A stretch of 64,000 nucleotides of DNA from Candidatus Blautia faecipullorum (GTDB taxonomy: Bacteria > Bacillota > Clostridia > Lachnospirales > Lachnospiraceae), in NCBI GenBank assembly GCA_019115125.1, contig DXEG01000005.1, positions 55,517 through 119,516 on the forward strand, written 5' to 3'. Made by a program: the position numbers and the translations under genes. Under the pieces are notes generated by a model. The model was not told the origin of the DNA. It saw only the letters and a program-made list of their open reading frames with translations, and ran no database searches. This document shows positions 1-64,000 of the stretch, piece by piece (position 1 is the first letter of the stretch; each line of letters opens with the position of its first letter).

Positions 1-35
1 ATCCCTTCAAGCTCAAAAATACTGCCTTTCTTCAT
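1..35 (-). CDS. 5' end of an unidentified gene (partial)
   Basis: Only the first eleven codons lie in the window, reading MKKGSIFELEG on the minus strand before the left edge. The start is supported by a strong ribosome binding site (GGGAGGG, 4-5 nt upstream of ATG at 33-35) and by a promoter about 90-115 nt upstream. The product cannot be named from eleven residues. Confidence 0.55.
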   Translation of the reverse strand, partial: MKKGSIFELEG

Positions 36-120
36 AATACCCTCCCTTTTCCTCTGTTTTTTGCTGAAAATCACCCCTGATTATCCAGAAAAATTTTGTT
101 TGAACAGGTTCTTTCTATTC

Positions 121-149
121 AGTATACCAAATCAAAGATATAAAAACAA
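121..149 (-). promoter_or_regulatory. Sigma-A type promoter for the left-edge gene
   Basis: Read on the minus strand, a -35 box TTGTTT (144-149) and a -10 box TATACT (121-126) are separated by 17 nt. It points toward the partial gene at 1-35, giving a 5' leader of roughly 80 nt. The rest of 1-230 is AT-rich and I see no further gene in it. Confidence 0.5.
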
Positions 150-230
150 TTAGGTTTGCTAAAAATTTTTGTCCGCATAACAACCAAAATTACATTGCAA
201 TTTTTGTGCTGTTTTGCCAAAAAACAATCT

Positions 231-2042
231 TTATGTCAGCAATTCAAAGGTATGGTAAAGATCTACTTTTCCATATCCCCACTCCTGATTGGGATATTGC
301 ATATCCTCTTCCCGGACAGCGCCCCGCCTAAGATAATTTTTTACACTGTTGCCCGAAAAATACGGCTCATTCCCCCGGATGATCGCCCACTCGAACATCA
401 GCGCCGCAATGCCTGCCGTCTGCGCCGCGGCCAGACTGGTACCGGAAGCCTCTCCAAAACCTCCGGCAATACCTGCCGAAGCAGTTTTTACATCTACTCC
501 GGGCGCGGCAAAATCAGGTTTGACCAAATGATCCGTGGTGTACCCTCTGCTGGCCCTTGTATACAGACTGCCGTCTCTCTGCTGATAAGCCGTAGCCGTC
601 ATACCGTCCTCCGCGTCTCCCGGCGAGGTTATCGTATATTCCGGGGAAGGCTCCAGGAAATAGGTCTCCGGCGATATCATTCCCTGCACCGGCAGCCACA
701 GGTGAAAGCGGGAGGCTCCGTTTCTTCTGCCCTCCACCTCCAGCTTCCAGATTCCGGCGGCAGGGTGCAGAAAACGGAAAAAAATAAGGGTGTTTCCCGA
801 ATTCCGCTCAATAGGTATATAATTCACCTGTATCTTTGTCTCTACGAACACGAAGGACAGCTCCTGCGTTCCATATTTCAGCGCCGTGCTCACCGCCAGT
901 CTCTCACCTGTAGGAGAAAGGATGGAGACGCTGTAAAAATTCGGCGAATCTCCCCAGAATTCCATGGAAAATCCCTGATCCGTTTCAGGGCCACCCACCC
1001 TGAGCTCTATCACATCTGAGGACTCCGCCTCGTCGATCGTTCCCATATAATGGTGTCTGGAAAGTCCTTCGTTCCCAGCCGCGGCGGAAACAGCATTCTG
1101 GCTGAAATTGGCCGTACTGTCGATCAACTGGCAGAGAGGACTTTCTCCCCTGTGGGATCCCTGGCTGCTGCCGAGTCCGATACATATAGAAAGAGGCATC
1201 TGATACCGCAGGGCGCATTTCATGGCATAGGAAATGCCCAGCATGATATCATCCTCCTGAAACACCTCGGCTTCCGGGGATATCAGATAAAAATCTCTGA
1301 GATACTGCTTAGCCGGCTTCAGCTTAATGATCACCAGCTCTGCCTCCGGGGCCGCCCCGGAAAAGCCCTCCTCAGGTATATATTTTCCCGCCGCTGTGGC
1401 CGCAAGCCTCGTTCCGTGTCCGTTAGTATCCACAGAAGGGACAAGCTCCAAAGGATTCTCGCTTTCCAGAGCGCGGTTGATCTCTTCTCTTGAAAACACC
1501 TGCCCGAAGGGCGCCGTCTCCGACTCTCCTCCCGGCAGGCTCTGATCCCAGATATTGATAATTCTGCTCTGATTTCCATTGCGGAAAGCAGGATGTTGGT
1601 AATCAATTCCCGAATCAATTACCGCGATCATGGTTCCTGCTCCTCTGAGCTTCAGATAAGGATGATCATGAAGCTTTGTGACTCCCGAGGCGGCAAGTCC
1701 TCCCAGATCCATGTAGGTATAGCATTTCGGAATTGACGAATATGTGTAGCTGGTAAACTCCAGCTTTGTCACCTGTCCGGCTGGTACATAAAGAATTCCA
1801 AACCGGTCGTTGATAATCTGGAAGGTCTTATCTGATTCGTATTCCAGCTCACCATAGATATTCTGATTGTAACGGACTATAAAATTCTGATACTGCTCAT
1901 TTTGAGCAGGAACCGGCTCCGTTTCCTCCTGCTGCATAACCACAGAGCTGTCCGGCAAAGAGCAGCCAGCAGATTTCTCTTTTATCTGCCCGCCATAAAG
2001 CCGCTCCTGGTCCATCTCCTCAAAGTCCTCTTTTCTCAGCAT
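231..2042 (-). CDS. Csp-like subtilisin-family serine protease (S8)
   Basis: 603-residue subtilase without a signal peptide. The catalytic triad is complete: Asp143 in VIDSGID, His209 in NGHGT and Ser536 in SGTSLAA, with the oxyanion Asn324 in AAGNEG. An inserted region of about 170 residues (about 335-505) splits the Asn and Ser blocks, as in the jellyroll-bearing Csp proteases of clostridia. The N-terminal part (about 50-108) resembles a Csp prodomain ending near SSIPKCYT. Csp proteases process the cortex hydrolase SleC during spore germination; that role is inferred here. The ATG at 2040-2042 is chosen because GGGAAG lies 5 nt upstream; an earlier in-frame start would translate repeat sequence. 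It lies 234 bp downstream of lgt. Confidence 0.8.
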   Translation of the reverse strand: MLRKEDFEEMDQERLYGGQIKEKSAGCSLPDSSVVMQQEETEPVPAQNEQYQNFIVRYNQNIYGELEYESDKTFQIINDRFGILYVPAGQVTKLEFTSYTYSSIPKCYTYMDLGGLAASGVTKLHDHPYLKLRGAGTMIAVIDSGIDYQHPAFRNGNQSRIINIWDQSLPGGESETAPFGQVFSREEINRALESENPLELVPSVDTNGHGTRLAATAAGKYIPEEGFSGAAPEAELVIIKLKPAKQYLRDFYLISPEAEVFQEDDIMLGISYAMKCALRYQMPLSICIGLGSSQGSHRGESPLCQLIDSTANFSQNAVSAAAGNEGLSRHHYMGTIDEAESSDVIELRVGGPETDQGFSMEFWGDSPNFYSVSILSPTGERLAVSTALKYGTQELSFVFVETKIQVNYIPIERNSGNTLIFFRFLHPAAGIWKLEVEGRRNGASRFHLWLPVQGMISPETYFLEPSPEYTITSPGDAEDGMTATAYQQRDGSLYTRASRGYTTDHLVKPDFAAPGVDVKTASAGIAGGFGEASGTSLAAAQTAGIAALMFEWAIIRGNEPYFSGNSVKNYLRRGAVREEDMQYPNQEWGYGKVDLYHTFELLT

Positions 2043-2182
2043 ATTTTCTTCCCGCCTGTCGTCTCGGCCGCCGACCAAAGAAAGAATGGGCTCCCATACA
2101 TACAGCTCCTGCCATTGCCCCATAAACCTCCGCGCCGGCGAACATTTACTACAAAATATGCCGGGCAGGACGAAAACATGTA

Positions 2183-2257
2183 TCAGTTCAACTATACAGT
2201 AAGCGGGAAACATAAAACATGCCTGCATGTTTTTGCGGGCAAACATCTGTATGAGCC
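2183..2257 (+). repeat. Interspersed palindromic repeat family A, copy 1 (5' half)
   Basis: Starts CAGTTCAACTATACAGT and continues through a palindrome of the AACATGC/GCATGTT type to CATCTGTATGAGC. It matches the first half of the full copy at 28207-28362 with few differences. It lies between lgt and the protease gene, just downstream of the lgt stop. Confidence 0.75.
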
Positions 2258-2276
2258 GGTCTGCTACGAAAATATT

Positions 2277-3041
2277 TCAGATACGAAACGGGCGTCCCTT
2301 TCTGCAGACTGTCAGCATAACAAGCCCGGCAGCCAATATAAAAATACTGATAAACTGGGAGGTGGAAAGAATACCCACGCTCCCGCGGATCAGATCTCCC
2401 CGGAAAAACTCCAGAATAAAACGTCCAATACTATAAAAGATCAGATAACAGGCTGCCACCTGACCATCCGCCTTTTTTCGCCGGGCAGCGAACAAAAGTA
2501 TTCCGAAATGAAGAAAATCCAACACAGCAGAATAAATCTGCGTAGGCACTAAGGGCACATTGTTGGGCGCGAAATCGGAATCATGAAAAGTAATAGCCAA
2601 AGCCCCACCTGTTTCCATGCCGTAGCAGCATCCGGCAAGCAGACAGCCCACTCTTCCAAATCCCTGAGCCAGCGCCACAGAAGGAGCCAATAAATCAAAA
2701 TAGGCAAAAAAGCTCAGCCTTTTAACCCGGCAGTACAGCCACCCTGCCAGGATGCCTCCGATGATCCCCCCATATATCACATACCCGTCGGTCAGCGTAT
2801 TAAGAAGGAAGCCCGGATCCTCCAAAATCTCCTTCCATTCCGTGATCCAGAAAAGGAGCTTCGAGCCGGCCATTCCTCCCAAAAGGCACCAGATAACAAG
2901 ATAAAAAATCTGCTCGTTCTGCATTTTCATTTTTTTTGCCCGGTATTCTGCCGCGATCCAGGCAGCCATCACCCCGACAGCGATCATCAGTCCATATCCA
3001 TATACTGTAAAAGGACCGATGGTAAAAAGTTCATTTTTCAT
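2277..3041 (-). CDS. lgt: Prolipoprotein diacylglyceryl transferase
   Basis: 254 residues, usual size for Lgt. It is a polytopic inner-membrane enzyme that moves diacylglycerol from phosphatidylglycerol to the lipobox cysteine of prolipoproteins, the first step of lipoprotein maturation. The family signature is clear at residues 127-141 (GFGRVGCLLAGCCYG), with YGYGLM near the N-terminus and several hydrophobic helices (about 15-33, 47-66, 88-105, 205-245). The ATG at 3041 overlaps the end of the small upstream ORF by 11 bp, so translation is probably coupled. Identification is secure. Confidence 0.95.
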   Translation of the reverse strand: MKNELFTIGPFTVYGYGLMIAVGVMAAWIAAEYRAKKMKMQNEQIFYLVIWCLLGGMAGSKLLFWITEWKEILEDPGFLLNTLTDGYVIYGGIIGGILAGWLYCRVKRLSFFAYFDLLAPSVALAQGFGRVGCLLAGCCYGMETGGALAITFHDSDFAPNNVPLVPTQIYSAVLDFLHFGILLFAARRKKADGQVAACYLIFYSIGRFILEFFRGDLIRGSVGILSTSQFISIFILAAGLVMLTVCRKGRPFRI

Positions 3042-3375
3042 AAACTGCTCCTTCTGCTTCTTTATCGGCCTCTCTCAGCCACTCCTTCACCTGCTCTTCA
3101 CTAATGTCCGCCGCTTCTGCGATCTTTTCCACAGAAACACCCAATTTGTATAATTTCACCGCCATCCGGCATTTTTCTTTTTTCGATTTTTCTTCAGCTT
3201 CTTTTGCAGCTTCCTTCGCGGCTTCTTTTGCCGCCTCTCTCTTCTCGTCTTCGATGTATGTCTTTAGAATATATTCATCATCAAATATTGTCATCATAAT
3301 ATCTATGACCTCTCTTTCTCTGCTCTCCAAATATTCTCTCAGCACATTCCGCCAGCCTTGCATTCGCTCTGTCAT
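3031..3375 (-). CDS. Small protein resembling the C-terminal tail of Rpn-family nucleases
   Basis: 114 residues starting MTERMQGWRN. The first part (EYLESREREVIDIMM, then FDDEYILKTY) and the run of EAAK repeats (about 48-62) resemble the C-terminal tails of Rpn / PD-(D/E)XK transposase-like nucleases common in Lachnospiraceae. A helix-turn-helix-like end follows (LGVSVEKIAEAADISEEQV). No nuclease domain is present. Its first 95 bases overlap the arginase-family gene in another frame and its last 11 overlap lgt. An alternative start at 3417 would give 128 residues. It could be a real small gene or a remnant. Confidence 0.5.
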   Translation of the reverse strand: MTERMQGWRNVLREYLESREREVIDIMMTIFDDEYILKTYIEDEKREAAKEAAKEAAKEAEEKSKKEKCRMAVKLYKLGVSVEKIAEAADISEEQVKEWLREADKEAEGAVYEK

Positions 3376-4072
3376 TGCAAAGCCTGCTTTCATGGGAATC
3401 CGGATCCCCCTCTCCACAGACGTCCATGCCTAATATGTTCTGATTTTTAAAAATAATACGCAGATACTCTACGAGCTCCTCCAGTCTCATATCCCCCTGG
3501 CTCCAGGCGGTAGACGCGTCTTCCGGACAGAGTATGTCCTTGTCAACCGAAAGATAGCAGGGCAGCTCCCGGGGAAGTCCCGCGAAAAATTCTTTTACCT
3601 CATCCCCTGGAAGCTCTCGCAGTTTTTCCCTGGACAGATATCTTACCCGCTTTCTTAATTCCGGATCTGCCTGTTCAAAATCGGACTCAGCCGGTCCGAT
3701 CAAAACCAGCTCTTTCAGATTCGGAAGCTTCTCCAGAGCCTCGGCCGCCCAGCCGCCGCAGGACAGAAGTCCACCGAAAGCAGGCGGCTGCATATCCGTA
3801 TGATTATCAAACAAGATCAGCCGGAAAGGAACCTTCACTTTTTCCAGCCACAAAAGACTCATATAATGGTAGTTGCCGGAATCAAGGAAATGGATCTCCG
3901 CGCCGGAAAATTCCTCTATCCGCTCTCTGATCGTATCAGCCGCCTCCGTATCACAGTAACAGCTGCATCCGGTAAGCTGCTCCAGATCAATCCACACCGG
4001 GGACCGCCCCTGATAAAACTGCTGTTCCTTATATATGCCTGTAAAGTTCATAAGAATCACATTGTCTGTCAC
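3281..4072 (-). CDS. Arginase/ureohydrolase family protein
   Basis: 263 residues beginning with GTG at 4072, with AAGGCAGG upstream. The binuclear manganese ligands of the arginase fold are visible: His in GNYHY (about residue 68), the Asp-His-Asp set in FDNHTD (about 88-93), and Asp residues in SVDKD (about 176-180). Members hydrolyse guanidino compounds such as arginine, agmatine or formiminoglutamate; the substrate here cannot be assigned. The last 95-137 bases overlap the Rpn-tail-like ORF, so the extreme C-terminus is uncertain. It is divergent from padR with a 304-bp gap. Confidence 0.8.
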   Translation of the reverse strand: MTDNVILMNFTGIYKEQQFYQGRSPVWIDLEQLTGCSCYCDTEAADTIRERIEEFSGAEIHFLDSGNYHYMSLLWLEKVKVPFRLILFDNHTDMQPPAFGGLLSCGGWAAEALEKLPNLKELVLIGPAESDFEQADPELRKRVRYLSREKLRELPGDEVKEFFAGLPRELPCYLSVDKDILCPEDASTAWSQGDMRLEELVEYLRIIFKNQNILGMDVCGEGDPDSHESRLCNDRANARLAECAERIFGEQRKRGHRYYDDNI

Positions 4073-4256
4073 TTTTTTACCTGCCTTGTATATGTATTTT
4101 GTCTCTTCTTCGTCAGCCTTTATTCCATCACCTGAGCTCCGCTGACCACCGCTGCCTCTCTTACAGATTTTTCTGCAGTTTAAAAAAAGCCACTACACTT
4201 TACAATAATCATAACACAGTCAGTTCTTCTGCCGCAAGGCAAGAATATGAACGTAT

Positions 4257-4293
4257 CAGTTCAGCCATACAGTGATCGGGAAGCATAAAACAT
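4257..4293 (+). repeat. Repeat family A, copy 2 (5' end only)
   Basis: CAGTTCAGCCATACAGTG followed by TCGGGAAGCATAAAACAT matches the first 37 bases of the full copy at 28207, then diverges. It lies in the 304-bp divergent gap between the arginase-family gene and padR; the remainder of that gap holds the padR promoter and nothing else I can recognise. Confidence 0.7.
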
Positions 4294-4319
4294 ACAATAC
4301 TGTTTATTGCATTTTACTA

Positions 4320-4348
4320 TTGACATCATATATACTATGTAGTACGAT
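4320..4348 (+). promoter_or_regulatory. padR promoter with overlapping dyad operator
   Basis: TTGACA (4320-4325) and TACGAT (4343-4348) are spaced by 17 nt. A dyad TACTA-TG-TAGTA (4333-4344) sits across the spacer and the start of the -10 box. PadR regulators commonly repress their own promoters through such dyads; autoregulation is inferred from this layout. Confidence 0.6.
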
Positions 4349-4376
4349 ATACCTAATTTAAGAAAGGGGTGACCAT

Positions 4377-4709
4377 ATGAACCTGGACAAATGGAAATCA
4401 CAGCTTGTCCGCGGCATACTGGAATACTGCATCCTGCTCATGCTGGACAGGAAATCCTGCTACGGATATGAAATTTTACAGGAGCTAAGTAAATATCCCA
4501 TCATTGCCTCCACCGAAAGCACAGTTTATCCTCTGCTGAGAAGGCTTCAGAAGGAAAATTTTCTGAAATCTGTCTGGCAGGATTCCGCCGAGGGGCTTCC
4601 TCCCCGCAAATACTACGCGCTGACTACCGAGGGAGAGGCATATCTGAACGCGATGAATGAAGAATGGGAACATTTACTGTCTGCAATTCATGATCTGAAA
4701 GGAGAATAA
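4377..4709 (+). CDS. PadR family transcriptional regulator
   Basis: 110 residues, the size of a short PadR-s1 protein: a winged helix covering about residues 10-80 (RGILEYCILLMLDRKSCYGY, then STVYPLLRRLQ) and a C-terminal dimerisation helix. The ATG at 4377 follows AAAGGGGTG. The next gene starts 7 bp after the stop and encodes a HAAS-domain membrane protein, the usual partner of this PadR type. The effector and any targets beyond its own operon are unknown. Confidence 0.9.
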   Translation: MNLDKWKSQLVRGILEYCILLMLDRKSCYGYEILQELSKYPIIASTESTVYPLLRRLQKENFLKSVWQDSAEGLPPRKYYALTTEGEAYLNAMNEEWEHLLSAIHDLKGE

Positions 4710-4715
4710 AATATT

Positions 4716-5273
4716 ATGAACAAAGAACTTGAGAAATATCTGAATTCTGTAGATAAATACCTGAAACCGCTTCCGGCTCTTGAAAGAGCGGATATTATCA
4801 AAGAAATTGAAAGCTCTGTTCTTGAAATGGAACGCGACCAGCTCTCCGATGAACAGATTATCAAAAGACTGGGAGAGCCAAAAAATCTGGCCAAGGCATA
4901 TCTTGGGGATCTTCTCGCCAACCAGAAGGGAATAAGCTGGAATAAAGTTCTCACTGCCTGCGCTTTCTACAGTGCAGTAGGCTTTTCCGGGATCGTCATC
5001 ATTCCCACCCTGGTAATCACAGCCCCTGTGTTCATTTTCTGCGGCGCAATCTGCCCGGCTCTGGGGCTTTTTAAGCTTATTGCCTCAATGCTGGGTTATC
5101 ATATCCCTTATATCAGTTTTCAGTTTGGGGCCCTTTCCTTCTCCCCCGCCGTTGAATTCATTTTTTCACTGATCACCGGAGCAATCCTTGTTATCCTCGG
5201 AAGAGCCGCGTGGAAACTGCTGCTGTATTATATCAGGGCCGTCAGCAAAACAAAAAACCATCTGGCGGTTTAG
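4716..5273 (+). CDS. HAAS/DUF1700-type membrane protein, PadR partner
   Basis: 185 residues. The N-terminal 70 residues form the helical HAAS-type domain (MNKELEKYLNSVDKYL, then RLGEPKNLAKAYLGD). Hydrophobic segments follow at about 82-105, 108-130 and 147-175, so the protein should sit in the membrane with the small domain in the cytosol. Such proteins are encoded beside PadR regulators and are thought to pass a membrane signal to them; that link is known at family level and inferred here. It forms a two-gene operon with padR. Confidence 0.8.
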   Translation: MNKELEKYLNSVDKYLKPLPALERADIIKEIESSVLEMERDQLSDEQIIKRLGEPKNLAKAYLGDLLANQKGISWNKVLTACAFYSAVGFSGIVIIPTLVITAPVFIFCGAICPALGLFKLIASMLGYHIPYISFQFGALSFSPAVEFIFSLITGAILVILGRAAWKLLLYYIRAVSKTKNHLAV

Positions 5274-5330
5274 GAAAGCCCCGGCGGAACATTTTTATAA
5301 CATCGAAAACGCTTTTGGTCATTAATTCAA

Positions 5331-5356
5331 CAGGCTGCCGCAAACACGGCAGCCTG
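5331..5356. terminator. Hairpin between convergent genes
   Basis: CAGGCTGCCG pairs perfectly with CGGCAGCCTG across a 6-nt loop, between the padR operon (plus) and the aldolase (minus). It lacks a strong T-run on either side, so a termination role is only probable. Confidence 0.45.
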
Positions 5357-5431
5357 TCTCAATATAAAATCTGGTTTCTTTTAAAACATCAGTACCGCCG
5401 GATCCGTCCCGGCAAATACCGGAGGCGCTTC

Positions 5432-6295
5432 TCAGGCTTTTCCAACAGAACCGAAAAGTTCCATTTTTTCTTTTACGGTAGCCTTGATCGCTTCAAATCC
5501 GGGTGCCAGGAGTTTACGCGGGTCAAAGCCCTTGCCCTGCTGATCCTTGCCTGCCTCGATATATTTCCGCGTAGCCTCTGCGAAGGAAAGCTGGCACTCT
5601 GTGTTTACGTTGATCTTGGAAACGCCGAGATCAATGGCTTTCTTGATCATGTCAGCCGGGATTCCTGTTCCGCCGTGAAGTACAAGCGGCATATCTCCTG
5701 TAAGCTGCTGAATCGCGTCAAGAGTCTCAAAGCTCAGTCCCTGCCAGTTTTCCGGATATTTTCCATGGATATTGCCGATGCCTGCAGCCAGGAAGTCAAT
5801 TCCAAGATCCGCTACCATCTTGCATTCCTGAGGATCCGCGCACTCGCCCATACCTACAACGCCGTCTTCCTCACCGCCGATGGAGCCAACCTCTGCCTCC
5901 AGAGACATTCCGTGCTCCGCGCAGATCTTAACCAGCTCTTTAGTTTTGGCAACGTTCTCCTCGATGGGATAATGAGAACCGTCGAACATGATGGAGGTAA
6001 AGCCTGCTTCTACGCATTTCAGGCATCCGTCATAGCTGCCGTGATCAAGATGAAGCGCAACCGGAACTGTGATGTTCAGCTCTTCCATCATTCCCTTCAC
6101 CATGCCTACGACTGTTTTATAACCAGCCATATACTTGCCGGCTCCCTCGGAAACACCAAGAATAACCGGAGAATTATTTTCCTGTGCAGTCAGCAGAATC
6201 GCCTTTGTCCATTCCAGGTTGTTGATATTGAACTGTCCTACTGCATAATGGCCTGCCTTTGCTTTTTTCAGCATTTCTGAAGCGTTTACTAACAT
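5432..6295 (-). CDS. fba: Class II fructose-1,6-bisphosphate aldolase
   Basis: 287 residues. Cleaves fructose 1,6-bisphosphate to dihydroxyacetone phosphate and glyceraldehyde 3-phosphate in glycolysis and runs in reverse in gluconeogenesis. Zinc and substrate motifs are present: HLDHGSYDGC (about 82-91), FDGSHYPIEEN, GIGNIHGKYP and LHGGTGIP with INVNTE near residue 230. Length and sequence fit the cytosolic FbaA type of Firmicutes. A good RBS (TTAGGAGGAATTT) precedes the ATG. It stands alone with 120 bp separating it from the next minus-strand gene. Confidence 0.95.
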   Translation of the reverse strand: MLVNASEMLKKAKAGHYAVGQFNINNLEWTKAILLTAQENNSPVILGVSEGAGKYMAGYKTVVGMVKGMMEELNITVPVALHLDHGSYDGCLKCVEAGFTSIMFDGSHYPIEENVAKTKELVKICAEHGMSLEAEVGSIGGEEDGVVGMGECADPQECKMVADLGIDFLAAGIGNIHGKYPENWQGLSFETLDAIQQLTGDMPLVLHGGTGIPADMIKKAIDLGVSKINVNTECQLSFAEATRKYIEAGKDQQGKGFDPRKLLAPGFEAIKATVKEKMELFGSVGKA

Positions 6296-6415
6296 GATAA
6301 ATTCCTCCTAACCTTTCTTTGGACATAGCTTTTACTATGCCCCAATATAGTTCTAGTTTACCAGATTAATCCGGTTTCGTCTACTGTTTTATGTGAAAAT
6401 TACACATACCTGCCC

Positions 6416-7198
6416 TCAGGATCCTGTGCTCCTGTGATACTCTCTCGTAAATTTTTCCAGCATGTGATCTATATTTCTGTTGTGGACATGGGTCGCCGGT
6501 TTCCTTGAAAAATGGGCGAGATCCTTTTTGATCTCCTCGAGTATTTCCTTATCCGCGTTCATCTCCGCCGCCCTGCTCTCATATTCGATAGGCGTCCTTA
6601 TGCTGTGATAAGCGAGCAGAAAGCACTTCAGCGCCGCCCTGCTGTGATTTTCCTCATAAGCCATCTGAAAATACTCCAGAGCTTTCTCCATCTGGAACAG
6701 ATAAGTATACGCGCACCCGAGATTATGGCAGATACTCTCCCGGAAGCCTTCCCTCTCATTCTGAAGATCATCCCGCTCCAGAAGCTTCTGATATACCCGG
6801 ATTGCATGAACATACATCCCGTTTTCCACAAGAGTATCGCCCTTCTGCTTTTCCCTCACCGCCGGACTCTCCGCGTCCAGCTTCTGAAGCCTGTTATTTA
6901 ATGCTTTCAGTTCCTCATAAGTGAGATAATTGATTTCCTTGAAAACCGGATAAAGAAACTCCTCCGTACTGACAAATTTCCCGATCTTCGCTCTCAGCTT
7001 CGCCGCCAGCTTGGGAAGCTTCAGCTCCTCCTGAAGCCAGGCACACAGGCCTTCATTCATAACGGTATGATCCACCAGATAGAGATTATGGTAAAGATAA
7101 TAGCAAAGCTCTTCCAGCGAATAGATATTTGCGCTGATATTTTCGATATAATACGGTATTTCCGCCTTTTGGGTCTGACATAATATATAGCCGCTCAC
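6416..7198 (-). CDS. Tetratricopeptide-like protein of the DUF5717/DUF5716 cluster
   Basis: 260 residues. The GTG at 7198 is chosen because AAAGGAGG sits 7 nt upstream; a longer ORF would begin inside the preceding gene. Helical throughout; residues about 128-205 read like two or three TPR units (KGDTLVENGMYVHAIRVYQK, then NLGCAYTYLFQMEKALEYFQ). No signal peptide or membrane segment, so probably a cytosolic scaffold or adaptor. It follows the DUF5716 gene by 13 bp and should be the third gene of that operon. No function is known to me. Confidence 0.75.
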   Translation of the reverse strand: MSGYILCQTQKAEIPYYIENISANIYSLEELCYYLYHNLYLVDHTVMNEGLCAWLQEELKLPKLAAKLRAKIGKFVSTEEFLYPVFKEINYLTYEELKALNNRLQKLDAESPAVREKQKGDTLVENGMYVHAIRVYQKLLERDDLQNEREGFRESICHNLGCAYTYLFQMEKALEYFQMAYEENHSRAALKCFLLAYHSIRTPIEYESRAAEMNADKEILEEIKKDLAHFSRKPATHVHNRNIDHMLEKFTREYHRSTGS

Positions 7199-7211
7199 AC
7201 TGCCTCCTCCT

Positions 7212-8459
7212 TTACCACTGGGCCGTCTCTTTCCATATTTTTCCGCTGCTTGGGAACAGGTCTCCAAAGCCCAGATCCTTCACCGTGATCTGACATTCCT
7301 TCTGAGAAATATACTGAAGCTCCAGGAAAAGCCGGGTCGTTTTGTTAGGCCTCTTCGGCAGTCCCGGCAGGGCCATGGCAACGCGCTTTTTCTCTGTGCT
7401 TCCCATTTTACTTATAATAAAGACAAGCTCTTCCACATTGTCAAGGATCAGCTCGCAGGATGCCTTGCAGTCATACCAGTTGCTTCCCGCCTCGATCAGC
7501 GGATGATAGGCGGGCGCTCCCATTACCCGCATATCCATACCCACATCTGTCAGCACAAGGGATCTGCTAAGGTAATGATAACCCTTCAGTCTCCTGTTGA
7601 TCAGCCGCTCCGCCCCGGCCGCGCAGGCGCCTGCCGCAAAAAGATTGCTTCCGAAAAATACTTTTCTTTTCTGATAACAGAGCAGCTTTACGGATTTCAC
7701 CGCCCATTCCTGGTCAAATCCCTCTCCGTTCATCTGAATACTGGAATAAAGATCCGTCCCCAGGGTTTCTTTTATAAACTTGAAGAAATCCTCATCCCGC
7801 TCCTCCGGAGTCTCTCTGAGTTCCGCCTTCACGGGCTCTTCCAGACGCACCAGAACCGGTTTCGTGCCTGAATTCATCACCAGCTTACGGAAAATCACAT
7901 GATTTCCCTCGAAGCTGTACCATCCGACGCTGCGGTTCCAGGTCTCTACCTTCTGAGTCAGCACATAATAATAGAAGCTTTCCTCATAATCCAGAAAACT
8001 GTATACATCCTCCGGAAATCCAAGCATTTCGCAGGCTTTTCTGAGATTCTCCACCTGAACGGCGTCCAGCGTCTCCATTGTAATGATCATGGATTTTGTA
8101 TTATGAACCACATCCATGACGCCGAGGAACTTCAGCAGTCCGCGGAAGAAGCGCGCAAGGATCTCCCAGGGCATAAGCGTCTCGCCGGCCACCTGCACGG
8201 GCTCCCTGCCTGCGGCGATCCCGTAAAGGTCATCCAGAAGAAAGCCTCCCTTTTCCCTGGCAAAATACTCCGCTTCCAGACCTACGCTGTAGGCGTCCTG
8301 ATCCGCCCGTTTACAGAGACAGGTAGGCGTCTCGTAAAGACTGCTTCCCACCTTCACAGGAACGGAACGGGGTTCCTCCGCCTTACGGTCATAATAGCAG
8401 ATCTGCGAATATTTTTTTCCGAAATCAATTCCGATAATCAAATCCCGTGTTTCATTCAT
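7212..8459 (-). CDS. DUF5716 family protein, Hsp70/actin-fold ATPase-like
   Basis: 415 residues. The N-terminus DLIIGIDFGKKYSQICYYD is a phosphate-1 motif of the actin/Hsp70/sugar-kinase fold, and a second acidic motif (VLTDVGMDMRVMG) lies at about 300-312. The substrate-binding half of a true DnaK is missing, so it is not a general chaperone. I recall members named DUF5716 and always placed next to DUF5717 in Lachnospiraceae; that name is from memory. The start overlaps the DUF5717 stop by 4 bp (ATGA), indicating coupled translation and a complex. Function unknown. Confidence 0.75.
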   Translation of the reverse strand: MNETRDLIIGIDFGKKYSQICYYDRKAEEPRSVPVKVGSSLYETPTCLCKRADQDAYSVGLEAEYFAREKGGFLLDDLYGIAAGREPVQVAGETLMPWEILARFFRGLLKFLGVMDVVHNTKSMIITMETLDAVQVENLRKACEMLGFPEDVYSFLDYEESFYYYVLTQKVETWNRSVGWYSFEGNHVIFRKLVMNSGTKPVLVRLEEPVKAELRETPEERDEDFFKFIKETLGTDLYSSIQMNGEGFDQEWAVKSVKLLCYQKRKVFFGSNLFAAGACAAGAERLINRRLKGYHYLSRSLVLTDVGMDMRVMGAPAYHPLIEAGSNWYDCKASCELILDNVEELVFIISKMGSTEKKRVAMALPGLPKRPNKTTRLFLELQYISQKECQITVKDLGFGDLFPSSGKIWKETAQW

Positions 8460-11400
8460 TTCTCATGTTCCTTTTCTATGATAAACATTTCCTTCACATA
8501 CTGCTCCTGGCGGAGGTAATGCTTCAGCCCTTCCGTCACCTCCTGGCGCTTGTCCAGCTTTCTGGCGGACAAAAGCTGGTTCAAAAGCTGATACTTGCTT
8601 CCGGAAGCACCTTCTACTTTTTTCATGGTGATCACACGCTCGGGCGTTTTTCTGGAGGTTCCGCGATAGTCAATCTGGAAATAATAATGCATGGACTCTC
8701 CGTAAAACAGCGTAAAGGTTTTTGTGAAAATCCCCTGATAGACCTCTTTTACCGGAGTGCTTTTATACTCTCCTCCCTGGCCCAGGCCTGTATCCATACT
8801 GTAAAAAAGCGTCACTCTCGCGTCCGGATTCGCGTGACATTCTACAAAGGTTTTGTCGTCAAGCTGATACGGACTCAAAAGCTCCGGCGCGATCCTTCTG
8901 AAAAATCCGAATACCATATTATCTTTTGCACATTCGTCCAGAAGAATTCGCTCTGTTTCAATATACTTGTCACTTTTTTCTTTGGAGAGCTCCTTCAGAA
9001 GCGCCAGCCTGCACACCCGGTTCACCGGCCAGTTATGATCCATGGCGTATTCAAGACGGCTGCGGATAAAGGGCGTCATCGCGTACTCTTTCACAAAAAT
9101 GCCATAGGCTACCTGGGTAAGATAGGCTCCCACAATCCGTTCTTTTCCCGCCTGGTTCACATAGGATTCCAGCACCGCCTCCCCTTCCTTACGGAAATCC
9201 GAGGCAAACATAAGGAGACTTAAAATCTTCTCCTCCAGATCGTAGGTATCCATCTCAAAGCCCCTGGCGCTTTTCCAGATGGAAAGCATTTCATCCAGTG
9301 GGCCAAACCGGTACTGCATGAGATAATGCAGGATCACCTCGTCGTATTTTCCGCATCTGTATACCTCGGAAGCCAGAGCCAGAAGCTCTTCATCCTCCGT
9401 CATATCGGATTTCAGTATCATACGGCTGGTCATTTTCAGAAGGCTGCTCAATGAAAGCCCTTCATACCCGAATTCTTCCACAATCCCCATAGCCTGCCGG
9501 AACATTCTCCTGGAAATCAGCACTTCCAGAAGAACCGGACGGTCCACAAAGGCATATTCCCGGTAATCCATCTTTTTCAGATAGTGATCCAGATCCTCTC
9601 CCTGAATATGGGCCGCGTAGTAGTCCAGTATCTCCCTGCGTACAGTCCTTCTGAACTCTTCCGTGCATACCGGTGATCCGGCAAGTCTCTGATAATACTC
9701 CAGATTCGCGGAATCAAGGGGATTTTCACTGCAGTAATGAAGAAGGACTCCCGGATCGGCCGCGCCCATTTTCAGAAGCCGGGAAACCACTTTTCCGTCA
9801 TCCATGAGCTTTTTCAGGTTGTAATGCACTGTGGAAACATACCTTCTCTGCTTATCGTCCTGGAACAGGATCACAGCGTCTTCTGTATAAATTTTCGGAT
9901 AGGCCACTCCCTGTACGCAGGGGTAACACTCCTCCTCCTTCATCTGGCTGTGGCAGACGATCACCTGGCGGATCTTGGGATCGTCACAGTACAGACGGTG
10001 AGTAAAAAGCATTCCCGCCACTTTCTCCGCCTCTTCACGGGTCTGCGGATCAAAAAGAAATTCCTGATAGACAGCGGCATAATTCTCATCCATCTGTCCC
10101 TCGGCTATTTTGCGCCGCGCGAAGCGTTTCATACTGTCGCGGTAGCTCTCGTAGATCAGAGGCTCCTTTTCTTTATGGGCGATGACGCTTGCGTATACGA
10201 AGGCCTTCCTGGTATCTCCCAGCGTATTGTCATTATAATTAAAATACATAAGCAGCGGCTTGGGAAGCTCTCTCTGATAAGAGATATCCATCGTTTCCAC
10301 ATAATATTCAAAAAGCCGCGTAATTCTCAGGCCATGGCTCACCGCAAGAGAAAACCACCGGAAATATTCCGGTTTTCTTGGATTTCCCTTCATGACGTAT
10401 TTGCATACCGCTTCCAGCACGTCGTCAGAGGGGAATTTTTCGTAGCCTGCCGCAAGCGCCTGATACAGCACATTGCTGAAGCTTTTTTCATAGCCGGACA
10501 GATAAGACATCCGCATGACAAGCTCCTCTGTAAGAAGCCCTCTTTTTCCGGCGTAGCAGAATACCTGCATCCAGAATGGGCTGATCCTGTGCAGAAGAGA
10601 CAAATCCCTGCTGACCCACTTCCAGGCCTCCATGTAGAGCAGCGGACTTGTACAGCCCTTCTCAAACTGCTCCTCCATCATAAAAATCCCCATGGAGGGA
10701 CTGTTTTTATAGTAGCTGTCCATGTGCAGAAGTATCCATAACAGCAGAAAGCTGTCCTCCTTCTGCATATAAAAATTCTGGATCCTTCTGAGAGCCTGCT
10801 CCCGGTCCTTATATAAGCCTGTAAGACAGCAGAGATAGAGGTAAACTCCTGCCAGCTCAAGATCATCACGGGTAAATTCTCTGTCCTGATATTTCTTCAG
10901 AATCCCCTGGGCTTCCGCCGTCTTTCCTTCCAGATGATCCACAAAAGCTTCATACATCTGGTATTCCGGATACTCACAGCCGGACTCTCTGAGCTGATTT
11001 AAAACAAAATGCGTGCTTCCTGCCCACGCCTTAAAATCCAGCCGTCCCTCTCTGTAGTCTATGTAATCCCTCACCATGGATATCCTGGAACGCTTCTCCT
11101 CCCCATGGACGTTGACACGGACATTTGGTCCTCTGGACGCGGTCACTCGATAGACAAGCTCCTGATAGGGGCTCCTTATCAGGATTTCCCCAAACTGAAG
11201 CCCTTCTTTTAATTTATCCGCGTGGATAATATATTCAATCCGGCAGGTGCTTCCTATAAAAGACTCCTCGGTGACCGCCTTTCGTTCTGCCTCCAGGAAG
11301 CCGCCTCTTGTCTCAATATCCAGTCTGATATGCCCCCACCCGCTTTTCTGTAACTCAAAAAACTCCTGGCTGGACTCATTCATACTGTAAAATTCCGCGT

Positions 11401-11995
11401 CCTCTGTTTTCAGCGAAACGGACACCGGCTCTTTTTCCTTTAAGCCGATCAGAAATTCCTCCAGGTGCTGATAGGTGACCGGCTGCCTGGACATTCCCGC
11501 ATAGAGTGCCTTCTGACTGTTCCCGGCTCCCGCCATGACAACCGGAAAATATTTATCGGTGAACAGGCGATACGCCTCCCGGAAATCCCTTTTCGCGATC
11601 TCACGGAAGGCTTCCATATCCCGGATTTCTCCCTCTGAGCTCAAGATCTGTTCTTTTTTTGCTTCAATGAGAAAAGGAATCTTATATTCCCCCACATTGG
11701 AGGTCACGCAAAGCCAGCCGGAGCATTGATCCCCCGGCTTCATTCCTGTCCCGTCGGCTCCGTAAGGCAGGCAGACGGTTGTTCCGGAAAATTTTCCTAT
11801 GCCCGGAACAAACCGGCGGTTGGAGGAAGTAATATATCCCTGAATCTTCTCATTGTCCTCTGTTCCCAGATACAGCTCTCCCCTGGCTGTCTGTCCGGCC
11901 TCCAGGGAAACGAAGATCTTTTCCTTTGAAAAAAGAAGCTGCGGCTGCTCGTATCTGAATTTTCCACTTAGTAATTGTTCGATCTTTTTCTTCAA
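8456..11995 (-). CDS. DUF5717 family giant protein
   Basis: 1179 residues, the largest protein here. It begins with TTG at 11995 (weak GGTGA upstream). Residues about 15-110 look like a beta-sandwich (LFSKEKIFVSLEAGQTARGE), about 170-300 a second beta-rich part, and about 330-1000 a long run of helical TPR-like repeats with many Tyr/Leu pairs. A further beta domain (about 1045-1130) ends the protein. No signal peptide, membrane helix or catalytic motif is seen. The architecture suggests a large cytosolic scaffold for the DUF5716 ATPase-fold partner. The family name is from memory and the function is unknown. Confidence 0.75.
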   Translation of the reverse strand: MKKKIEQLLSGKFRYEQPQLLFSKEKIFVSLEAGQTARGELYLGTEDNEKIQGYITSSNRRFVPGIGKFSGTTVCLPYGADGTGMKPGDQCSGWLCVTSNVGEYKIPFLIEAKKEQILSSEGEIRDMEAFREIAKRDFREAYRLFTDKYFPVVMAGAGNSQKALYAGMSRQPVTYQHLEEFLIGLKEKEPVSVSLKTEDAEFYSMNESSQEFFELQKSGWGHIRLDIETRGGFLEAERKAVTEESFIGSTCRIEYIIHADKLKEGLQFGEILIRSPYQELVYRVTASRGPNVRVNVHGEEKRSRISMVRDYIDYREGRLDFKAWAGSTHFVLNQLRESGCEYPEYQMYEAFVDHLEGKTAEAQGILKKYQDREFTRDDLELAGVYLYLCCLTGLYKDREQALRRIQNFYMQKEDSFLLLWILLHMDSYYKNSPSMGIFMMEEQFEKGCTSPLLYMEAWKWVSRDLSLLHRISPFWMQVFCYAGKRGLLTEELVMRMSYLSGYEKSFSNVLYQALAAGYEKFPSDDVLEAVCKYVMKGNPRKPEYFRWFSLAVSHGLRITRLFEYYVETMDISYQRELPKPLLMYFNYNDNTLGDTRKAFVYASVIAHKEKEPLIYESYRDSMKRFARRKIAEGQMDENYAAVYQEFLFDPQTREEAEKVAGMLFTHRLYCDDPKIRQVIVCHSQMKEEECYPCVQGVAYPKIYTEDAVILFQDDKQRRYVSTVHYNLKKLMDDGKVVSRLLKMGAADPGVLLHYCSENPLDSANLEYYQRLAGSPVCTEEFRRTVRREILDYYAAHIQGEDLDHYLKKMDYREYAFVDRPVLLEVLISRRMFRQAMGIVEEFGYEGLSLSSLLKMTSRMILKSDMTEDEELLALASEVYRCGKYDEVILHYLMQYRFGPLDEMLSIWKSARGFEMDTYDLEEKILSLLMFASDFRKEGEAVLESYVNQAGKERIVGAYLTQVAYGIFVKEYAMTPFIRSRLEYAMDHNWPVNRVCRLALLKELSKEKSDKYIETERILLDECAKDNMVFGFFRRIAPELLSPYQLDDKTFVECHANPDARVTLFYSMDTGLGQGGEYKSTPVKEVYQGIFTKTFTLFYGESMHYYFQIDYRGTSRKTPERVITMKKVEGASGSKYQLLNQLLSARKLDKRQEVTEGLKHYLRQEQYVKEMFIIEKEHEK

Positions 11996-12052
11996 TCTGG
12001 TTCACCACGTTATCCTTTAAGTTCCATTCTTTTACGTTTTACGACAAAACCT

Positions 12053-12081
12053 ATTATACACTACAAAATGAACGGGCGCAA
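12053..12081 (-). promoter_or_regulatory. Promoter of the DUF5717 cluster
   Basis: On the minus strand TTGCGC (12076-12081) and a perfect TATAAT (12053-12058) are spaced by 17 nt, about 60 nt upstream of the DUF5717 start. This indicates a vegetative (sigma-A) promoter divergent from sigK. The rest of the 263-bp gap has two short direct repeats (ATCATAACAT) but no other recognisable site. Confidence 0.6.
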
Positions 12082-12258
12082 GAAAGTATCCAGCTCTCCC
12101 GCGCCCATATCATAACATATCATAACAAAGTATAACCCTGCCGCCGGTCTGCGCGATGAAGCGCTCTTTTTGTCGGTTCATCCGCAAATTTTATTGGAAA
12201 AGCACGAAAAGCCAGTCCTTTTCATAGACTATAAGGAAATCCCCTTTGAGGTGAAGAT

Positions 12259-12909
12259 TTGAAGACCTTTTTAAAACCTTTGACATCGGCTGAGGAAAAA
12301 TTCTATCTTCAACGTTACCAGGAGGGCGATTTGGAAGCAAAGAATATCCTGATTGAGCGTAATCTCCGGCTCGTGGCTCATGTTGTAAAAAAATATCAGG
12401 GAGCTGACGAGGATCTGGATGATTTGATATCCATCGGAACCATCGGCCTGATCAAAGCAGTGTCCACCTTCGACACGGCAAAATCCGCACGGCTTTCCAC
12501 CTACGCCGCCCGATGTATTGATAATGAGCTTCTGATGATGCTTCGTTCCAAGAAGAAACGTTCCAGGGAGGTCTCCCTCTATGATCCCATCGGCACTGAT
12601 AAAGAGGGGAATGAGATCAGCCTGCTGGACATCATCGAGAGTCCCCCTGTGGATATTGTGAACGAATATTCCACCCGTGAGGATATCTCACGCCTGATGG
12701 CGGTCATAGAGGACGTCCTCACGCCCAAAGAATATCAGGTCATCTGTTTAAGATACGGCCTCTTCGGAGTCTCTGAACAGACCCAGAGAGAGATCGCCGG
12801 AAAACTGAAGATCAGCCGTTCCTATGTGTCCCGCATCGAAAAAAACGCCCTGAAAAAGCTGCGCGGGATCTTTGAGGAGACAGAGCAGGAGCAATATGAG
12901 TCTTTTTAA
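12259..12909 (+). CDS. sigK: Sporulation sigma factor SigK, without pro-sequence
   Basis: 216 residues. Regions 2 (RNLRLVAHVVKKYQG, DLISIGTIGLIKAV, TYAARCIDNE) and 4 (TPKEYQVICLRYGL, QREIAGKLKISRSYVSRIEK) match SigK closely, including DPIGTDKEGNEISLLDI. SigK directs late mother-cell transcription in sporulation. The start is TTG at 12259 preceded by GAGGTGA; an in-frame TGA at 12247-12249 rules out an N-terminal extension, so the roughly 20-residue pro-sequence of Bacillus SigK is absent, as in Clostridioides difficile. The gene is uninterrupted, with no skin-type insertion. Confidence 0.9.
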   Translation: MKTFLKPLTSAEEKFYLQRYQEGDLEAKNILIERNLRLVAHVVKKYQGADEDLDDLISIGTIGLIKAVSTFDTAKSARLSTYAARCIDNELLMMLRSKKKRSREVSLYDPIGTDKEGNEISLLDIIESPPVDIVNEYSTREDISRLMAVIEDVLTPKEYQVICLRYGLFGVSEQTQREIAGKLKISRSYVSRIEKNALKKLRGIFEETEQEQYESF

Positions 12910-12937
12910 ATCGGGAGTCTGCCGCCAAATAAAGTAT

Positions 12938-12995
12938 GCAAGTATATCAGTTTGCATATTACAGTTTAGAACAGTTTGGAGTACTTTCCTATAAT
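12938..12995 (+). repeat. Repeat family B, copy 1
   Basis: ATTACAGTTTAGAACAGTTTGG and then TACTTTCCTATAAT (12982-12995) match the right part of the family B copies at 49165-49222 and 63484-63540. The left arm is degenerate here. A terminator hairpin begins 4 nt later. Confidence 0.6.
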
Positions 12996-12998
12996 ATT

Positions 12999-13055
12999 AA
13001 AAGACTGCGGACGGGGAAGCCTTTTTGATACTGACCTCCTCATCCGCAGTCTTTT
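12999..13055. terminator. Bidirectional terminator between sigK and trhP
   Basis: AAAAGACTGCGGA (12999-13011) pairs with TCCGCAGTCTTTT (13043-13055) around a 31-nt loop, with a T-run on the plus strand and an A-run in front for the opposite strand. It serves the convergent sigK and trhP genes. Confidence 0.75.
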
Positions 13056-14282
13056 TTATGGTTCCGCTCTTCTCAGCAGATCATATTCCTCCACTTCTAC
13101 TCCCAGATCCACCGCAAGCTTCTGCTGGGGATGCGGGGCGCTTTCCACAGAATTCCCCTCCTCGTCATAGATTGCCCGGACAGCCGCCGTAAGGTTGCGG
13201 CCGTCGGGTTTCATGATCTCAATGCTTTCCCCCACAGTAAATTTATTTCTCTGAGTGATATGAACCAGTCCGTTTCCGTCCACTTCTTCCGCGTAACCCA
13301 GATAGGTATATTCCTTCACATAGGTATTGCTGTCGTAGATCTGCGCGTCCTCGTCAGGCTTTCCGTAGAAAAATCCCGTGGTAAACTGACGGTAGGTGCA
13401 GTTGGATATCTGATCCATATACCATTCCATATTTGCCTGATATTTTTCCGGCGACTCCAGATAATCGTCGATGGCTTTCCGGTAAGTTCTCGCCACCGTC
13501 GCCACATAGAGGGCGTTTTTCATCCGTCCCTCAATTTTCAGGCTGTCAATGCCGCTGTTCAGGATATCGTCCATATGGCCGATCATACAGAGATCCTTGG
13601 AATTAAAAATAAAGGTTCCCCTTTCATTCTCAAACACAGGCATATATTCTCCCGGCCTTTTCTCCTCCACCACAGAATACTTCCAGCGGCAGGGATGAGT
13701 GCAGGCTCCGCGGTTGGCGTCCCGTCCCGCGAGATAACTGCTCAGAAGACAGCGGCCGGAATAAGAAATACACATTGCCCCATGGACAAAGGTCTCTATC
13801 TCCATATCCTCAGGGATATGCTCCCGGATCTCCCGGATCTCCTTCAGTGAAAGCTCCCGGGCCGTCACCACTCTTTTCGCCCCCAGCCGGTGCCAGAAAA
13901 GATAGGTCTCATAATTCGTATTATTTGCCTGGGTGCTGATATGACACTCAATCTCAGGACAGATTTCTCTGGCATAGGTAAAAATTCCCGGATCGGCTAT
14001 GATCAGAGCGTCCGGCTTCAGCTCCTTCAGCTCATAAAGATACTCTCTCACACCCTCCAGGTCCGCGTTGTGAGCCAGAATATTCACTGTCACATACACC
14101 TTTGCCCCATGCTCGTGGGCGAAAGCGATTCCCGCCTTCATGTCGTCATGAGAAAAATTTTTCGCCTTTGCCCTGAGTCCGAAGGCCTCGCCTCCAATAT
14201 ATACCGCGTCCGCGCCGAAGATCACCGCGATCCGCAGGACCTCAAGGCTGCTGGCCGGCACAAGTAACTCCACATTCCTCAT
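13056..14282 (-). CDS. trhP: U32 family protein, tRNA U34 hydroxylation (TrhP-like)
   Basis: 408 residues. A TIM-barrel U32 'peptidase' N-domain (LLVPASSLEVLRIAVIFGAD; HISTQANNTN) with the cysteine set typical of the Fe-S form (GAMCISYSGRCLLSSY, then GACTHPCRW at about 169-195) and a C-terminal beta domain ending near residue 405. In Bacillus subtilis the homologues YrrN/YrrO (TrhP1/TrhP2) make 5-hydroxyuridine at tRNA position 34, which TrmR methylates. trmR lies 50 bp upstream here, so the same pathway is the best reading. Other U32 proteins act on 23S rRNA (RlhA), which is the alternative. Confidence 0.85.
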   Translation of the reverse strand: MRNVELLVPASSLEVLRIAVIFGADAVYIGGEAFGLRAKAKNFSHDDMKAGIAFAHEHGAKVYVTVNILAHNADLEGVREYLYELKELKPDALIIADPGIFTYAREICPEIECHISTQANNTNYETYLFWHRLGAKRVVTARELSLKEIREIREHIPEDMEIETFVHGAMCISYSGRCLLSSYLAGRDANRGACTHPCRWKYSVVEEKRPGEYMPVFENERGTFIFNSKDLCMIGHMDDILNSGIDSLKIEGRMKNALYVATVARTYRKAIDDYLESPEKYQANMEWYMDQISNCTYRQFTTGFFYGKPDEDAQIYDSNTYVKEYTYLGYAEEVDGNGLVHITQRNKFTVGESIEIMKPDGRNLTAAVRAIYDEEGNSVESAPHPQQKLAVDLGVEVEEYDLLRRAEP

Positions 14283-14332
14283 ATTACCTCTTTCCTGCCG
14301 TTGTTTCCGGCATACAGGTATGCTTCTCCTGT

Positions 14333-14974
14333 TTATTTTTTTACGCTGAGGGCCGCTCCGTCTCCGAGGGGAAGGATGCTTGTCAAAAGCCGCGGATCAT
14401 GCTTCAGCACATAAAGATATTCCCTCATTCTTTTATAAATGGTTCTGTTTCTCCTCTCTACCAGATAATGAGACTGGATCAGCTCTCCCTCCTGAAGCAC
14501 ATTGTCCGAAAGAAGGATCCCTCCCGGTCTCAAAAGTCTCAAAACGTCTTCCAGCCAGTGAATGTACTGCCCCTTGGCCGCATCCATAAAAATCAGATCA
14601 TACTGGCCGGCAAGCCCTTTCAGGATCTCCCCCGCATCGCCCTCAAGAAGAGTGATCTGCTCCTCCCTTCCGGCTCTGCGGAAATTTTCTTTTGCCAGAG
14701 GAATTCTTTTCTCATAATTCTCAATGGTAGTGATATGAAGCCTCTCCGGCCCGTATTCGCACATAAGAAGTGTGGAGAAGCCTACGGCTGTCCCCACCTC
14801 CAGAATCTGCTCCGGCTTCTGTACAGCCAGAAGTACCTTTATAAAGCTCTGCATCTCCCTGCGGATAACCGGCACGTCTGATTCCAGAGCGTTTTTTTCC
14901 AATTCCTCCAGAAAAGAAGTGTTGCCCATATCCAGAGAATTGATAAATGTTCTCATTCTTTCTTCTACGATCAC
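14333..14974 (-). CDS. trmR: tRNA 5-hydroxyuridine methyltransferase (O-methyltransferase)
   Basis: 213 residues, the class I SAM-dependent catechol-O-methyltransferase-like fold: motif I EVGTAVGFSTLLM (about 60-72), an acidic motif TTIENYEKR, and DLIFMDAAKGQY (about 128-139) holding a metal ligand. Orthologous in size and position to B. subtilis YrrM/TrmR, which methylates ho5U34 to mo5U34 to widen wobble decoding. It overlaps mltG by 4 bp (ATGA) and precedes trhP, so product and substrate enzymes are coupled. Confidence 0.88.
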   Translation of the reverse strand: MIVEERMRTFINSLDMGNTSFLEELEKNALESDVPVIRREMQSFIKVLLAVQKPEQILEVGTAVGFSTLLMCEYGPERLHITTIENYEKRIPLAKENFRRAGREEQITLLEGDAGEILKGLAGQYDLIFMDAAKGQYIHWLEDVLRLLRPGGILLSDNVLQEGELIQSHYLVERRNRTIYKRMREYLYVLKHDPRLLTSILPLGDGAALSVKK

Positions 14975-15372
14975 GAATCCGCACCCTCTTGCTCCGCGTC
15001 TCCGGCCAGTATCCCCATAATCCGCGTAGGCGTATAAGCCGTGCTGAGAAGATAGGTTCCCGGCCGCATCTGTCCGCTGTAATTGGAAAGCTTTTCCTGA
15101 ACCCAGAATACCAGAGCATCCTCGATAAGGCCTTTGCTTTCCAGAGTTTTCGCGATATCGTAAACAGAGTCGTCCTCCTTCACTACTACGGTGACCTCCT
15201 GGCCTTCTCCGGGACTCATTGCCTGCTGGTTAAATACCTCATATCCAAACTGATATGTAACTTTTCCAATCCAGATGATCAGGACGATCACGCAGACATA
15301 CAGCGCCATTCTGAAAGCGCCGCTGGCAACAATGACCCCTGCCTTTCCCATCCGGTCTCTTGTATCTCCCAT
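14971..15372 (-). CDS. Short MltG/YceG-like membrane protein lacking the catalytic domain
   Basis: 133 residues: a cytoplasmic N-terminus, one transmembrane helix (about 18-44), and a LysM-like subdomain (VTVVVKEDDSVYDIAKTLES, then MRPGTYLLSTAYTPTRIMGIL). This corresponds to the N-terminal third of the endolytic transglycosylase MltG; the YceG catalytic region with its essential Glu is missing, since the ORF stops at about residue 133 instead of 330-380. It occupies the B. subtilis yrrL (mltG) slot of the operon. It is probably a non-catalytic relative that binds or regulates septal peptidoglycan synthesis. Confidence 0.75.
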   Translation of the reverse strand: MGDTRDRMGKAGVIVASGAFRMALYVCVIVLIIWIGKVTYQFGYEVFNQQAMSPGEGQEVTVVVKEDDSVYDIAKTLESKGLIEDALVFWVQEKLSNYSGQMRPGTYLLSTAYTPTRIMGILAGDAEQEGADS

Positions 15373-15409
15373 AGGTTCCTCCTTCCGGTATTCCTTTCTG
15401 CCTCCAGGA

Positions 15410-15748
15410 TCAGAGAGGCGGTATATTCATATCGATCCCCGCCGTCAGGCTCCGGCATACATGCTGCATCAGTCTGCAGAGAGCAAGCTCCGCGTCAAGA
15501 TATGCGTTCACCCGGGGATCACGCCGCAGATCAGCCGATTCCTTTAAAACCTGATCGGCAGACCGAAAAAGGTCGCTCCGGTCTCCCTCGTTCTGCAGTC
15601 TGAAGTTATTTGCCCGGAACTGGCTGACTCTTTCCGCCAGCTCCGGAGTTTTGTTTAAAATGTTTTCCTGTTCTTTATATTCCTTATATACGCTGCTTCT
15701 TTTGATGGATACAAGAAGCGTATGAATATTCCTCTCAATGGTATCCAT
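15410..15748 (-). CDS. YlbF family regulator
   Basis: 112 residues, helical, with the YlbF/YmcA family core (KEYKEQENILNKTPELAERV, then VNAYLDAELALCRLMQHV). In B. subtilis YlbF forms the Y-complex with YmcA and YaaT, which partners RNase Y and affects mRNA maturation and development. It starts 4 bp after the RNase J stop, so an RNA-processing role fits the context, though the exact subfamily is not certain. Confidence 0.75.
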   Translation of the reverse strand: MDTIERNIHTLLVSIKRSSVYKEYKEQENILNKTPELAERVSQFRANNFRLQNEGDRSDLFRSADQVLKESADLRRDPRVNAYLDAELALCRLMQHVCRSLTAGIDMNIPPL

Positions 15749-15752
15749 AGGC

Positions 15753-17645
15753 TTATGCCTCCATAATGATCGGCAGTATCATCGGTCTCCTCTTGGTACG
15801 CTTCCATAAATAGTCGCCTACAGCGTCCTTCACAACAAGCTTGATCTTGCCCCAGTCGGTAATATGTCTGTCAATACAGGTATCCAGAGCATGTTCTACC
15901 ACCTCGCGGGCATGATCCATCAGATCTTCGGACTCACGCACATAGACAAACCCTCTGGAAACAATATCCGGCCCCGCGAGAACCGTATTGCTGTGGCGTT
16001 CCAGCGTCATGACAACGATCATAATCCCGTCCTCGGCCAGATGCTGCCGGTCGCGGAGCACAATATTTCCTACGTCCCCCACTCCCAGTCCGTCTACCAG
16101 AATAGCTCCGGTCTGAACGTTTCCTGTAACCGCGGCGCTGTACTCATCCAGCTCCAGCACATTTCCTGAAGAAAGAATAAAGATATTCTCCTTTGGGATC
16201 CCAAGATCCTCCGCCACATGCTTCTGAGCTGTCAGATGGCGGTACTCGCCGTGAACCGGAACCGCGTATTTCGGACGCACCAGGGAATAGATGAGCTTGA
16301 TCTCCTCCTGACAGGCATGTCCTGATACATGTACATCCTGGAAAATCACCTTGGCGCCCTTCATATAAAGCTCATTGATCACCTTTGAAACGGCCTTTTC
16401 ATTTCCGGGAATAGGGTTGGAACTGAAAATGATCGTATCATTTGGCTTGATCGTGATCTTTTTGTGGATATTGGCCGCCATGCGCGACAAAGCCGCCATG
16501 GACTCTCCCTGGCTTCCTGTGGTGATCAGAACCACCTTATCATCCGGGTAATCCTTCACCTGATCGATCTCTATCAGAGTATTCTCCGGAATTCTCAGAT
16601 ACCCGAGCTCAGAGGCCGTGCTGATGACGTTCACCATGCTCCGCCCCTCTACAGCCACCTTTCTTCCAAAACGGTAAGCCGTATTGATGATCTGCTGCAC
16701 CCGGTCCACGTTGGAGGCGAAGGTAGCGATGATGATCCTTGTACTGCGGTGTTCATTAAACAGGTTGTCAAACACCTTCCCCACAGTACGTTCCGACATG
16801 GTAAAGCCAGGACGCTCCGCATTGGTACTGTCGCACATCAGGGCCAGGACGCCCTTTTTGCCGATCTCCGCAAAGCGCTGCAGGTCGATGGCGTCTCCGA
16901 ATACAGGCGTGTAATCCACCTTAAAATCACCCGTATGCACAACGATTCCCGCCGGAGAGTAAATAGCCAGCGCGGACGCGTCCTGAATACTGTGATTGGT
17001 TTTGATAAATTCAATAGAAAATTCTCCCAGGTTGATCACCTGGCCATGCTTCACTTCCTTCAGCTTCGTGGACCGCACCAGATTATGTTCTTTTAATTTG
17101 TTTGTGATCAGTCCCAGCGTCAGCTTCGTGGAATAGATCGGAACGTTGATCTCCTTCAGCACATAGGGCAGCGCGCCGATATGATCCTCATGTCCGTGAG
17201 TGATCACAAAACCCTTGACCTTGGAAATATTCTCCTTAAGATACGTAACATCAGGAATCACAAGATCGATCCCCAGCATATCGTCCTCGGGAAACGACAG
17301 ACCGCAGTCTACAACTACTATACTCTCTCCATACTCAAAAGCTGTAATATTCATTCCGATCTGCTCAAGACCGCCTAACGGAATGATCTTCAGCTTCTCC
17401 GCCGATCTTCTTCCCCGCCGGGCGCCTCCGGCTTTTATCTGGTTCTTTCCTGCACTTTTGGATACAATATTTTTTGCCGGAGCTTTTTCTGTATATTTTC
17501 CGGCGCTCCTCTGTTTTGGTCTGTATTTGCTGTTTTTCTGCTTAGAAACCTGTTTCCTTGTATTATTATTGGCGGTGTTTCTTGTGTAGCCGCCATTTCT
17601 TTTCTGCTTATCATTCGTACTCACATTGCTGTTATCACTTTTCAA
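15753..17645 (-). CDS. rnj: Ribonuclease J
   Basis: 630 residues. A metallo-beta-lactamase/beta-CASP nuclease with endonuclease and 5'-3' exonuclease activity in mRNA decay and rRNA maturation. The metal motif THGHEDHIGALPY is at about residue 160, with HTGDFKVDYTP, the beta-CASP region (GSQGE), and VSGHACQEEIK further on. The first 85 residues form a basic Asn/Lys/Arg-rich low-complexity extension that B. subtilis RNase J1 (555 residues) lacks; it may bind RNA or mediate contacts. Co-oriented with DUF1292 and ylbF. Confidence 0.92.
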   Translation of the reverse strand: MKSDNSNVSTNDKQKRNGGYTRNTANNNTRKQVSKQKNSKYRPKQRSAGKYTEKAPAKNIVSKSAGKNQIKAGGARRGRRSAEKLKIIPLGGLEQIGMNITAFEYGESIVVVDCGLSFPEDDMLGIDLVIPDVTYLKENISKVKGFVITHGHEDHIGALPYVLKEINVPIYSTKLTLGLITNKLKEHNLVRSTKLKEVKHGQVINLGEFSIEFIKTNHSIQDASALAIYSPAGIVVHTGDFKVDYTPVFGDAIDLQRFAEIGKKGVLALMCDSTNAERPGFTMSERTVGKVFDNLFNEHRSTRIIIATFASNVDRVQQIINTAYRFGRKVAVEGRSMVNVISTASELGYLRIPENTLIEIDQVKDYPDDKVVLITTGSQGESMAALSRMAANIHKKITIKPNDTIIFSSNPIPGNEKAVSKVINELYMKGAKVIFQDVHVSGHACQEEIKLIYSLVRPKYAVPVHGEYRHLTAQKHVAEDLGIPKENIFILSSGNVLELDEYSAAVTGNVQTGAILVDGLGVGDVGNIVLRDRQHLAEDGIMIVVMTLERHSNTVLAGPDIVSRGFVYVRESEDLMDHAREVVEHALDTCIDRHITDWGKIKLVVKDAVGDYLWKRTKRRPMILPIIMEA

Positions 17646-17725
17646 TCAATGCACCTCCATCTTTTTATGGCACGCAAACTCAGGAATACCAACGGCATTC
17701 CTTAAAAACCCGCGCACTATTCTTT

Positions 17726-17983
17726 TTACATTTCCAGATTCACGTCCTCCAGCATCTGTTCGAACACTTTGTAAACCGCCTGCAGTTCTTCCTCGTCCAC
17801 GACCATTTCATAGCAGGCGTCAGGACCTGCGTCTGACGATACGTCCTTTAAAATATAGGCAGATGCCTCTTCAGCCTGAGAATCAGAGACCAACAGATAC
17901 GATACTCCTCCGATCCTCGTCTGCTCTTCCACATAAAATTCCTCTTCTGTTCCATCCGGAGACTGAAATCTAATTTTTTCCAT
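17726..17983 (-). CDS. DUF1292 family protein (YrzB-like)
   Basis: 85 residues, acidic. Start at 17983 (MEKIRFQSPDG) has AAGGAAG 7 nt upstream; an upstream in-frame start eight codons earlier overlaps ruvX and has no better site. The protein has the DUF1292 pattern of beta strands ending in a helical acidic tail (VVDEEELQAVYKVFEQML). It is always found between ruvX and downstream genes in Firmicutes; function unknown. Confidence 0.85.
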   Translation of the reverse strand: MEKIRFQSPDGTEEEFYVEEQTRIGGVSYLLVSDSQAEEASAYILKDVSSDAGPDACYEMVVDEEELQAVYKVFEQMLEDVNLEM

Positions 17984-17993
17984 GTTCTCTTCC

Positions 17994-18419
17994 TTATCTC
18001 GCCGCAAGGGAATCCAGATATCCCTGCAGAATCAAAACCGCCGCAATAGAATCCAGATACTCTTTTCTGTTTTCTCTGCGCACACCGGCCTCCATCAGCG
18101 TCCGTTCAGCCTCCACTGTAGTCAGCCGTTCGTCCCACATTACAACGGGCAGGCTTGTCCTTTTCTCCAGCATCTCCTTAAATTCCAGAGATTTTTCCGC
18201 CCTTTCTCCCATTGTGTTGTTCATATTTTTCGGAAGCCCCACTACAATCCGCTCCACCTTGTACTCTGCAGCAAGCTCTTCTATACGCGCCAAAGTTCTG
18301 CGGAGCTTATTTTCCTGCTTCCTCCAGATAGTCTCCACCCGCTGCGCGGTCAGCCCCAGAGGATCGCTGACTGCCACGCCAACTGTCTTAGATCCGTAAT
18401 CCAATCCTAAAATACGCAT
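17994..18419 (-). CDS. ruvX: RuvX/YqgF family RNase H-like nuclease
   Basis: 141 residues. RNase H fold with [19 protein letters not shown] at the start, [12 protein letters not shown] in the middle and DERLTT at about residue 97, then the final Asp in KEYLDSIAA. The family is proposed to process the 5' end of pre-16S rRNA and was first described as a Holliday junction resolvase homologue. It begins 4 bp after the ireB stop and ends 10 bp before DUF1292, as in most Firmicutes. Confidence 0.92.
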
Positions 18420-18423
18420 ATAA

Positions 18424-18696
18424 TTATCGTTCCCAGGATTTATTCTTGATATACTCGTTTAAAAGCTCCTCTACCAGTTCATCTCTCTCTACCTTCATAA
18501 TCATGCTTCTGGCGCCCTTATGGCTGGTGATATAAGTAGGATCCCCGGACATAATATAACCCACGATCTGGTTCACCGGGTTGTATCCTTTTTCATCCAT
18601 CGCATTATACACCAGATCCAGAACCTCTTTCACTTCCAGCTCCTGATCCGGCTTTGTCCTGAAATATTGAGTATTTCCCAAACTGTTTTCTGCCAT
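18424..18696 (-). CDS. ireB: IreB family regulatory phosphoprotein
   Basis: 90 residues, matching IreB/YrzL over the full length ([38 protein letters not shown], and [18 protein letters not shown]). In Enterococcus faecalis IreB is phosphorylated at N-terminal threonines by the PASTA kinase IreK and controls cephalosporin resistance and central metabolism. A threonine is present here at about residue 9. It is the first gene of the ireB-ruvX-DUF1292 unit. Confidence 0.93.
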
Positions 18697-18878
18697 TTTC
18701 TCTCACGTCCTTACTGTTATTTCTTTTCTATATGGATTACACTATATAATAACTGTTCAGAATCTGCACAGTTACAGGCAACTACTGAAACTCTCACCGC
18801 CAGTCATCTTTCATCGTCTGTCGGATAATCAATATTATTTTAATATATCTCACGGCAAAATACAAGAAAAAATCTTTT

Positions 18879-20204
18879 TCAGGCCGTTGCGCGGGCTAAA
18901 AGAATATGGTTTTCCATCAGCTTTACACCCTCGGCCTCCATCAGATCATTCACCTTCATACCTTCAGTCTTTTCCAACGCGGTCTTCACATATTCCCGGC
19001 TGTGACCGATCAGATACTGTTTTCCGTCCAGTTCAACTTCCTCCTCCAGAAGGATTTCTATTTTCTTTCCAATAAAAGCTTTTTCATACTCCGATGTCCT
19101 GCGCTCGTTGAGCTCCAGTAATTCCTCGCTCCTCCGTGCTTTTACGGCTTCCGTAAGCTGGCCCTCCATGGAAGCGGCCTTCGTCCCCTGACGGCGGGAA
19201 TATTTAAAAATATGCGTCTCATAAAAATGAATACCCTTTACAAACTCATAGGATTCCCGGAATTCCTCCTCTGTCTCTCCTGGAAAGCCTGTGATCACGT
19301 CTGTAGTAAGGGCCGGCGAAGGATAGTATCTGCGGATCAGCTCACATTTTTCCCGGTATTCCCCGGCGCTGTACCTGCGGTTCATCCGCTGCAGGGTTCT
19401 GTCGCACCCGCTCTGGAGAGAAAGATGAAAATGGGGGCAGACTTTCGGCAGAGCCGCGATCCCCTCCATAAACGCCTCCGTGATGATACGGGGCTCCAGA
19501 GAGCCCAGACGGATCCTTTTGATCCCGTTTACCTCATGAACGGCCCGGATCAGAGACAGAAGATCCTGTTTATCCTTTTCTTCAAAATCCACCCCATACG
19601 AGCTCAGATGGATCCCCGTCAGAACAACCTCCTGATAGCCCCTGCCCGCAAGTGTTCTTACCTCAGACAAAATATCTTCAGTACTGCGGCTGCGCACACG
19701 CCCTCTCGCGTAGGGAATGATACAGTAAGTACAGAACTGATTGCAGCCGTCCTGAACCTTAATGTAAGCCCTCACATGTTCCGCAGTACGGCTGATAGAC
19801 AGGCTTTCATACTCCTTCGTCCTGTTTATCTCGATCACATGCAGCTCTTTTTTTCGCTCTTTCCAGTAATTCTCCAACACCTCCGCGATCTGATGCTTCT
19901 GATTGTTTCCAAGGATCAGATCTACAGCCCCGTCGTTTTTCAGCTTGTCTGTGTCTGTCTGGGCATAGCATCCCGCCGCCACCACAATGGCGTCAGGATT
20001 CATCTTTCTTGCTTTATGCAGCATCTGGCGCGATTTGCGGTCGGCAATATTTGTGACGGTGCAGGTATTGATCAGATAAACATCTGCTTTTTCACTGAAG
20101 GGCACGATCTCATAGCCAGCCTCCTCAAGGAGCTGCTGCATGGCCTCCGTTTCATATGCGTTTACTTTACATCCCAGATTGTGAAGCGCGGCTTTTTTAT
20201 TCAT
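18879..20204 (-). CDS. mtaB: tRNA t6A37 methylthiotransferase MtaB
   Basis: 441 residues. A radical SAM methylthiotransferase that converts t6A to ms2t6A at position 37 of tRNAs reading ANN codons. Domains in order: an MTTase N-domain with three cluster cysteines (LGCKVN, INTCTV, AAGCYAQ), a radical SAM core (CNQFCTYCIIPYARG at about 153-167), and a C-terminal TRAM domain. LHNLGCKVNAYETEAM at the N-terminus separates it from MiaB and RimO. No neighbour on the same transcript is obvious. Confidence 0.93.
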   Translation of the reverse strand: MNKKAALHNLGCKVNAYETEAMQQLLEEAGYEIVPFSEKADVYLINTCTVTNIADRKSRQMLHKARKMNPDAIVVAAGCYAQTDTDKLKNDGAVDLILGNNQKHQIAEVLENYWKERKKELHVIEINRTKEYESLSISRTAEHVRAYIKVQDGCNQFCTYCIIPYARGRVRSRSTEDILSEVRTLAGRGYQEVVLTGIHLSSYGVDFEEKDKQDLLSLIRAVHEVNGIKRIRLGSLEPRIITEAFMEGIAALPKVCPHFHLSLQSGCDRTLQRMNRRYSAGEYREKCELIRRYYPSPALTTDVITGFPGETEEEFRESYEFVKGIHFYETHIFKYSRRQGTKAASMEGQLTEAVKARRSEELLELNERRTSEYEKAFIGKKIEILLEEEVELDGKQYLIGHSREYVKTALEKTEGMKVNDLMEAEGVKLMENHILLARATA

Positions 20205-20288
20205 ATTTTCCCTCTTTTAGTCTTATTTTAAAATTTTTAACTACTGCGTTTTATCTTCTTTGTTTACGGAAATTTAATTCCATTTCCC

Positions 20289-20317
20289 TTGACTTTTCGC
20301 AAATGTACAGGTAAGAT
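20289..20317 (+). promoter_or_regulatory. Promoter of the HPr-like gene
   Basis: TTGACT (20289-20294) and TAAGAT (20312-20317) are separated by 17 nt, giving a leader of roughly 65 nt before the ATG at 20391. No operator is recognisable. Confidence 0.6.
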
Positions 20318-20390
20318 AATTAATAAGATGTAACTGTAAATCTTGGGGACAGTTACAGTGAAGTCTAATTTTTCAAGGGAGGTTCTCACA

Positions 20391-20627
20391 ATGAAAACGT
20401 TAAAAATCTCACTGAACTCTATTGATAAAGTGAAAGCATTCGTAAACGAAATCAGCAAATTTGACTGTGATTTTGATCTGGTATCCGGAAGATATGTGAT
20501 CGACGCAAAATCCATCATGGGCATATTCAGTCTGGATCTGTCCAAACCGATCAATCTGAATGTCCATGCGGAAGGCAGTCTTCTGGACTCTATTCTGGCT
20601 ATTGTAGAGCCCTATGTGATTGAATGA
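20391..20627 (+). CDS. HPr-like protein lacking the catalytic histidine
   Basis: 78 residues. Start ATG at 20391 follows AAGGGAGG; a longer reading would begin in the leader. The second half is a clear HPr fold: AKSIMGIFSLDL (Ser41 equals HPr Ser46). The region that should carry GLHARP with the PTS phosphorylation His15 reads SIDKVKAFVNEISK instead, so no EI/EII phosphotransfer is possible. B. subtilis Crh has the same combination (no His15, Ser46 kept) and acts with CcpA in carbon catabolite control; a similar regulatory role is inferred. Confidence 0.85.
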   Translation: MKTLKISLNSIDKVKAFVNEISKFDCDFDLVSGRYVIDAKSIMGIFSLDLSKPINLNVHAEGSLLDSILAIVEPYVIE

Positions 20628-20688
20628 TTTTTGAACCCGGTCTTTATCTGCCGGCAGATGGGCCGGCGCCGGGAAACGAGCTTTACAT

Positions 20689-20718
20689 GGCGGGAGTTTT
20701 TCAGCTCCCGCCTTTTTT
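20689..20718 (+). terminator. Terminator of the HPr-like gene
   Basis: GGCGGGAG (20689-20696) pairs with CTCCCGCC (20705-20712) over an 8-nt loop and is followed by six Ts. It is a strong intrinsic terminator on the plus strand. Confidence 0.9.
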
Positions 20719-20744
20719 GATGCAAATTTCCGCCGGAACGGTAT

Positions 20745-21926
20745 TTAGTGTATTTCTATGATTTCTGTATTCTCCAGCGCTTCCTTCATAAGCTGGTCAA
20801 TTTTTTCTTCAAGCTTTCTTTCGGATTTGCGGATCACATTCAGGTTCGGCTTGGTAACCGGATGCTTCGCCACAAAAATAGTGCAGCAATCCTCAAATGG
20901 CTGAATAGAAGTCTCAAAGGTATTAATTTTTCTGGATATTTCCACGATCTCCTGTTTGTCAAAGCCAATCACCGGACGGTAAACCGGCAGAGTGCAGACC
21001 TCGTTTGTGGCCGCAAGGCTCTGCAGTGTCTGGCTTGCGACCTGGCCGATGCTCTCGCCTGTGATCAGGCCAAGGCAGCCGCTCTCTTTCGCGAAATGTT
21101 CCGCGATGCGCATCATGTAGCGTCTCATGATAATGGTCAGCTCCTCATGGGGACACTGATCATAAATATAGAGCTGAATATCCGTAAAATTCACTACATG
21201 AAGCCGGATCGGGCCGCTGTAACGGGCTACCAGGCGGGCCAGATCCACCACCTTCTGCTTTGCCCGGTCGCTGGTGTAGGGCGGCGCGTGGAAATAAACC
21301 GCGTCGATCTTCACTCCGCGTTTGGCGATCATATATCCTGCCACCGGGCTGTCGATTCCGCCGGAAAGGAGAAGCATCGCTTTTCCATTGGTACCCACCG
21401 GCATTCCTCCCGGCCCCGGAAGCGTTTCGGAATACACATAAATTTTTTCCCGGATTTCCACAGAAACCGTCAGTTCCGGGCTGTGCACATCCACAGACGC
21501 TCCCGGGAACGCGTCCAGTATCACGCCGCCCAGCTCCGCGCTGACCTCCATAGACGGAACAGGATAGGATTTCTTCGCTCTTCTTGTATATACTTTGAAG
21601 GTTCCTGAAAATTCCGGATATCTGGCCTTCATATAGCCAAGAACGTCCTTTTTCGTCTGCTCCAGCCCCTGATCCTCATAAATCACCACCGGACTGATGC
21701 CCACAATTCCGAACACTCTCTGAAGGGCTTCCACTGCCTCGTCAAAATCATACTTTTCCGGGCAGAGCACATAAACCCTTCCCTGTTCCTTGATCACCTG
21801 GAAATCTCCCTCCACCGGCTCCAGAGCCAGACGCATCTGCTTTACCAGAGCGTCCTCAAACAGATAACGGTTCTTTCCTTTTATGGCGATTTCCGCGTAC
21901 TTAATCAGAAATGCATGAAACAACAT
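20745..21926 (-). CDS. thiI: tRNA 4-thiouridine synthetase ThiI
   Basis: 393 residues, the short form without a rhodanese domain. An N-terminal ferredoxin-like region and THUMP domain (to about 165) bind tRNA; the PP-loop LLLSGGIDSPVAGYM (about 185-199) adenylates U8 of tRNA. EDCCTIFVAKHP follows at about 345. Sulfur is delivered by a cysteine desulfurase, here the gene 24 bp upstream. ThiI may also feed thiazole synthesis. Identity secure. Confidence 0.95.
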   Translation of the reverse strand: MLFHAFLIKYAEIAIKGKNRYLFEDALVKQMRLALEPVEGDFQVIKEQGRVYVLCPEKYDFDEAVEALQRVFGIVGISPVVIYEDQGLEQTKKDVLGYMKARYPEFSGTFKVYTRRAKKSYPVPSMEVSAELGGVILDAFPGASVDVHSPELTVSVEIREKIYVYSETLPGPGGMPVGTNGKAMLLLSGGIDSPVAGYMIAKRGVKIDAVYFHAPPYTSDRAKQKVVDLARLVARYSGPIRLHVVNFTDIQLYIYDQCPHEELTIIMRRYMMRIAEHFAKESGCLGLITGESIGQVASQTLQSLAATNEVCTLPVYRPVIGFDKQEIVEISRKINTFETSIQPFEDCCTIFVAKHPVTKPNLNVIRKSERKLEEKIDQLMKEALENTEIIEIH

Positions 21927-21950
21927 AATTCTTCTCCTCTTCTTTTCCCT

Positions 21951-23105
21951 CTATTTCCGTGAATATCTTCTCAGCATGGGGACAAGCTCTTTCATGACCC
22001 CGAGGAAATAATCGGCTTCCTCCTCTGTATTTTCCTCGGAAAAGCTCAGCCTCACCGTACTCTCGATCTGCTCCTTTGACATTCCCATTGCCGTAAGCAC
22101 CGCGCTCGGCTTCCTCTTATGGCTGGAGCAGGCGCTTCCCGCGGAAATATAAATATCCCTGTCCTCCAGCGCATGGAGCAGGACCTCGCTTCTCACTCCC
22201 ATAACGCTGACGCTCAGAATATGAGGCGCTCCTTCCCGCAAGGGCATCCCATTGATACGGATATTCTCGATCTCTGAAAGGCCCGCGGCGATATGCTCCT
22301 TCAGACTGTATAAGCGCTCGTTCTTCTCTTCCAGATTCTGGTAGCTTTCTTTAGCTGCCGCGCCGAGCCCCGCCGCTCCGGGAACATTGTCCGTGCCGGA
22401 CCGCATCCCGTTCTGCTGGCCCCCGCCTAAGATCTGGGGCTGCAGCTTCGCTTTCTCATTGATATATAAAAATCCCACACCCTTGGGGCCGTGTATCTTG
22501 TGGCCGCTGACGGACAAAAGATCGATCCCTGCTTTTTTCGGATAAATGCGGTATTTGCCAAATGCCTGGATCGCGTCTACATGAAAAAGAGCCTTTGGAC
22601 TTTTTTCATGCACCAGCTTCCCGATCTCCTCCACAGGCATAACCGCGCCCACTTCATTATTGACGTACATCACGGACACCAGGATGGTATCCGGCCGCAG
22701 GACGCTTTCCAGAGTCTCTGCTTTTACCCGGCCCTCACTGTCCACCGGAAGGTACGTCACCTCAAAGCCCTGCTCCTGGAGAAACGCCGCAGGCTGACTT
22801 ACCGCCGCATGCTCCACCACAGTAGTCACAATATGCTTCCCGCTTCTTTTATTCGCCATAGCCCCGCCGATCAGAGCCAGATTATTGGCCTCCGTTCCGC
22901 CGGAGGTAAACAGTATTTCTTTTTCCTGAACCTTCAGAATTCCCGCAATGATTCTGGCGGAATCCTTCATATATTTTTCCGCCTCCACACCTTTGCGGTG
23001 CATGGCGGAAGGATTACCATAATCCTCTGTCATCGTCTTTATCACAATATCCTTCACTGAATCGTAGCATCTGGTAGTGGCGGAATTGTCAAAATATACT
23101 TCCAT
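21951..23105 (-). CDS. iscS: Cysteine desulfurase (IscS/NifS family)
   Basis: 384 residues. PLP enzyme that moves sulfur from cysteine onto its own active-site Cys. The PLP lysine is in VSGHKIHGPKGVG (about residue 200) and the catalytic Cys is in SAGSACSSHKRKPS (about 325). The ATG at 23105 is preferred over the one at 23111 because AGGAG lies 7 nt upstream of it. Being paired with thiI it likely serves tRNA thiolation; this is the NifZ-type arrangement of B. subtilis. Confidence 0.93.
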   Translation of the reverse strand: MEVYFDNSATTRCYDSVKDIVIKTMTEDYGNPSAMHRKGVEAEKYMKDSARIIAGILKVQEKEILFTSGGTEANNLALIGGAMANKRSGKHIVTTVVEHAAVSQPAAFLQEQGFEVTYLPVDSEGRVKAETLESVLRPDTILVSVMYVNNEVGAVMPVEEIGKLVHEKSPKALFHVDAIQAFGKYRIYPKKAGIDLLSVSGHKIHGPKGVGFLYINEKAKLQPQILGGGQQNGMRSGTDNVPGAAGLGAAAKESYQNLEEKNERLYSLKEHIAAGLSEIENIRINGMPLREGAPHILSVSVMGVRSEVLLHALEDRDIYISAGSACSSHKRKPSAVLTAMGMSKEQIESTVRLSFSEENTEEEADYFLGVMKELVPMLRRYSRK

Positions 23106-23135
23106 GATCATACTCCTGCTTTCTGTCTTTTCCTT

Positions 23136-23184
23136 AATTCCACATGCGTCTGGCTGCATCGGAGTGTTTCTATATCATAGGAAC
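23136..23184 (+). repeat. Left part of repeat family B (solo)
   Basis: ATTCCACATGCGTCTGGC, GCATCGGAGTGTTTCTATAT and CATAGGAACC match the left segment of the composite elements at 48935-48984 and 63452-63496. It fills the gap between rsmE and iscS; no right part follows. Confidence 0.6.
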
Positions 23185-23191
23185 CGGCCGG

Positions 23192-23935
23192 TCAGTCCTC
23201 AAGCTGAAACATCAGAATGGACAAAACAGCAAGACCTGCCGTTTCTGTCCTTAAAATTCTTCTTCCCAGCGTAACAGGGGCCGCGCCTTTTGAAACCGCC
23301 GCTCTGACCTCTTCCTCCTCGAATCCGCCCTCCGGGCCGATAAAAATCCCTACCGACTGTCCCTTCTGGATCTTATCCAGAACTGCCTTTGTCTCGGTCA
23401 TTTTGTCGGCAAGCTCATAGGGGATCAGCAGAACATCCAGCTTCTCCGCGTAATCCAGCGCCTCCTTATAGGACATCACCGAATGGATCTCTGGAACCAG
23501 CATTCGTTTTGACTGCTTCGCGGCGCTTTCAGCGATCTGCTGCCAGCGGGCTGTTTTTTTCTCCGCCTTTTTCTTATCCAGACGGACCACGCAGCGCTTC
23601 GTCTCCACCGGGATGATCTCATACGCTCCCAGCTCCACAGCTTTCTGGATGATCAGCTCCATTTTGTCCGCCTTGGGAAGTCCCTGAAACAGATAAATCC
23701 GGCTGGGAAGCTCATAATCCGGTTCCTGTGCGTAAAGAATGTGGAGAAGCACCTCGCCGCCGTCGATCGCTTCGATCACACAGTGGTACTCCTTTTTCTC
23801 TCCGTCGCTGACCCACAGCTCTTCTCCCTGCCTCATCCGCAGCACATTGGCAATATGATTCACGTCTGTCCCTGTGATATGGATCTCATGGGCTTTTTCG
23901 TCTATCTGATATGGCTTTACAAAAAAACGCTGCAT
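23192..23935 (-). CDS. rsmE: 16S rRNA (uracil-1498-N3)-methyltransferase
   Basis: 247 residues. SPOUT-class enzyme with a PUA-like N-domain (about 1-70; MQRFFVKPYQ, HIANVLRMRQGE) and a trefoil-knot C-domain (GIFIGPEGGFEEEEV, TLGRRILRTETAGLA at about 193-240) that binds SAM. Methylates U1498 of 16S rRNA in the ribosome decoding region. It lies 19 bp downstream of prmA, the usual pairing in Firmicutes. Confidence 0.95.
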   Translation of the reverse strand: MQRFFVKPYQIDEKAHEIHITGTDVNHIANVLRMRQGEELWVSDGEKKEYHCVIEAIDGGEVLLHILYAQEPDYELPSRIYLFQGLPKADKMELIIQKAVELGAYEIIPVETKRCVVRLDKKKAEKKTARWQQIAESAAKQSKRMLVPEIHSVMSYKEALDYAEKLDVLLIPYELADKMTETKAVLDKIQKGQSVGIFIGPEGGFEEEEVRAAVSKGAAPVTLGRRILRTETAGLAVLSILMFQLED

Positions 23936-23954
23936 TCCCTTCCGCCTCTCTTCA

Positions 23955-24908
23955 TCAGTCTTTTCTGGCTGTAACAGAAACCCATTCTCCCTGTCTGGTC
24001 ACTTCCACCAGAGTCAGGCCCGCCGCCTTTACGGCCTCAGTCACGGTTTCCTCCTTAACATCCAGAATTCCGGATGTAATATAGTAAGCTCCCTTTTTCA
24101 TCTGGCCAACGATCACCGGAGTAAGGGGGATCAGCACATCAGCCAGGATATTCGCTGTCACGATATCGTATTTCTCATATCCCACCTGATCCTGAACAGC
24201 CTTGTCGTCAATAATATTTCCGATCAGCATATCAAATGCTTCCTCCGGAATCTGGTTGGACTCTTTGTTCTCCGCCACCGCGGGAACCGCGCAGGGATCC
24301 AGATCGGTTCCCGCCACATGAGCGGCGCCCAGCTTCAGCGCCACAATTCCCAAAATTCCGCTTCCGGTGCCTACGTCCAGAATTTCACTTCCGGGCGTCA
24401 CATATTTTTTCAGCTGGCGGATCACAAGCTGTGTCGTTTCATGCATTCCTGTGCCGAATGCTGTCCCGGGATCGATATGAAGGATCATTTTATCCTGATC
24501 CTCGGCTTTTACTTCCTCCCAGGAGGGAACAATCAGAATATCATCCACATAAAACTGATGAAAATACTCCTTCCAGTTGTTGATCCAGTCCTTATCCTCC
24601 GTCCAGGATTCCTCAATACTTCCCTCGCCGATGTCCATAAAGGAACGCAGCTCCTCCAGGACGTTCTTCACGTTTTTCAGGATTTCCTCTCTGTCCGCGT
24701 CTTCCTCCAGATAAAAGCTGAGATAGGCAATCCCGTCATCTTCCGGCCCCTCCGGCATGATATCCACAAACATCTGCGCCTTATCGTCCTCTGTAAGGGG
24801 CTGTCTGTCCTGGATCTCCACCCCCTCTACTCCTACGTCGGCAAGGGCGCTGATCACAACGTCCTCCGCCTCTGTTTTTGTCTTTATAGTAAAACGATTC
24901 CACTTCAT
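23955..24908 (-). CDS. prmA: Ribosomal protein L11 methyltransferase
   Basis: 317 residues. N-terminal ferredoxin-like domain that recognises L11, then a class I SAM methyltransferase domain: GTAFGTGMHETTQLV (about 160-174), LDVGTGSGILGIVAL (about 186-200) and VTANILADVL (about 257). Trimethylates L11 lysines and the N-terminus. It is downstream of dnaJ but separated from it by a strong terminator, so it probably has its own promoter. Confidence 0.94.
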   Translation of the reverse strand: MKWNRFTIKTKTEAEDVVISALADVGVEGVEIQDRQPLTEDDKAQMFVDIMPEGPEDDGIAYLSFYLEEDADREEILKNVKNVLEELRSFMDIGEGSIEESWTEDKDWINNWKEYFHQFYVDDILIVPSWEEVKAEDQDKMILHIDPGTAFGTGMHETTQLVIRQLKKYVTPGSEILDVGTGSGILGIVALKLGAAHVAGTDLDPCAVPAVAENKESNQIPEEAFDMLIGNIIDDKAVQDQVGYEKYDIVTANILADVLIPLTPVIVGQMKKGAYYITSGILDVKEETVTEAVKAAGLTLVEVTRQGEWVSVTARKD

Positions 24909-25010
24909 TTTTTTCCTCCTGATATACCTGCCGCGTAATCCGGCGCGGTTTAAAAGTCCACTCCCAGTTTTTCTGTTTTTTGACTTTATCCTCTATCATA
25001 CATGAAAGCA

Positions 25011-25041
25011 GAAAAAAAGAAAAGAGGATTTCCCTCTTTTC
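25011..25041 (-). terminator. Terminator after dnaJ
   Basis: Read on the minus strand, GAAAAGAGG pairs with CCTCTTTTC over a 5-nt loop (25019-25041), followed by seven Ts. It ends the hrcA-grpE-dnaK-dnaJ transcript before prmA. Confidence 0.85.
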
Positions 25042-25061
25042 CTGAAAAGTTTCTTATGATT

Positions 25062-26246
25062 TTATTCCTCAAAGGTTTCTTTAAGTTTATCCATAAAACT
25101 CTTTTTCTTTTTTCCGGTTTTTTCTGAGCCGCCGCTTTTCTCTCCTCCGGAAGCTCTGTTCCCGCAGGCCGCGTCAAACTGACGGAGCGCTTCCTTCGCC
25201 TCTTCGGTAAGGTTCGTGGGAACCTGGACAACCAAAGTGACATAATGGTCGCCCCGGATATTTTTGTTTCGCAGAGACGGTACGCCCTTTCCTTTCAGGC
25301 GGATACGGGTATCTGTCTGAGTTCCGGGCTTGACTTCATAAGCAACTTCTCCGTCTACCGTATTGATGCGCACTTCTCCTCCAAGGGCCGCCTGCGCGTA
25401 GGTAATCGGCGCGGTAGAAAAAATATTCATATCCTGTCTCTGGAAGATCGGATGACGGGCAATGTTCACTTCCACGAGAAGATCACCTCTCGGTCCTCCG
25501 TTGGCGCCCGGCTCTCCCTTTTCACGGATACGGATACTCTGGCCATTATCAATACCCGCCGGAATGGATACCTGGATTTTCTTTCTGGAAGAGGTGTATC
25601 CGGTACCTCGGCAGGAGGTACATTTCTCTTTGATCACTTTTCCTGTTCCGCCGCATTCCGGACAGGTCTGCACGTTCCGCACCATGCCGAACATAGACTG
25701 CTGGGTATAAACAATCTGGCCTTCTCCGTGGCATTTCGGACAGGTTACCGGCTCAGTACCCGGCTTCGCTCCGGTTCCATGACAGGAAGCGCACTCGTCC
25801 TTGAGAACAATATCAAGCTCCTTATCGCAGCCAAATACAGCCTCCTCAAAGGTAATATTGACTCTGGCACGAAGATTGGCGCCCTTCATGGGGCCGTTAT
25901 TGGCCCGTCTTCTGCTGCCTCCGCCAAACAGATCCCCGAAAATATCTCCGAAAATGTCGCCCATATCCGCGCTGTTAAAGTCAAAGCCGCCAAATCCGCC
26001 GGCTCCTCCTCCGCCGTTCTCAAAAGCCGCGTGGCCGAACTGGTCGTACTGTCTTCTCTTGTCCGGATCGCTGAGTACCGTGTATGCTTCTGTGGCCTCT
26101 TTAAATTTTGCCTCAGCATCTTTATCACCCGGATTTACATCCGGGTGATATTTTTTGGCTAATTTCCGATATGCTTTTTTCAGATCTGCGTCACTGGCGT
26201 TTTTCGCAACACCCAGGACTTCATAGTAATCTCTTTTATCAGCCAT
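25062..26246 (-). CDS. dnaJ: Chaperone protein DnaJ
   Basis: 394 residues, type I DnaJ with all domains: J domain with HPD (about 5-70, [10 protein letters not shown]), a Gly/Phe-rich linker (about 75-115), four CxxCxGxG zinc repeats ([32 protein letters not shown]; about 150-220), and the C-terminal substrate-binding domains. Stimulates the DnaK ATPase and delivers clients. The C-terminus ends in a Lys-rich tail. It is the last gene of the heat-shock operon, 25 bp after dnaK. Confidence 0.97.
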
Positions 26247-26271
26247 ATTATCTCTTTCCTATGCTTTATTT

Positions 26272-28161
<1,890 letters not shown>

Positions 28162-28206
28162 TTATTTGTCTATATCTATTTTGATAAGCTGCTATAATAA
28201 AAGTAA

Positions 28207-28362
28207 CAGTTCAGCCATACAGTGGTCGGGAAGCATAAAACATGCTTGCATGTTTTTGCGAACGGACATCTGTATGAGCTAAGCGCCCGTTTATGAGTAA
28301 AACAGTGGCGTCAGCCACAGTTAGCACGCAGTGCGGTTTTACGAATGGCGCGGGCTGAACCA
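28207..28362 (+). repeat. Repeat family A, full-length copy 3 (about 155 bp)
   Basis: Bounded by the inverted ends GTTCAGCC (28209-28216) and GGCTGAAC (28353-28360). Inside are several palindromes: AACATGC/GCATGTT, GTGGC/GCCAC around GTCA, and CGCA-GTGCG. Partial copies occur at 2183, 4257, 30230 (reversed), 34183 and 62469 (reversed). It lies between grpE and dnaK within the heat-shock operon and has no coding potential. Confidence 0.8.
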
Positions 28363-28376
28363 TTGCAAATAAAGCA

Positions 28377-29000
28377 CTAATTGGCGACTTTCACCATGCT
28401 GTGACGGACCACAAAGCCTTTGTAGGTGTAGCCCTTCTGAAGCTCTTCCACCACCATGTTCTCGCCTGCGTTCTCATCCTCCACATGCATCACCGCGTTA
28501 TGGAAATCCGGGTTAAACTCTTTTCCGACGGCTTCAATGGTCTCCACTCCCAAACCTTCAAGAGTAGTAAGCAGCTGCTTGTAGATCATCTGCATACCGT
28601 CCGCAAAAGCGTCTCCTTCGGGCGCCTGCGCCAGTCCTCGTTCAAAGTTATCCACAACAGGAAGGATTTTCTCGATGATCTCCCTGGCTCCGATGATATA
28701 CATGCTGGACTTTTCCTTTTCCGTACGTTTGCGGAAATTATCAAACTCAGCCATGCTCCGCTTCAGCCTGTCGGTGAGGTCCTCCACCTGCTGCTCCAGT
28801 TTGTCTTTTTTCTTTTTTCCAAAGAAAGAGGTCTTGCTCTTTCCTTCTGATTTTTCATCTTCCCCTGAAGCGCCCTGCTCCGGCTCCTTCGTTTCTGTCT
28901 CCTGAGCATCCTGTGCCGGTTCCTTCACAGCTTCGTTTTCCGGAATCTCTTTTCCCGGCTCCTCCTGCACTTCAGATACTTTCTTGTTCTCTTCTGACAC
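28377..29000 (-). CDS. grpE: Nucleotide exchange factor GrpE
   Basis: 207 residues; GTG start at 29000 with GTGGAAGAAAG upstream. The first 60 residues are a disordered acidic Glu-rich extension, followed by a long helix (about 75-110; LTDRLKRSMAEFDNFRKRTEKE) and the C-terminal beta-wing (AVMHVEDENAGENMVVEELQ). Releases ADP from DnaK. Starts 28 bp after hrcA. Confidence 0.95.
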   Translation of the reverse strand: MSEENKKVSEVQEEPGKEIPENEAVKEPAQDAQETETKEPEQGASGEDEKSEGKSKTSFFGKKKKDKLEQQVEDLTDRLKRSMAEFDNFRKRTEKEKSSMYIIGAREIIEKILPVVDNFERGLAQAPEGDAFADGMQMIYKQLLTTLEGLGVETIEAVGKEFNPDFHNAVMHVEDENAGENMVVEELQKGYTYKGFVVRHSMVKVAN

Positions 29001-29028
29001 GTGCTTTCTTCCACCTTTCTATATCTAC

Positions 29029-30102
29029 CTACTGGCTGTCTTCGTTTTGATTATTTTCCTTCTTTCTGTCCTTCCTGAACACCTGGTCAAGCTCCATCTT
29101 CAATGTTTTCAGGCTGTCCACCACGTTTTCATAATCCATCCGTTTCGGTCCCACAATACCGATGGTGCCGTGCATTCCTTCGCCAAGCTCATAGGTCGCG
29201 GTTACAACGCTGCAGTCCTTCATAGTATCAATGGGAAGTTCGTCCCCGATATATACCTGAACTCCTGTATTGTCTGTATCCGCCATCCGCTCTTTTACGA
29301 AATCCGCAAGCTGCTGTTTTTCCTCAAATGCGGATATCAGCTCTGTCGCTCTGGTCTTATCGGACAGCTCCGGATATTTGAAAAAGTTCGTGGCTCCTGA
29401 AGTATAAATCTCCAGATCGTCCTCGTCCACCTGAATGGTTGCCGCCACAGCGTCCAGTACTCTCGCCACCAGTCCGCTGTGAATACCCGCCTGCTCCTTC
29501 AGCCTCGCGATCATACCAAGATTAATATCTTGAATGGGCAGGCCGTTCAGGTTGGTATTCAGAAGAAGATTCAGTTTCAGGATCGTCTCATCGTCCATCC
29601 GTTCGTCAAGATCAATAATCTGATTTCGGATGACGTTGCCTTCACAGACCACCACCGCCACAAGCTGCAGCTCATTCACTCTGGAAAGCTGTATGAATTT
29701 CAGCCTGCTTCCGCTGTACTGCGGTACGGAGATCATAGCCGCGTAATTGGTGTTGGAGGCAAGAACCCTCGCCACATTCTTGAGCACTTTTTCCATTTTG
29801 TCCGTTTTCTCAATCATCAGATTGCGGATCTCCTGGATCTCAGCTTCCTTTTCCTGCATCAGCTCATCCACATAAAGCCGGTAGCCCTTGTCGGAAGGAA
29901 TCCGTCCCGCGGACGTATGAGGCTGTACAATGTAGCCCAGGTCTGTCAGGTCTGACATTTCATTCCGGATAGTCGCTGAGCTGACGTTCAGGTCTGTGTA
30001 CTTGGAAATCGTTCTGGAACCAACCGGCTCGCCTGTTTCCATATAAGTTTTGATAATCGCTTTTAAAATCTTTATCTTGCGATCGCTCAAACCATTTTCC
30101 AC
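29029..30102 (-). CDS. hrcA: Heat-inducible transcription repressor HrcA
   Basis: 357 residues. The GTG at 30102 is chosen because AAAGGAG lies 8 nt upstream; an ATG eight codons earlier would read through that site. Winged-helix N-domain (LSDRKIKILKAIIKTYMETG, SSATIRNEMSDLTDLGYI) and the HrcA core (residues about 105-330). It represses this operon by binding CIRCE and needs GroEL for activity in other Firmicutes; a perfect CIRCE lies 28 bp upstream. Confidence 0.95.
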   Translation of the reverse strand: MENGLSDRKIKILKAIIKTYMETGEPVGSRTISKYTDLNVSSATIRNEMSDLTDLGYIVQPHTSAGRIPSDKGYRLYVDELMQEKEAEIQEIRNLMIEKTDKMEKVLKNVARVLASNTNYAAMISVPQYSGSRLKFIQLSRVNELQLVAVVVCEGNVIRNQIIDLDERMDDETILKLNLLLNTNLNGLPIQDINLGMIARLKEQAGIHSGLVARVLDAVAATIQVDEDDLEIYTSGATNFFKYPELSDKTRATELISAFEEKQQLADFVKERMADTDNTGVQVYIGDELPIDTMKDCSVVTATYELGEGMHGTIGIVGPKRMDYENVVDSLKTLKMELDQVFRKDRKKENNQNEDSQ

Positions 30103-30129
30103 ATTCTCAGCTCCTTTCCGTTTCATCTG

Positions 30130-30156
30130 TTAGCACTCATTAATCAAGAGTGCTAA
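30130..30156 (-). promoter_or_regulatory. CIRCE operator
   Basis: TTAGCACTC (30130-30138), a 9-nt spacer, and GAGTGCTAA (30148-30156): a perfect match to the HrcA operator. It lies between the promoter and the hrcA start, where bound HrcA would block transcription of the hrcA-grpE-dnaK-dnaJ operon. Confidence 0.97.
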
Positions 30157-30169
30157 CATCTACATTGTT

Positions 30170-30198
30170 AAGATAGCACCGTTGTAAACATTTGTCAA
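30170..30198 (-). promoter_or_regulatory. Promoter of the hrcA operon
   Basis: On the minus strand TTGACA (30193-30198) and TATCTT (30170-30175) are spaced by 17 nt; the predicted start of transcription falls at the edge of CIRCE. Confidence 0.8.
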
Positions 30199-30229
30199 CA
30201 TTAATTGTAAAATTTTTTCAAAAACGCAT

Positions 30230-30270
30230 CAGTCCAGCCCGCGCCATTCGCAAAACCGCACCGCATAAAC
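30230..30270 (-). repeat. Repeat family A, partial copy 5 (reversed)
   Basis: CAGTCCAGCCCGCGCCATTC, then GCAAAACCGCACCGCAT, is the reverse complement of the right end of the full copy (28320-28362) with few changes. It lies upstream of the hrcA promoter. The 464-bp stretch 30157-30620 also contains a possible 39-codon ORF and a hairpin (listed separately). Confidence 0.7.
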
Positions 30271-30381
30271 TACACTCGTAAATTTCCATTATAAACCTGC
30301 GCCCTGTAATTGACACTGCCTGTATTATAGGATAAGATAGGATAAGAACATTCGTTCTTGATATTCTGGCTAAAGCGCGGT

Positions 30382-30501
30382 ATGGAAACGTACTTTTACC
30401 ATAGATCTGTCAATGGCCAGAAAACAAGATATGATGTGAGTGTGGATGCAAATAATTATTATCTTATTTCTGTGAAACGTATGATAGATTTTTTAGGGTA
30501 G
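30382..30501 (+). CDS. Possible small ORF or gene remnant
   Basis: 39 codons from ATG at 30382 to TAG at 30499-30501, containing TRYDVSVDANNYYLISVKRM. The residue composition looks protein-like, but there is no convincing ribosome binding site and I do not recognise it. It may be the 3' remnant of a gene lost when the adjacent AT-rich gene arrived. Confidence 0.2.
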   Translation: METYFYHRSVNGQKTRYDVSVDANNYYLISVKRMIDFLG

Positions 30502-30555
30502 AATATAAGAAAAATCGGAAATTCCGGTTTTCTGAAGCATAAATGATAAAAAGGC

Positions 30556-30580
30556 AACTACTGGGTATTTTTCAGTAGTT
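30556..30580 (+). other. Hairpin in the leader of the AlbA_2 gene
   Basis: AACTACTG (30556-30563) pairs with CAGTAGTT (30573-30580) over 9 nt, ending about 25 nt before the strong RBS AAAGGAGG of the next gene. It has no T-run, so a role in translation or mRNA stability is more likely than termination. Confidence 0.4.
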
Positions 30581-30620
30581 CAAAATGAAACTAGCTTTAT
30601 CTAAAAAAGGAGGTAACCAT

Positions 30621-32138
30621 ATGGCAATACCAACAAATATAAAGACATTGTTATCTGGTAATGTTGTTGAATGGGCAAGAATTGAATTTAAGGAAACTTG
30701 GGATGCAGAAGCTTCCTTAAAGTCGATATGTGCATTTGCAAATGATCTGGATAACTGGGGCGGCGGATATATTGTGATTGGTGTGGAGGAAAATGAAGGA
30801 CAACCAGTTTATCCTCTTAAAGGTGTTCCGGTAGATAAAATTGATGCTTTCCAAAAGAATATTTTGTCTAGATGTAAATTGATTAGACCTGCTTATATGC
30901 CAATAGTGGAAGTTGTGGATTATGAAGCCAAGATGTTTATTGTACTTTGGTGTCCTGGTGGGGATAGCAGACCATATTCGTCTCCGAGAACGATGGCAAA
31001 AGACAATAAGGAACGTATTCACTACATCCGGAAAATGTCCAGTACAGTAGTACCATCGGATGATGAAGAAAAAGATTTGTTTAATTTGGCAAATCGAATT
31101 CCATTTGATGACCGCGTAAATCATCAGGCAGAGATGTCAGATTTAAATATTACACTAATTCAGAACTACTTGAAGGAAGTTAAAAGTTCGCTGTATGAAA
31201 AGTCAAAAACGGGAGATTTTGTTGAAGTATGTCGTGATATGAATATTATCAGTAACCTTCCGGAATATACAAAACCAAAGAATGTGGGGTTGATGTTTTT
31301 TAGTATGGAACCAGACAAGTTCTTTCCATACACGCAGATAGATGTCGTTCAATTTCCGGATGGTTTGGGCGGCAATAGCATTATTGAGCAGACTTTTAAA
31401 GGACCAATTCAGCAACAGTTAAGGAACGCACTGCAGTATATTAGTAATACCATTATTACTGAACAGGTTATAAAACATCCAGACCGTGCGGAAGCAGATC
31501 GTTTTTTCAATTATCCATATGCAGCGATTGAGGAAGCATTATCAAATGCAGTATATCATCGTGCATATGATGAGAGAGAGCCAATTGAAGTTCGGGTGGA
31601 GAATGACCGGATAGAGATATTAAGCTTTCCGGGGCCGGACCGTTCTGTAACAATGGAAGGATTAAAATCTTATCGCGTATCAAATCGTCGATATAGGAAT
31701 CGTAGGATAGGTGATTTCTTGAAAGAACTGCATTTGACAGAGGGAAGAAATACAGGATTTAAGAAGATTCTTGATGCCCTAGAAGCAAATGGATCTCCAA
31801 AACCAGAGTTTGAAACTGATGAAGCACGCAGTTATTTTATCACAAGATTATTTGTGCATAAAGGATTCAACAGCGTGAATGAAGATGAACACCAAAAAGA
31901 GCCAAAAAGGAGCCGAAAAGGAGCTGAAAAGGAGCTGAAAAAGGGAAATGAAAGAAAACAGGCAATAATGGAGCTTTTGATTGCAAATCCAACGATGACG
32001 CAAACACAGCTCAGAGAGCAGTTGAATTTAACTAGAAAGCAGATTCAAACGGACATGAAAGAACTACAGGAAGAAGGTATGCTTATTAGAGATGGATCTA
32101 ATAGAAAAGGACGTTGGATAATAATAAGCAGAAATTGA
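30621..32138 (+). CDS. AlbA_2 (Schlafen-like) domain ATP-binding regulator
   Basis: 505 residues; ATG at 30621 follows AAAAAAGGAGG. N-terminal AlbA_2/Schlafen domain (residues about 12-140; EFKETWD, GGGYIVIGVEE), a middle region with a GHKL/HATPase-like segment (AIEEALSNAVYHRAYD at about 302; RIEILSFPGP at about 328), a Lys/Glu-rich linker (about 410-435) and a C-terminal winged helix (TQTQLREQLNLTRKQIQTDM). Such proteins are predicted transcription regulators, often on mobile DNA; the function is not established. The gene is noticeably more AT-rich than hrcA and uvrB on either side, suggesting acquisition. Confidence 0.8.
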   Translation: MAIPTNIKTLLSGNVVEWARIEFKETWDAEASLKSICAFANDLDNWGGGYIVIGVEENEGQPVYPLKGVPVDKIDAFQKNILSRCKLIRPAYMPIVEVVDYEAKMFIVLWCPGGDSRPYSSPRTMAKDNKERIHYIRKMSSTVVPSDDEEKDLFNLANRIPFDDRVNHQAEMSDLNITLIQNYLKEVKSSLYEKSKTGDFVEVCRDMNIISNLPEYTKPKNVGLMFFSMEPDKFFPYTQIDVVQFPDGLGGNSIIEQTFKGPIQQQLRNALQYISNTIITEQVIKHPDRAEADRFFNYPYAAIEEALSNAVYHRAYDEREPIEVRVENDRIEILSFPGPDRSVTMEGLKSYRVSNRRYRNRRIGDFLKELHLTEGRNTGFKKILDALEANGSPKPEFETDEARSYFITRLFVHKGFNSVNEDEHQKEPKRSRKGAEKELKKGNERKQAIMELLIANPTMTQTQLREQLNLTRKQIQTDMKELQEEGMLIRDGSNRKGRWIIISRN

Positions 32139-32205
32139 CTAATATCTAATTTATGTATATCACTATACCTTGAAAAGAAAGGCAGAAATAAAGAAAGGAT
32201 TTTAT

Positions 32206-34182
32206 ATGGACCATTTTGAATTAGTATCAGAATACAAACCTACCGGAGACCAGCCTCAGGCCATTGCCGAGCTTGTGGAAGGCTTTCGGGAGGGGAATCA
32301 GTTTGAGACACTTCTGGGCGTCACCGGCTCCGGCAAGACCTTTACCATGGCCAATGTTATCCAGCAGCTGAATAAGCCGACTCTGGTCCTGGCTCACAAT
32401 AAGACGCTGGCCGCCCAGCTTTACGGAGAATTCAAGGAGTTTTTCCCAAACAACGCGGTGGAATATTTCGTTTCCTATTATGATTATTACCAGCCCGAGG
32501 CTTATGTTCCGTCCACGGATACTTATATTGCCAAGGACGCCTCCACCAATGACGAGATCGACAAGCTGCGGCTCTCTGCCACCGCGGCTCTCTGCGAGCG
32601 GCGGGATGTGATCGTGGTTTCATCCGTATCCTGCATTTACGGTCTGGGCGCGCCTCAGGAATTTTTCGATATGATGATCTCCCTCCGCCCCGGCATGGAG
32701 AAGGACCGGGACGAGGTTATCCGGCAGCTTATCGACATTCAGTATTCCAGGAACGAGATGGATTTTCACCGCGGAACCTTCCGGGTAAAGGGAGACGTGC
32801 TGGAGATCTACCCCGCCAACGCCACGGACCGCGCCGTCCGGGTAGAATTCTTCGGAGATGAGATCGAGCGGATCACCGATATCGACGTTCTCACAGGAGA
32901 GATCAAGAGCGAGGAAAACCATGTGGCTATCTTCCCGGCTTCCCATTATGTTGTGCCCCAGGATCAGATCAAGCACGCCGCCGACGCTATTCTGGAGGAA
33001 ATGAAGGAGCAGGTAGACTATTTCAAAAGCGAGGACAAGCTTCTTGAAGCCCAGAGGATAGCGGAGAGAACAAACTTTGACGTGGAAATGATGAAGGAAA
33101 CCGGATTCTGCTCCGGAATTGAGAATTATTCCAGACATCTCACCGGCCTGGCCCCGGGACAGCCGCCCTATACCCTGATGGATTATTTTAAGGACGATTT
33201 CCTTCTGATCATTGACGAGTCCCACAAGACCGTCTCACAGGTAGGCGGCATGTACGCGGGGGACCAGAGCCGGAAGCAGACGCTGGTGGATTACGGTTTC
33301 CGCCTTCCCTCCGCGAAGGACAACCGCCCCTTAAGCTTCCAGGAATTTGAGGGCAAGCTGGATCAGGTGCTTTTCGTATCCGCCACACCCGGACAGTATG
33401 AAGCGGAGCATGAGCTTCTCCGGGCGGAGCAGATCATCCGTCCTACCGGACTTCTTGATCCCAATGTGGAGGTGCGTCCTGTAGAAGGACAGATCGACGA
33501 TCTGATCAGCGAGGTCAATAAAGAGGTGGAAAAAGGACACAAGATCCTTATTACCACTCTCACCAAACGAATGGCGGAGGATCTGACAGATTACATGAAG
33601 GATGTCGGGATCCGGGTCCGTTACCTGCATTCTGACATTGACACTCTGGAGCGCGCGGAGATCATCCGGGATATGCGTCTGGACGTTTTCGATGTTCTGG
33701 TGGGGATCAACCTTCTCCGTGAAGGTCTGGATATTCCTGAGATCACCCTGGTGGCTATTCTGGACGCGGATAAGGAAGGTTTTCTCCGTTCTGAGGTTTC
33801 ACTGATCCAGACTATCGGACGCGCCGCGAGAAACAGCGAGGGCCATGTAATTATGTACGCGGACGTTATGACGGATTCCATGAAAAACGCCATCCGGGAA
33901 ACTGAACGAAGAAGAGCCATCCAGGAAGCTTACAACAAGGAGCATGGCATTACCCCTACAACCATCAAAAAATCTGTCCGCGACCTGATCACCGTTTCCA
34001 AGGCTGTGGCCGAGACAGAAGTAAAACTTAAAAAAGACCCGGAATCCATGAACCGCAAGGAACTTACCAAGCTGATAAAAGAGGTGGAAAAACAGATGCG
34101 CCAGGCCGCCGCGGAGCTGAATTTCGAGCAGGCGGCGGAGCTTCGCGACAAAATGATCGAGCTGAAACAAAACCTGGAGTAG
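32206..34182 (+). CDS. uvrB: UvrABC system protein B
   Basis: 658 residues. ATG at 32206 is preceded by AGAAAGGA. Damage-verifying helicase of nucleotide excision repair: Walker [10 protein letters not shown] (about 39-47), the damage-wedging beta-hairpin with [18 protein letters not shown] (about 92-109), DEAD-type IDESHK (about 340), helicase motifs near 540, and a C-terminal UVR motif ([15 protein letters not shown]) that contacts UvrC. Partners UvrA and UvrC are not in the window. A family A repeat begins right at the stop codon. Confidence 0.97.
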
Positions 34183-34280
34183 CAGTTCAGTCATACAGTG
34201 GTCGGGAAGCATAAAACATGCTCTGCGTCAGCCACAGTAAGCGCGCAGTGCAGTTTTGCGAATGGCGCGTACTGAACTGT
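34183..34280 (+). repeat. Repeat family A, copy 4 (internally deleted)
   Basis: Starts CAGTTCAGTCATACAGTG directly after the uvrB stop and ends ACTGAACTG, so both inverted ends are present, but the middle of about 60 bp found in copy 3 is missing (the join is at ACATGC/TCTGCGTCAGCCAC). Transcription of uvrB would read into it. Confidence 0.75.
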
Positions 34281-34376
34281 TGCACCCTGGACAATACGCA
34301 TGAGAACTGAGCTTGTGTTCTGTCTGTCAGGATGTTAGAATAGAAAAGACAATTTATACGAAAGAAGGAAAAAAAG

Positions 34377-35534
34377 ATGCGTTTTTCAAAACGACTGGAC
34401 AGATTCGGCGATGAGATCTTTGCCGCTCTGAACAACCGCAGGATGGAGCTTGAGCGGCAGGGAATGACCATTTATAATATGAGCGTGGGAACTCCGGATT
34501 TTCAAACTCCGGAACATATCAAACAGGCCCTTGCGGAGGCGGCTATGGATGATGAAAACTGGAAGTACAGTCTCCGGGATCTGCCGGAGCTCCTGGACGC
34601 AGTGTGCGAATATTATCAGAAACGTTTTCGGGTGGAGATCTCCCCTGATATGGTAATGTCTGTCTATGGCAGCCAGGAGGGGATGGGACATCTGGGAATG
34701 ACCCTCTGCGATGAGGGCGACACCGTTCTCCTTCCGGATCCCTGCTACCCGGTGTTCGCCGCGGGAAGCCTGATGGCAGGAGCCGTTCCCTATTATTATC
34801 CCCTTACCGCGGAGCATGATTTTCTTCCCTATGTAAAGGACATTCCGGAAGACGTCGCCAGAAAAGCAAAATATATGATCGTCTCTCTTCCCTCCAATCC
34901 GGTGGGCAGCGTCGCCGTACCGGGGCTTTATGAAGAGATCGTGGAATTCGGAAAGAAATATGACATTCTGATCATCCATGACAACGCTTACAGTGATATC
35001 ATCTATGATGGAGAATACGGCGGAAGTTTTCTGGCGACTCCGGGGGCAAAGGAAATCGGTGTGGAATTCTTCAGCCTTTCTAAATCCTTTAACGTCACCG
35101 GCGCCAGAATCAGTTTTCTGGTAGGCCGTCCCGATGTGATCGCCGCCCTCCGGAAACTGCGCAGCCAGATTGATTTCGGTATGTTCCTTCCCATTCAGAA
35201 AGCCGGTATCACGGCTCTCAAGGGTTCTCTTGACAGTGTAAAGGAGCAGTGTGCCCTCTATCAGGAGCGGAGAGATGCCCTCTGTGAGGGTCTCCGCAGC
35301 ATCGGCTGGGATCTGCCCAACGGCAAAGGAACCATGTTCGTATGGGCAAGAATACCCGGCGGCCGCATGGACAGTATGGACTTCTGCATGGAGCTGATGG
35401 AGAAGGCCGGGGTGATCGTCACTCCCGGAGCAAGCTTCGGTCCCCACGGGGAAGGCTATGTACGTTTCGCGCTGGTACTTCCCCCGGAAAAGATCCGCGA
35501 GGCAGTGGCAGCCATACAGAGGAGCGATCTGTAA
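34377..35534 (+). CDS. Class I/II PLP-dependent aminotransferase
   Basis: 385 residues, fold type I. The PLP lysine is in FFSLSKSFNVTGARISFLVG (about residue 238), with SVGTPDFQTP near 38, NPVGSVA near 180 and DNAYSDI near 204. The sequence resembles LL-diaminopimelate aminotransferase and aspartate/alanine aminotransferases; the DapL-type signature is partial, so substrate is left open. Starts with AAGAAGG 8-9 nt upstream of ATG. Monocistronic, facing nrdJ. Confidence 0.85.
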   Translation: MRFSKRLDRFGDEIFAALNNRRMELERQGMTIYNMSVGTPDFQTPEHIKQALAEAAMDDENWKYSLRDLPELLDAVCEYYQKRFRVEISPDMVMSVYGSQEGMGHLGMTLCDEGDTVLLPDPCYPVFAAGSLMAGAVPYYYPLTAEHDFLPYVKDIPEDVARKAKYMIVSLPSNPVGSVAVPGLYEEIVEFGKKYDILIIHDNAYSDIIYDGEYGGSFLATPGAKEIGVEFFSLSKSFNVTGARISFLVGRPDVIAALRKLRSQIDFGMFLPIQKAGITALKGSLDSVKEQCALYQERRDALCEGLRSIGWDLPNGKGTMFVWARIPGGRMDSMDFCMELMEKAGVIVTPGASFGPHGEGYVRFALVLPPEKIREAVAAIQRSDL

Positions 35535-35622
35535 ACAGGCATAAACGGAGGAAAGACCTTGAGCCCCGCCCCAATATGAGCATAAAAACAGGATGCATAT
35601 TCCCTCAATATGCGAATATATG

Positions 35623-35693
35623 GCAGGATTGCGGGAGTTCTCAGCGCGGAGCAATCCGCGGACATCATAATGATCGTACTCCCGCAATTCTGC
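35623..35693. terminator. Large inverted repeat between convergent genes
   Basis: GCAGGATTGCGGGAGT (35623-35638) pairs with ACTCCCGCAATTCTGC (35678-35693), one mismatch in 16 bp; an inner GGATTGC/GCAATCC stem competes with it. It lies between the aminotransferase and nrdJ stops and may terminate both transcripts, but the inner part resembles 49105-49140 and may come from a mobile repeat. Confidence 0.5.
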
Positions 35694-35717
35694 TGAACAT
35701 TCGGAAAGCGCAGGGCC

Positions 35718-38054
35718 TTACCGGATCGGGCAGACACCATTTACACATTCACTCTCTCCGATATCCAGCTCCGATTCCTCCTGCTCATATTTAGAGATCA
35801 AGGAAGGATTAAAGGGCTTCATCTGCTGTTTTCTCTTCCGGTACTCCTCTTCTGTGATCTCTTCATAAGGAAGCAGCTCATAAAAATTATCGTCATAGCT
35901 CAGAAAAGACAGAGCAACGATATCATCCCAGTTGTCCCATACCCACTCTTCTACCTCTTCCCATTCACTGTCTCTTACATGGACGGTGATCGAACAGTTA
36001 TGATCCACATAATGCTTCATAAACATCTTATAGTTTTCAAGCTGCTCAATAGCCGAAACGTCCGCCTTCACTCTCCCGCCGGGAGCTTTCACCGGAAATT
36101 CCACTACTTTTGTCCTGCAGGTATCCTTATCCTGCCCTACTTCCGGAAACACCGGATACCCAAGCTCCTCGCAGACCTTGCAGAGCGGATCGGAAGCGGA
36201 GATCCGGATACGGCGGATATAATAAGGCGCGTGTGAATAATGGATTCCGCTGGAAACCGTGGGAAGCAGGGACAAGGTTCCCTCAGGCTTCACCGTAGTC
36301 ACCAGCAGCGGCTCCTTCTGGTTTAAGTGACGCGCCAGATTCTTCGCCGCCTCATGAGCTGTCTCCCGCAGTTTCTCAAGAAGAAGCGCCTGTTCTTTCC
36401 TGCTCATGCCCGTCGCGTTCACCATATCCTGCCAGCCTGTCAGAGAACACCCCAGAAGCCGGTCCCTCTGCTGAACGCGGTTCCACTGATGTATTTCTAG
36501 CTCCTGACAGGTCATCCGGTACCCTGCCCTGGCCGAAAGGCGCTGGGCCTTTAACAGCTCTCTTTCGTCCAGTCTGCCGTCGTGAACAAAGCCCATCACA
36601 TTGACTGTAGTCAGATTGCACATCCCGTGGCTGTCCAGAAGGATCTCGCCGCAGGGATTGCAGCCGCGGAAATCCTTTCTGCGCTTCCGTCCCGCCTCCT
36701 CGTTCACCCATCCGGGCTCGCCGGAATAACGCATCTGCTGAAGATGCCAGTGAAGCTGTTCCCGGGCAGGTTTTTTCCTGTAAAAAATAGAATTATTGCT
36801 CATCTGCCGGTGGGCGATGGCTTTATCCATTTCCCAATGTCCGTTTACCTGCCGGTAGAGATTACTTTTCGCCTGTATACATTCCTCGTCATCCTGATCG
36901 ATCAGTCCGATCTCCGAGGTACGGCGCACCCCGCCGGAAACCACGTTTTCTCCGATGATATTGGCGATATCAAGAAGATCAATAGGGGCAAGCTGTATAT
37001 ATTTTTTCCCTTTGCGGGCTCCCGCCGCCGCGATGACCTTATGGATCTTATCCAGCATGGCCATCATAGACTCATAGCCGCTGGCCGTGCCGCCAAAAAT
37101 ATGGAGCCGCTCTCCCCTGGGACGGATGCTGTCATATTCTATGATGATCGTATGAAGCTTCGCGTACTCCCTGTTTGTAAGAAACTGGAAATAATGATCA
37201 AGGGCCTGAGCCCAGCCTTCCTTTGAATCGCCTACCGCCATTGTGACCGTATCGCCGGAAAAATCCAGGTTTGTGTATTCCAGGCGGTCCTCCGGCTCCC
37301 GGGGAGAATAAGCCTTGTGAAGAATTTTCATGTCTGCGCGTATTTTAGGCAGCTTTCCCGCGTCCTCCTTCAGCACACGGACCCCCACTCCGCTTCCGAT
37401 CATCAGAAGATAAAACAGATCATGATACGCATGAAAATCGTCGATGACCTCAAAGGCACAATTATAGTTCGCCATGGGATAATCCTCCGCCACCTTCGTA
37501 TTTCCCACCCAGAAGGTACGTCCGGAAAGGAACTGCCGCAGATGATAGATGTTGTCGTAAAGGGTTTCCGCTTCCTCCTTTGTGACAGGCGCCAGGGAAC
37601 AGTTATATTCCACCGCCCTGCGGACAGTTTCCCACCAGAATTCCCGGCGGCCGTATCTGGGAATATAGCGGGAATAGGTTCTGGAATACACAAAAGCCCC
37701 AAGCTGTTCCATAGGATTGGGCGTATGCTTATAGGCGCTTAAAAATTCCCGGGTGAGAAGCCCTGACTTCCATTCTTCCCGGGTATGCTCCTTTTCTCTC
37801 CGGTACAAAATATATGCCTTTGCCGTGCGGAAGCGCCGCTGCTCAAAAAGACATTCCTCCACCATATCCTGTATGGTTTCGATTCCGACGACGTCCTCAC
37901 TCAAGGCTCTCAGCTTCTCCTCGATCGCGTCTGTCGCCCTGGCCTCCATCTCCTCGTCCTGCTCTCCCGCCGCCGCGGCAGCCAGTCCAATCGCGCGGCA
38001 GATATATTTCTTATCAAAGGGAACCACGTCCCCGTTTCTCTTTTTTACTCTCAT
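35718..38054 (-). CDS. nrdJ: Adenosylcobalamin-dependent ribonucleoside-triphosphate reductase (class II)
   Basis: 778 residues. Monomeric class II enzyme making deoxynucleoside triphosphates with B12 as radical source. An N-terminal region of about 90 residues resembles an ATP-cone (VKKRNGDVVPFDKKYICRAI), then the RNR barrel with the active-site cysteine and acid in RGCNPCGEILLD (about 460-471), and a C-terminal redox pair CVNGVC near 770-775. No small subunit or activase gene is adjacent, as expected. Controlled by paired NrdR boxes and a consensus promoter. Confidence 0.93.
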   Translation of the reverse strand: MRVKKRNGDVVPFDKKYICRAIGLAAAAAGEQDEEMEARATDAIEEKLRALSEDVVGIETIQDMVEECLFEQRRFRTAKAYILYRREKEHTREEWKSGLLTREFLSAYKHTPNPMEQLGAFVYSRTYSRYIPRYGRREFWWETVRRAVEYNCSLAPVTKEEAETLYDNIYHLRQFLSGRTFWVGNTKVAEDYPMANYNCAFEVIDDFHAYHDLFYLLMIGSGVGVRVLKEDAGKLPKIRADMKILHKAYSPREPEDRLEYTNLDFSGDTVTMAVGDSKEGWAQALDHYFQFLTNREYAKLHTIIIEYDSIRPRGERLHIFGGTASGYESMMAMLDKIHKVIAAAGARKGKKYIQLAPIDLLDIANIIGENVVSGGVRRTSEIGLIDQDDEECIQAKSNLYRQVNGHWEMDKAIAHRQMSNNSIFYRKKPAREQLHWHLQQMRYSGEPGWVNEEAGRKRRKDFRGCNPCGEILLDSHGMCNLTTVNVMGFVHDGRLDERELLKAQRLSARAGYRMTCQELEIHQWNRVQQRDRLLGCSLTGWQDMVNATGMSRKEQALLLEKLRETAHEAAKNLARHLNQKEPLLVTTVKPEGTLSLLPTVSSGIHYSHAPYYIRRIRISASDPLCKVCEELGYPVFPEVGQDKDTCRTKVVEFPVKAPGGRVKADVSAIEQLENYKMFMKHYVDHNCSITVHVRDSEWEEVEEWVWDNWDDIVALSFLSYDDNFYELLPYEEITEEEYRKRKQQMKPFNPSLISKYEQEESELDIGESECVNGVCPIR

Positions 38055-38084
38055 TCTGTCTCCTCCTGTCCGGCTTTTTATCCC

Positions 38085-38126
38085 ACGTCAGAGCGCAGAG
38101 AATGAATATCTTCTGTGGTCTGACGT
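38085..38126 (-). other. nrdJ leader hairpin 1
   Basis: ACGTCAGA (38085-38092) pairs with TCTGACGT (38119-38126), extended inward by partial pairing of GCAGAG with TTCTG. It lies in the predicted 5' leader, about 30 nt before the nrdJ start, and lacks a T-run. Confidence 0.5.
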
Positions 38127-38162
38127 AAAACTCTTCTTTTTTCATCCGTCTGTATCTGGGGC

Positions 38163-38214
38163 CGCAGAGTTACGGCGTCTCAGTCATATCTTATTATCTG
38201 CCGTATTCTCTGCG
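38163..38214 (-). other. nrdJ leader hairpin 2
   Basis: CGCAGAG (38163-38169) pairs with CTCTGCG (38208-38214) and TACGGC with GCCGTA inside it, giving a two-part stem with a loop of about 20 nt. With hairpin 1 it fills most of the roughly 190-nt leader. I find no B12-box consensus (GCCACTG) here. Confidence 0.5.
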
Positions 38215-38249
38215 AAAATACCGCCCGTGTATTCATACGTGTATCATTC

Positions 38250-38278
38250 ATTATAGCTCTGCCGCCCATAACAGTCAA
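38250..38278 (-). promoter_or_regulatory. nrdJ promoter
   Basis: On the minus strand TTGACT (38273-38278) and TATAAT (38250-38255) are separated by exactly 17 nt. The -35 box touches the first NrdR box, so bound NrdR would exclude RNA polymerase. Confidence 0.8.
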
Positions 38279-38319
38279 CTATATATAGTAATATTCATTA
38301 ATTTTATACTATATATAGT
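38278..38319 (-). promoter_or_regulatory. Paired NrdR boxes
   Basis: Two identical 12-bp palindromes ACTATATATAGT at 38278-38289 and 38308-38319, centres 30 bp apart (three helical turns). This is the usual arrangement of NrdR operators upstream of ribonucleotide reductase genes. NrdR itself is not in the window. Confidence 0.88.
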
Positions 38320-38337
38320 GCTGCAAAGATATTTGTA

Positions 38338-38397
38338 ACAGTTCTAAGGTTATCATAAATAAATGTAAACACTTATTTATGATAACTTACGAACTGT
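38338..38397. repeat. 60-bp palindrome upstream of nrdJ
   Basis: Inner arms GTTATCATAAATAA (38349-38362) and TTATTTATGATAAC (38373-38386) are perfect; outer arms ACAGTTC and GAACTGT (38338-38344, 38391-38397) extend it. A third, diverged arm (TTCTAAGCTTATCACAAA) follows at about 38410. The 520-bp gap 38055-38574 otherwise holds the nrdJ leader and promoter and the treC terminator. Confidence 0.7.
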
Positions 38398-38502
38398 CAC
38401 TTGTGCAAATTCTAAGCTTATCACAAACAAGCGTTTATATTTCTACAGCAGCGCCAATACACAAGACAGGATCGTTAAAGAGGCCGTCCCATACACCCAG
38501 GG

Positions 38503-38540
38503 AAAAAGAAAAGACCGCAGGCTGTATATGCCCGCAGTCT
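38503..38540 (-). terminator. Terminator of the trehalose operon
   Basis: On the minus strand GACTGCGGG pairs with CCTGCGGTC (38513-38539) over a 9-nt loop and is followed by TTTTCTTTTTCC. It lies 35 bp after the treC stop. Confidence 0.85.
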
Positions 38541-38574
38541 CTTCTTTTAAAAGGGAAGCAATTCTGTAAATTAT

Positions 38575-40215
38575 TTATTTTTCAAGGGCGATCGTCTCAA
38601 AAGGTCTCAGGGTAATACCTTCCTTGATCTCAGCGCCACCGTCATAATTGCCCAGCAGCTTATGATAGCCTGCCCATGCGGATTCTGCCGGAACTGTTAC
38701 CTCTTTTCCGGTAAGGTTATTGAGAACGATCAGCTCCTCATCCTCATAGGCTCTCCTGTAAGCAAGAACGTCCTCGTTCTCCTTTTCCAGGAATTCAATA
38801 CTTCCTTTAGAGATCACATTCTTTTCTTTACGCAGAGAAACCAGCCTCTTGTAGAAGGAATAAACAGATTCCCCGTCCTCTGTCTGGGCCTGGGCGTTAA
38901 TTTCCTTGTAGTTGGAGGTTACCTCCAGCCACGGCCGGCCCTCTGAAAATCCGGCGTTCTCTTCCCCAGACCACTGCATGGGAGTTCTGCTGTTGTCTCT
39001 GGATCTGGCGGCGAGGACCGCAAGAGCCTCCTCCTCTGTTTTTCCCTGATCCAAAAGAATTTTGTAATAATTCAGACTCTCCACATCGCGGTACTGGGAA
39101 ATACTTGTGTAATGCGCGTTCGTCATTCCAATCTCTTCGCCCTGATAAATATAGGGTGTTCCCCGCATCAGATGAATGGAAGCGGCCAGCATCTCCGCAG
39201 ATTCCTTCCAGTATTTCGACTCATCACCTAACCTGGATACGACACGGGGCTGATCATGGTTGCACCAGAACAGCGCGTTCCATCCATGTCCCTCCTGCAT
39301 TCCCGTCTGCCATTTCTCAAACAGCTTCTTGAGCGCCATTCTGTCAGGCTCCATAAGCCTCCATTTATCGCCGTCTTTGTAATCCACCTTGAGATGATGG
39401 AAGCTGAAGCACATGGACATTTCCTTCTCCTGCGGCGCCGAATAACGGATACAGTTGTCCAGAGTGGTGGAGGACATCTCGCCCACGGTGATCATATCCT
39501 CGATGCCTGTATCCCTTGTAAGCTCTTTAAGATACTCGTGGACATGAGGGCCGTCAGAATAAAATCTTCTGCCGTCGCCTTCGTAGTCGTCTTCAAATAC
39601 AGCCGGCTTGGAGATCAGATTTACCACATCAAAGCGGAAACCTTTAACTCCCTTGTCCTTCCAGAAGAATATTACTTTTTTCAGCTCGTCTCTGACCTCG
39701 GGATTATCCCAGTTCAGATCCGCCTGAGTGACATCAAAAAGATGAAGGTACCATTTTCCCAGAGACGGCACATATTCCCAGGCCGGGCCGCCGAATTTCG
39801 ACTGCCAGTTTGTAGGGAGCTTATCCGGCGTACCCTCTTTGAAGATATAATAGTTCTGGTACTTCTCATCGCCCGCCAGAGCCTTCTGGAACCATTCGTG
39901 TTCTGTAGAGGTATGGTTAAACACCATATCCAGCATCAGTCCAAGGCCTCTCTTTTCGCCCTCCCTGATGAGCTCCTCCATATCCTCCATGGTACCGAAC
40001 CGCGGATCAATACTGCAGTAGTCCGCCACATCGTAGCCATTGTCATTCTGAGGAGACACAAACACCGGCGTAAGCCATAAGTAATCCACGCCCAGATCTC
40101 TGAGATAATCCAGCTTCCTGATAATTCCTCTCAGGTCGCCCAGTCCGTCTCCGTTGGAATCCATAAAGGACTTCGGATATATCTGATAAACTACCTTGCT
40201 GCTAAAATCTGCCAT
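38575..40215 (-). CDS. treC: Phosphotrehalase (trehalose-6-phosphate hydrolase, GH13)
   Basis: 546 residues. GH13 barrel with the conserved regions DMVFNHTS (about 97-104), GFRFDVVNL with the nucleophile Asp (about 197), GEMSS with the acid Glu (about 255) and CNHDQPR (about 320). Hydrolyses trehalose 6-phosphate to glucose and glucose 6-phosphate in the cytosol. The sequence alone would also fit oligo-1,6-glucosidase; the gene starts 12 bp after a trehalose-type PTS permease, which decides for TreC. Confidence 0.9.
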   Translation of the reverse strand: MADFSSKVVYQIYPKSFMDSNGDGLGDLRGIIRKLDYLRDLGVDYLWLTPVFVSPQNDNGYDVADYCSIDPRFGTMEDMEELIREGEKRGLGLMLDMVFNHTSTEHEWFQKALAGDEKYQNYYIFKEGTPDKLPTNWQSKFGGPAWEYVPSLGKWYLHLFDVTQADLNWDNPEVRDELKKVIFFWKDKGVKGFRFDVVNLISKPAVFEDDYEGDGRRFYSDGPHVHEYLKELTRDTGIEDMITVGEMSSTTLDNCIRYSAPQEKEMSMCFSFHHLKVDYKDGDKWRLMEPDRMALKKLFEKWQTGMQEGHGWNALFWCNHDQPRVVSRLGDESKYWKESAEMLAASIHLMRGTPYIYQGEEIGMTNAHYTSISQYRDVESLNYYKILLDQGKTEEEALAVLAARSRDNSRTPMQWSGEENAGFSEGRPWLEVTSNYKEINAQAQTEDGESVYSFYKRLVSLRKEKNVISKGSIEFLEKENEDVLAYRRAYEDEELIVLNNLTGKEVTVPAESAWAGYHKLLGNYDGGAEIKEGITLRPFETIALEK

Positions 40216-40227
40216 TGGAATTCTCCT

Positions 40228-42216
40228 TTATTCAAATGATACGATCTCTGTTTCCTGTGCCTTTGCCTGCATACCAGTCTTAAACTGAATATTCTTGGCA
40301 TTGCCCTCTTCCGTAATAATGCAGACCGTAACGTCCGGGTGTCCTGCCGCTTTGATTTTTTCTTTGCTGAAACGAACCAGCGGGTCGCCTGCTTTTACTT
40401 TCTGTCCCTGGGATACCAGATACTCAAATCCGTCCCCGTTCATATCTACTGTGTCAATGCCGATGTGCAGAAGAACCTCCATGCCGTTTGCCATACTCAG
40501 TCCGCAGGCATGTCTGGAGCCTTCCATCAAAACAGATACCTCCGCGTCAACCGGTGAATACAGGGTTTCGTTGTCCGGGATGATCGCAAGTCCTTCGCCC
40601 ATAACGCCCTCTGAAAAGACGCCGTCGTTTACATCCTTGAGAGGGATGACCTTACCTGTTAAAAATGCTTTAAAAATCTTTTCGCCTTCTTCTGTTTCCG
40701 CCGCTTTCATTACGGACGCGGTAACGCCTGCTGCCGCGCTTGCTCCGGCGCCGGCCGCGATCTCCGCCATATCGGCGGCCATTTCAGTATTCTCTGTTCC
40801 TTCCGCCGCAAGCTTTTTCTTGCCTACGATCAGTGTCAGTACAAGGGGAACCGCAATCGCGATCACCATACAGATGCCGAAGCTTGACATATACTGAGGC
40901 TGAATGGAAAGAATTCCCGGAAGTCCGCCCACGCCGATGGCGTTCGCCGTAGTAGAGGTCGCCACGCAGACAACAGCCGCCAGCGCGGAACCGATCATAC
41001 CGCAGACAAAGGGGAAGCCATGTTTCAGGTTTACACCGAAAATTGCCGGTTCTGTTACGCCCAGATAACAGGAAACGCATGAAGGAACGTTTACCTCCTG
41101 AGCGGCCTCATTCTTTCTCTGAAGAATGATCATTCCAAGCACCGCAGAGCCCTGCGCGATATTGGAAAGAGCGATCATGGGCCACAGCATGGTTCCGCCG
41201 TAATCCGCGATGAGCTGAAGGTCAATGGCATTGGACATATGGTGAAGACCTGTGATAACAAGAGGCGCATACACCAAACCGAAGATCGCGCCGAATACTA
41301 CCTTGAAGGAGCCTGTGATTCCTGCGAACACTACAGAAGAAACCACAGAACCGATCTGCCAGCCGATAGGTCCGAGAACAAAATGAGCCGCCATAACCGC
41401 AAGCACCAGGCTGCAGAAGGGAACTACGATCATGGACACCACCTGGGGCGTGATCTTTCGGAAAAACTTTTCCAGATATACCAGCGTAAACGCCGCAAGG
41501 ATAGCCGGGATTACCTGTCCCTGATATCCGATCATGTTGACTTTAACAAAACCAAAATCCCATTTGGGAATATCCGCAGCCGCTGTAGTGGCAACGGAAT
41601 ACGCGTTCAGAAGCTGTCCTGATACAAGCGTAAGACCAAGAACGATACCCAGCATCTCTGTAGTACCCATTTTCTTTGTTACAGACCAGCAGATTCCTAC
41701 CGGCAGCAAATGGAATACCGCTTCGCCGATCAGCCACAGAAAGCTGTCGATACCCGCCCAGAACTGACTGATGTCGCACAGAGTCTTTGTTCCATTCTCA
41801 AAAAGATACAGACTGTCAATACAGTTACGGAAGCCCAGGATCAGACCTCCTGTGATGATCGCCGGGATCAGGGGCGCGAAAATCTCCGCCAGGGCCGTCA
41901 CGATCCTCTGAAGAGGATTCTGGTTCTTCTTTGCCGCCTGCTTTACCGCGTCCTTGGAAACACCCTCGATTCCTGCCTCTTTCACGAAGTCATTGTAAAA
42001 ATCAGAAACTGTGTTGCCAATGATCACCTGAAACTGCCCGGACTGGGTGAAGCTTCCCTTCACCACCTTCATCGCCTCGATCGCTTTGATGTCTGCTTTT
42101 CCGGGGTCTACCAGAGCAAAACGCATTCTGGTCATACAGTGTGAAACTGCCGCAATGTTTTCCTTGCCGCCTACAAGACGGAGCAGCTCTCTTGCATCCT
42201 CTGCATACTTACCCAT
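40228..42216 (-). CDS. treP: Trehalose-specific PTS permease, EIIBCA fusion
   Basis: 662 residues. EIIB with the phosphorylated Cys in AVSHCMTRMRFAL (about residue 27), EIIC with about ten membrane spans (about 105-465; GYQGQVIPAI, GLHHMSN), an Ala-rich linker (about 480-510), and a C-terminal glucose-type EIIA with its His in LLHIGIDTVDMNG (about 590). It imports trehalose as trehalose 6-phosphate. B. subtilis TreP lacks EIIA; here it is fused. ATG at 42216 follows GGAGG at 8 nt. Confidence 0.92.
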   Translation of the reverse strand: MGKYAEDARELLRLVGGKENIAAVSHCMTRMRFALVDPGKADIKAIEAMKVVKGSFTQSGQFQVIIGNTVSDFYNDFVKEAGIEGVSKDAVKQAAKKNQNPLQRIVTALAEIFAPLIPAIITGGLILGFRNCIDSLYLFENGTKTLCDISQFWAGIDSFLWLIGEAVFHLLPVGICWSVTKKMGTTEMLGIVLGLTLVSGQLLNAYSVATTAAADIPKWDFGFVKVNMIGYQGQVIPAILAAFTLVYLEKFFRKITPQVVSMIVVPFCSLVLAVMAAHFVLGPIGWQIGSVVSSVVFAGITGSFKVVFGAIFGLVYAPLVITGLHHMSNAIDLQLIADYGGTMLWPMIALSNIAQGSAVLGMIILQRKNEAAQEVNVPSCVSCYLGVTEPAIFGVNLKHGFPFVCGMIGSALAAVVCVATSTTANAIGVGGLPGILSIQPQYMSSFGICMVIAIAVPLVLTLIVGKKKLAAEGTENTEMAADMAEIAAGAGASAAAGVTASVMKAAETEEGEKIFKAFLTGKVIPLKDVNDGVFSEGVMGEGLAIIPDNETLYSPVDAEVSVLMEGSRHACGLSMANGMEVLLHIGIDTVDMNGDGFEYLVSQGQKVKAGDPLVRFSKEKIKAAGHPDVTVCIITEEGNAKNIQFKTGMQAKAQETEIVSFE

Positions 42217-42266
42217 TTTCCTTTCCTCCACTTACGTTCTTTTTTGCTTTTGCAAGCTATGTATTA

Positions 42267-42295
42267 TATATACCATACTTGTTTAAACATGTCAA
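42267..42295 (-). promoter_or_regulatory. treP promoter with operator in the spacer
   Basis: On the minus strand TTGACA (42290-42295) and TATATA (42267-42272) are 17 nt apart. The palindrome-like ACTTGTTTAAACATGT (42277-42292) occupies most of the spacer, so a bound repressor would block the promoter; TreR is the obvious candidate. Confidence 0.75.
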
Positions 42296-42309
42296 TATTT
42301 TTTCTTCAA

Positions 42310-42327
42310 ATTTGTTTAAACAAGTAT
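42310..42327 (+). promoter_or_regulatory. Second TreR-type operator
   Basis: TTGTTTAAACAA core palindrome (ATTTGTTTAAACAAGTAT), 34 bp from the first, just upstream of the treR -35 box. The two sites share GTTTAAACA, consistent with binding by one regulator. Confidence 0.7.
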
Positions 42328-42338
42328 CTCTGTTTTTA

Positions 42339-42366
42339 TTGACATTTTTTGTGGAGCATTTATAAT
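42339..42366 (+). promoter_or_regulatory. treR promoter
   Basis: TTGACA (42339-42344) and TATAAT (42361-42366), both perfect, are 16 nt apart, 28 nt before the treR ATG. Confidence 0.8.
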
Positions 42367-42393
42367 AGTAGTATCCGGAGAAAGGAAAAAATT

Positions 42394-43122
42394 ATGCCAA
42401 AAACGATTTATCAAAGCATCTACAAGGATCTGAAACAGAAAATAGAAAATGATGATTTTTCCTATCAGGACATGCTTCCTTCCGAGAATACCCTGATACA
42501 GAAATACGGCTGCTCCCGCAATACGCTCCGCCGCGCGATCGGACGGCTTGTGACGGACGGCTATGTGCAGACGATGCAGGGAAAGGGAGTGCGCAATATC
42601 TACCGTCCTATCGAGCAGACTTCCTTTACGATCGGAGAGATTGAAAGCTTCCGGGAGTCCGCAAAAAGAAACGGTCTGCGTCCCTCCACCCACGTGCTTT
42701 TATTCGCGGAGCTTATCCTGAATAAAAAACAGGCGGCAAATACCGGCTTTGCGCCCGGCGCTGAGGTATATTATCTTCAGAGACTTCATTATCTTGACGA
42801 TCTTCCCCTGATCCTCAACCATAACTACTTTTTAAAAGAAGCGGTTCCGGGACTCACGAAAGAGATCGCGGAAGGCTCGATCTATGATTATCTGGAAAAC
42901 ACGCTGCATATGACCATCGTGAACAGCAAACGGGTCATGACCGTAGAAAAAATAACTGAAATTGACGAGAAATACCTGGAGCTGAACGTGGAGGATTATA
43001 ACTGTCTGGCGGTCGTAAGCAGCCAGACCTACAACAGCAACGGGGTACTGTTCGAGTATACACAGTCCCGTCACCGTCCTGATTATTTCCGCTTTTATGA
43101 CAACGCGGTCAGAAAAATATAA
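42394..43122 (+). CDS. treR: Trehalose operon repressor TreR (GntR/HutC family)
   Basis: 242 residues. ATG at 42394 follows GGAGAAAGG. GntR winged helix at residues about 5-70 (LPSENTLIQKYGCSRNTLRRAIGRL) and a UTRA effector domain (about 85-240; FEYTQSRHRPDYFRF at the end). TreR of Firmicutes is released from DNA by trehalose 6-phosphate. Divergent from treP-treC, with two palindromic operators between them, so it controls both directions. Confidence 0.92.
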   Translation: MPKTIYQSIYKDLKQKIENDDFSYQDMLPSENTLIQKYGCSRNTLRRAIGRLVTDGYVQTMQGKGVRNIYRPIEQTSFTIGEIESFRESAKRNGLRPSTHVLLFAELILNKKQAANTGFAPGAEVYYLQRLHYLDDLPLILNHNYFLKEAVPGLTKEIAEGSIYDYLENTLHMTIVNSKRVMTVEKITEIDEKYLELNVEDYNCLAVVSSQTYNSNGVLFEYTQSRHRPDYFRFYDNAVRKI

Positions 43123-43165
43123 AGAAAATTACCCAGGTACCAAATCATATGGGGTTTTTCACGCA

Positions 43166-43203
43166 AAAAGGTGCCGTGATCCACAGGGATTACAGCACCT
43201 TTT
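43166..43203. terminator. Terminator after treR
   Basis: AAAAGGTGC (43166-43174) pairs with GCACCTTTT (43195-43203) over 20 nt, T-rich on the plus strand and preceded by As, so it can serve treR and possibly the convergent gene. Confidence 0.7.
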
Positions 43204-43292
43204 CTATATTCTTTTTTACCGTCCGTTCTCCAGGCCTTACACCGGCGCTCCGCCCGGCTTCATGACTCCGGAATATGCTTTACTGATTTACG

Positions 43293-43775
43293 CTACTGCA
43301 CGGGACACATCACCACGATCCTCTGGGGAGTCGTCTGGGGCGGAATACTCCTGGTGGTTGTCGTATAATACACCAGAAGATCCTGATTCTCCGGGCTGCA
43401 CAGGAACCGCTGGCCATTCATTGTTTCAATCCGCGTCAGCGGGGACAGATTCAGCTTCAAGGAATTGTCTTCCGCTGTCAGGGTGCCGTCAAAAAATCTG
43501 AGGGCCACATCCTGTCCGCCCCTTAGAGCTGTTACCAGCTCCGCCTGATACTGAGGCGGGAATATAGCCGGGGCAGGCAGGCTGGTATCATAAAAAACAG
43601 CGACTCTCATTCCTCTCCGCAGCCTCACATTATCCACCACCATAGTATCGCCCGATACCACAAAATTAACCGGTTCCTCATCCACAGAAACGGAAATCAA
43701 AAGTGAACAGCAGGAACCGCCGCTCTGGATATTCCGGATCACTCCTGTCATTTTTTCATAAGATGAAAATGTCAT
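43293..43775 (-). CDS. Conserved hypothetical protein, beta-rich
   Basis: 160 residues from ATG at 43775; a TTG three codons upstream is possible but sits too close to its AAGG. Mostly short beta strands (CCSLLISVSVDEEPVNFVVS, VVDNVRLRRGMRVAVFYD, LVYYTTTTRSIPP), suggesting an OB-fold-like or barrel domain. Two Cys in GSCCSL and two further single Cys (about 127, 157). No signal peptide. I do not recognise a characterised family. It stands 67 bp downstream of the PD-(D/E)XK-like gene and may be co-transcribed with it. Confidence 0.6.
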   Translation of the reverse strand: MTFSSYEKMTGVIRNIQSGGSCCSLLISVSVDEEPVNFVVSGDTMVVDNVRLRRGMRVAVFYDTSLPAPAIFPPQYQAELVTALRGGQDVALRFFDGTLTAEDNSLKLNLSPLTRIETMNGQRFLCSPENQDLLVYYTTTTRSIPPQTTPQRIVVMCPVQ

Positions 43776-43842
43776 GGCAAACAAAACCTTTTTTATTTAG
43801 CATATGAAGAATATTACGATCCGTTCCTGCCGTTTTCAGGCA

Positions 43843-44808
43843 TTACCGGACGTAAATACCGTCCTCTCCCACAAAAGCGTCACCGGGGCAGCTCTCCCGC
43901 CATATCCCGATCCCGCCCTGAGTAAAGAAATCATATTTTTCTTCCATCAGATGAAGGAGCATTGATTTTGACATTCCAAAATGGATCCGGCGTTCCTCCC
44001 CCGCCCGTTTTTCCTCCGTAAAGCAGGGTACCGCCACGGAAAGCTCCGCGTTCTGACCTTCCATACGGGTTCCTGCCCCGCATTCCAGAAAGGCTTCGCA
44101 TATATGCCTGTAATAGGCTCTGCAAAAACGTTTATGATCGAATCCTACAGCTTCTCCCTTTTCTGTTGCCGGCATCCGCACAACTCCGCAGAGATAGCCA
44201 TGATCGTAATAGGTCATGCAGACCGCCGCCGGATCCGGCTTCTGCCCGTTGATCGACGCGATGGCCGCCACCTGCTGGCTTCCCTTTTTCAGCGCCTGCT
44301 CTCTCCGGTTGCTTCCTCCCTTGGCCTCCCAGACACTCCAGGTATTGCTCGAAGCCCGGTATCCGATCATGTCAGGCCGCCATTCTCCGTCAAAAAAGTC
44401 GATAAAACCGTCCCCGTTGATTTTTTCAATAAGGTTCAGATGAGTGAGGCAGTCAATTCCATAAAGTCTCCTGCTGATCAGCTTTGTAAAAAACATTCCC
44501 AGGTAATATGACATAACGCTCTTCTCCGAGGAATCCAGATAAGCGATCTTTCTGGATTTTTTCAGCCTGTCTCCCTCTGTATCGAGAGCCGTCTCCACCA
44601 GGAAAATTTTGTACAGAAGCTCTGTCCTTCTTTTGGAAAAATAAGCGGGAGTCAGTCTCTGCAGAGGCATTCCGCAGGTAATCACAGCATGGAGCAGCTC
44701 CCGGTTGGTAAATTCCAGTTCTATCGTCTTGTCCAGAGGCGCGCCGCTTCCCTGGTTATCCTCCAGCTCCAAGGACATCGTATATTTCTTATCTTCCGTT
44801 AAAATCAT
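43843..44808 (-). CDS. Putative PD-(D/E)XK nuclease-fold protein
   Basis: 321 residues, unknown family. Residues 144-165 read RPDMIGYRASSNTWSVWEAK plus GG: a Pro-Asp (145-146), a strand of about 14 residues, then Glu161-x-Lys163, which is the core of the PD-(D/E)XK nuclease/restriction endonuclease fold, followed by a helix (REQALKKGSQQV). The N-terminal 120 residues are helical. No partner methylase or helicase gene is nearby. A defence or DNA-repair role is possible but not shown; the motif could also be chance. Confidence 0.6.
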   Translation of the reverse strand: MILTEDKKYTMSLELEDNQGSGAPLDKTIELEFTNRELLHAVITCGMPLQRLTPAYFSKRRTELLYKIFLVETALDTEGDRLKKSRKIAYLDSSEKSVMSYYLGMFFTKLISRRLYGIDCLTHLNLIEKINGDGFIDFFDGEWRPDMIGYRASSNTWSVWEAKGGSNRREQALKKGSQQVAAIASINGQKPDPAAVCMTYYDHGYLCGVVRMPATEKGEAVGFDHKRFCRAYYRHICEAFLECGAGTRMEGQNAELSVAVPCFTEEKRAGEERRIHFGMSKSMLLHLMEEKYDFFTQGGIGIWRESCPGDAFVGEDGIYVR

Positions 44809-44933
44809 ATTTTATCCCCTTAATCCGCACATATATTCCATCACAGGCAGCCAGAATTTTCTGCCGCCAGCCTTATTATAACATTCTTTTTCCGCGGTCC
44901 GCAATTACAAAAACTTTCTGTGAACAGTAACAA

Positions 44934-44990
44934 AAACCCTTCTCACCGGAACTCCAGTGAAAAACACTGTATTCCGGAAGAAGGGTTTCT
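44934..44990 (-). terminator. Terminator of the FN3 protein gene
   Basis: AAACCCTTCT pairs with AGAAGGGTTT, and CCGGAA and CAGTG pair with TTCCGG and CACTG inside it, forming a long stem with small bulges; on the minus strand it ends in TTTTTG. It lies 12 bp after the stop at 45003. Confidence 0.75.
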
Positions 44991-45002
44991 CCACATCTTC
45001 TG

Positions 45003-46385
45003 TTACTTCATATAGGCATTCAGCCAGCTATATACCTTTGCCTGTCTTGTTCTGTACGCGCCGACCTGATTGCCGGTGTCGGTTTTCAGGGCGTTGTAAA
45101 TATTAAGCAGGGTCACAGGTTTTTTCGTTTTATTAAGGATCCTGGTGACTGCCCCGTAGCCGCCCTGGTGACGTATGTTAATAAACATTCCCACGGACTT
45201 CGGTTCCGTAATGCCAAGATTCCGGATCTCCTGTTCGTATTCCCGGATCTGCTCGTACATCAGCTCGTCCTGGCAGGCGATACCAGCGTCGCTCCTGAGA
45301 ATAACCTTGATGCGGTAGATCTTCCAGTCGTCTGTTGTCCTTGGCCGTCCCGTTGTCTTATAGGTAGAAGACATTGTAAGTTTATAGGTGGACCAGTTTT
45401 TATTGACGACATCATTCCAGAGAAGATTTGCGGGAAGGCTGCCGTATTTACCGTCATACCTCGCCCAGATGGCGGGGAATTTAGTGTGGATCAGCTTCAA
45501 AAGACGCTGCGCCTCCGTAGCGTACCACTGTCCGGCGCCGATGGTGATAGCGTGCTCCGCGCTGCTGTTTGTGTAGGCGGCTGTAAAATCGTCATATACC
45601 TGGTTCCCGTAAACCTGCCCGCCTGTCTCCACAGCGTAAAGAATCTTCTTCATAACCTCCATCTGGCTGTTGTTAAACTTAGCGTATGTACCGGAGGAAG
45701 AGCCACCCGACGGAGTAGTTACCAGCCGGCTGCTGCTCATAGGCGCCAGATAATTCACGCTGCCGCCTCTCTTATATGCTCTTACACAGTAAACATATTT
45801 TGTATTGCCGGAAGCCTTCGTGTCCGCGTAGGAAGTCTTGGTACGGTCCAGCACAGTCAGGTACTTCCATTTTTCCCCGGCCGCTCTTCTGTAAATATAA
45901 TAGCCGTCGCACCTGGTGATCCTGGTCCAGGATACGTTTACCCGGTTCGCGGATACCGCCTTGGCTGTCACGGTAGTTTTGAAAGGACGGGTAGCGCCGG
46001 TGACCGGTGTAAAAATACTGTAGACGTTCTTTCCGTTTTCTTTCCGGTAGGCCCGTACCCCATACTGATAAGGCTTCCCGGCGGTAAGATTGCGGTCGAT
46101 ATAGTAGCTGGTGTTTTTATTCACCACTCTCAGTCTTTTCCAGGGCTGCTTCACAGACTCTCTCCGGTAGATGACATAGCCCTGAGCCATGGAAGACCTG
46201 GTCCAGCGGATTCTGAGGGCAACATTACTGGACGCCTGTACAGACGCGACAATCCTGGTGTTTCGTATAGACGCCGCGCTTACCGGAACCTCCGTGCAGA
46301 ACAAGGCCGTAACCATGATCATAAAAGCCAGCGCCAGCGAAAGGCCTCGTTTACAGATATTGCTTTTTTTCATCTCTCCATTCAA
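45003..46385 (-). CDS. Secreted protein with two FN3 domains and a lysozyme-like C-terminal domain
   Basis: 460 residues. Signal peptide (about 5-38: basic start, ALAFMIMVTALF, cleavage near VSAAS). Two fibronectin type III repeats (about 42-133 and 135-225), each with a YxIYRR motif, then a Ser/Gly linker. The C-domain (about 238-460) has AVETGGQVYG with Glu253, HAITIGAGQWYATEAQRLL and SVGMFINIRHQGGYGAVTRI, a layout like lysozyme-superfamily hydrolases. Cell-wall cleavage is inferred. TTG at 46385 (AAGGAAGGA upstream) or ATG at 46373 could be the start. Confidence 0.7.
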   Translation of the reverse strand: MNGEMKKSNICKRGLSLALAFMIMVTALFCTEVPVSAASIRNTRIVASVQASSNVALRIRWTRSSMAQGYVIYRRESVKQPWKRLRVVNKNTSYYIDRNLTAGKPYQYGVRAYRKENGKNVYSIFTPVTGATRPFKTTVTAKAVSANRVNVSWTRITRCDGYYIYRRAAGEKWKYLTVLDRTKTSYADTKASGNTKYVYCVRAYKRGGSVNYLAPMSSSRLVTTPSGGSSSGTYAKFNNSQMEVMKKILYAVETGGQVYGNQVYDDFTAAYTNSSAEHAITIGAGQWYATEAQRLLKLIHTKFPAIWARYDGKYGSLPANLLWNDVVNKNWSTYKLTMSSTYKTTGRPRTTDDWKIYRIKVILRSDAGIACQDELMYEQIREYEQEIRNLGITEPKSVGMFINIRHQGGYGAVTRILNKTKKPVTLLNIYNALKTDTGNQVGAYRTRQAKVYSWLNAYMK

Positions 46386-46520
46386 TCCTTCCTTTCCTTT
46401 TTCCTGAAGCTCTCCCTATATTTTAAAGAATAATTGAATGGAAATCAAGCTTTTTTTACGATTTATTATAAAATTATTACATTTATGTTACTTTCGGATT
46501 CGTATTCCAACAGCAGAGTT

Positions 46521-47390
46521 CTATCTCGCGTCCCCCACAAAGAACAGCGCCATAGTTCCCGGACCTGAATGAGCGCCGATCACAGCTCCCACATGATTGA
46601 TAATTTCTGTTTTTATCTGATATTTTTCTTTTATCCTGGAAGCAAGAAACTCCGCCTCCTCTCTGCAGTCCCCATGGCTGATAAAAATCGTATCGCAGGA
46701 AGAACTGTAGCTGCCGATCTTCTTGTCCATCAGAGAAACCAGCTCCAGAAGTGATTTCTTTCTTCCGCGGACTTTTCCTATGGGGATCAGCTTACCCTCA
46801 TCATCTACGTGGAGAACCGGTTTGATGTTCAGCATACCTCCAAGCACCGCCGTGGTCTTTGAAACACGTCCGCCTCTGTACAGATGATCCAGATCGTCCA
46901 CAGTAAAAAGATGTACAATATTCTTCCTGTGCTCTTCACACCAGCGGGCGACGGTCTCCATATCCTCTCCGGCTTCCTTCTTTTTCTGCGCAAGATATAC
47001 CAGAAGCCCCTGCCCCAGAGACGCCGCCAGGGAATCCACAACAATAATGGAGCGTTCAGGATATTCCTCCAGCAGCTCCTCCGCGGCGATCCGGCAGCTG
47101 TTGAAGGTTCCGCTGAGGCCTGAGGAAAAAGCGATATGAAGAATATCTTTTCCGTCTCTGAGGTATGGCTCAAAAAGCTCTCTCGCCTCGCTGGGATTCA
47201 CCTGCGCGGTTGTGGGGAGAGAACCGCCTCTCATTTTGGCGTAAAATTCATCCACCGGCATGAAATTCTCATGGGAATAATGCTTCCCGTCCATGGTATA
47301 GCTCAGATAAGTACAGCCCACCCCATGCTCAAGATAATAGCTGTCCGGAAGATCCGCATTGTTATCCGTCGTAATCACATAATCTCTCAT
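46521..47390 (-). CDS. DegV family fatty-acid-binding protein
   Basis: 289 residues. DegV/FakB fold: VITTDNNADLP at the start, TTAQVNPSEARELF (about 60-73), IAFSSGLSGTFNSC (about 87-100), DSLAASLGQGLLV (about 118-130) and GAHSGPGTMALFF at the end. Family members hold a fatty acid for phosphorylation by FakA; the fakA partner is not in the window, so the route is not proven here. Monocistronic. Confidence 0.9.
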   Translation of the reverse strand: MRDYVITTDNNADLPDSYYLEHGVGCTYLSYTMDGKHYSHENFMPVDEFYAKMRGGSLPTTAQVNPSEARELFEPYLRDGKDILHIAFSSGLSGTFNSCRIAAEELLEEYPERSIIVVDSLAASLGQGLLVYLAQKKKEAGEDMETVARWCEEHRKNIVHLFTVDDLDHLYRGGRVSKTTAVLGGMLNIKPVLHVDDEGKLIPIGKVRGRKKSLLELVSLMDKKIGSYSSSCDTIFISHGDCREEAEFLASRIKEKYQIKTEIINHVGAVIGAHSGPGTMALFFVGDAR

Positions 47391-47462
47391 AAATAATCCT
47401 TCCCGGCCTGTTCTTTCTTAGTTCTCTGTCCTGGCGCGGCCAGAGACTGAAGCCATATTGAA

Positions 47463-47518
47463 TTTACAGCAGCCTTTCCAGGAAACCTCACGGATATACC
47501 GGAGTATTTTCCTATAAT
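47463..47518 (+). repeat. Repeat family B, degenerate copy 4
   Basis: TTTACAGCAG and then GGAGTATTTTCCTATAAT (47501-47518) match the right part of family B; the middle differs. A hairpin TGATG-AGGGAC/GTCCCT-CATCA follows at once (47517-47556). It lies in the 321-bp gap between degV and the Ctp protease, which also holds the stem at 47644-47701. Confidence 0.45.
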
Positions 47519-47643
47519 GATGCAGGGACGTCAGTCTTCCCTGTCCCTGGCGTCATCACATATGCTTATCATATCATCAGAGCTTCCGGGGCGCAAGTTA
47601 ATTATCTCCCCGGCCGCTTGTCAGAAACTTTTTCGTTGCTGTT

Positions 47644-47701
47644 CACTGGCAAGCCTGACACTAGCTGTCAAGCTATGCGCCAGTATGTCGAATTGCCAGT
47701 G
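47644..47701. other. Long stem-loop downstream of the Ctp protease gene
   Basis: CACTGGCAA (47644-47652) pairs with TTGCCAGTG (47693-47701); inside, TGACA pairs with TGTCA in a second stem. It starts about 10 bp after the protease stop. Without a T-run it is a weak terminator candidate and may be another dispersed palindrome. Confidence 0.5.
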
Positions 47702-47711
47702 CAGGGATGTT

Positions 47712-48890
47712 TTACCGCTCACCCACTGCCTTCAGCGCCTCCTGAAGCTGGTTATCCTCTTCATGGGAAATTTCCTCCTTGTTGAGAAGCTCCGTATCCA
47801 GCTTCACCTCCACGTCCGGCTGGATCCCCACTTTGTCAATGGAATTTCCTTTTGGAGTATAATAATTGGATACTGTCAGCTTTACGGCGCTTCCGTCCTG
47901 AAGCTGATGAACCGCCTGAACGACTCCTTTGCCGTAGGTGGCGGTTCCCACGATCGTCCCGATTTCGTAATCCTGAACCGCGCCGGCGAAGATCTCCGCG
48001 GCGCTGGCGCTGCCTTCGTTGACGAGAACTGCCAGCGGCATGTCCAGAGGATTTTCTCCGTCAGAATATTCCTCCTGGCGGTTTCCATATTTATCCTCAG
48101 TATACACAATAAGACCTTCCGGGAGGATATTGTTCAGAACATCACACACAGAAGTCAAAAGTCCTCCCGGATTATTTCTGAGATCGATCACAAGCCGCTG
48201 CATCCCCTGCTCTTCTAAATTCGCAAAAGCCTCCTCATACTGACCGGGCGTAACTCCTGTAAACTGAGAAATCCGTATATATCCGGTTTTGTCATCCAGC
48301 ATTTCCTCAAACACAGAGGGAAGCTCCACATCCTGTACCTTTACAGAAATCTCAAGAGCATCCGTCACATCCTGACGGTGCACCGTCAGCAGAACCTCCC
48401 GGCCCTCTGCATTTTTTATCATTTCCACTACCTGAGAGGTTCCCAGCTCCGTGATATCCGTTCCGTCAATGGCGCTGATGACGTCGTTTTCCTTCAGACC
48501 CGCCAGATCTCCCGGCCCGCCCTCATAGCACTCCACGATTTTCACCCCGCCCTCCGGATTCTCCTGCATCGTCACGCCGATTCCCACATAGGAGCCCTCG
48601 GTGGCAGAGTTTTCCTGCTGGTATTCCTCAGCGGTATAATAGCAGGAATACACATCTCCCAGCCCGTACAAAAGGCCGGTATACAGGCCTTCCGCCAGAC
48701 TGTCCTCATCCTTTTCTCCAAGATATTCCTGATCGATCAGCGCTTCCAGATATTTCAGCTTCCGTACATGATCAGAATCTGAAAGTACGCCCCCGGAAAG
48801 CTTCACGGCGCCAAGGTATGCGCCTGACAGAACCGCCGCGGCGCCGATCGCCCCCGTAATCAGTCCTCTGATATATTCTTTATGCTTCAT
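47712..48890 (-). CDS. Carboxy-terminal processing protease (S41, Ctp)
   Basis: 392 residues. N-terminal membrane anchor (about 8-30), a short helical part, PDZ domain (about 95-175; GIGVTMQENPEG, GPGDLAGLKENDVISAIDG), and the S41 catalytic core with Ser in NEGSASAAEIF (about 297) and Lys in GTATYGKGVVQ (about 322). Cleaves exported proteins from their C-termini. Lies downstream of ftsEX, as CtpB does in B. subtilis, so a role in wall or sporulation signalling fits. Confidence 0.9.
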   Translation of the reverse strand: MKHKEYIRGLITGAIGAAAVLSGAYLGAVKLSGGVLSDSDHVRKLKYLEALIDQEYLGEKDEDSLAEGLYTGLLYGLGDVYSCYYTAEEYQQENSATEGSYVGIGVTMQENPEGGVKIVECYEGGPGDLAGLKENDVISAIDGTDITELGTSQVVEMIKNAEGREVLLTVHRQDVTDALEISVKVQDVELPSVFEEMLDDKTGYIRISQFTGVTPGQYEEAFANLEEQGMQRLVIDLRNNPGGLLTSVCDVLNNILPEGLIVYTEDKYGNRQEEYSDGENPLDMPLAVLVNEGSASAAEIFAGAVQDYEIGTIVGTATYGKGVVQAVHQLQDGSAVKLTVSNYYTPKGNSIDKVGIQPDVEVKLDTELLNKEEISHEEDNQLQEALKAVGER

Positions 48891-48934
48891 AATCTCTCCC
48901 TTTCCACTTTGCGCGCCGGATACAGGCAGTCATA

Positions 48935-48984
48935 ATTCCACATACATCCGGCCGCATCCACAGCGGAGTGTTTATATTATAGGA
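48935..48984 (+). repeat. Repeat family B, left part of interrupted copy 2
   Basis: ATTCCACATACATCCGGC, GCATCCACAGCGGAGTG and TTTATATTATAGGA. It matches 63452-63496 and 23136-23184. Its continuation is found after the insertion, at 49165-49222, and ATTATAGGA (48976-48984) is repeated there. Confidence 0.65.
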
Positions 48985-49164
48985 TTCAGGCGTCAAAAGT
49001 CATTCCACACGTTGTGCTTGCACATAAGTGGGGACATGACTTTATGACGCGCCCCGACATGAGGAAGTAGTGGGGCGGGGACCCCGCGGATTCCGAATGG
49101 CGGGTAGGATTGTGGGAGCACGAAGTGCGGAACAATCCATGAATTAGCTTTTGACACCCTAATC
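48985..49164 (+). mobile_element. MITE-like insertion inside repeat family B
   Basis: About 180 bp with imperfect inverted ends (GGCGTCAAAAG at 48989-48999; CTTTTGACACC at 49148-49158), flanked by a direct repeat ATTATAGGA (48976-48984 and 49165-49173) that reads as a 9-bp target duplication. Inside is a GC-rich hairpin GCCCCG/GGGGCG and a stem GGATTGT/ACAATCC (49106-49138). No ORF of note; it would have to be moved by a transposase in trans. The 452-bp gap 48891-49342 consists mostly of this and family B. Confidence 0.6.
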
Positions 49165-49222
49165 ATTATAGGAAAGTATATATATTACAGTTTAAAGCAA
49201 TTTAGAGTACTTTCCTATAATA
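49165..49222 (+). repeat. Repeat family B, right part of copy 2
   Basis: Perfect 14-bp inverted ends ATTATAGGAAAGTA (49165-49178) and TACTTTCCTATAAT (49209-49222) around 30 bp including ATTACAGTTTAAAGC. Best preserved copy of the right part; a terminator hairpin begins 9 bp later. Confidence 0.7.
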
Positions 49223-49231
49223 TAAAATATA

Positions 49232-49283
49232 TACGGCATGAAGTCTGTTTTTATTAAAACAAAGACTCATGCCGTATTTTTTA
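49232..49283. terminator. Terminator hairpin downstream of ftsX
   Basis: ATACGGCATGAAGTCTGTTT pairs with AAACAAAGACTCATGCCGTAT (one small bulge) over a short loop, with six Ts on the plus strand and an A/T-rich flank on the other. It ends ftsX on the minus strand. Confidence 0.7.
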
Positions 49284-49342
49284 TATTTATCCGCTCTCAG
49301 CCATCTCTTACGCAGAGCGCCGCAGACAGGCCGCGCTGCCTG

Positions 49343-50248
49343 TCAGACTCTCAGATGCTTTCTGGTGGTCCAGAAGCTTCCTACCAGACCGATACCGATT
49401 CCCAGGGCAAGGCCGATGGGAACAAGAACCTGATAAATCTGCGCCACGGGGATGAAATCCACCACACTGGTCAGTACATTAAAACGTGACAGTACATATT
49501 CCACCGCCGTATTGTACAGAAAATACAGCGCCGTCAGCGGAACAGCCGCTCCGATAATTCCCAGAAGCATTCCCTCCAGTACAAAGGGAGCCCGAACAAA
49601 GGCGTCTGTCGCGCCGATATATTTCATAATCCCGATCTCTTCCTTACGGACAGAAATACCTACGGATACCGTATTGCTGATCAGGAAAATGGAAATGATC
49701 AAAAGGATAACGATAATAATAATGGACGCATAGGACACAAACCGGTTAAAGGTTCCCAGCGTATTCGCCGCCTCCTCAGACTGCTCTACCTCCCGTACAT
49801 GATCCAGGCCCTGAATATAAGCAACCAGCTCGCCCTGCATTTCGATCTGATTCATATACACGGCATAATTGGAGGAGTTTACCAGCGGATTATCATCCTT
49901 AAAGCCCTCTGCCGCCTCCGAGCCCTGGAAATACTGATCCTTAAACTCATCCCAGGCCTCATCCGCGGAGGTAAATTCCACCTTTTCCACTTCCGGGCGC
50001 TGGCTGATGAGATTGCCGATCTCGTCAATCTGCTCCTGAGTGGTCCCCTCTTCAAAGAAAACCGTAATAGGTACTTCCTGCTCTACTTTGTGGGCTATAT
50101 TATCTACATTATTCACGATAGAATAAAAAACTCCCACCAGAAAGATACAGGCTGCCATGGTCAGGATCGACGCGATGGAAAACATCCAGTTTCTTTTTAT
50201 ATTTACAATTCCCTGCTTCAGGGTAAACCAAAACGTACTAGGCCTCAT
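49343..50248 (-). CDS. ftsX: Cell division protein FtsX
   Basis: 301 residues. ATG at 50248 with GGGAGG 6 nt upstream, overlapping the ftsE stop by 11 bp. One N-terminal membrane helix (about 20-43), an extracellular domain (about 45-165) that contacts peptidoglycan hydrolases, and three more helices (about 175-205, 220-250, 265-295) typical of FtsX/MacB-type permeases. With FtsE it forms an ABC-like complex that switches on a murein hydrolase rather than transporting. The expected M23 hydrolase gene is not next to it. Confidence 0.94.
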   Translation of the reverse strand: MRPSTFWFTLKQGIVNIKRNWMFSIASILTMAACIFLVGVFYSIVNNVDNIAHKVEQEVPITVFFEEGTTQEQIDEIGNLISQRPEVEKVEFTSADEAWDEFKDQYFQGSEAAEGFKDDNPLVNSSNYAVYMNQIEMQGELVAYIQGLDHVREVEQSEEAANTLGTFNRFVSYASIIIIVILLIISIFLISNTVSVGISVRKEEIGIMKYIGATDAFVRAPFVLEGMLLGIIGAAVPLTALYFLYNTAVEYVLSRFNVLTSVVDFIPVAQIYQVLVPIGLALGIGIGLVGSFWTTRKHLRV

Positions 50249-50921
50249 GATATCCTCCCTCTTTTTCATCGCTGACAATGACGCCTTCATTCATGGTAAC
50301 TACTCTTTTTTTCATGGTATTGACAATGTCTTTATTATGCGTTACCACCAGCACTGTCGTCCCGCGCTCATTGATCTGCTCCAGAAGCTGCATAATCTCC
50401 TCAGATGTCTTGGGATCCAGATTTCCAGTAGGCTCATCTGCCAGCAGAATATCCGGACGGTTTACCAGAGCCCTGGCAAGAGCCACCCTCTGCTGCTCGC
50501 CGCCGGAAAGCTCGTCGGGATATGATTTGTATTTTCCCGCCAGACCGACTTCCTGAAGGACCTCCGGAACACGTTTGCGGATAACCTTGCCCGGTCTTCC
50601 GATCACGCGCTGGGCAAAGGCGACGTTTTCATATACGTTTCTGTCCTTCAGAAGACGGAAGTCCTGAAACACAACTCCCAGCTTTCTTCTGTATTTCGCG
50701 ACGCGGCGGTGCTTCATGGTTTCCAGGCGCTCGCCGCTGACGATCATCTGTCCGCTGCTGCTGTCAAGCTCCTTCATCAGAAGCTTGATCAATGTGGACT
50801 TGCCGGAACCGCTGCTTCCCACCACAAAGACAAACTCTCCCTTATCTACATGTAAGTTTGCATGGTTTACAGCCGGAAGGCCTTTTCCATAAGATTTACT
50901 TACATCAATCAGATCAATCAT
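50238..50921 (-). CDS. ftsE: Cell division ATP-binding protein FtsE
   Basis: 227 residues. ABC ATPase with Walker A GSSGSGKSTL (about 36-45), Q-loop, signature LSGGEQQRVALARAL (about 140-154), Walker B ILLADEPTGNLDP (about 159-171) and switch His in VVTHNKDIV. It powers FtsX-dependent hydrolase activation at the membrane. Confidence 0.96.
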   Translation of the reverse strand: MIDLIDVSKSYGKGLPAVNHANLHVDKGEFVFVVGSSGSGKSTLIKLLMKELDSSSGQMIVSGERLETMKHRRVAKYRRKLGVVFQDFRLLKDRNVYENVAFAQRVIGRPGKVIRKRVPEVLQEVGLAGKYKSYPDELSGGEQQRVALARALVNRPDILLADEPTGNLDPKTSEEIMQLLEQINERGTTVLVVTHNKDIVNTMKKRVVTMNEGVIVSDEKEGGYHEA

Positions 50922-50956
50922 AACGTCCTCCTCTTATATTCAATCTCCCGCCCACA

Positions 50957-50985
50957 GAAAAATGCTGCCAGAGCCTCCGGCAGCA
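50957..50985 (-). terminator. Terminator after the CdaR-like gene
   Basis: On the minus strand TGCTGCC pairs with GGCAGCA over 9 nt (50963-50985), followed by five Ts. It separates the upstream regulator gene from ftsE. Confidence 0.8.
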
Positions 50986-51148
50986 CTCCTATGCATCCTG
51001 CGGCGCATATATATTAACACTTATGTAACAATGTTGTAACATATATTGCGGCAGATTGCAAGCATTTTTCTGCAGTTCACAAAATCTTTATATTCCCGCA
51101 GAGATATTATTTTTTATGAAGCATGTCCGAAAGCATGATTTTTCACCA

Positions 51149-52237
51149 TCAATACTCCAGGGTTTCCATATACTTCATGTATTTTACTACCATTAAAGCG
51201 ATCTTAAAGGTAATCGCGTCCTCAAATACCCTGAGATCCAGCCCTGTGCTCTTCTGGAGCTTATCCAGACGATATACAAGTGTATTTCTGTGGATATAGA
51301 GCTGCCTTGAGGTCTCTGAAACATTCAGACTGTTTTCAAAGAATTTGTCGATGGTGACAAGCGTCTCCTCATCAAAATCATCCGGAGATTTATTTTCAAA
51401 TATCTCTTTGATAAACATCTTGCACAGCGGTATAGGAAGCTGATAGATCAGTCTGCCGATCCCCAGAGAGCTGTAGGCGATCACGTCCTTCTCCCCGAAG
51501 AATATCTTCCCTACGTCCAGCGCCATTCTCGCTTCCTTATAGGAGCGGGAGACCTCTTTCAGTTCATTGACGATGGTTCCGTAGGCGATATGGGTTTCCC
51601 CGTCCTGGCTGTATCCCAACGTATCCAGGATCGCATGGGAGAGCTTCTCCATATCACTGTAATCCTCGCCCTCCTCAAGCTGTTTTACAATGATAATGCT
51701 CCGCTCGTCCACCGCGGTGATAAAATCCTTGGTCTTGCCCCCAAAGAAGCTTTTGACACTCTCGATAATATTGTGGTCCTTTTCCTGCTGCATCTCCATG
51801 ATCATAACGACGCGGCGCACATCCGCGTCTATATGGAGTTTCTTGGCACGGTTGTAAATATCTACCAGAAGCAGATTATCCAGAAGAAGATTCTTGATAA
51901 AGCTGTCCTTGTCAAATCTCTCTTTATACGCAATGATCAGATTCTGGATCTGGAAAGCGGCAAGCTTGCCCACCATATAGGTATCCTCATCATCGCCGTG
52001 AGCTACCAGTATATATTCCAGCTGATAATCGTCGCACACCTTAAAATACTGAAAGCCTTTCACAAGCTGACTGTCTGCCTGGGATTCCACAAATGCCTGA
52101 ACATCACCGGGCTGGATCGAAAAATCGGAAAATGTTGTCGCCAGAACCTTTCCTTCTGTATCAATAATACAGAACTCTGTTCTGGATATCTCTTTTAACC
52201 CTTCCAGGGTATTCTGAAGTACCTGATTTGATATCAT
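51149..52237 (-). CDS. CdaR/PucR-type transcriptional regulator
   Basis: 362 residues. N-terminal sugar-diacid-recognition-like sensory domain (about 5-125; VLQNTLEGLKEISRTEFCIID), a middle GGDEF-like segment (about 140-250) and a C-terminal PucR/CdaR helix-turn-helix (about 300-350; NVSETSRQLYIHRNTLVYRLDKL). Family members sense small organic acids or diacids; the ligand and targets here are unknown. No metabolic gene lies beside it to suggest one. Confidence 0.88.
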   Translation of the reverse strand: MISNQVLQNTLEGLKEISRTEFCIIDTEGKVLATTFSDFSIQPGDVQAFVESQADSQLVKGFQYFKVCDDYQLEYILVAHGDDEDTYMVGKLAAFQIQNLIIAYKERFDKDSFIKNLLLDNLLLVDIYNRAKKLHIDADVRRVVMIMEMQQEKDHNIIESVKSFFGGKTKDFITAVDERSIIIVKQLEEGEDYSDMEKLSHAILDTLGYSQDGETHIAYGTIVNELKEVSRSYKEARMALDVGKIFFGEKDVIAYSSLGIGRLIYQLPIPLCKMFIKEIFENKSPDDFDEETLVTIDKFFENSLNVSETSRQLYIHRNTLVYRLDKLQKSTGLDLRVFEDAITFKIALMVVKYMKYMETLEY

Positions 52238-52379
52238 CTGCTTACATCCCTTCCCATATCTTGTACATTAATCTTCTAAAAATCCCCATAAAAATCTATA
52301 CACAAAAATATTTTAATACAAAATCACCAAAAATAAAAGAGGAAAATAGAACTTTTTTACAAATTTTTGTGTATTTTTC

Positions 52380-53243
52380 CTATCTTTCGATAAACCCTTC
52401 GCCGTGCACCTCTCTTACATCACCTACGATCACGAAGGCCGACCGATCGATCTCATCCAGTTTTTCACGGAGATATACAAGCTGTTTTTTCCCAAGCACG
52501 CAGTACAGCATCAGCTTCTCCTGGCCGGAATACATTCCCTTCGCGGATATTCCGGTAACGCCCCGGTCCAGATCATTCATGATCATTTCCGATATCTCCG
52601 CCGGTCTGTCTGTAATGATATATACAGATTTTGAGAATTTCAGACCCTCGATCAGGCCGTCCGATACCTTGGTAACAAGAAATACTGCTATGATCGCGTA
52701 AAGAGCCCTCTGCATCCCGAACACATAAGCTCCCACCAGTACGATGGCGCCGTCCACAAACTGCATGATCTGGGCGATGGAGTAATGCTTCAGATATTTC
52801 TGGATCAGAGCGGACAGCATATCCGTACCGCCGGTGGTGCCGCCTCCCAGAAATACCATACCGATTCCAACTCCCATCAGACATCCTCCGTATACGGCCG
52901 AAAGAAGAATGTCGTCCGAGAGCTCCCAGGCCGGAAGCACGGCCAGCCACAGCGTCAGCGATCCATCCCCTACCAGGGCTTTTTTCGCGAAGGACATCCC
53001 TTTCATTCTGGCGGCCAGAATAAACATGGGAATATTCAGCGTCATGTTCGTCAGCCAGAGAGGAACCTCCCACCCGTAAAGATTTCCTGACGCTTCCTTG
53101 ACCAATATTGCGATTCCCGAAAATCCGCCTGTAACAAGCCCGGCCGAATCGAAGCAGGAGCTGATCCCCAGCGCCATCAGTCCGGTTCCCACAAAAATAA
53201 TAAAATATTCTATATACCAAGGCTTTTTTCCTGTATGTGCCAT
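52380..53243 (-). CDS. YitT family membrane protein
   Basis: 287 residues. Five or six membrane helices in the first 200 residues (ISSCFDSAGLVTGGFSGIAIL, LGGGTTGGTDMLSALIQKYL) and a cytoplasmic C-terminal DUF2179 domain (about 208-285; GVTGISAKGMYSGQEKLML). YitT proteins are widespread in Firmicutes with no agreed substrate. RBS AGAAGGGAG precedes ATG. Stands alone. Confidence 0.9.
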   Translation of the reverse strand: MAHTGKKPWYIEYFIIFVGTGLMALGISSCFDSAGLVTGGFSGIAILVKEASGNLYGWEVPLWLTNMTLNIPMFILAARMKGMSFAKKALVGDGSLTLWLAVLPAWELSDDILLSAVYGGCLMGVGIGMVFLGGGTTGGTDMLSALIQKYLKHYSIAQIMQFVDGAIVLVGAYVFGMQRALYAIIAVFLVTKVSDGLIEGLKFSKSVYIITDRPAEISEMIMNDLDRGVTGISAKGMYSGQEKLMLYCVLGKKQLVYLREKLDEIDRSAFVIVGDVREVHGEGFIER

Positions 53244-53303
53244 AGCTTCTCCCTTCTGTTCTGTTATTGCTCTGCCTTGCTGAAGTTTTTTCTAATAGAC
53301 GAA

Positions 53304-53342
53304 AAGAACGGGCCGCGGCATCACTGCCGCTCCCCGTTCTTA
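53304..53342 (-). terminator. Terminator of the OPT-PqqD operon
   Basis: AAGAACGGG and CCGCGGCA (53304-53320) pair with TGCCGC and CCCGTTCTT (53325-53341); on the minus strand it is followed by TTTTCG. It lies 8 bp after the PqqD-family stop. Confidence 0.8.
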
Positions 53343-53349
53343 GTCTGCC

Positions 53350-53718
53350 CTATTTCCCAGGCATATTTACGAATTTTATAAAACTATAGCTCTCAACGAT
53401 CTGGAAATATTTTACAATTCTGGGATACAGAGGCTCAGCCTCCTTCCCGAATTCTTCTTTTACCAGATCCGCTATATCCGCCACAGTCCGCGTTCCGTCG
53501 ATCAGAGGCCAGATGAAAGTACCAAGCTTATCCAGATGGACCTTCGTGAATCGGGGCTTATGAAAGAGCGACTGCGCGACCTTATTCATAATTCCCTTAT
53601 TTTCCACTTCCAGCACGATCCGTTCCTTCAGATCCCTGTGCCACCGGAGCGCTTCATTGCGTTCAGGAATAAGATCCAGGTAATTAATTGACTCCTGTTT
53701 CTTTTTTTTCCGTCCCAT
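53350..53718 (-). CDS. PqqD family protein
   Basis: 122 residues from ATG at 53718, which shares one base with the stop of the transporter gene upstream (TGATG). A basic start (MGRKKKKQ) is followed by a PqqD-like winged-helix core: LGTFIWPLIDGTRTVADIADL and VKEEFGKEA (about 72-105). PqqD proteins bind precursor peptides for radical SAM enzymes. No such enzyme or precursor peptide lies near. Translational coupling with an oligopeptide transporter suggests a peptide-binding role linked to uptake, but this is inference. Confidence 0.82.
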   Translation of the reverse strand: MGRKKKKQESINYLDLIPERNEALRWHRDLKERIVLEVENKGIMNKVAQSLFHKPRFTKVHLDKLGTFIWPLIDGTRTVADIADLVKEEFGKEAEPLYPRIVKYFQIVESYSFIKFVNMPGK

Positions 53719-55610
53719 CAGGCTTTTCTCTTCTTCCAAAGCGAGAATTTAAGCAGGCTGAGGATGATCAGCACCATCAGCACAATACCGCCGATGTTTC
53801 CAAAGTAAGCCGCGCCGGATATATCCATGCTGATTCCAAATACCGCAAAGATCGCGAGAATGATACCTACGATACCTTCGCCGGCGATCATACCTGCGCA
53901 GTACAGCGTACCGTCTGTAACCTGCGCGTCTTTTGTCTTCTGATCCACATTTTTTCTTCTGTCCATGAACAGACGTACAACACCGCCGATCATGATAGAA
54001 GCGTTCAGATAAATCGGAAGATACAGACCGATAGCAAAAGGCATAACCGGTACTCTCAGGATTTCCAGGCCAAGGGCCAGGAATACGCCGATAAATACCA
54101 GACCCCAGGGAAGATCTCCTCCCATGATACCTTCTACGATCATCTTCATCAGACCTGCCTGCGGAGCAGGAATCTCCGCTGTGCCGTAGCCCCACGCCGC
54201 GTTCAGAAGATAAAGAACTCCGCCGATGGCAAGGCCGGAAACAAGTACGCCGAGAAGCTCGCCGATCTGCTGCTTTTTCGGAGTCGCGCCGAGAAGATAA
54301 CCAGTCTTCAGGTCCTGTGAGGTATCGCCTGCGATTGCCGCAACCACACAGATGACAGAACCGATGGCGATTGCCGCGGTCATACCGTCGATACCGGTGT
54401 TTCCGCTGGCTTTGATCACAAAAGTGGAGATCAGAAGCGTAGCGATCGCCATACCGGAAACCGGGTTATTGGAGCTTCCGATCAGACCAACCATACGGCT
54501 GGATACTGTCGCAAAGAAGAAACCGAAAACTACGATCAGCAGCGCGCCCAGGAAGTTCACCGGGATTGCGGGAACAAACCAGATGATAAATACCATAGCC
54601 ACGATGCCGATCAGGATCACGCTCATAGGAAGATCCTGCTCGGTTCTCAGTGTACTGGTGCTCTTGCTTCCCTTCATGCTCTTCATGGAATCGCGGAAGG
54701 TTGTAACGATCAGAGGCAGGGATTTAATAAGTGAAATGATACCGCCGGTAGCGATCGCTCCCGCGCCGATGTATTTCACATAGTTGGTCCAGATAGCTGA
54801 AGCCCCCCCTGCCGCGTACAGGTTCGCGATGGTGTCAGTTCCCGGATACATGATAGTATCAGGTCCGAACAGGCAGATCAGCGGAATGATTACCAGCCAG
54901 CCTACCAGAGAACCTACAAACATGTAGGAAGCGATCTGCGGTCCTACGATATATCCTACACCCACCAGAGCGGGATATACTTCCATACCGATCTCGCCTT
55001 TGAAGGATTTGATCGCGGCCGCAACGTCCGCCGGAACCACCTTCAGTCCGTCTACTACAAATTTGAATACTGCCGCAAGTCCCATGCCGGAGAATACGGT
55101 AGCCGCGTTGGAGCCGCCCTCTTCTCCTGCCAGAAGAACCTCCGCGCAGGCAGTTCCTTCCGGATACAGAAGCGTCGCATGCTCTTTTACGATCAGCGCG
55201 TTACGCAGAGGCACCATAAAAAGAACACCGAGAACACCTCCGCAGAGGGCGATCAGTGTAATTTCTACAAGCCCCGGCATGTCGCAGAGACCTTCCTCCG
55301 CCCACAGGAAAAGCGCAGGCATCGTAAAGATCGCGCCCGCCGCAAGAGATTCTCCCGCGGAGCCGATGGTCTGAACCATGTTGCTCTCCAGGATGGAATT
55401 TTTCTTCATGATGACACGAATGACACCCATGGAGATTACTGCCGCCGGAATGGAGGCAGATACAGTCATACCTACGCGCAGGCCAAGATATGCGTTGGCG
55501 GCGCCGAATACGACTGCGAGGATCATACCCATAATAATGGATGTTGCCGTAAATTCCGGAGTGATTTTTTCAGCCGGAATATATGGCTTGAACTCTTTGT
55601 TGTCGTTCAT
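53718..55610 (-). CDS. OPT family oligopeptide transporter
   Basis: 630 residues with about 14-16 membrane spans. OPT signature elements: NAYLGLRVGMTVSASIPAAV near residue 40 and TLLYPEGTACAEVL near 145. Family members import small peptides or metal-siderophore conjugates by proton coupling; the substrate here is not known. RBS GAGAGGAAA precedes ATG. Forms an operon with the PqqD-family gene. Confidence 0.92.
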   Translation of the reverse strand: MNDNKEFKPYIPAEKITPEFTATSIIMGMILAVVFGAANAYLGLRVGMTVSASIPAAVISMGVIRVIMKKNSILESNMVQTIGSAGESLAAGAIFTMPALFLWAEEGLCDMPGLVEITLIALCGGVLGVLFMVPLRNALIVKEHATLLYPEGTACAEVLLAGEEGGSNAATVFSGMGLAAVFKFVVDGLKVVPADVAAAIKSFKGEIGMEVYPALVGVGYIVGPQIASYMFVGSLVGWLVIIPLICLFGPDTIMYPGTDTIANLYAAGGASAIWTNYVKYIGAGAIATGGIISLIKSLPLIVTTFRDSMKSMKGSKSTSTLRTEQDLPMSVILIGIVAMVFIIWFVPAIPVNFLGALLIVVFGFFFATVSSRMVGLIGSSNNPVSGMAIATLLISTFVIKASGNTGIDGMTAAIAIGSVICVVAAIAGDTSQDLKTGYLLGATPKKQQIGELLGVLVSGLAIGGVLYLLNAAWGYGTAEIPAPQAGLMKMIVEGIMGGDLPWGLVFIGVFLALGLEILRVPVMPFAIGLYLPIYLNASIMIGGVVRLFMDRRKNVDQKTKDAQVTDGTLYCAGMIAGEGIVGIILAIFAVFGISMDISGAAYFGNIGGIVLMVLIILSLLKFSLWKKRKA

Positions 55611-55725
55611 TGATTTCCTCTCCCTTTCTACAATTTTATAGACCGAGTATCATTATATCTATATTTTCGATCTTTTGCAAGAAAATTTTTATCCAAGATC
55701 ACCAGTAAAAAATCACCAGTTCAGT

Positions 55726-57519
55726 TCACGCATCTGACTCAAGCTGTTTCGTCAGGTATCTTCCTACGATTTTCGAAAAATTCCGGATATCCCGGATATA
55801 AGCAAAATCCTTGCCGAATATTTTTTTCTCCGTAGCCAGATCCTTCTCTTCTCCCGCAAAAACTCCCAGAACGCTGACCTCAAGATTTCTGAGACGGCGT
55901 ACCTCTGTGGCTGTATCGGAAATCGCGAAGCTTCCCTGATACGGTCTGGGATTCCTGGCGTTGGGGCGGTTTACAATGACGTCGTAGGGTCTGCCGTCGC
56001 TTAAAATGATCAGGATCTTTTTTTCCTCCTCCCGCTGCAGAAGCCCGTAGCCTACAGTTTTTACCGCCAGGCCGTCTCTGTTGTTGGATGAGGTGACATA
56101 ATTAAAAATATTGTCGTTGGCGGACCTGGGATCGTCATATTCCCGAAAACGGTGGAGGATCGTATAGTCCCAGAAGGTGCAGAAGCTCATAACACGGTGG
56201 GGGATCTCCACATTGCTGAGGGCTTCGCTGATGATATACGCCTGCAGGGCCACCTCTCCCTGACGGCTCATCTGGGAACCGCTGGCGTCGATCAGGACGT
56301 CCACCACAAAATCAGAAGCGTCGCTTTTCAGCTCCCGCTCAAAAACCTTCGCCTCGCTGCTCCTCCCGATCCTCCACAATCTTGAAGGTATAATGCTGCC
56401 TCTGTCCGAGAGCACCCGCTGCTCCTCCCTGCGCAGGACCAATGATTTTCTGAGAGTATCTGTCAGAGCCGCGATATTGCTCTTCACGATCCTGTGCTTA
56501 TCATGATAATGCCAGATATTCTTGTTCCGCAGTCTCTTGGCATACTCGTACTGATAATTCCTCTTTACCGGGTTTTTCAGGATGCCTTCCGTAAAATAAA
56601 GGCTGCAGTCGCTGTGGATCTCTCTGCACATAAGATGGTTCATCCGCCGCTCCTCCGCCTCGCTGAGATAGGTTTTTCCATAGTTCAGCTCCACATAGGT
56701 ATGGGCCTTCTCAAGAATTTCCGGCGGCAGGACGGTGATCTTATGCTTTTTTCTCCTCTTTTCCTCCATTTCTTCTGTCACAGAGCTGTTCTCGAGACTG
56801 GTCATATTTCCGGCAAGCTGTTCCACATAGCTTTCAAATGCTTCCTCGTACAGCTCTTCTGAAAGAAAATCCTCCCAGGAATACTCCATCAGATCTTCCA
56901 TTGTCACAGCCAGAACCTTTTCCAGCGGCCCGTGAACCTTTTCAAAGGAAGGATCCACGAGAGAATTATAGAGCTGGTCAACAATACGGATCAGTTCCAT
57001 AGTATCCCGGGCATTTCCCGCCTGAGCTACAAGATCCAGATAATACTGAAGCTTTTTTTCCACACGGTGATTCCCGCCCTCAAGGCGGTTTCGGAGTACA
57101 GCAATTTTAAGCCGTCCCAGCAGATCGCTGAAGGACGGCATTTTTTCAAATTCCTGTTCCAGAATATCCTCAAAAGCCCGACGCTGCATTTTTCTGACGC
57201 CGGGGCGCTCCAGACAGATTTTTTCCCCGACAGCCTCTTCAATGCAGAGCTGCGCAAGAGCAGTAAGCTCCTGCTCTCCTGCCTGAAGAAAAATCTTTTT
57301 CACCAGATACATACCCATTTCATCCTTGTCGTAATATCTGGCGAAGGCTCCCTGCTTAATTCCGTCGTAAAGGGCGATATCCTCCGATCTGAGAAAAAGA
57401 GCCACATCCGGCTTAACCTCCAGACCGTAATCGCCGCTGACTGTCCACAGAAGATTGCGGATCCGGTTTTCCAGCTCCAGACGGCTGTCCTCAAGCCCAA
57501 GCGGTTCCGGTTTATTCAT
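55726..57519 (-). CDS. VWA-domain protein, partner of a MoxR ATPase
   Basis: 597 residues. A long helical N-part (1-400) and a von Willebrand A domain at about 405-590 with a MIDAS motif Asp411-x-Ser413-x-Ser415 (IDASGSQ), a second metal Thr/Ser region and ILSDGRPYD near 510. It resembles CoxE/NorD/CobT-type VWA proteins that work with MoxR AAA+ ATPases to insert cofactors or remodel enzymes. It starts 8 bp inside the end of the MoxR gene. The client is unknown; glnN is the next gene upstream. Confidence 0.85.
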   Translation of the reverse strand: MNKPEPLGLEDSRLELENRIRNLLWTVSGDYGLEVKPDVALFLRSEDIALYDGIKQGAFARYYDKDEMGMYLVKKIFLQAGEQELTALAQLCIEEAVGEKICLERPGVRKMQRRAFEDILEQEFEKMPSFSDLLGRLKIAVLRNRLEGGNHRVEKKLQYYLDLVAQAGNARDTMELIRIVDQLYNSLVDPSFEKVHGPLEKVLAVTMEDLMEYSWEDFLSEELYEEAFESYVEQLAGNMTSLENSSVTEEMEEKRRKKHKITVLPPEILEKAHTYVELNYGKTYLSEAEERRMNHLMCREIHSDCSLYFTEGILKNPVKRNYQYEYAKRLRNKNIWHYHDKHRIVKSNIAALTDTLRKSLVLRREEQRVLSDRGSIIPSRLWRIGRSSEAKVFERELKSDASDFVVDVLIDASGSQMSRQGEVALQAYIISEALSNVEIPHRVMSFCTFWDYTILHRFREYDDPRSANDNIFNYVTSSNNRDGLAVKTVGYGLLQREEEKKILIILSDGRPYDVIVNRPNARNPRPYQGSFAISDTATEVRRLRNLEVSVLGVFAGEEKDLATEKKIFGKDFAYIRDIRNFSKIVGRYLTKQLESDA

Positions 57520-58429
57520 ATACGTCCTCTCTGGTCCACTCCTCAGGTATTCTGGTGCGGACTACATCTTCTACAATCTCCTTCTCAAAAATATCAAAGG
57601 TTTTGTTTACAACTCCCATCCGGACAGCCTTCCACGGAGAAAGGCCCGTCCTGACGATTTTCATGGCGGCCAGAAGTCCTCTCAGATCCAGCGGTTTCGT
57701 AGAAATCTCGCTGTTCTGCGCCTTTAGCTGCAGATCAAGAAAAACACCGATAAACTGCTCCGCCGCCTTTTCCCTGGCATCCGGAAACATCTGCCGGAAA
57801 ATGAATTTCAGAGATTCCTCGGTCTGGGCGGGCATATCAATAACCAGAAACCGGGATACAAGAGCTTCGTTCAGCTCCTTTGTTCCTGCATATCCGTAAT
57901 TCATCGTGCCGATGAACCGCGCCGCCGGATGAAGGTCTATTTTGTCATAGCCGGGTACGTCAATAGAACGCCGGTAATCCAGAGTCGCGTGGAGCACGGA
58001 AACCGCGTCGTTTTTTGCCATGTTGATCTCATCAAGGATCCCAAAGCCGCCGTACTCCGCGCACTGATATATACTGCCCTTACGCAGCTTCACCTGATTA
58101 TCCTCAAAAGTATCCGTTCCGATAAGATCTCCGCTGTTTGTGTTCACATGAAAAGATACATTATAAGAGGGTCTGTTGAAAATATAGGCAAGATTTTCCG
58201 CAAGGATGTTCTTTCCTGTAGCCTTCGGGCCTGTCAGCAGGAGATTTTCTCCCTGAAGGATCCCCGCAATGGCCATTTCCAGAATATCCCTGCCGAAAAA
58301 CGGAATCGACGGCCTCACGATCCTGTGAGCCGCCTTTTCCGGAACTGTATATTTTTTGCGGAATTCTTCCACCTTCACGATCAGAGCAGGAGAAACCTCC
58401 TGTTCCTCCAAAAATTTCAGTTCTTCCAT
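57512..58429 (-). CDS. MoxR-type AAA+ ATPase
   Basis: 305 residues; ATG at 58429 with AGGAG 7 nt upstream. AAA+ core: Walker A GPKATGKN (67-74), with Asn where Ser/Thr is usual, Walker B GILDE (130-134), sensor 1 GTMNYG (about 174-179), and arginine finger in VSRF (193). It resembles CbbQ/NorQ/MoxR chaperones, which remodel enzymes with a VWA partner. Starts 16 bp after the glnN stop and overlaps the VWA gene by 8 bp, so the three are probably one operon. Confidence 0.87.
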   Translation of the reverse strand: MEELKFLEEQEVSPALIVKVEEFRKKYTVPEKAAHRIVRPSIPFFGRDILEMAIAGILQGENLLLTGPKATGKNILAENLAYIFNRPSYNVSFHVNTNSGDLIGTDTFEDNQVKLRKGSIYQCAEYGGFGILDEINMAKNDAVSVLHATLDYRRSIDVPGYDKIDLHPAARFIGTMNYGYAGTKELNEALVSRFLVIDMPAQTEESLKFIFRQMFPDAREKAAEQFIGVFLDLQLKAQNSEISTKPLDLRGLLAAMKIVRTGLSPWKAVRMGVVNKTFDIFEKEIVEDVVRTRIPEEWTREDVYE

Positions 58430-58445
58430 TTCTATCTCCTGTGGT

Positions 58446-60560
58446 TTACACTTCAAAAATCAGATCCCCGTAGGAAGGCATAGGCCACATTTCTTTATCC
58501 ACCAGCATTTCCAGCTCGTCTACCGGACGCCGCAGCGCTTCCATCGCTTTGACGACTGTTTCTCGGCAGTAAACCGCTCTCTCCCTGCCCTCCGGTACGT
58601 TCAGGATTCTCCCCGTGACCTCGGAAAGCCGGTTCATAGCCTCGTCCGTTTCCTTCAGGAGCACGGAGCACTGATTCAGAAGGTCAAGCTGTACACTGAC
58701 ATCGACATTGCCTACAGCACGCACTGTATTTATGGAATCCGCCAGCACTGTCGTATATCTGATCACTGCGGGAATGATCTGCTTTGTGGCTATATCGATC
58801 ATTGTTTTTGCTTCAATATTTACAGCCTTCCCATAGATCTCATACTGGATCTCGGCTCTGGACTCCAGCTCCGCCCGGGTGAATACATGGAAGCTCTCAA
58901 AAAGCTCTACCGCCTTCTCTGTGGTAAGCGCCGGAATCGCGTCCACCATGGAGGGCAGATTGGGAAGTCCCCGGCGTTTCGCTTCCGCCTCCCATTCAGG
59001 CGCGTATCCGTTGCCGTTAAATACGATCCGCTGATGCTCGGTGGCATATTCCTTGATCAGATCATGAACAGCCATATCAAAATCAGGAGCCGCCTCCAGA
59101 CGGTCGCAGGCTTCCTTGAAGGCCTGAGCCGCGATGGTGTTCAGAACCACATTGCAGGAGGAAATAGAATCCCTCGCTCCGACCATACGGAATTCAAATT
59201 TATTTCCCGTAAAAGCAAAAGGAGAGGTTCTGTTCCGGTCCGTGGCATCCTTCATAAAATCCGGAAGAGTTTTTACGCCGGTTTCCAGCATACTGCCTTT
59301 TTTGCTGTGGGTAGCCGTACCTGTGCTGATAAGCTGCTCCAGCACATCCTCCAGCTGCTCGCCCAGAAATACGGAAATGATCGCCGGCGGCGCCTCGTTG
59401 CCGCCCAGACGGTGATCGTTCCCCACATCAGCCGCCGATTCCCGGAGGAGGTCCGCATGTGTATCCACCGCCTTGAGAATACAAGTCAGAACCAGAAGGA
59501 ACTGAATATTCTCATGAGGTGTTTTGCCCGGATCCAGGAGATTGATGCCGTCGTCTGTCGTCAGAGACCAGTTGTTGTGTTTGCCTGATCCGTTAAGCCC
59601 CGCAAAAGGCTTCTCATGAAGAAGGCAGCGCATTCCATGGCGGCTTGCCACCTTCTTCAGTATACGCATCATGATCTGATTATGGTCTGCCGCAATATTT
59701 ACAGGAGCATAGATCGGCGCCAGCTCATGCTGGGCGGGAGCCACCTCATTGTGCTGGGTTTTTGCTGAAACGCCAAGCTTCCAGCATTCTTCATTGACCT
59801 CTCTCATATATGCGGAGACCCTCTGACGGATCGTTCCCAGATAATGGTCGTCCATCTCCTGACCCTTGGGAGGCATCGCGCCGAACAGGGTCCGTCCGGT
59901 ATAGATCAGATCCTTTCTCTGAAGCCACTTCTCCTTATCGATCAGGAAGTACTCCTGCTCCGCTCCCACGGAAGGCGTCACTCTTTTGGAAGTTGTATTC
60001 CCGAAAAGGCGGATCAGGCGGAGAGCCTGGGTGTTCACCGCTTCCATGGATCTGAGCAAAGGAGTTTTCTGGTCGAGAGCCTCTCCTGTGTAGGAGCAGA
60101 AAGCGGTGGGAATACAGAGGGTTCCCCCTGCCGCGTCATGCCTCACAAATGCCGGAGAAGTGCAGTCCCAGGTCGTATAGCCTCTTGCTTCGAAGGTAGC
60201 TCTCAATCCCCCGGAAGGGAAGGAGGAGGCGTCAGGTTCTCCCTTGATCAGCTCTTTTCCGGAGAAACTCATCAGAACCTTTCCGTTTTCCATGGGGGCT
60301 GTGATAAAAGCGTCGTGCTTCTCCGCGGTGACTCCGGTCAGCGGCTGAAACCAGTGGCTGTAATGAGTAGCGCCTTTCTCAATGGCCCACTCCTTCATCT
60401 CGTGCGCAACTACATCCGCAATCTCCATAGAAAGCTCTTTGCCTTCTTCAATGGTTTTTTTCAATTCTTTGTAAACCTTTTTCGGAAGTCTTTCCTGCAT
60501 AACAGAATCATTGAAAACATCACATCCAAAAATTTCTGTTACATTGATATAGTCTGACAT
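58446..60560 (-). CDS. glnN: Type III glutamine synthetase (GlnN)
   Basis: 704 residues, the size of GSIII. Makes glutamine from glutamate, ammonia and ATP in the cytosol. Features: N-terminal GSIII domain (to about 150), catalytic blocks [12 protein letters not shown] (about 198-209), [19 protein letters not shown] (about 276-294), [20 protein letters not shown] (about 314-333) and [20 protein letters not shown] (about 448-467). RBS AAAGGAG precedes ATG. No PII or GlnR gene is close. Followed by the MoxR/VWA pair. Confidence 0.95.
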
Positions 60561-60753
60561 ATATTTTCTCCTTTATCTTTTTCGTTGTCTGTTTGTAGTT
60601 CCGCCCGGCTCCTGACCGTTTATTACTGCATGTCTGATTTTGGGGTTTGCCAGGGATTATTATGCGGATCCTTCCTGCCTGCCGTCAGTCCTCTGATTCC
60701 TTGCAGCCGCTCAGATATTCCCGGCTTCTTCCGCTTTAGACGACTCTTTCTGT

Positions 60754-61659
60754 TTATTTATTATTCTTCTTGCTTTTCAGATATAAGTTCAAAGCTTTAT
60801 GCATATTCTCAATCTCTACGGAAGCCTGGTTTCCGCCGAACTCGCCGTCCAGTGTCCAGGGTACCTGCTCCTCTGCTTCTATGGTGATCTTTCTGGATTT
60901 AAAGGAATGTACAAGATCTGTATTATCCTTGCTGATCACAAGGGCTGTCATGATCTCCTGAAGCTCTATGGGATTTTTGGGCATTTTGATCAGAGTTACT
61001 TCAAAAAAACCATCGTTCATATCTACGTTTTTTCCGGTAAGGTTCTTGAAACCGCCGATGGATCTGGAGTTTGAGATCATTCCCATCATAAAATCATCCT
61101 CCACTTCCATCTCCTCAGACTTTACTTTCATATGATAGGATTTGATATTGAAAAGACTTTTGACTCCTTCCAGGATATAGGCCACATGACCAAGAACATT
61201 TTTGAGATCCTGATCCGTCTCATAAGAAACGTCTGTAAAAAGTCCAAAAGCGGCAACATAAGCAAATGTCTGCTTATTGAATCGTCCGATATCGCAGTGA
61301 TAAAGCTCCTCCTCCATAATCATGGACGCTGCTTCTACCATATTTTTCGGAACAAACAGACTGGTTGCAAAATCATTCGTGCTTCCGGCCGGAATATAGC
61401 CGATGGGTACGGTGCTTTTCTGTTCCATGATGCCCGTCACCACCTCGTCAAGGGTTCCGTCTCCTCCGCTGCACACGATCAGATCCACTGCGTCCGCATA
61501 CTGCCTTGCTTTTTCGTAAGCGTCCTTCGGTTTCTGAGTAGAGTGGATGATCACCTCATAATCATGCTTATTAAATATATCAACAATATCCAGCAGGTGG
61601 GCTTTAATCTTTCCTTTGCCTGCTTTTGGGTTAAAAACAAAGAGCATTCTCTTTCCCAC
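60754..61659 (-). CDS. Diacylglycerol/lipid kinase family protein
   Basis: 301 residues. DagK/YegS catalytic domain: FVFNPKAGKGK (about 8-18), CSGGDGTLDEVVTGI (about 63-77) and PAGSTNDFATSL (about 91-102). Phosphorylates diacylglycerol or a related lipid, recycling it to phospholipid synthesis. The GTG at 61659 has AAAGGGG 8-9 nt upstream; an ATG four codons on is an alternative. Monocistronic. Confidence 0.9.
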   Translation of the reverse strand: MGKRMLFVFNPKAGKGKIKAHLLDIVDIFNKHDYEVIIHSTQKPKDAYEKARQYADAVDLIVCSGGDGTLDEVVTGIMEQKSTVPIGYIPAGSTNDFATSLFVPKNMVEAASMIMEEELYHCDIGRFNKQTFAYVAAFGLFTDVSYETDQDLKNVLGHVAYILEGVKSLFNIKSYHMKVKSEEMEVEDDFMMGMISNSRSIGGFKNLTGKNVDMNDGFFEVTLIKMPKNPIELQEIMTALVISKDNTDLVHSFKSRKITIEAEEQVPWTLDGEFGGNQASVEIENMHKALNLYLKSKKNNK

Positions 61660-61852
61660 AGCCCGATCCCCTTTCTGTCTATTTAGCGCCGGTATCGCCC
61701 TGGTACACCGATATTATTTTTTATACTTTTTAATGATACAACAAAATCCCATAAATGCCTAGAGGTAAAATTCCTTCGGTTCTTCTGCAGTCTGATCCTG
61801 CCGCCGAAATCCCTGTATCCAGCAAAGCATCCGAAAAAACCTTAAAATCGTC

Positions 61853-62320
61853 TCAGCCCTTCCCGTGATCTTTAAAATAGGCTTTAAGGATCCGGATACT
61901 CCTCTCTCTGAGGACTCCGCCGGTTATCGCCGGCCGGAAGGGTGAATGATCAAAAATCATTTCCGCGCAGTCATTCCCTTCTTCCCCTAAAATTTCGCAC
62001 AGATCTCTGTCGCTGGCGCCGTATACCAGCCTTCCCAGCTTTGTCCAGACCATAGCGCCGCAGCACATAAAACAGGGTTCGCAGCTGGAATAAAGGGTAT
62101 AATCCCTCAGATCCGTAATTCCTGTTTCCTGACAAAACAGCCGAAGCAGCCCTGCTTCCGCATGAAAAGTGGGGTCTGATGCCGTATAGATCTGATTTTC
62201 ATTTGTATATACAATCTCTTCTCCTTTTACAAGCACAGCGCCAAACGGCTCGTTTCCGTGCTCCACAGCCTTTGCCGAAAGCTCTATTGCTTTTTCCATA
62301 AATATTTCGTCTTGTGTCAT
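61853..62320 (-). CDS. Nucleoside/guanine deaminase family protein
   Basis: 155 residues. Cytidine-deaminase-like zinc fold with HAE (about 53-55: FHAEAGLL) and PCFMC (about 81-85: CEPCFMCCGAM). Length and the FDHSPFRPAITGGV tail fit guanine deaminases and related nucleoside deaminases rather than TadA. Probably purine or pyrimidine salvage; the substrate is not decided. Confidence 0.85.
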   Translation of the reverse strand: MTQDEIFMEKAIELSAKAVEHGNEPFGAVLVKGEEIVYTNENQIYTASDPTFHAEAGLLRLFCQETGITDLRDYTLYSSCEPCFMCCGAMVWTKLGRLVYGASDRDLCEILGEEGNDCAEMIFDHSPFRPAITGGVLRERSIRILKAYFKDHGKG

Positions 62321-62468
62321 ATTTTATTCTCCTCATCTGCAAAATATTGTCTGCGTATCCTGCATATTCAAAATGGGCCGCAGCATATCACAGTCCTGCT
62401 GATTCTATCAGTATCTTTTACCAGGCGGAGAAAGTCAAGCTCTTTTTTCTTCTAAGGTCCCGTTCGAA

Positions 62469-62486
62469 CACTGTATGGCTGAACTG
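62469..62486 (-). repeat. Repeat family A, terminal fragment 6 (reversed)
   Basis: CACTGTATGGCTGAACTG is the exact reverse complement of the left end of family A (CAGTTCAGCCATACAGTG). Only the terminal 18 bp are left, upstream of the coiled-coil gene. Confidence 0.6.
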
Positions 62487-62591
62487 AAGTTTATATTTAT
62501 TTCAGAAAAAATGAATAGATTTCGCTACCCTGTAATGTTATAATAACTCTGCAGCGGTACGCTTTAAAATAATCAAAAGGAGTGTGATTCA

Positions 62592-63359
62592 ATGACTCTG
62601 ACAAAAGATGATTTAACAGCGATTACCCAGTTGATGCATCAGGCAGTACAGCCGCTCCAAGACAACATAACCGAAATACAGAGCGATATCTCTTCCATGA
62701 AGGAAGATATCTCCGAGCTGCGGGAAGATGTCTCCGGCATGAAGCAAGATATCTCTGAATTGCAGCAAGATGTCTCTGGCATGAAACAAGATATCTCCGT
62801 ACTACAGCAAGATGTCTCGGACATGAAACAAGATATCTCTGAACTCCAGCAAGATGTCTCTGGCATGAAACAAGATATCTCTGAACTCCAGCAAGATGTC
62901 TCCGGCATGAAACAAGATATCTCCGTACTGCAGCAAGATGTCTCTGGCATGAAACAAGATATCTCCAACATGAAGGGAGATATTTCTGAGCTGCAGGGCA
63001 ATGTTTCCGAGCTTCAGCAGGATGTCTCCAACATGAAGGAAGATATAGCCGGCATGAAAGGAGACATCTCCAATATGAAAGGAGACATCTCGAATCTGCA
63101 GGGCAGTGTTTCCGAGCTTCAGCAGGATGTCTCCGGATTAAAGGGAACGGTTGCAGGAATCCAGTTTCATCTGGAGAATGTTACTGACAAAAACATTTCC
63201 ATCCTTGCGGAAAACCATGTGAATTTGATAGACAAGCTGAATCAGGCGGTGCCTGCGGCCAGCAAAAACATGGCCTACGAGGTAAAAGTAAACTACCTTG
63301 CGGAAGAAATGGAAAAGCTGAAACAGGATGTTGCTGTTTTGAAATGTAAAATTGCATAG
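62592..63359 (+). CDS. Heptad-repeat coiled-coil protein
   Basis: 255 residues; ATG at 62592 with AAAGGAG upstream. Residues about 27-195 consist of some 23 heptads alternating DISxLQQ and DVSxMKQ, i.e. a 14-residue unit with Ile/Val and Leu/Met at core positions. At the DNA level a 42-bp unit recurs nearly exactly through about 62720-62960. The C-terminal 60 residues (NISILAENHVNLIDKLNQAV) are non-repetitive and end in another short heptad stretch. No signal peptide or membrane helix. A long parallel coiled coil is expected; function unknown. Confidence 0.8.
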   Translation: MTLTKDDLTAITQLMHQAVQPLQDNITEIQSDISSMKEDISELREDVSGMKQDISELQQDVSGMKQDISVLQQDVSDMKQDISELQQDVSGMKQDISELQQDVSGMKQDISVLQQDVSGMKQDISNMKGDISELQGNVSELQQDVSNMKEDIAGMKGDISNMKGDISNLQGSVSELQQDVSGLKGTVAGIQFHLENVTDKNISILAENHVNLIDKLNQAVPAASKNMAYEVKVNYLAEEMEKLKQDVAVLKCKIA

Positions 63360-63451
63360 AACTATGGCTGTATTATGATCATCAACTGCGAATATACATA
63401 AGATAAAGGAAGCTGCCTGGGATATCCGATTATCCTCCGCAGCTTTTTAAT

Positions 63452-63540
63452 ATTTCATGGGCATCCACAGAGGAGTGTTTTGTATTATGGGAAAGGTTAT
63501 ATATTACAGCAGGGCACAATTTGTAGTATTTTCCTAAAAT
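63452..63540 (+). repeat. Repeat family B, uninterrupted copy 3
   Basis: TATTTCATGGGCATCCACAG, then AGGAGTGTTTTGTATTATGG, then ATTACAGC and TATTTTCCTAAAAT. It contains both the left and right parts found apart around the insertion at 48985-49164, showing the uninterrupted arrangement. It lies between the coiled-coil gene and the tRNA terminator. Confidence 0.65.
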
Positions 63541-63542
63541 GC

Positions 63543-63582
63543 AAAAAGTCTGAATTTCTGTATTTACAAAAATTCAAACTTT
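63543..63582 (-). terminator. Terminator of the tRNA operon
   Basis: On the minus strand AAAGTTTGAATTT pairs with AAATTCAGACTTT (one mismatch) and is followed by TTTTTG, 5-6 nt after the 3' end of tRNA-Met. Confidence 0.75.
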
Positions 63583-63587
63583 CGAAG

Positions 63588-63661
63588 TAGCGAGAGGGGG
63601 AGTCGAACCCTCGACACTACGGGTATGAACCGTATGCTCTAGCCAACTGAGCTATCTCGCC
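63588..63661 (-). tRNA. tRNA-Met (CAT)
   Basis: 74-nt cloverleaf on the minus strand: acceptor GGCGAGA/TCTCGCT, D-arm AGCTCAGTTGGCTAGAGC, anticodon loop TTCATAC, T-arm GAGGGTTCGACTCCC. CCA is not encoded. CAT could be elongator Met or Ile2 (lysidine); the sequence does not look like an initiator, which would have C1 unpaired and GGG/CCC in the anticodon stem. Confidence 0.93.
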
Positions 63662-63674
63662 GTATTTAGTTTTA

Positions 63675-63747
63675 TGGGGCCTATAGGGCTCGAACCTATG
63701 ACCCTCTGCTTGTAAGGCAGATGCTCTCCCAGCTGAGCTAAGACCCC
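63675..63747 (-). tRNA. tRNA-Val (TAC)
   Basis: 73-nt cloverleaf on the minus strand: acceptor GGGGTCT/AGGCCCC, D-arm AGCTCAGCTGGGAGAGC, anticodon loop CTTACAA with TAC, T-arm TAGGTTCGAGCCCTA. CCA not encoded. First of a two-tRNA operon with tRNA-Met. Confidence 0.95.
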
Positions 63748-63812
63748 ATATATCCCGCAAATCTCACAAGCTTATCTTCCGAAGAAGCTTCCCTCGCTCA
63801 ACCTGCTCTGCT

Positions 63813-63841
63813 ATTATATAATCTTATTTTCTATTTGTCAA
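63813..63841 (-). promoter_or_regulatory. Consensus promoter of the tRNA operon
   Basis: On the minus strand TTGACA (63836-63841) and TATAAT (63813-63818), both perfect, 17 nt apart, about 65 nt upstream of tRNA-Val. A strong vegetative promoter, as expected for stable RNA. Confidence 0.9.
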
Positions 63842-63877
63842 CACTTTTTTTAATTTTTTTTACATTTAATGTAACTA

Positions 63878-63937
63878 TTCAGCCTCCGGCTGAACCCACG
63901 GGTTTTACACCGGCTAGAAAATAGCCGGTGTACCCGT
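63878..63937. other. Two adjacent hairpins at the right edge
   Basis: TTCAGCC/GGCTGAA (63878-63894) is followed by ACGGGT..ACACCGGCT / AGCCGGTGT..ACCCGT (63898-63937). They overlap the end of a possible gene on the minus strand and lack a T-run there. They may be terminators or the end of a dispersed repeat. Confidence 0.5.
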
Positions 63938-64000
63938 AAATAAATGTTTCAGATTTTGCAGGATCCCCATGTTCCTTCGTTTCAGCGTTTCGATGATGGT
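63914..64000 (-). CDS. Possible 3' end of an unidentified gene (partial)
   Basis: An open frame enters from the right edge and ends at TAG (63914-63916), giving 28 residues that include TIIETLKRRNMGILQNLKHL. The last codons lie within a strong palindrome. The composition looks protein-like, but 28 residues do not allow a name. Confidence 0.3.
   Translation of the reverse strand, partial: TIIETLKRRNMGILQNLKHLFTGTPAIF

Follow-up and report, generated by a model that had tools for sequence, protein, structure and literature searches.

A conserved three-gene locus of Lachnospiraceae with a decayed Hsp70: apparent remains of a larger chaperone machine

A working chaperone ATPase of the Hsp70/DnaK family (PF00012) has the catalytic Lys and Glu, the phosphate-2 GGGT loop, subdomain IIB and an alpha-helical lid; subdomain IIB is the lobe that clamps the nucleotide and docks exchange factors. 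Ssz1 is described as a lidless Hsp70 with a complete SBD-beta, which binds ATP yet does not hydrolyse it and sits with a partner (PMC7083937). In the ribosome-associated complex (RAC) of yeast the partner is the J-protein Zuo1. The conflict systems centred on GAP1-N2 GTPases (Kaur et al., eLife 2020) include a theme in which HSP70s, GrpE and TPR proteins occur in one neighbourhood; besides HSP70 and GrpE, this theme has a protein of FNIII repeats with a DnaJ or TPR fusion and, at times, a second HSP70 that lacks the peptide-binding domain (PMC7159879).

The window analysed here (64,000 nucleotides of Candidatus Blautia faecipullorum) contains a three-gene locus, two genes of which encode proteins that match Pfam DUF5717_N, DUF5717 and DUF5716_C far over the cut-offs; these families are named as of unknown function. 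The DUF5716 protein shares with DnaK the N-terminal half of the NBD, the SBD-beta and the overall fold, whereas the catalytic residues, the IIB segment and the lid retained in DnaK are missing (415 aa versus 629 aa in the DnaK of the window). It resembles Ssz1 in being lidless with an SBD-beta and, as we read it, without ATP hydrolysis, and it may likewise be placed with a partner; Ssz1, in contrast, is eukaryotic, works with a J-protein and has kept ATP binding, and the likeness is one of analogy, not of demonstrated kinship. No study of the function of the three genes was found in a literature search (which ran without bioRxiv preprints and with few subscription journals). Here, DUF5716 is placed within Hsp70 and tied to a larger cluster.

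Genes, signals and conservation of the locus

The following features were assigned in the window.

8456-11995, (-) strand: gene for the putative scaffold protein DUF5717, 1179 aa, TTG start; Pfam DUF5717_N and DUF5717 matches
7212-8459, (-) strand: gene for DUF5716, a decayed Hsp70, 415 aa; NBD minus subdomain IIB, plus SBD-beta, without lid; DUF5716_C match with E 1e-98
7203-7213, (-) strand: ribosome-binding site AAAGGAGGAGG of the TPR gene, ahead of its GTG; direct sequence reading
6416-7198, (-) strand: gene for the putative TPR adaptor, 260 aa, GTG start; TPR_2 at 29.2 bits against a cut-off of 27
12053-12058, (-) strand: candidate -10 element of the operon, TATAAT, with a weak hexamer upstream of it

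An earlier, sequence-only reading of this DNA had described a tightly coupled trio, joined by a 4-bp overlap and then a 13-bp gap, behind one TATAAT promoter, divergent from sigK. All three genes are present as it described, in the order DUF5717, DUF5716 and TPR gene, and the overlap (8456-8459) and the gap (7199-7211) are exact. The promoter is only plausible, because the window has 43 copies of TATAAT and its shuffled versions averaged 29; the TATAAT itself is present, but the TTGCGC located 17 bp upstream agrees with TTGACA at 3 of 6 positions, and the site was absent from the output of the promoter scan. The divergent gene is indeed sigK-like (above the NF004471 cut-off and just below that of TIGR02846).

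The spread of the genes was surveyed by profile search in 220 Lachnospiraceae genomes representing 220 genera. DUF5716 and DUF5717 were each found in 217 genomes, with one match in nearly all, and the same three genomes lacked both. The two genes were adjacent on the same strand in all 57 loci containing both, the TPR gene followed DUF5716 or was fused with it in 59/59 genomes examined, and the trio was complete at 79 of 80 named loci, the remaining locus starting at a contig end. The sequence-only reading had proposed a comparison of gene order across the family, in which homologues regularly found apart would speak against a conserved unit; the order proved to be conserved, and of 59 genomes just one (G224) had the genes truly apart. 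Since it is conserved among relatives, the trio of the window is more than a chance arrangement. DUF5716 and the TPR gene are fused in four genomes, which requires at least two changes on the tree; these natural fusions argue for physical association of the two proteins. A fourth gene, CC4, encodes a coiled-coil protein, in which two membrane segments were assigned by eye; strong matches to it were confined to 47 of 120 genomes, and it was not found in that of the window.

The sigK-like neighbour could point to a sporulation system. However, the sporulation marker SpoIVA was found by profile search in 145 of the 220 genomes versus 217 for the trio genes, and the divergent neighbour in relatives is an aminotransferase at 9 of 20 loci. 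A sporulation role, largely refuted by the presence of the trio in genomes without SpoIVA, is considered extremely improbable.

Descent and nucleotide machinery of DUF5716

The profile comparison of DUF5716 with DnaK gave an E value of 8.5e-9 with two colinear stretches, one in the NBD and the other in the SBD-beta; the sequence homology covers the N-terminal half of the NBD plus the SBD-beta. The AF2 model (pLDDT 92.1, pTM 0.89) showed the DnaK fold in the Foldseek search (7kru_A, E 7e-19), in which Ssz1/RAC was also matched. All 25 DUF5716 proteins searched matched DUF5716_C. In the gene cluster of sister families described below, the Hsp70 of DUF5716 type (HspB) matches DUF5716_C as well as HSP70, one Hsp70-C (HspC) is also over the DUF5716_C cut-off, and DUF5716 plus HspB were split from DnaK, Hsp70-A (HspA), HspC and Hsp70-vWA (HspW) with an SH-aLRT of 100, in a quick tree with long branches in which HspB was not one clade. 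Because of the DnaK profile match, the Foldseek match and the grouping with HspB, DUF5716 is placed in Hsp70 by descent, through the homologous NBD and SBD-beta; the sandwich fold of the SBD-beta is kept. The "actin/Hsp70" fold proposed earlier is thus resolved as Hsp70.

This placement bears on the possibility that the trio forms a structural complex of the envelope or the division site, in which an actin-like fold serves assembly, for example as a substitute for FtsA. The near-universal gene set and the membrane segments of CC4 would fit, and SHS2_FTSA was unmatched in all 31 Lachnospiraceae genomes examined. However, FtsA was likewise unmatched in 15 of 20 genomes from beyond the family. 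As these genomes are devoid of DUF5716, the loss of FtsA does not follow the trio, and DUF5716 is an Hsp70 in sequence and fold; FtsA has an SHS2 domain, and SHS2_FTSA was not among the four families matched by the 25 DUF5716 proteins (E 0.1). Replacement of FtsA was therefore rejected, and we regard a complex of this kind as rather unlikely. Note that a broader FtsA profile was uninformative, because most of its matches fell in frames that, going by length alone (about 330-375 aa), would be MreB.

Conserved residues were surveyed in 138 alignment rows (135 distinct) of DUF5716. The catalytic Lys, the catalytic Glu and an intact GGG loop were all missing in 138/138 rows, the phosphate-2 Thr was kept in 10, and no row kept Lys, Glu and Thr jointly. 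The phosphate-1 Asp was kept in 124 rows and the adenosine-motif Gly in all 138. In the window protein, GIDFGKKYSQICYYD, which the sequence-only reading had taken as the phosphate-1 motif, lies near the N-terminus, and the phosphate-2 Asp is replaced by Ser. The median span from phosphate-2 to the adenosine motif was 68 residues in DUF5716 versus 133 in HspB and 136 in DnaK, and residues 189-256 and 516-629 of the window DnaK had no counterpart in most rows: the subdomain IIB segment is deleted and the alpha-helical lid is absent. Lys, Glu and GGG were all lost in 9 of 10 HspB, and Lys, Glu and Thr were kept in 29/29 HspA, HspC and HspW. As a side observation, the DnaK form of the interdomain linker motif is missing in the aligned sister Hsp70s too, and its loss in DUF5716 is not claimed.

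From these residues DUF5716 is unlikely to be a working ATPase, and it may bind nucleotide residually, as the retained phosphate-1 Asp and adenosine Gly make conceivable. The earlier proposal of a dedicated ATP-driven machine, with DUF5716 as its ATPase, drew on the Hsp70/actin fold and could appeal to the same two retained positions. The subunit keeps the fold but is probably no working enzyme: with no catalytic Lys or Glu in any row, few phosphate-2 Thr, the Asp-to-Ser change in the window and the missing IIB segment, the pocket is degenerate, a finding named beforehand as contrary to that proposal, which we now hold to be very unlikely.

The sister-family cluster and the probable direction of change

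Elsewhere in the order, in the sister families, the locus carries three motif-intact Hsp70s, one of them with a vWA tail, and an exchange factor of GrpE type. The gene order is DUF5717, HspA, GrpE with a long coiled coil, HspB, HspC, HspW and TPR gene. HspA and the GrpE-coiled-coil gene were present at 18 of 20 sister loci, profiles recovered the complete order through the TPR gene in 8 of the 10 sister genomes that were extended, and in the 8 fully read clusters only Hsp70s and the GrpE protein were found by profile in the DUF5717-to-TPR interval. The trio of Lachnospiraceae is colinear with this cluster, minus the motif-intact Hsp70s and the exchange factor; this wider context, together with the fourth gene in many genomes, had been overlooked in the sequence-only reading.

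The loss of the motif-intact Hsp70s and GrpE is shown at the locus only; a moved HspA, HspC or HspW may be among the further Hsp70 frames that some Lachnospiraceae genomes carry elsewhere. We infer the reduction of a larger cluster to the trio, and with it the direction of change; the trio seems to be what is left of a chaperone machine that neighbouring families still have in its larger form. That the full cluster is ancestral is tentative, because DUF5717_N was absent in 102 of 196 genomes of the order sample. A Lachnospiraceae-only origin, suggested by the class samples, was ruled out by DUF5717_N in 72 genomes of the order sample outside the family. As for a spread beyond the order, five weak matches in 329 genomes were rejected (three came from a small part of an unrelated frame, 1047-1056 aa in length, and the other two from TPR proteins).

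The sister cluster has Hsp70, GrpE, TPR and vWA parts in common with the theme around GAP1-N2 GTPases, and the trio might accordingly belong to a conflict or defence system. A candidate defence model, PDC-M61B, is weakly matched by HspA, HspC and HspW (E 1e-4 to 2e-8). At 6 of 20 sister loci a membrane protein lies upstream, and in the one scanned the coiled-coil part matches ZorA models. Yet no GTPase was found in the stretch from DUF5717 to the TPR gene, the 8 fully read clusters holding only Hsp70 or GrpE genes there; the trio of the window lacks both GrpE and any motif-intact Hsp70, and its three proteins gave no PADLOC match (E 0.01). Defence genes are usually patchy in their spread, and near-universality over 220 genera thus counts against this explanation, which is unlikely, slightly more so than the envelope complex.

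A proposed complex of the three products

The DUF5717 protein of the window matches DUF5717_N over residues 1-865 (E 8e-271) and the C-terminal DUF5717 over residues 868-1171 (E 2e-94). Its AF2 model (pLDDT 85.5, pTM 0.58) predicts, in order, a beta-sandwich, helices, a beta-sandwich, an alpha-solenoid, a beta part, an alpha-solenoid, a beta-sandwich and helices; its earlier description as a helical-repeat protein holds for the solenoids and misses the interspersed sandwiches. In Foldseek, the sandwiches matched ciliary central-pair proteins and CEP192 SPD-2, and the solenoids matched the SKI complex, Ctr9 and IFT-A, all with low whole-chain TM scores; kinship with ciliary or viral beta-sandwich proteins was not adopted, and these matches were taken as fold likeness only. 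The TPR protein has a single TPR stretch above the cut-off, and its family has a conserved N-terminal region and TPR-like repeats (by alignment and by profile comparison with TPR chains of the PDB). A wHTH domain was sub-threshold in 1 of 20 members and was not used. No J-domain was matched in the three window proteins (E 0.1), which differs from RAC with its Zuo1.

We propose, at about even confidence and by analogy, that the trio encodes a motorless Hsp70 complex whose mode of action somewhat resembles that of Ssz1. The three products would form one complex around the retired Hsp70; DUF5716, without cycling, would be a permanent subunit on the TPR adaptor and the beta-sandwich/alpha-solenoid scaffold of DUF5717, and its lidless SBD-beta would hold a partner segment or bind clients weakly, in the manner of Ssz1 in the yeast complex. 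CC4, where present, could be a membrane tether. More tentatively still, Lachnospiraceae may have stripped the ATPases and the exchange factor from a multi-Hsp70 locus, keeping the dead Hsp70, the TPR adaptor and the giant scaffold together in a complex that works without energy input and has a core housekeeping role, perhaps an essential one, undescribed in any bacterium.

Lachnospiraceae rank with the abundant bacteria of the human gut, and their near-universal, uncharacterised gene set is a strong candidate for core physiology and a candidate marker of the family. The sister cluster offers a natural experiment, scaffold and adaptor with versus without Hsp70 motors, which would allow the role of a pseudo-Hsp70 by itself to be studied; the focus shifts to the binding partners of DUF5716 rather than ATPase assays. 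Chaperone cycling, if still required, would come from the ordinary DnaK or another Hsp70 encoded elsewhere; a further Hsp70 frame was found elsewhere in at least 6 of the 20 Lachnospiraceae genomes searched.

Gene order and distribution of the trio

The three genes are tightly coupled on one strand of the window, as the sequence-only reading had described, with a 4-bp overlap at one junction and a 13-bp gap, containing a strong ribosome-binding site, at the other:

12053-12058, minus strand, candidate promoter (TATAAT)
8456-11995, minus strand, DUF5717, the putative scaffold (TTG start)
7212-8459, minus strand, DUF5716
6416-7198, minus strand, TPR protein gene, the putative adaptor

The TTG start agrees with the N-terminus common to the DUF5717 family. 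The TATAAT claimed as the one promoter is present; however, since its upstream hexamer is poor and the site is absent from the promoter scan list, its assignment as the trio promoter is plausible only. The gene divergent from DUF5717 in the window is sigK-like (12259-12909, plus strand; TTG start; 291.9 against the TIGR02846 SigK cut-off of 298.65, and above the NF004471 cut-off); a class I/II aminotransferase was found opposite DUF5717 in 9/20 loci of Lachnospiraceae and in 7/10 genomes of sister families (other families of the order; for example, L054:4653-5840 and L201:11619-12719).

Gene order was compared for 60 loci from 58 other Lachnospiraceae genomes, plus the window. DUF5717 and DUF5716 were same-strand neighbours in all 57 loci holding both (window included; DUF5717 is split into two frames in L102). 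Of the remaining two genomes, G202 was interrupted by contig ends and G224 showed a true separation, with DUF5717 apart from DUF5716-TPR; the regular separation of homologues, which had been named as counter-evidence to a single system, was thus not found. The TPR gene followed DUF5716, or was fused to it, in 59/59 genomes; the fusion, a single open frame of 685-713 aa in four genomes (L076, L089, L095 and L107), requires at least two changes on a DUF5717 tree. All three genes were present in 79 of 80 named loci (the 80th starts at a contig end); these loci are the top hits of a single query rather than an evenly drawn sample, and they overlap with the 60-locus set. The named DUF5716 loci carried the label Lachnospiraceae or that of a genus (Butyrivibrio, Kineothrix, Roseburia, Eisenbergiella and others), and some few were labelled just Bacillota, Clostridiales or uncultured bacterium. 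A fourth gene, CC4 (coiled coil and two membrane segments, the latter judged by eye), gave a strong match in 47 of 120 genomes and a weak one in 5 further, and was not found in the window's own genome. In G404, CC4 lies within a 789-aa frame of about twice the usual length (L097:8889-11258), a possible fusion.

Profile searches of 220 Lachnospiraceae genomes, one per genus, found DUF5716_C and DUF5717 in 217 each and SpoIVA in 145 (144 above the cut-off); the same three genomes were without both DUF genes, which may reflect assembly gaps or losses. In the class sample (196 genomes), both genes were present in 8/8 family members and 0/188 others, just two of which belong to the same order. In the order sample (196 genomes), DUF5717_N was found in 94 genomes (22 Lachnospiraceae and 72 from other families; one under the cut-off) and not in 102, with no Lachnospiraceae among the 20 of these listed. 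The phylum sample (329 genomes) gave strong matches in 4 family members; 5 weak matches were dropped as homologues upon inspection.

DUF5716 compared with DnaK

A 25-row DUF5716 profile (window protein, 415 aa) matched DnaK chains in the PDB (E = 8.5e-9), colinearly over the nucleotide-binding domain (NBD) and the substrate-binding beta-sandwich (SBD-beta). The predicted model (61 rows; pLDDT 92.1; pTM 0.89) matched DnaK (7kru_A; E = 7e-19; TM score by query 0.57), with Ssz1, a subunit of the yeast ribosome-associated complex, among the further matches. Catalytic residues were aligned for 138 Lachnospiraceae DUF5716 rows (135 distinct) with the window's own DnaK as reference. The catalytic Lys and Glu and an intact GGG loop were absent in 138/138 rows (in the window, Tyr at both the Lys and Glu positions, and EGNH for GGGT), the lid was absent, and the span from the phosphate-2 to the adenosine motif had a median length of 68 residues (52-103), compared with 136 in DnaK; the phosphate-1 Asp was kept in 124 rows and the adenosine Gly in all. 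Judging from the alignment and the predicted model, DUF5716 is a decayed, dead Hsp70. From its residues, ATP hydrolysis is very unlikely and weak ATP binding may occur; with so degenerate a nucleotide pocket, the ATPase-fold subunit of the sequence-only reading is not supported as a working ATPase. A general Hsp70 system (hrcA-grpE-dnaK-dnaJ-prmA; hrcA, grpE and dnaJ assigned by eye) lies at 23955-30126 (minus strand), about 14 kb from DUF5716.

The sister-family cluster and its probable reduction to the trio

Twenty loci from sister families were collected, and ten genomes were read further downstream. DUF5717 there consisted of two open frames in 15 loci, a single 1326-aa frame in 2 and a single 931-1006-aa frame in 3. 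It was followed in 18/20 loci by an Hsp70 (HspA) and a long-coiled-coil protein with a C-terminal GrpE domain (E = 4e-7; one protein scanned), neither of which was found nearby in L205 and L218. The order DUF5717, HspA, GrpE-coiled coil, HspB (the DUF5716-type Hsp70), HspC, Hsp70-vWA, TPR was recovered by profile in 8 of the ten genomes; G527 has genes at the HspB and TPR positions too diverged for the profiles used, and in G583 the run ends after HspC, a 699-aa Hsp70 frame being on a different contig. CC4 came next after the cluster in G520 and G527. A membrane and coiled-coil protein lies 5' of DUF5717 in 6/20 loci; in L204:5770-7155, the sole one scanned of the six, the coiled-coil part matched PADLOC ZorA models (E = 1e-7).

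Catalytic K, E and T were kept in 29/29 HspA, HspC and Hsp70-vWA proteins and occurred together in 0/10 HspB, which has no lid and keeps an insert of the length of NBD subdomain IIB (median 133). When three HspB were scanned with Pfam, L209 and L219 matched DUF5716_C and HSP70, and L213 matched nothing; HspC of L209 was also above the DUF5716_C cut-off, more weakly than HspB. In a quick 56-row tree, a branch with SH-aLRT 100 set DUF5716 and HspB on one side, with HspB not forming one clade and with long branches that call for caution.

Across 140 Lachnospiraceae loci and the window (profiles, E = 1e-10), the GrpE-coiled coil was not found, and the HspA and Hsp70-vWA profiles gave no match but the window's own DnaK; the HspC profile matched 11 and 18 loci, all DUF5716 genes among the matches listed. 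Thus, the trio is the sister gene order with HspA+GrpE and HspC+vWA absent at the locus. Elsewhere, a further Hsp70 was present in at least 6 of 20 Lachnospiraceae genomes searched, and in the window's own genome the HSP70 profile (E = 1e-5) matched DnaK and a 341-aa frame. Gene loss from the larger cluster to the trio is the simpler reading, because HspB is already without catalysis yet still has the IIB insert. Half of the earlier interpretation holds: the three-gene set exists, but what was taken for an ATPase is a dead Hsp70, and the trio has the look of a remnant left by a larger system.

Proposed complex and other features of the window

The predicted model of DUF5717 (1179 aa; 43 rows; pLDDT 85.5; pTM 0.58) comprises a beta-sandwich chain and two solenoid stretches. 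Its Foldseek matches were ciliary central-pair proteins, the CEP192 SPD-2 domain, and solenoids of the SKI complex, Ctr9 and IFT-A, all with low whole-chain TM scores. Our best reading is that the trio encodes a motorless complex, in which DUF5716 would be a non-cycling binding subunit seated on the TPR adaptor (260 aa) and the large DUF5717 scaffold. Subdomain IIB is the Hsp70 lobe that clamps the nucleotide and docks exchange factors; the absence of both the IIB segment and a GrpE-type gene would fit an Hsp70 that exchange no longer drives. By analogy, Ssz1 is the nearest working model: according to the part of the source available, it is without a lid, as is DUF5716, its NBD binds and cannot hydrolyse ATP, and its SBD-beta carries a low-affinity inbuilt substrate (PMC7083937).

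No description of the trio gene set was found in the literature searched, in keeping with the earlier proposal of an undescribed system with no known assigned function. The closest published neighbour found for the sister cluster was the HSP70/GrpE theme in the available part of Kaur et al. (PMC7159879); 'Lachnospir' and 'Clostridi' were both absent from the main text, as available, of a study of DnaK duplication in bacteria (PMC11019930).

Elsewhere, the window contains two Clostridiales-1 RNAs (RF01699; 48982-49146, plus strand, 122.8 bits; 35530-35664, plus strand, 53.4 bits), a PadR regulator followed by a HAAS-domain protein (4377-5273, plus strand), likely a regulatory pair, and a short open frame with a AAKEAAKEAAKEA repeat (3031-3417, minus strand) that overlaps an arginase-like gene.
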